A stretch of DNA of 12,301 nucleotides from an uncultured Ruminococcus sp. (GTDB lineage Bacteria; Bacillota; Clostridia; Oscillospirales; Ruminococcaceae), in NCBI GenBank assembly GCA_946537565.1, contig CAMNFW010000042.1, positions 1-12,301 on the forward strand, written 5' to 3'. Of the stretch, positions 1-12,301 are shown in pieces. Position numbers and translations under genes: made by a program. Under the pieces are notes generated by a model, which had not been told where the DNA came from, ran no database searches, and saw only the letters and a program-made list of their open reading frames with translations. Numbering within the stretch: the stretch's first letter is position 1; each line of letters starts with the position of its first letter.

Positions 1-2
1 AT

Positions 3-1055
3 TCATTGGCAGACTATACCGCCTTGTGCAACGCAGAAAAGCTTTGAGATAGCCGCCGCCGCGAGCTTTGAGCCGATAACGCAGAGTCTGCCTGTAGTTT
101 CTGCACTGCCTGTACGAACATCCGGAACGCCAGGTACATAGTCAAAGTGTATCCACTGTCCGTCTTCACCTGCAACAATTCCCTTTGCTCTGAGAACAAG
201 TCCGTAGGTTTCTTCATCACTGAGAGCTTCAAGAGCAGCAGTTATAGCCTCGGCAGTATAAGTTCTGGGCGTTTCAGTTCCCCAGCTGGTGAACACTTCG
301 TCAGCATGGTGGTGGTGATGATGATGCTCATGCTCGTCTTCATCATCGTCATCATGGTGGTGATGATGCTCATGCTCGTCTTCATCATCGTCATCATGGT
401 GGTGGTGATGATGATGCTTTTTCTCCTCTTCAAGAAGCTGCTTAAGTTCATCATCAAGAGTATTTACCTGAGTCATAGCCTCAACCAGCTGCTGACCTGT
501 AAGCTCGTCCCACTCAGTAGTAACTATAGGTGCTGCTGAATTAAACTCACGCAGACGCTGTACTACATCATTCAGCTGCTCCTGTGTAAGTCCGGCTGTA
601 TGGCTGAGGATAAGACAGCTTGCATAAGTGATCTGATTGTTAAAGAATTCACCAAAATTCTTCTGATACATCTTGCATTTCTTTGCATCTACAATTGTGG
701 TGAAACCGTCCAGCTCAACATCATGAGCATCAATATTGCGGACAGCATTGATAACATCACTGAGCTTTCCAACTCCAGAAGGCTCGATTAGTATACGGTC
801 AGGCTTATACTCCTCCAGAACCTTTTCCAGAGCCTTTCCGAAATCTCCCACCAGACTGCAGCAGATACAGCCTGAATTCATCTCTGTTATCTCAATGCCT
901 GCATCTTTAAGAAAGCCTCCGTCGATACCTATCTGACCAAACTCGTTTTCGATCAGTACCAGCTTTTCGCCCTTATATCCCTCATTGATGAGCTTCTTGA
1001 TAAGGGTGGTTTTTCCTGCGCCGAGGAAGCCTGAGAAAATAGTAATCTTTGTCAT
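3..1055 (-). CDS. CobW/COG0523-family metal-handling GTPase with His/Asp-rich insert
   Basis: A 350-residue cytoplasmic P-loop GTPase of the G3E/COG0523 family, whose members deliver or insert metals such as zinc, cobalt or nickel. Seen: Walker A GFLGAGKT at residues 9-16; the family's CxCC metal motif (Cys63, Cys65, Cys66); an EPSG segment at the Walker B/switch position; a run of 37 His, Asp and Glu residues at 214-250; and a CobW_C-like tail ending FCVAQGGIVCQ. The usual NKxD guanine-specificity motif is not evident, and the equivalent strand reads LILSHTAGL. The ATG at 1055 is chosen over an in-frame TTG at 1121 because that TTG is part of the -35 box of the promoter, and the frame between them contains the -10. 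The gene is complete: its TGA stop is at 3-5. The metal is unknown; the His-rich loop favours zinc, nickel or cobalt storage or delivery. Confidence 0.9.
   Translation of the reverse strand: MTKITIFSGFLGAGKTTLIKKLINEGYKGEKLVLIENEFGQIGIDGGFLKDAGIEITEMNSGCICCSLVGDFGKALEKVLEEYKPDRILIEPSGVGKLSDVINAVRNIDAHDVELDGFTTIVDAKKCKMYQKNFGEFFNNQITYASCLILSHTAGLTQEQLNDVVQRLREFNSAAPIVTTEWDELTGQQLVEAMTQVNTLDDELKQLLEEEKKHHHHHHHDDDDEDEHEHHHHHDDDDEDEHEHHHHHHHADEVFTSWGTETPRTYTAEAITAALEALSDEETYGLVLRAKGIVAGEDGQWIHFDYVPGVPDVRTGSAETTGRLCVIGSKLAAAAISKLFCVAQGGIVCQ
306..416 (-). repeat. 42-bp tandem duplication encoding His/Asp metal-binding stretch
   Basis: Two head-to-tail 42-bp units start at 326 and 368 and are essentially identical. 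Each encodes 14 residues of the form DDDDEDEHEHHHHH, and the array is flanked on both sides by seven-His runs. The segment is made of cat/cac, gat/gac and gaa/gag codons and sits between the GTPase domain and the C-terminal domain. Unit number could vary by slippage or recombination without changing the frame. Confidence 0.9.
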
Positions 1056-1092
1056 GTTAAAAACACTTCTTTCTAAAAAATCTCCAACTATT

Positions 1093-1121
1093 ATTATATC
1101 ACCTTCTGCAAACAATTGCAA
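1093..1121 (-). promoter_or_regulatory. Sigma-A promoter of the CobW-family gene
   Basis: On the minus strand, TTGCAA (1116-1121) and TATAAT (1093-1098) are separated by exactly 17 bases. The start codon lies about 38 bases beyond the -10, giving a leader of roughly 30 nt with a weak AGAAAG-type ribosome site. Its position rules out the longer upstream start. Confidence 0.75.
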
Positions 1122-1152
1122 GTGATTTTCTAATTTCTGAGCAACGAAACTG

Positions 1153-1188
1153 ACGGTTTATCAAAATAATGAATTTATAATAAACTGT
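1153..1188. promoter_or_regulatory. Imperfect inverted repeat next to the asnB promoter (possible operator)
   Basis: The arms ACGGTTTAT (1153-1161) and ATAAACTGT (1180-1188) are inverted copies with one mismatch, separated by 18 bases. The right arm touches the asnB -35 box. The spacing would suit a dimeric regulator, but the region is AT-rich and chance is a real alternative. Confidence 0.25.
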
Positions 1189-1216
1189 TGCAAAAATCTG
1201 AAAAATATAGTATAAT
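1188..1216 (+). promoter_or_regulatory. Sigma-A promoter of asnB
   Basis: TTGCAA (1188-1193) and TATAAT (1211-1216) have a 17-base spacer. Transcription should start near 1223. A GGAGG ribosome site (1241-1245) follows, 10 bases before the asnB ATG. Confidence 0.8.
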
Positions 1217-1255
1217 AGTTCAGGAGATTTTTATAATTGCGGAGGTGTCCGTTTT

Positions 1256-3127
1256 ATGTGCGGAATAGTTGGTTTTACAAATTGTATTGACAATTCTAAC
1301 GTGGTGCTTGAAAAAATGATGGACAGAATTAAACACAGAGGTCCTGACGCTGCCGGAAAATACATTGACGAGGATATCGCCCTCGGTCACAGAAGACTGA
1401 GTATCATTGACATCAGCTCCAGCGGTGACCAGCCTATAACCAATGAAGACGGCTCTCTTGTTATTATTTTTAACGGTGAGATCTATAATTATCGCCAGCT
1501 TCGTGAAAAGCTTGTGTCTAAAGGCTATAGCTTCAAAACTAAAACCGATACCGAAGTCCTTCTTCTCGGCTATCAGGAATACGGCGAGAAGCTGCTGAAT
1601 ATGCTCAGGGGAATGTTCGCCTTTGTAATCTGGGACAAAAATAAGAAGGAGATCTTTGGTGCCCGTGATTTCTTCGGAATAAAGCCGCTTTACTTTGCTA
1701 ATATGAACGGCTGTTTCATGTTCGGCTCGGAAATCAAATCCTTCCTCGATCACCCTTGCTTCACCAAAGAACTTAATACAACTGCTCTGGAGAATTATCT
1801 CACCTTCCAGTACTCCCCTACTGAACAGACTTTTTTCAAAAATGTCTATAAACTTCTGCCTGCTCACTATTTCCGCTTCAAGGACGGTAAAATGTCTATT
1901 CGCCGCTATTGGGACGTTCATTTCAATGCTGATGAAAAACCAGATCTCGAAGAATGGACAGACCGTATATCACAGGTTTTCCATGATTCCGTTGAAGCTC
2001 ATAAGATCGCTGATGTTGAGGTCGGCTCTTTCCTTTCCAGCGGTGTGGATTCAAGCTACGTTGCTGCTGTGGCTGATGTGGACAAAACTTTTACAGTCGG
2101 CTTCGGCAATGACGAAAAATACAATGAGATCGGCTGGGCTAAGGAATTCTCCAAAGCTATCGGTAAAGAAAACGACAGCAAGGTCATTTCTGATGATGAA
2201 TACTGGAACAGTATCCCAATGATACAATACCACATGGATGAACCTTTGGCTGACCCTTCTGCTGTGGCTCTGTATTTTGTCTGCAATATCGCTTCTGAAA
2301 AACTTAAGGTCGTGCTTTCCGGTGAAGGCGCTGACGAAATCTTCGGCGGCTATAACGTCTACAGCGACCCCAACGGTACAATCTATGACAAACTGCCAAG
2401 AAGTATCAAGCGCACTGTCGGCAAGTTTGCTGCCAAACTCCCGGCTAAAAGAGGTGTAAATTTCTTCGTCCGCAAAGGCAGAGACGTTGAAGAACGATTC
2501 ATCGGAAACGCTTATATGTTCACTCCTGAACAGCGAAAGGAGCTTCTTAAAATCAACACCGATGCTCCCGATCCTATGGCTATTACTATGCCTTATTTCA
2601 AAAATGTCCGGGGCAAGGACGATGTAACTAAAATGCAGTACCTCGATCTCCACCTTTGGATGGCTGGTGATATTCTCCTTAAGGCTGATAAAATGAGCAT
2701 GGCAAATTCACTGGAGCTGCGTGTGCCTTTCCTGGATAAAGAGATAATGGCTCTGGCTGAAAAAATCCCCACTCGTTTCAGAGTGACCCATTCCGAAGGT
2801 ACCGCTGAAACTAAATATATCACAAAGTACGCTATGCGCCTTGCTGCAAAAAAAGATACTCCGGACAGTACAGCTAAAACCGCTGCAAAGAAAAAACTCG
2901 GCTTTCCTGTTCCCATAAGGGTATGGCTCAAAGAGGATAAGTACTATAATATCGTCCGCAGTGCTTTTGAAAGCGAAAGCGCTCAGCAGTTCTTTAACAC
3001 CGCTCCCCTTATCAAGCTTCTCGATGACCATAAGGACGGCAAGGCTGACAACAGCCGCAAGATCTGGACTGTTTTCATTTTCCTTATCTGGTATAATATC
3101 TATTTCGAGAACAACGGAGCTTATTAA
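1256..3127 (+). CDS. asnB: Asparagine synthetase, glutamine-hydrolysing
   Basis: A 623-residue cytoplasmic enzyme that makes asparagine from aspartate, ATP and glutamine. The N-terminal class II glutaminase domain begins MCGIVGF, so Cys2 is the nucleophile after Met removal. Arg47, the FNGEIYNY loop (Asn73, Gly74, Glu75) and Asp98 match the family's glutamine-binding residues. The synthetase domain has the PP-loop LSSGVDSS at 260-267, where many relatives have SGGVDSS, followed by the VVLSGEGADEIFGGY block and the MSMANSLELRVPFLD block. It is longer than E. coli AsnB (554 residues) and close in size to the longer Bacillus-type enzymes. GGAGG 10 bases upstream fixes the start, and the Cys2 requirement confirms it. 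pyrB follows 76 bases downstream with no clear promoter of its own, so the two aspartate-consuming genes may be co-transcribed. I see no missing catalytic residue. Confidence 0.96.
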   Translation: MCGIVGFTNCIDNSNVVLEKMMDRIKHRGPDAAGKYIDEDIALGHRRLSIIDISSSGDQPITNEDGSLVIIFNGEIYNYRQLREKLVSKGYSFKTKTDTEVLLLGYQEYGEKLLNMLRGMFAFVIWDKNKKEIFGARDFFGIKPLYFANMNGCFMFGSEIKSFLDHPCFTKELNTTALENYLTFQYSPTEQTFFKNVYKLLPAHYFRFKDGKMSIRRYWDVHFNADEKPDLEEWTDRISQVFHDSVEAHKIADVEVGSFLSSGVDSSYVAAVADVDKTFTVGFGNDEKYNEIGWAKEFSKAIGKENDSKVISDDEYWNSIPMIQYHMDEPLADPSAVALYFVCNIASEKLKVVLSGEGADEIFGGYNVYSDPNGTIYDKLPRSIKRTVGKFAAKLPAKRGVNFFVRKGRDVEERFIGNAYMFTPEQRKELLKINTDAPDPMAITMPYFKNVRGKDDVTKMQYLDLHLWMAGDILLKADKMSMANSLELRVPFLDKEIMALAEKIPTRFRVTHSEGTAETKYITKYAMRLAAKKDTPDSTAKTAAKKKLGFPVPIRVWLKEDKYYNIVRSAFESESAQQFFNTAPLIKLLDDHKDGKADNSRKIWTVFIFLIWYNIYFENNGAY

Positions 3128-3179
3128 TTCATAATTAAAATCAAAAGCAATGTCAAATTATAAATCTTGAATTATGAAT
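3127..3179. repeat. Perfect 10-bp inverted repeat between asnB and pyrB
   Basis: ATTCATAATT (3127-3136) and AATTATGAAT (3170-3179) are perfect inverted copies around a 33-base AT-rich loop. The first arm begins at the last base of the asnB stop codon. The second ends 11 bases before the pyrB ribosome site. It has no GC-rich stem or T-run, so it is unlikely to be a strong terminator. It could be an mRNA stability element, a leader structure or a small dispersed palindrome. Confidence 0.5.
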
Positions 3180-3190
3180 CCTAAAAAAAC

Positions 3191-3195
3191 GGAGG
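3191..3195 (+). promoter_or_regulatory. Ribosome binding site that sets the pyrB start
   Basis: GGAGG lies 8 bases before the ATG at 3204. An in-frame ATG at 3174 lies upstream of this site, has no ribosome site of its own, and falls inside the inverted-repeat arm. Confidence 0.85.
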
Positions 3196-3203
3196 TCAAA
3201 AAT

Positions 3204-4286
3204 ATGTATTCAGATTATCAGCACCTTATCGACCTGAGTGATTACCCTGTTTCATGGTGGAAAAAACTCATAGAGCTGGGCGAGGACGTAAAAAATGACC
3301 CGGCTAAGTATTCCCATGAGTGTGCCGGAAAAGTTATGGCTACTCTCTTCTACGAACCTTCCACCCGTACTCAGATGTCATTCCAGACCGCTATGATCCG
3401 TCTCGGCGGAGAGATCATAGGATTCGATAATCCTGCAAATTCCTCCGTTGCCAAAGGTGAAACTATCAAGGATACAACTAAGATCGTCAGCGGTTATGCT
3501 GATATTCTCGTTATCCGTCACCCGATCGCCGGTGCAGCTAAAGCCGCTTCACTGACCGCTGACTGTCCCGTTATCAATGCCGGTGACGGCGGTCATCTTC
3601 ACCCAACTCAGACCCTCACCGATCTGCTTACTCTTAAAATAGAAAAAAAGACCCTCTCAGGTCTGACTATTGGTATGTGCGGCGATCTTCTCAACGGAAG
3701 AACAGTTCATTCTCTCTGCAAGGCTCTTAGTATGTTCAGCAATAATAAATTCATCTTCATTTCTACCAAAGAGCTGGGTATGCCGGCTTATATCAAGGAT
3801 ATTATCAAAGCTAACGGCAGCACCTTTGAGGAAGTCCATACCCTCGAAGAAGTCATCGGCAAACTTGATGTTCTGTACATGACAAGAATCCAGCAGGAAC
3901 GTTTTGCCAGTGAAGAGGAATATCTCGCTCAGAAAAATACTTACGTCCTTGACCGAAGAAAAATGCAGCTTGCAAAAAAAGATATGATCGTTATGCATCC
4001 GCTGCCAAGAGTCGATGAGATCACCGTTGATGTTGACGATGACCCAAGAGCTATGTATTTTACCCAGGCAAAGTATGGCGTTTATGTCCGCATGGCTCTT
4101 ATCATGACTATGCTGAAAGAGAAAAATCGCTTTGAGACCCTCAAAGGCAAGGTATATTCCGGTGTCCGCTGTTCAAATCCTAAATGTATCACAAATCATG
4201 AAGAGTATCTGCCAAAGAGCTTCCGTTCAAGCGGTGACGAAACTCTCCTCGAATGTGAGTACTGTGACGAGAGAAAACTTATATAA
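3204..4286 (+). CDS. pyrB: Aspartate carbamoyltransferase with C-terminal PyrI-like zinc domain
   Basis: A 360-residue protein that condenses carbamoyl phosphate with aspartate in the committed pyrimidine step. Seen: STRT phosphate-binding motif at 53-56; catalytic-loop Lys84 in SVAKGET, the same number as in E. coli; the GHLHPTQTL block; and HPLPRVDE at 265-272, which marks it as an aspartate rather than ornithine enzyme. The catalytic chain should end near residue 310. About 45 residues follow with Cys323, Cys328, Cys351 and Cys354 (C-x4-C-x22-C-x2-C). Spacing and local sequence (NPKCI, LECEYC) match the zinc domain of the separate E. coli PyrI chain, whose allosteric nucleotide-binding domain is absent here. 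The tail may hold catalytic trimers together or help assembly without CTP/ATP control; that is inference. It is followed directly by a terminator, with no pyrI gene downstream. Confidence 0.95.
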   Translation: MYSDYQHLIDLSDYPVSWWKKLIELGEDVKNDPAKYSHECAGKVMATLFYEPSTRTQMSFQTAMIRLGGEIIGFDNPANSSVAKGETIKDTTKIVSGYADILVIRHPIAGAAKAASLTADCPVINAGDGGHLHPTQTLTDLLTLKIEKKTLSGLTIGMCGDLLNGRTVHSLCKALSMFSNNKFIFISTKELGMPAYIKDIIKANGSTFEEVHTLEEVIGKLDVLYMTRIQQERFASEEEYLAQKNTYVLDRRKMQLAKKDMIVMHPLPRVDEITVDVDDDPRAMYFTQAKYGVYVRMALIMTMLKEKNRFETLKGKVYSGVRCSNPKCITNHEEYLPKSFRSSGDETLLECEYCDERKLI

Positions 4287-4320
4287 ACCGTTTCCCGTCG
4301 ATAAATACTGTGTAACTAAT

Positions 4321-4355
4321 AAAGCGCTGACATAATAATCAGCGCTTTTGTTATT
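4321..4355. terminator. Hairpin terminator, probably bidirectional
   Basis: A perfect 10-bp stem, AAAGCGCTGA (4321-4330) with TCAGCGCTTT (4339-4348), closes an 8-base loop and is followed by TGTTATT. On the opposite strand the stem is followed by ATTAGTT. It lies between the convergent ends of pyrB and the propeller protein gene and can serve both. Confidence 0.85.
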
Positions 4356-4381
4356 GCATAGATGTTTCGTCAGCGGATGAA

Positions 4382-5509
4382 TCAGCCTTCTCCGCTCTGC
4401 TTGTACCGCATTATTTCGTTCAGAGGATTATGATAGAATATCGAATCCCCCAGAATCACAGGATAACTTACTTCACCAAGATCAGAATAGGTGTTGGCTA
4501 TGCTGCCGTCTTTGTTAAGTCTTAGCAGGCAGCCTGATTTATCCGTGCAGTATATATAACCATTGGCATAATTATTATGCTTGGAATAGGCTTTTCTCAG
4601 CAGCTTTATATCTGAGCCGTTTTTGTCAGCAGAATAAAGCCAGCGGGTGTCACGGTCTGAGGAATAGTAAATCCTGTCTTCAACTAAACACAGATCAGAT
4701 GTCTCATCGGCTATCAGCACTCTTCGGTCACTGCCGTCAAGTCCGATACTCTCCAGCGCATAGCCATTATCATAGTTAACATAATATATCCTGTCTTCAC
4801 TGACACACATATACCAGCAGTTTACCTGGCTTAGCTGTTCAAAGCCTGAGCCGTCTGTATTAACTCTGGAAATGTAATGGCGGTTGTTTGAATCAACATA
4901 ACTGAAATACAATGTATCTCCGCTGAGTGTAAGCTCATAGCAATATCCATTCTGAAGCTTTCGCAGATCTGTACCGTCGGTCTTTATTGTATATACACTG
5001 TTGTTGTCATTGCTGTTGCAGAAATAAAGCCTGTCTCCGTCGATATTAAGATAATGGCACTCTATGTCTGCAAGGACAGTATAATTTCCGTTATTATCAT
5101 ATGTACTGAGCTTTCCGTTTTCTGAAATATAACAAACATCTCCGTCACTTGCTGCATATCCGCCGCTAAGGATATTTGCCGTTCCCAGCTGATATGGCGC
5201 AAGTCCCAGGGAAGATGAACGGATGGAAGTTTCAGTTATCTCAGGAACATATTCAGTTGATTCAGGCAGAGCTTCTGTATTTTCAGCCTCAGCGGAAGGT
5301 GCAGTTTCAGGAGCAGCTGTCTGCGGTTCAGCTGAAGGCTCTGTAGCAGGAGCTTCTGTGGAAATAGTTGTCCCATTGGTTGGCTGTACTGGTTCAGGCT
5401 CTTCTTCTCCCTTGTTGACAAGTAGAAGTATCAGCGTGGTAGCCATTGCAACGATAATCATCACAAGTACAGTTATAAGCGTTATTAATTTTTTATTATC
5501 AGTATTCAT
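4382..5509 (-). CDS. Membrane-anchored extracellular beta-propeller protein (DUF5050-like)
   Basis: A 375-residue protein with a short Lys-containing N-terminus, one membrane helix at 8-31, an acidic Thr/Pro/Ala/Glu-rich linker at about 34-105, and a repetitive beta-rich domain to the end. The repeats follow the pattern DRIYY or DTLYF, then a basic or polar turn, then DGTDLRKL-like ends (DGTDL, DGSGF, DGSDR, NGSDI, DGSIA). This is the pattern of six-bladed propellers in the DUF5050/LRP1-like group. No lipobox or catalytic motif is seen. Topology predicts the propeller outside the cell, probably binding a ligand or a wall component. GGAGGG ends 9 bases before the ATG and sets the start. The gene stands alone behind a consensus promoter, diverging from the HAD phosphatase gene. 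The specific function is unknown. Confidence 0.85.
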   Translation of the reverse strand: MNTDNKKLITLITVLVMIIVAMATTLILLLVNKGEEEPEPVQPTNGTTISTEAPATEPSAEPQTAAPETAPSAEAENTEALPESTEYVPEITETSIRSSSLGLAPYQLGTANILSGGYAASDGDVCYISENGKLSTYDNNGNYTVLADIECHYLNIDGDRLYFCNSNDNNSVYTIKTDGTDLRKLQNGYCYELTLSGDTLYFSYVDSNNRHYISRVNTDGSGFEQLSQVNCWYMCVSEDRIYYVNYDNGYALESIGLDGSDRRVLIADETSDLCLVEDRIYYSSDRDTRWLYSADKNGSDIKLLRKAYSKHNNYANGYIYCTDKSGCLLRLNKDGSIANTYSDLGEVSYPVILGDSIFYHNPLNEIMRYKQSGEG

Positions 5510-5543
5510 AATGCCAATCCCTCCTGACAGTTTTCGTAATAAT

Positions 5544-5572
5544 ATTATACCCTTTCTTAGCTGTTATGTCAA
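5544..5572 (-). promoter_or_regulatory. Consensus sigma-A promoter of the propeller gene
   Basis: On the minus strand, a perfect TTGACA (5567-5572) and a perfect TATAAT (5544-5549) are 17 bases apart. The GGAGGG ribosome site (5519-5524) follows downstream. It suggests strong constitutive expression unless a repressor acts. Confidence 0.88.
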
Positions 5573-5598
5573 ATCTAAATATCAGGTAAACTCTGTAT

Positions 5599-5652
5599 TA
5601 TTCAGCCTTTGAACTGCTTTCTGCATCTTTTTTTAATTGTACCGGCTGAATA
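5599..5652. promoter_or_regulatory. Inverted repeat between divergent promoters (possible operator)
   Basis: TATTCAGCC (5599-5607) and GGCTGAATA (5644-5652) are perfect 9-bp inverted copies with a 36-base spacer. The right arm ends one base before the -35 of the HAD gene. The left arm is 26 bases upstream of the -35 of the propeller gene. A regulator bound here could touch both promoters, but there is no family match to support it. Confidence 0.3.
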
Positions 5653-5653
5653 T

Positions 5654-5682
5654 TTGACAACTAAATTCTTTTGTGATATAAT
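5654..5682 (+). promoter_or_regulatory. Consensus sigma-A promoter of the HAD gene
   Basis: A perfect TTGACA (5654-5659) and a perfect TATAAT (5677-5682) are 17 bases apart. The -10 ends 27 bases before the start codon, so the leader is very short, about 20 nt. Confidence 0.88.
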
Positions 5683-5709
5683 TATCAATATCATACATAC
5701 GGAGGATCT

Positions 5710-6498
5710 ATGAAAAATATCATCTTTTTCGACATTGACGGTACCCTTATCACTGAGGACTACAGAATGCTCGTCCCCGAAAGTACCGCAAAAGCCATCG
5801 AACTGACAAGAAAAAAAGGAAACCTGACTTTCATCAATACCGGCAGAACTGAATTCAATGTTATAAAAAAAGTCCGTGACCTCGGATTTGACGGTTATCT
5901 CTGCGGCTGCGGAACTTATATTGAATTCGGCGGCGAGGGCCTGCTTTATCATACTCAGGAAAAAGATATGTGCCTGAAAATAGCCGAAATATGCCAAAAA
6001 TCAGGTGTATCACCTGTTTATGAAAGACGGGACGGTTACTTCTTTGACGATGATGCCGCTCCCAACGATGGAATAGAATATTTCAAAAAAATATTCGCCG
6101 GCTCTGATATAAGAGTGGATCAGCGTGTGACTGATGAGGATTTCAGCTTCGATAAATTCGTTTTCTGGACAAATCCCGGCTCTGATACTGAGTTTATTTT
6201 CAACAGTATCCGCCCATATTTCCAGATCATTGACCGTGGCGGCGGTTTTTATGAGAACGTCCCTATCGGTTACTCCAAAGCCACTGCTATTGATATGATG
6301 CTGAAAAAACTGGATATACCGCTAGAAAATGCCTATGCCATCGGTGACAGTACGAATGACCTGCCAATGCTTGAGGCTGTTCCGAACAGTATCGCAATGG
6401 GCGGCTCAGAAAGTATTTATCCCTATGTTTCGTACATAACCACTGGTATCGAAAATGACGGCATCTACAATGCCCTTGATCATTTCGGTCTGATATAA
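5710..6498 (+). CDS. Cof-type HAD-IIB phosphatase
   Basis: A 262-residue soluble hydrolase of the haloacid dehalogenase superfamily, Cof/YbiV-like type IIB. All four motifs are present: DIDGT at 8-12 (Asp8 nucleophile, Asp10 acid/base), NTGR at 43-46 (Thr44), Lys190 in the YSK segment, and GDSTND at 212-217 (magnesium-binding Asp213 and Asp217). The cap domain lies between motifs II and III, about residues 80-185, as expected for type IIB. Such enzymes dephosphorylate sugar phosphates, nucleotides or pyridoxal phosphate, and the substrate cannot be read from this sequence. GGAGG is only 4 bases from the ATG, which is short but has no better alternative. The gene is monocistronic, between its own promoter and a strong terminator. 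Confidence 0.93.
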   Translation: MKNIIFFDIDGTLITEDYRMLVPESTAKAIELTRKKGNLTFINTGRTEFNVIKKVRDLGFDGYLCGCGTYIEFGGEGLLYHTQEKDMCLKIAEICQKSGVSPVYERRDGYFFDDDAAPNDGIEYFKKIFAGSDIRVDQRVTDEDFSFDKFVFWTNPGSDTEFIFNSIRPYFQIIDRGGGFYENVPIGYSKATAIDMMLKKLDIPLENAYAIGDSTNDLPMLEAVPNSIAMGGSESIYPYVSYITTGIENDGIYNALDHFGLI

Positions 6499-6501
6499 AA
6501 C

Positions 6502-6586
6502 GCCTGAGAGATCAGAACTTTTCTTCATACATAGATATATCATTATATCTTGCGAAGAAAAATCTCTGTTCTCTCAGGCTTTTTTT
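6502..6586. terminator. Long hairpin terminator between convergent units
   Basis: GCCTGAGAG (6502-6510) pairs perfectly with CTCTCAGGC (6571-6579). The pairing continues with interruptions through CAGA/TCTG and a TTTTCTTC/GAAGAAAA segment, giving a stem of roughly 25 bp with an AT-rich loop. Seven T residues (6580-6586) follow on the plus strand, overlapping the stop codon of the leftward gene. On the minus strand the stem is followed by GTTTTATAT, so the hairpin could also end the leftward operon. Confidence 0.88.
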
Positions 6587-8489
6587 ACTGAAACTCTACA
6601 AATTCACGGCTGACGTATCCAAACGTTACCTGATCGTACTTGTCAACATAGCGCACATAGCACCACTTGGAATTGTAACCGAATACATCTACTATCCAGC
6701 CGATCGGTATTTTTCCGATAACTGTTTTGTCACCGCCGGATACTGAAGGCTCACTCCTCAGATTCAGTGGATCTTCCTTTGTGATGACCTTGCACTTTGC
6801 AACAGGAGCATCTTCTATCGTCATATCCGCAGGCGCTCTCGAACGGTCAATATCCTTGATCGTAGGATCAACAGTTGCAGGTGGAATGGTTACAACTATA
6901 GTTTGTTCTTCCGCAGCTGTGGTAATAATGATCGTTGCTTCCTCCGGCTCTTCATAAGCTTCTGTTACATCAGAATATTCACCAGTCTCTTCATATGAAA
7001 TATTTCCGTCATTGCTGTCGGCATATCTGCTATCTGCCTGATTCCTATTATTTTCAGGTACTGTATTCTCAGTAGCTGCAATGATACCCGGCGAATCCAG
7101 ATTCTCTTGTACATGAGGTTTAGTTAAGATGAATTTATATATACCTATTCCAATACCTACCGCAGCAGCAAGCCCTATCACTATCGGCAGAAGACTGTGC
7201 TTTCCGCCAGACGGAGACGGAACTGGCTGCGGCTGTACCGGATTTGGTCGAACCGGCTCAAAAGAAGGTACCTCCCTGCCTGAAAATCTGCCGTTATTTC
7301 CGGTATATCCACCATTATTACTGTTATTCTCAGTATTATTTACACCGCCGCTGTTATTTCTGAAACCGCCCACATCAGGCTTGCTGTACTGATTATCGTT
7401 ACCGCTGTTGTTCAGAGGTTCAGGACTTGCTGGCTCTGGCTTCTTAAGATTGACCGGCTGAGCTGATGATGCCTTCGGTACAGGCTGAGCAGTTTTCTTT
7501 ACAGTGACCACCCTCTCAGGGAAGTGCATCGGTGAATCTCCTGGCAGGACAGTTCCTGCTCGCTTAAGATCCGCTATAAAATCGCTTAGTCCGCTGTAAC
7601 GCATATCAGGAGAGTAACAAAGCGCCTTTCTTACAACATATTTCAGCTCAGGCGAACCGTTTTCAGGCTCAGGTATTTCCTTTGCTCCCTTGCATCTCTC
7701 TCCTATTGCATCATTTTGTGAGGTGCTATTATCCTCAAAGGGAAGTCTTCCGTTATTAAGCAGTCCATACATCACCAGTCCTAATGAATACACATCGCTC
7801 TTTTCATATGGCTCAAGACTTGTATTTTCAATTAGCTCCGGCGCAGAATACCTCTGCTCTTTCTCAGTCCTGTCAAGGAACCATTGCTTAAGCGGAATTG
7901 CAAGCACATAATTCCTGTTTCCTTCATCTTCATCTATCATTATGTTTTCAGGTGAAACACAGCCATAACTGATATCCTCTGAATAGAAGGTCTGCAAAGC
8001 GAAGGCGATATCAAGACCCAGCTCCTTTACAGTTTCATTCAGCTTTTCCGGACTTTCGCCGGTTATCTGCGTATATATGCTGCTGAGCAGCGGAAGAGGA
8101 ACATATCTGAGCAGTGCATCATAACCGCCAGGCTCACGTTCTCCCGGCTGCTCGATACATATTCCTCTTCTGTCAAAGGAAAAAACCTTTCCGAAATCAG
8201 CACTGCATATATACCTTGATTTTTCAGTTACACTGATCACCCTTTCCATAAGCTCAGATTTGTAACTGATAAGAAATTCCGGGTCTTTCAACAGCGATAT
8301 ATCTTCTTCACTGAAATCTCTCACTGCCACAAATAGTTTCCGGCTGTCATTGCTCTCGCCGTCAACTAAGGCTATACCATCGGCAGCTGGATGATCTGAC
8401 ATAGGAATCCAGCTTCCCCATTTTGAATCTCCCTTATAATTTTCAATTGCATGATATTCACTTACTCTGCTGAATACATCAAATTCCAA
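6585..8489 (-). CDS. Transmembrane pseudokinase with extracellular SH3b domain
   Basis: A 634-residue membrane protein, laid out like PknB-type receptor kinases. Residues 1-311 form a cytoplasmic kinase-like domain, 312-430 a Pro/Asn/Gly-rich linker, 433-456 one membrane helix, 460-560 an acidic Thr-rich extracellular linker, and 563-634 a bacterial SH3 domain (LNLRSEPS, then IPIGWIVDV and WCYVRYV). The kinase C-lobe scaffold is clear: APE at 216-218, SDVYSLG at 231-237, GRLPFED, and Arg297. The HRD-x-K-P-x-N loop reads YGCVSPEN (175-182), replacing the catalytic Asp and Lys with Cys177 and Ser179. The DFG position is Ile-Pro-Leu (198-200), and no glycine loop is seen. Phosphotransfer is therefore unlikely. 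The TTG start is supported by AAGGTGG 9 bases upstream and by alignment with the neighbouring paralogue. SH3b domains often bind peptidoglycan, so wall sensing is a reasonable inference. Last gene of the operon. Confidence 0.85.
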   Translation of the reverse strand: MEFDVFSRVSEYHAIENYKGDSKWGSWIPMSDHPAADGIALVDGESNDSRKLFVAVRDFSEEDISLLKDPEFLISYKSELMERVISVTEKSRYICSADFGKVFSFDRRGICIEQPGEREPGGYDALLRYVPLPLLSSIYTQITGESPEKLNETVKELGLDIAFALQTFYSEDISYGCVSPENIMIDEDEGNRNYVLAIPLKQWFLDRTEKEQRYSAPELIENTSLEPYEKSDVYSLGLVMYGLLNNGRLPFEDNSTSQNDAIGERCKGAKEIPEPENGSPELKYVVRKALCYSPDMRYSGLSDFIADLKRAGTVLPGDSPMHFPERVVTVKKTAQPVPKASSAQPVNLKKPEPASPEPLNNSGNDNQYSKPDVGGFRNNSGGVNNTENNSNNGGYTGNNGRFSGREVPSFEPVRPNPVQPQPVPSPSGGKHSLLPIVIGLAAAVGIGIGIYKFILTKPHVQENLDSPGIIAATENTVPENNRNQADSRYADSNDGNISYEETGEYSDVTEAYEEPEEATIIITTAAEEQTIVVTIPPATVDPTIKDIDRSRAPADMTIEDAPVAKCKVITKEDPLNLRSEPSVSGGDKTVIGKIPIGWIVDVFGYNSKWCYVRYVDKYDQVTFGYVSREFVEFQ

Positions 8490-8498
8490 ATCGCAAAA

Positions 8499-8505
8499 CC
8501 ACCTT
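8499..8505 (-). promoter_or_regulatory. Ribosome binding site supporting a TTG start
   Basis: On the minus strand AAGGTGG ends 9 bases before TTG at 8489. No in-frame ATG lies nearby. The residues after the TTG (FDVFSRVSEY) align with those after the ATG of the upstream paralogue (FDFFDRLSEY), which supports this start. Confidence 0.75.
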
Positions 8506-8515
8506 TATAACTGTG

Positions 8516-8544
8516 ATTATCCAGTATCTGTTTCCATATACCAA
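8516..8544 (-). promoter_or_regulatory. Weak candidate promoter between the two pseudokinase genes
   Basis: On the minus strand TTGGTA (8539-8544) and GATAAT (8516-8521) are 17 bases apart in the 69-base gap between the two genes. It is poorer than the other promoters here and may be chance. If real, it would let the SH3b gene be expressed without the upstream genes. Confidence 0.3.
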
Positions 8545-8558
8545 AATAGTTCTGACTT

Positions 8559-10712
8559 TTATCCGCCATACTCTATTATATAACCCATATTACTGTCCTT
8601 GTAATTTGTATACTTCGGATCAGTTACGTCAGGTGCATCATTCATAGACCACTCCTTGGGCGCTCCGTTTCCGGCTGATATATACCATAACAGAAGATAC
8701 GGCTCTGCTACCTTGTTGCCGGTGTTCTTATACTCATATATATCTATACCTGAAGGTTCGCTGGAGTTGAGGCTATTACTGAAGAACCAATGTGTACATT
8801 TCCCTGAACCTGAATAGATATATGATGTATCAGAATCATCAGTCCACCTGAATGAGATCTCAATTGTATTATTATCCTTAAACGTTGGAGTTGTTCTTCC
8901 GCCCAGCCAGACGTATTGCAGATCAGGATTTTTAGCACGGGCTTCCTCAACGCAGGCAATTATTTTGTTCCAGTCATCTTCCGAGTGCATGGTTGCAAGC
9001 TTTCCGCCGGCGGTCTTGCAGTTACGCTCTGCTTCCTCCCATGTAACCTTTCCAGCCACAAATTCATATTTATGTTCAACAGTTGTGGTGACAGGAACTG
9101 TTGTAGTGGGTGCAGCAGTAGTCTGTACAGTAGTAGGAATAGTCTGTGTAATAGTAGGCTCTTCTGTAGCTATAGCAGGTGCATCAGTCTGATAATTCAG
9201 ATCCTGCGAATCATTATTTTTATCAGTAGTACCTACAGCGCCTGAATCAACGGACGATGAACCAGCCGATGAACTGCCGCCTCCGGAATTATTCTGAGCC
9301 GGCTGTTTCGACAAAAAGAACATTGAGCCGAGAATTCCAAGTCCAAGCAGTGCAAGTACAGCCAGCACTATTATAACTACTTTTAAAGTTGAATTTCCTC
9401 CAGTGGAAAGAGCCCCCACCGGAACTCCGTTATTATGAACCGGTTCTGAATTCTGATTTCCGCCGGAGCTTCCGCTCTGATTCTGTCCATACGGCGGCTG
9501 ATATCCGCCTCCGCCGGAGCTTCCGCCTTGATTCTGTCCATACGGCGGCTGATATCCTGCGGCTGTAGGATCTGGTCTTTGAAAATTACCAGTCCGTGGA
9601 GATGGAGCTGGAGCTGGCGGTGTAACTTGCTTCCTTTCCGGCTTTTCCAGCGGCACCGGCTCAGGCTTGATCTCCGGCTTTTCCAGTGATACCGCCGGTT
9701 CCGGCACTGAACCAAATTCCTCACGCAGCGTGCTTATGTTCATTTCTTTGCCTGGACCCCTGATTATAAATCCGCCGTAATTATTAAGATCCTCTAAAAG
9801 CTCCTGATAGCTTCCATAACGTACACGTCTGTTATGAGCAAGACATTTCCTTACAATATAACTCAGCTGATCATCGGCTTTTAACGGTGAACATATCTCA
9901 GTCTCGCCCTTGTTTCTTGTTTTAAGAGCATCTGAACGTGAAGTATTATTATCCTCAAACGGCAGCCTGCCATTGTTCAGCAGCCCATACATCAGAAGTC
10001 CCACGGAATATATATCCGTCTGCTGATCACCAATACGGCTGACATCTGAAATCAGCTCCGGAGCTGTGTATTCGTTCCTTACTGTGTCATTTTCATCAGC
10101 TTTGAAAAACAGGTCGATAAGCGGAAATGCCAGCTGATATTTTTCACTGCTATCTCTCTGACAAATGATTATATTCTTAGGTTCAACAGAACAATACCTG
10201 AGCTTTTCTTTATCCATAGCAAGCAAAGCTTTTGTGATATGTTCTGCGATTGTCACAACGGTCTTTCCCAGCTTATCCTGAGACAGACTGTATATTCTGC
10301 TCAATTCTGATTCAAGTTTATTTTCAGGAACAGAGCGCAGGAGTATATCAAATCCTGCCAGCTCACTGTCTGCGTCTGCTGATATTCCTCTCTTATCAAA
10401 ACCATAAACTCCGCCAAAATCCACACTCTGGACATATCCGCAGGAATCAGCTGTTCTCAGCAGCTTGCTCATAAGAGTGATTTTTTTATTCATCAGCTCC
10501 CGTGCCTGATCATTTGTCAGATGCAGTCCCTGATCACTGAACAGGAACTGTGCCTGATACATAATTCTTGGGTCGTCTTCTCCTGAAATACAGTGAAGCA
10601 TATCCGGAATGACAGTTTCATCTTCCATGGAGATCCAGTCACCCCAACGGCTGCTTCCCTTGCTTTTTTCGATTTCCTGATACTCTGACAATCTGTCAAA
10701 AAAATCAAACAT
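8559..10712 (-). CDS. Transmembrane pseudokinase with extracellular C-type-lectin-like domain
   Basis: A 717-residue paralogue of the next gene. Residues 1-315 are a cytoplasmic kinase-like domain, about 320-440 a Pro-rich then Gly/Gln/Tyr-rich linker, 442-467 one membrane helix, 470-545 a Ser/Gly then Thr-rich extracellular linker, and about 548-717 a C-type-lectin-like fold. In the kinase part, APE (217-219), TDIYSVG and GRLPFED remain. The catalytic loop reads YCSVEPKN (173-180), with Ser175 for Asp and Glu177 for Lys. The DFG site is Phe-Pro-Leu (196-198), and no VAIK lysine is visible. The lectin-like part shows WEEAERNCKTAGGKLATMHS, WLGG at 602-605, FRWTDDSD, an EPSG loop at 652-655, a WSMND segment ending at 692 and the closing YIIEY strand. 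EPSG and ND resemble calcium/sugar-site EPN and WND motifs. Glycan or protein binding outside the cell is likely; an active kinase is not. Confidence 0.85.
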   Translation of the reverse strand: MFDFFDRLSEYQEIEKSKGSSRWGDWISMEDETVIPDMLHCISGEDDPRIMYQAQFLFSDQGLHLTNDQARELMNKKITLMSKLLRTADSCGYVQSVDFGGVYGFDKRGISADADSELAGFDILLRSVPENKLESELSRIYSLSQDKLGKTVVTIAEHITKALLAMDKEKLRYCSVEPKNIIICQRDSSEKYQLAFPLIDLFFKADENDTVRNEYTAPELISDVSRIGDQQTDIYSVGLLMYGLLNNGRLPFEDNNTSRSDALKTRNKGETEICSPLKADDQLSYIVRKCLAHNRRVRYGSYQELLEDLNNYGGFIIRGPGKEMNISTLREEFGSVPEPAVSLEKPEIKPEPVPLEKPERKQVTPPAPAPSPRTGNFQRPDPTAAGYQPPYGQNQGGSSGGGGYQPPYGQNQSGSSGGNQNSEPVHNNGVPVGALSTGGNSTLKVVIIVLAVLALLGLGILGSMFFLSKQPAQNNSGGGSSSAGSSSVDSGAVGTTDKNNDSQDLNYQTDAPAIATEEPTITQTIPTTVQTTAAPTTTVPVTTTVEHKYEFVAGKVTWEEAERNCKTAGGKLATMHSEDDWNKIIACVEEARAKNPDLQYVWLGGRTTPTFKDNNTIEISFRWTDDSDTSYIYSGSGKCTHWFFSNSLNSSEPSGIDIYEYKNTGNKVAEPYLLLWYISAGNGAPKEWSMNDAPDVTDPKYTNYKDSNMGYIIEYGG
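9460..9557 (-). repeat. 51-bp tandem repeat encoding YQPPYGQNQ linker units
   Basis: Two copies with a 51-base period: the segment at 9460-9475 recurs at 9511-9526, and 9481-9506 recurs exactly at 9532-9557. They encode two 17-residue units of the form GYQPPYGQNQ followed by Gly/Ser. The repeat lies in the cytoplasmic linker just before the membrane helix of the lectin-type pseudokinase. Confidence 0.9.
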
Positions 10713-10719
10713 TGAATTA

Positions 10720-10725
10720 CCCCTT
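10720..10725 (-). promoter_or_regulatory. Ribosome site overlapping the upstream stop codon
   Basis: On the minus strand AAGGGG lies 7 bases before the ATG at 10712 and shares two bases with the TAA stop of the coiled-coil gene (10724-10726). Only 11 bases separate the two reading frames, so translational coupling is likely. Confidence 0.6.
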
Positions 10726-12301
10726 ATTTCAGTTCTAACCAGAGCTTGCCTCTGCGTTCAACACTTAGCCTGCTTCCTTTATAATATGCTACAGCCGGCT
10801 CAATGCCCTTCAGAATATAGCTGTGATTAGTTTTTAGTTCAATATTGAAGCTAAAGATGCGATTCAATTTTTCTATCTCTGCACAATCTATACCGTCAGT
10901 TGTAAACCTGCTATAGTAGTATGGGTTTGGAATAAGGTCTCCGTCATCTTCTTTAACAAGCGCTGCATTTCTATAACTTCCGGAAACATGAAGCGCCAGC
11001 TCTCCGCTGAGTTCAACGGTAAACGCTATGAATTCAATATTCTGCTTATCATCAAGAATGCTTATATCCGAAAAATAATTCATATATTCCTGCTGTCTCG
11101 GATTTGGTTTGTTTTGGGCAGGAGTATTGCCGAAAGACGGATTATTGGGCACTGAAATTGGTGAACCCAATGAATTAAACGGATTTAACGACGGCTGAGG
11201 ATTGCTTCGAGCCTTGCTAAACTCCTGTGATAGTCTTTTTATTTCCGCATTGAGTGCAGCGATCTTTTTTTCGCTGACAGCCTTTTCACTATTGAGCGAG
11301 TTGATAGTAGCGTTTGCTTTGTTGATCCTCTGAGTAGCATCAGCATAAAGACGTTCATAATTTAATTTAGACTGTTCAAGCTGTTTTTTCAGCTTTTCTG
11401 TCTCCTGCTGATTTCCCGCTGAACCAAGCTGTTTTTTAAGCTCAGCCAGCTCATTCTCAGCAGCCGCAAGCTTTCCCTCATATTCCTTAGCAGCAGCTTC
11501 GGACTTGATTTTCTCAGCATCTTGAGAAAGATTCAGATTTCTCAGCTTTTCAGTAAGAAGCTCATTATCCTTTTGCAAGCTTTCGATAACTCCGCTGCTG
11601 TCGCCGCTCATACTGCTTATCTGCTCTTTAAGCTTTTCATTCTCAGCTGTAAGCTGATTTTTCAGTTCTTCAATTTCCTTCTGCTTGATCGCAAGCTCTG
11701 TTTTATGTTCATTTTTAAGCTTTTCGATTTCCTGAGTCTTTTTCGCATTATCCTCCTCAGCCTTAGCTGCATTGGATTCAACCGCATTAAGATTTGCTTT
11801 AAGCTCAGCGATCTCCTTATCTTTTGCGGAGCTGTCAATTTGCTGCTGAGCTTTTTCCTCATCGAACCTGTCCAGCTTATCCTTAAGACGTTTATTCTCA
11901 GCCGTAACACTATCAAGCTTAAGGTCCAGCTTAGCCTTTTCAGTCAGAAGCTCATCACGGTTTTTCTGCAATTCTTTGCTGTCTTCCTTGACTTCCTTCA
12001 ACCGCTTCTCGATCTGTCTTTCATGATCTTCCTTAAGCTTTGCCAGTTCATTTTCATGATCTTCCTTAAGCTTCTGGATTTTCTTCTCATGCTCTTCCTT
12101 AGCATTATTCAGTTTATTCTCTGATTCTGCCTCTGCCTTTTCAATATCACTTTGAAGCTTAGCTATGTTCTTTTTCTGCTTTTCAATAATTTCAGCCTGA
12201 GCTGTTTCAGCATCTCCGGCATTACGATAGCTCTCAGCCTCTTTTTTGTAATTATCGCACTTTTCCTGAATCGTCTCTTTTTCTTTAGTAAGATTTTGAA
12301 G
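10724..12301 (-). CDS. Long coiled-coil protein with C-terminal globular domain (5' end outside window)
   Basis: The reading frame is open through the right edge of the window: the 100 codons upstream of an internal TTG at 12001 contain no stop and no usable start, so the true start lies outside. At least 525 residues are visible. About the first 360 are heptad-like, rich in Lys, Glu, Ala, Leu and Gln with almost no Pro or Gly, and form a long coiled coil. An Asn/Pro/Ser-rich linker of about 45 residues follows (LNPFNSLGSPISVPNN region). The last 122 or so form a compact domain with alternating hydrophobic strands (IEFIAFTVELSGELALHVSG) and end RRGKLWLELK. I recognise no family for that domain. 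No signal peptide or membrane segment is visible in this part. It lies 11 bases ahead of the lectin-type pseudokinase gene, so the proteins probably act together, perhaps as a scaffold. Confidence 0.85.
   Translation of the reverse strand, partial: LQNLTKEKETIQEKCDNYKKEAESYRNAGDAETAQAEIIEKQKKNIAKLQSDIEKAEAESENKLNNAKEEHEKKIQKLKEDHENELAKLKEDHERQIEKRLKEVKEDSKELQKNRDELLTEKAKLDLKLDSVTAENKRLKDKLDRFDEEKAQQQIDSSAKDKEIAELKANLNAVESNAAKAEEDNAKKTQEIEKLKNEHKTELAIKQKEIEELKNQLTAENEKLKEQISSMSGDSSGVIESLQKDNELLTEKLRNLNLSQDAEKIKSEAAAKEYEGKLAAAENELAELKKQLGSAGNQQETEKLKKQLEQSKLNYERLYADATQRINKANATINSLNSEKAVSEKKIAALNAEIKRLSQEFSKARSNPQPSLNPFNSLGSPISVPNNPSFGNTPAQNKPNPRQQEYMNYFSDISILDDKQNIEFIAFTVELSGELALHVSGSYRNAALVKEDDGDLIPNPYYYSRFTTDGIDCAEIEKLNRIFSFNIELKTNHSYILKGIEPAVAYYKGSRLSVERRGKLWLELK
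12021..12073 (-). repeat. 33-bp internal repeat in the coiled-coil gene
   Basis: The 20-base segment at 12021-12040 recurs exactly at 12054-12073, a 33-base period that encodes 11-residue units containing KLKEDHE. The period equals three helical turns and fits an extended coiled coil. A third, weaker unit (EEHEKKIQKL) precedes them in the protein. Confidence 0.75.

Follow-up and report, generated by a model that had tools for sequence, protein, structure and literature searches.

The window, by which we mean the whole stretch of DNA that was analysed (G000:C42:1-12301, 12,301 nucleotides), comes from an assembly of 310 contigs that is 90% complete. Two adjacent transmembrane open reading frames, which had been proposed in a sequence-only reading of this DNA, were both found on its minus strand and are called PK1 and PK2 here. 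They lie head to tail behind a coiled-coil gene, with 11 bases between the end of that gene and PK1 and 69 bases between PK1 and PK2, and a AAAGGTGG-like ribosome site was read before the TTG start of PK2. The genes concerned are as follows.

10724-12301, minus strand: coiled-coil gene with a C-terminal domain, operon-like, upstream of PK1 and open at the window end
8559-10712, minus strand: PK1 gene, 717 aa, ATG start; kinase-like domain, linker, transmembrane helix, stalk and C-type lectin-like ectodomain
6585-8489, minus strand: PK2 gene, 634 aa, TTG start; kinase-like domain, linker, transmembrane helix, stalk and SH3b-like ectodomain
4382-5509, minus strand: kinase-less receptor, transmembrane helix and DUF5050 ectodomain (DUF5050, 136.5 bits)

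The C-terminal domain of the coiled-coil gene has two paralogues on another contig of the same genome (C208) and none in the 124 other genomes of the genus, so that this neighbour belongs to a set of three members that was found, among 125 genus genomes, only in its own. An end shared between C208 and the open end of the window was looked for and none was found. The kinase-less receptor is separated from PK2 by a HAD-type gene on the opposite strand; a transmembrane helix is all that precedes its DUF5050 ectodomain, and this ectodomain matches two kinases with intact motifs, L042:9014-11551 (240 bits) and L050:4402-6906 (235 bits). No RNA families over gathering score and no tRNAs were detected in the window. 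Over positions 4200-12301 there were 20 promoter-like sites (16.6 expected, sd 3.8) and 11 terminator-like sites (6.3 expected, sd 2.6), and two perfect promoter-like sites were at about 5544-5682, outside the PK1/PK2 region. The parts of the two receptors are given below.

9777-10712, minus strand: PK1 pseudokinase domain, residues 1-312 (AlphaFold2 model, Foldseek and VIA-align; N-lobe of low confidence)
10623-10712, minus strand: PK1 N-terminal element with W-x-x-W, residues 1-30, 60% identical in PK2
10173-10196, minus strand: PK1 catalytic loop YCSVEPKN (HRDxKPxN in relatives), with Ser175, Glu177 and Asn180
10119-10127, minus strand: PK1 FPL replacing DFG, with Phe196 at the DFG Asp (alignment to relatives)
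9318-9380, minus strand: PK1 transmembrane helix, residues 445-465 (hydropathy)
8571-9050, minus strand: PK1 C-type lectin-like ectodomain, residues 555-714 (Pfam match over 555-642; homologous to L052:7671-8765)
7554-8489, minus strand: PK2 pseudokinase domain, residues 1-312 (AlphaFold2 model, Foldseek and VIA-align; N-lobe of low confidence)
8400-8489, minus strand: PK2 N-terminal element, residues 1-30, counterpart of that in PK1 (alignment)
7944-7967, minus strand: PK2 catalytic loop YGCVSPEN (HRDxKPxN in relatives), with Cys177, Ser179 and Asn182
7890-7898, minus strand: PK2 IPL replacing DFG, with Ile198 at the DFG Asp (alignment)
7122-7184, minus strand: PK2 transmembrane helix, residues 436-456 (hydropathy)
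6594-6767, minus strand: PK2 SH3b-like ectodomain, residues 575-632 (SH3_3 19.5 bits, below the cut-off of 27)

By profile as well as by structure the two kinase-like domains belong to the bilobal PknB-like kinase fold. The Pfam Pkinase profile (cut-off 31.7) scored 38.5 bits in PK1 over residues 130-304 and 47.1 bits in PK2 over residues 152-299, in both cases mainly in the C-lobe. In the AlphaFold2 models, which match PknB-type kinases, the pLDDT of the C-lobe was mostly 80-97, but as far as residue 65 most blocks of the N-lobe reached no more than about 30-55. VIA, with rows that differ by up to 1 Z counted as ties, ranked staphylococcal PknB highest for PK1 and the mycobacterial protein highest for PK2, and in Foldseek PknB ranked first for the PK2 model, while for the PK1 model tyrosine kinases were on top and PknB was at rank 43. 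With the NCBIfam PknB model PK2 reached 40.5 bits and PK1 39.1 bits against a cut-off of 450. The MADS6 anti-phage kinase was tried as an identity and rejected, its NCBIfam model giving 33.4 bits for PK2 and 40.9 bits for PK1 against a cut-off of 460. Many of the PADLOC PD-T4-6 models, which give no cut-off, match the two proteins (best 4.4e-12 for PK2 and 7.2e-14 for PK1), mostly over the C-lobe with some stretches extending to 484-548, and the MkoA and PglW models of PADLOC, also without a cut-off, match them too, as kinase models would.

The HRD Asp, the Lys that follows it and the DFG motif are absent from both domains, exactly as had been claimed from the sequence. The catalytic Asp residues of HRD and DFG are replaced by Ser175 and Phe196 in PK1 and by Cys177 and Ile198 in PK2, and a profile alignment that puts the DFG region of PK2 in another register (V-L) likewise shows no Asp there. 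Since the N-lobe is poorly modelled, residues there were assigned by aligning the sequences, with W-x-x-W as an anchor. When the two domains are aligned by MAFFT with intact relatives, F56 of PK1 and R57 of PK2 stand in the beta3 Lys column (alignment and model of the N-lobe being of low confidence), K77 of each stands in the alphaC Glu column, whose placement is less certain, and the glycine-rich loop is unrecognisable in the alignment of this low-confidence lobe. The sequence-only reading had mentioned neither this loss of ATP-binding elements in the N-lobe nor the operon-like coiled-coil gene at 10724-12301. A set of 48 relatives served to define positions with a conservation of at least 90%; of the 31 such positions that could be aligned in PK1 as well as PK2, both proteins keep 17, both have lost 12, and at 2 only one of them has the conserved residue. 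The set of relatives excludes the degenerate or odd L017, L053 and L066, and 13 more conserved positions, mostly in the N-lobe, were unaligned. Most of the doubly lost positions fall within the catalytic loop or immediately ahead of it, at DFG or in the activation segment, and those kept in both include the P and N of the catalytic loop, the PE of APE, D-Y-S-G of alphaF, P-F and a late R-Y. The scaffold of the C-lobe is thus kept, as had been proposed, and the pattern of loss is not one of random decay.

A profile of PK1 and PK2 found matches at E up to 1e-12 in 35 of the 125 genomes of the genus, their own included, and no match at E up to 1e-22 in 393 other genomes of the order. The two window genes themselves, at 635 and 614 bits, were followed in the genus by a protein at 81 bits, and there was no second copy near the score of PK1 and PK2 in the 125 genus genomes or in 394 genomes of the order (own included). 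In a set of 5.8 billion proteins, where scoring was confined to the 7997 candidates with the largest number of shared words, the only close matches were P0001 and P0002, followed at 73 bits by P0004, an intact kinase by its motifs. Against genome contigs, PK1 gave 13 pattern stretches and an alignment (A3) gave 56, none of them a relative, searches from which very near records may be omitted; the last 353 residues of PK1, which span linker, helix and lectin, gave no tblastn match in plasmids. No orthologue of PK1 or PK2 was found in another species, and the dead state is seen within one species.

The more distant relatives are mostly intact. In the fetched loci 51 of 53 unique kinase domains keep the beta3 Lys, the HRD Asp and the DFG Asp and the other 2 are without the DFG Asp; these 53 come from the genus and the order and include kinases of PrkC type as well as some that belong to other families of the order, and 17 of 70 match rows were left uncounted as duplicates (6) or partial (11, among them the PK1/PK2 copies and the kinases on C3 and C4). 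The loss of HRD and DFG therefore does not hold across the family. The sequence-only reading had connected the existence of homologues with intact HRD and DFG with the two genes being just decayed copies; such homologues are indeed present in the wider family, but the decayed copies did not follow. It had also known of no described system of paired pseudokinase receptors with lectin and SH3b sensors, and novelty of such heads is not supported, because kinases of the genus with intact motifs carry the same kinds of heads and two or three of them with differing heads adjoin at several loci. Among 23 relatives compared with Pfam, the ectodomain was Lectin_C in 3 and SH3_3 in 2, all of these with intact motifs, F5/8C/NADase_transloc in 4, DUF5050 in 2, VanY with Big_2 in 2, LRR_5 in 1, dockerin in 1 and YARHG in 1, and 7 had no named ectodomain. 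PK1 and PK2 have the transmembrane helix and swappable ectodomain that are traits of this receptor-kinase family, with the SH3b of PK2 below the Pfam cut-off. As for the sensors claimed for them, the lectin was confirmed, barely over the cut-off (Lectin_C 23.9 bits against 22.6), and the SH3b head is weaker than was claimed.

We group these relatives as the genus receptor kinases (a grouping of our own; for example L039, L042, L046, L050 and L059), some of which lie beside an FHA-FHA-ABC ATPase, an ABC-2 permease and a PP2C phosphatase; mycobacterial Rv1747-PknF is a comparable pair. At 17 kinase loci, several of them on short contigs and two (L043 and L051) from other families of the order, a homologue of the L039 FHA-ABC was a neighbour in 6 and a homologue of the L039 PP2C in 10. 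Such neighbours accompany only part of the genus receptor kinases, and no FHA-ABC, permease or PP2C gene is present in the window, which ends inside the upstream gene. Like the genus receptor kinases, PK1 and PK2 have the W-x-x-W element, a C-lobe signature, a single helix, a lectin or SH3b head and tandem copies; unlike them, they keep by alignment none of the G-loop, beta3 Lys, alphaC Glu, HRD and DFG. In the alignments, the W-x-x-W N-terminus and the signature N-x-G-x-x-P-F-E...A...R..G are common to PK1, PK2 and the receptor kinases and are missing from three PrkC-type rows aligned alongside.

A tree of the C-lobe, built without the long or partial rows L097, L006, L066, L009 and L055, joins PK1 with PK2 as sisters (100/99). 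It is unrooted and is a three-way fork with long branches, of the PK1/PK2 pair, 8 PrkC-type kinases (96/98) and 41 receptor kinases (96/68). It does not place the pair inside the receptor family, and by path length the rows closest to the pair are those of genus receptor kinases; the W-x-x-W element together with the C-lobe signature is a stronger hint of kinship with that family than the tree. Both PK1 and PK2 also have L-A-x-P-L at DFG and a Tyr in place of the HRD His, as well as, in a less certain part of the alignment, a Lys in place of the alphaC Glu. Given the sister relation and these shared replacements, the joint loss is likely to be one event and not two independent witnesses to selection, and catalysis was probably lost before the duplication in a single ancestral event. 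The argument that joint loss in two paralogues points to selection is therefore upheld as to the loss but not as to independence, and retention has to be argued from substitution rates and from P0001.

PK1 and PK2 are not the only members of the genus in which catalytic residues are lost. Two VanY-headed proteins from two other species (L057:7793-9895 and L053:6163-8289) are likewise transmembrane receptors, in which the DFG Asp is replaced by Gly and the loop Lys by Ala, but unlike PK1 and PK2 they keep the HRD Asp, the beta3 Lys and the G-loop. Over 320 codons the two share 84% identity, with a dN/dS of 0.08. Theirs is a separate loss from that of PK1 and PK2, so that the genus shows at least two losses of catalytic residues.

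Among known systems, the PknB/PrkC PASTA kinases share topology and fold with PK1 and PK2, which, unlike them, have no PASTA match and no catalytic residues. EssB/YukC has a Pfam family of its own, which is not among the Pfam matches at E up to 0.1 for PK1 and PK2, and no secretion genes were recognised in the window. EssB and MviN chains were not among the VIA and Foldseek rows listed for the two models, which hold protein kinases, a result that excludes neither. According to PMC12599244, EssB/YukC is a Firmicute membrane pseudokinase with degraded G-loop, Lys, HRD and DFG, which PK1 and PK2 resemble at HRD and DFG and, by the low-confidence N-lobe alignment, at the G-loop and Lys, and EssB of type VIIb secretion is a transmembrane pseudokinase with a scaffold role. 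The same text describes the pseudokinase domain of MviN (ActPs3), whose phosphorylated tail recruits FhaA, as part of a membrane protein with all three motifs degraded, in which respect it resembles PK1 and PK2, and the two examples indicate that bacterial membrane pseudokinases can serve as scaffolds (PMC12599244). The replacements differ, however, as ActPs3 of M. tuberculosis reads VALT and LSIDHPSR with DFG changed to Y--, and a Nocardia row has FPG at DFG; moreover ActPs3 is primarily actinobacterial (PMC12599244), and no flippase domain was seen in PK1 and PK2. The GLW pseudokinases in that text have GLW at HRD and poly-Leu at beta3, where PK1 has YCS and PK2 has YGC at HRD instead, and it is said there that most of the ground on bacterial pseudokinases has yet to be covered by experiment (PMC12599244). 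Among the literature matches listed, none concerned a lectin-headed receptor pseudokinase of bacteria, subscription papers being mostly outside their reach.

The explanation that we prefer, with a probability of about 0.58, is that PK1 and PK2 are single-pass receptors which use a dead kinase domain as a binding module and which were duplicated from one dead ancestor most like the genus receptor kinases. It agrees with the central claim of the sequence-only reading, that these are transmembrane pseudokinases on a kinase fold that are retained and not decaying, which our data support. The lectin-like and SH3b-like heads would sense envelope or extracellular glycan, the signal would pass through the single transmembrane helix, and the retained C-lobe (PE of APE, alphaF and the alphaG region) together with the W-x-x-W element would dock a partner. 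This partner may be the coiled-coil operon neighbour, which would be the nearest candidate, or a phospho-dependent partner as in mycobacterial MviN-FhaA. Several points speak against this explanation. The low pLDDT of the modelled N-lobe leaves ATP binding and the placing of the beta3 Lys and alphaC Glu uncertain, the tree does not put the pair inside the receptor family, the dS between PK1 and PK2 is near saturation and their omega is more relaxed than in the computed intact pairs, no orthologue was found in another species, and the window has no FHA-ABC partner genes, the one FHA match in this 90% complete assembly being a small protein.

Whether the two genes are under selection was examined by several means. 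Between PK1 and PK2 the NG86 method gave a dN of 0.62 and a dS of 1.55, which is near saturation, over 315 codons, and hence an omega of about 0.40, whereas in intact pairs omega was 0.14-0.27 in the 8 of 28 that could be computed, the other 20 being saturated. By this comparison constraint on PK1 and PK2 is present but relaxed. In a neutral simulation about 12 stops arose per lineage and none of 2000 runs was stop-free. P0001, which is presumably the copy of PK1 in another strain, differs from it at 11 of 717 residues, none of them in residues 1-314, and P0002 differs from PK2 at 1 of 634; because 9 of the 11 differences in P0001 are clustered at residues 315-364, local recombination may contribute. 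It is on the dN/dS, the simulation and P0001 that the case for selection rests. Both reading frames are intact at 40% mutual identity, and decayed pseudogenes were rejected as the main reading on account of this, the omega and the simulation.

A related alternative is that the lineage lost FHA-ABC and its active receptor kinases and that PK1, PK2 and the DUF5050 stub are decaying relics. In this 90% complete genome, of which about 10% may be missing, neither an FHA-ABC gene nor an intact kinase of the W-x-x-W family was found, and at E up to 1 the FHA profile matched a single protein, which is 137 aa long and hydrophobic at its N-terminus. These absences, the kinase-less receptor nearby, the absence of orthologues from the searches elsewhere and an omega more relaxed than in the computed intact pairs are what relics would leave. 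We nevertheless consider it unlikely, as there are no stops in two diverged frames at such an omega, the scaffold residues were preferentially kept and the database copies are intact.

The same genome bears on the idea that PK1 and PK2 are dominant-negative or decoy receptors, which would have ligand heads or kinase docking surfaces in common with an active kinase and would weaken the signal that it sends. PF00069 matched five of its proteins at E up to 1, and the HRD Asp is missing in three of them, two being PK1 and PK2 and the third, encoded on C4, a zinc-ribbon/PASTA protein with the sequences HRAISPET and SGF; the others are an intact PASTA kinase on C20 and a 1380-aa protein on C3 with HRDIKPAN. 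The ectodomain types, which are those of intact-motif kinases, and the one intact PASTA kinase, with its PP2C neighbour (L056), would suit a decoy, but that kinase has a different ectodomain and no active W-x-x-W-family kinase to antagonise was found in the genome, which makes decoys distinctly improbable. Least probable of all is an atypical enzyme, with precedents in SelO and SidJ (PMC12599244), whose remodelled cleft would use ATP for another reaction such as AMPylation or glutamylation, or would still act as a kinase through migrated residues, since, even with the catalytic-loop Asn kept in both (N180/N182), an Arg at the beta3 Lys position of PK2, a Lys at the alphaC Glu position in both and acidic residues at matching positions in the turn that follows the catalytic loop (D187 in PK1, E189 in PK2) and just before that loop (E169/E171), neither protein has an Asp at HRD or DFG, the G-loop is unrecognisable and the shared acidic residues appear to lie off the catalytic and metal positions.

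The preferred explanation, of receptors with a dead kinase domain as a binding module, can be extended to the locus as a whole. Sensor heads of the receptor family are present in this genome and no active member was found in it, about 10% of the genome being possibly missing. A tentative and rather doubtful proposal is that this is a receptor-kinase system free of phosphorylation, in which, in this species, the lectin, SH3b and DUF5050 heads of a genus-wide receptor-kinase/FHA-ABC module are kept on dead kinases and a kinase-less stub and are coupled to a new coiled-coil family in its stead. If this were true, the kinase fold would be purely a ligand-gated docking platform, and its coiled-coil partners would carry a private C-terminal domain. 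One genus holds dead and apparently living receptor kinases with like sensor heads, which would provide a natural comparison of what a receptor kinase that does not phosphorylate keeps: the C-lobe scaffold, the W-x-x-W element and the helix-linked sensor.

Besides PK1 and PK2, the two adjacent transmembrane receptors with a predicted pseudokinase domain, the following genes were considered, in the window, elsewhere in the same genome (L054, L055, L095), in two other species of the genus (L053, L057) and at a locus fetched for context (L052).

Window 3-1121, minus strand: CobW-type GTPase
Window 4382-5509, minus strand: transmembrane DUF5050 protein without a kinase domain
L052 7671-8765: protein with a zinc ribbon, a transmembrane segment and a C-type lectin domain
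L095 (own contig C208) 903-2573 and 3102-3911: two more coiled-coil proteins
L054 (own contig C4) 5511-7619: third pseudokinase of this genome
L055 5491-9633: protein of 1380 aa that includes a kinase-like domain
L057 7793-9895 and L053 6163-8289: receptor kinases with VanY carboxypeptidase heads

When the third-codon-position GC was examined, it was 0.39-0.40 in PK1, PK2 and the genes for the coiled-coil and DUF5050 proteins, which lie within window 4382-12301, and it was higher, 0.46-0.49, in window genes 1256-3127, 3174-4286 and 5710-6498. The DUF5050 ectodomain is homologous to that of intact-motif receptor kinases in other species of the genus. The CobW-type GTPase, which carries long His-rich and Asp/Glu-rich runs, is perhaps a metal-handling protein.

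Among the loci fetched for context, the closest counterpart of the PK1 lectin domain was that of the L052 protein, near whose gene an AAA ATPase gene is found. Both L095 proteins share the private C-terminal domain of the gene upstream of PK1, and the one at 903-2573 also appears to contain a transmembrane helix, with a further part ahead of that helix.

The L055 protein, whose gene adjoins a PP2C gene, gave a Card1-like endonuclease match near its C-terminus that scored just under the cut-off. In the L054 pseudokinase a zinc ribbon is followed by the kinase-like domain, which reads HRA and SGF at HRD and DFG, a hydrophobic stretch and a PASTA domain. In both VanY-headed kinases the DFG Asp is replaced by Gly and the loop Lys by Ala, and since the two proteins are 84% identical with a dN/dS of 0.08, this loss is a separate and conserved one.
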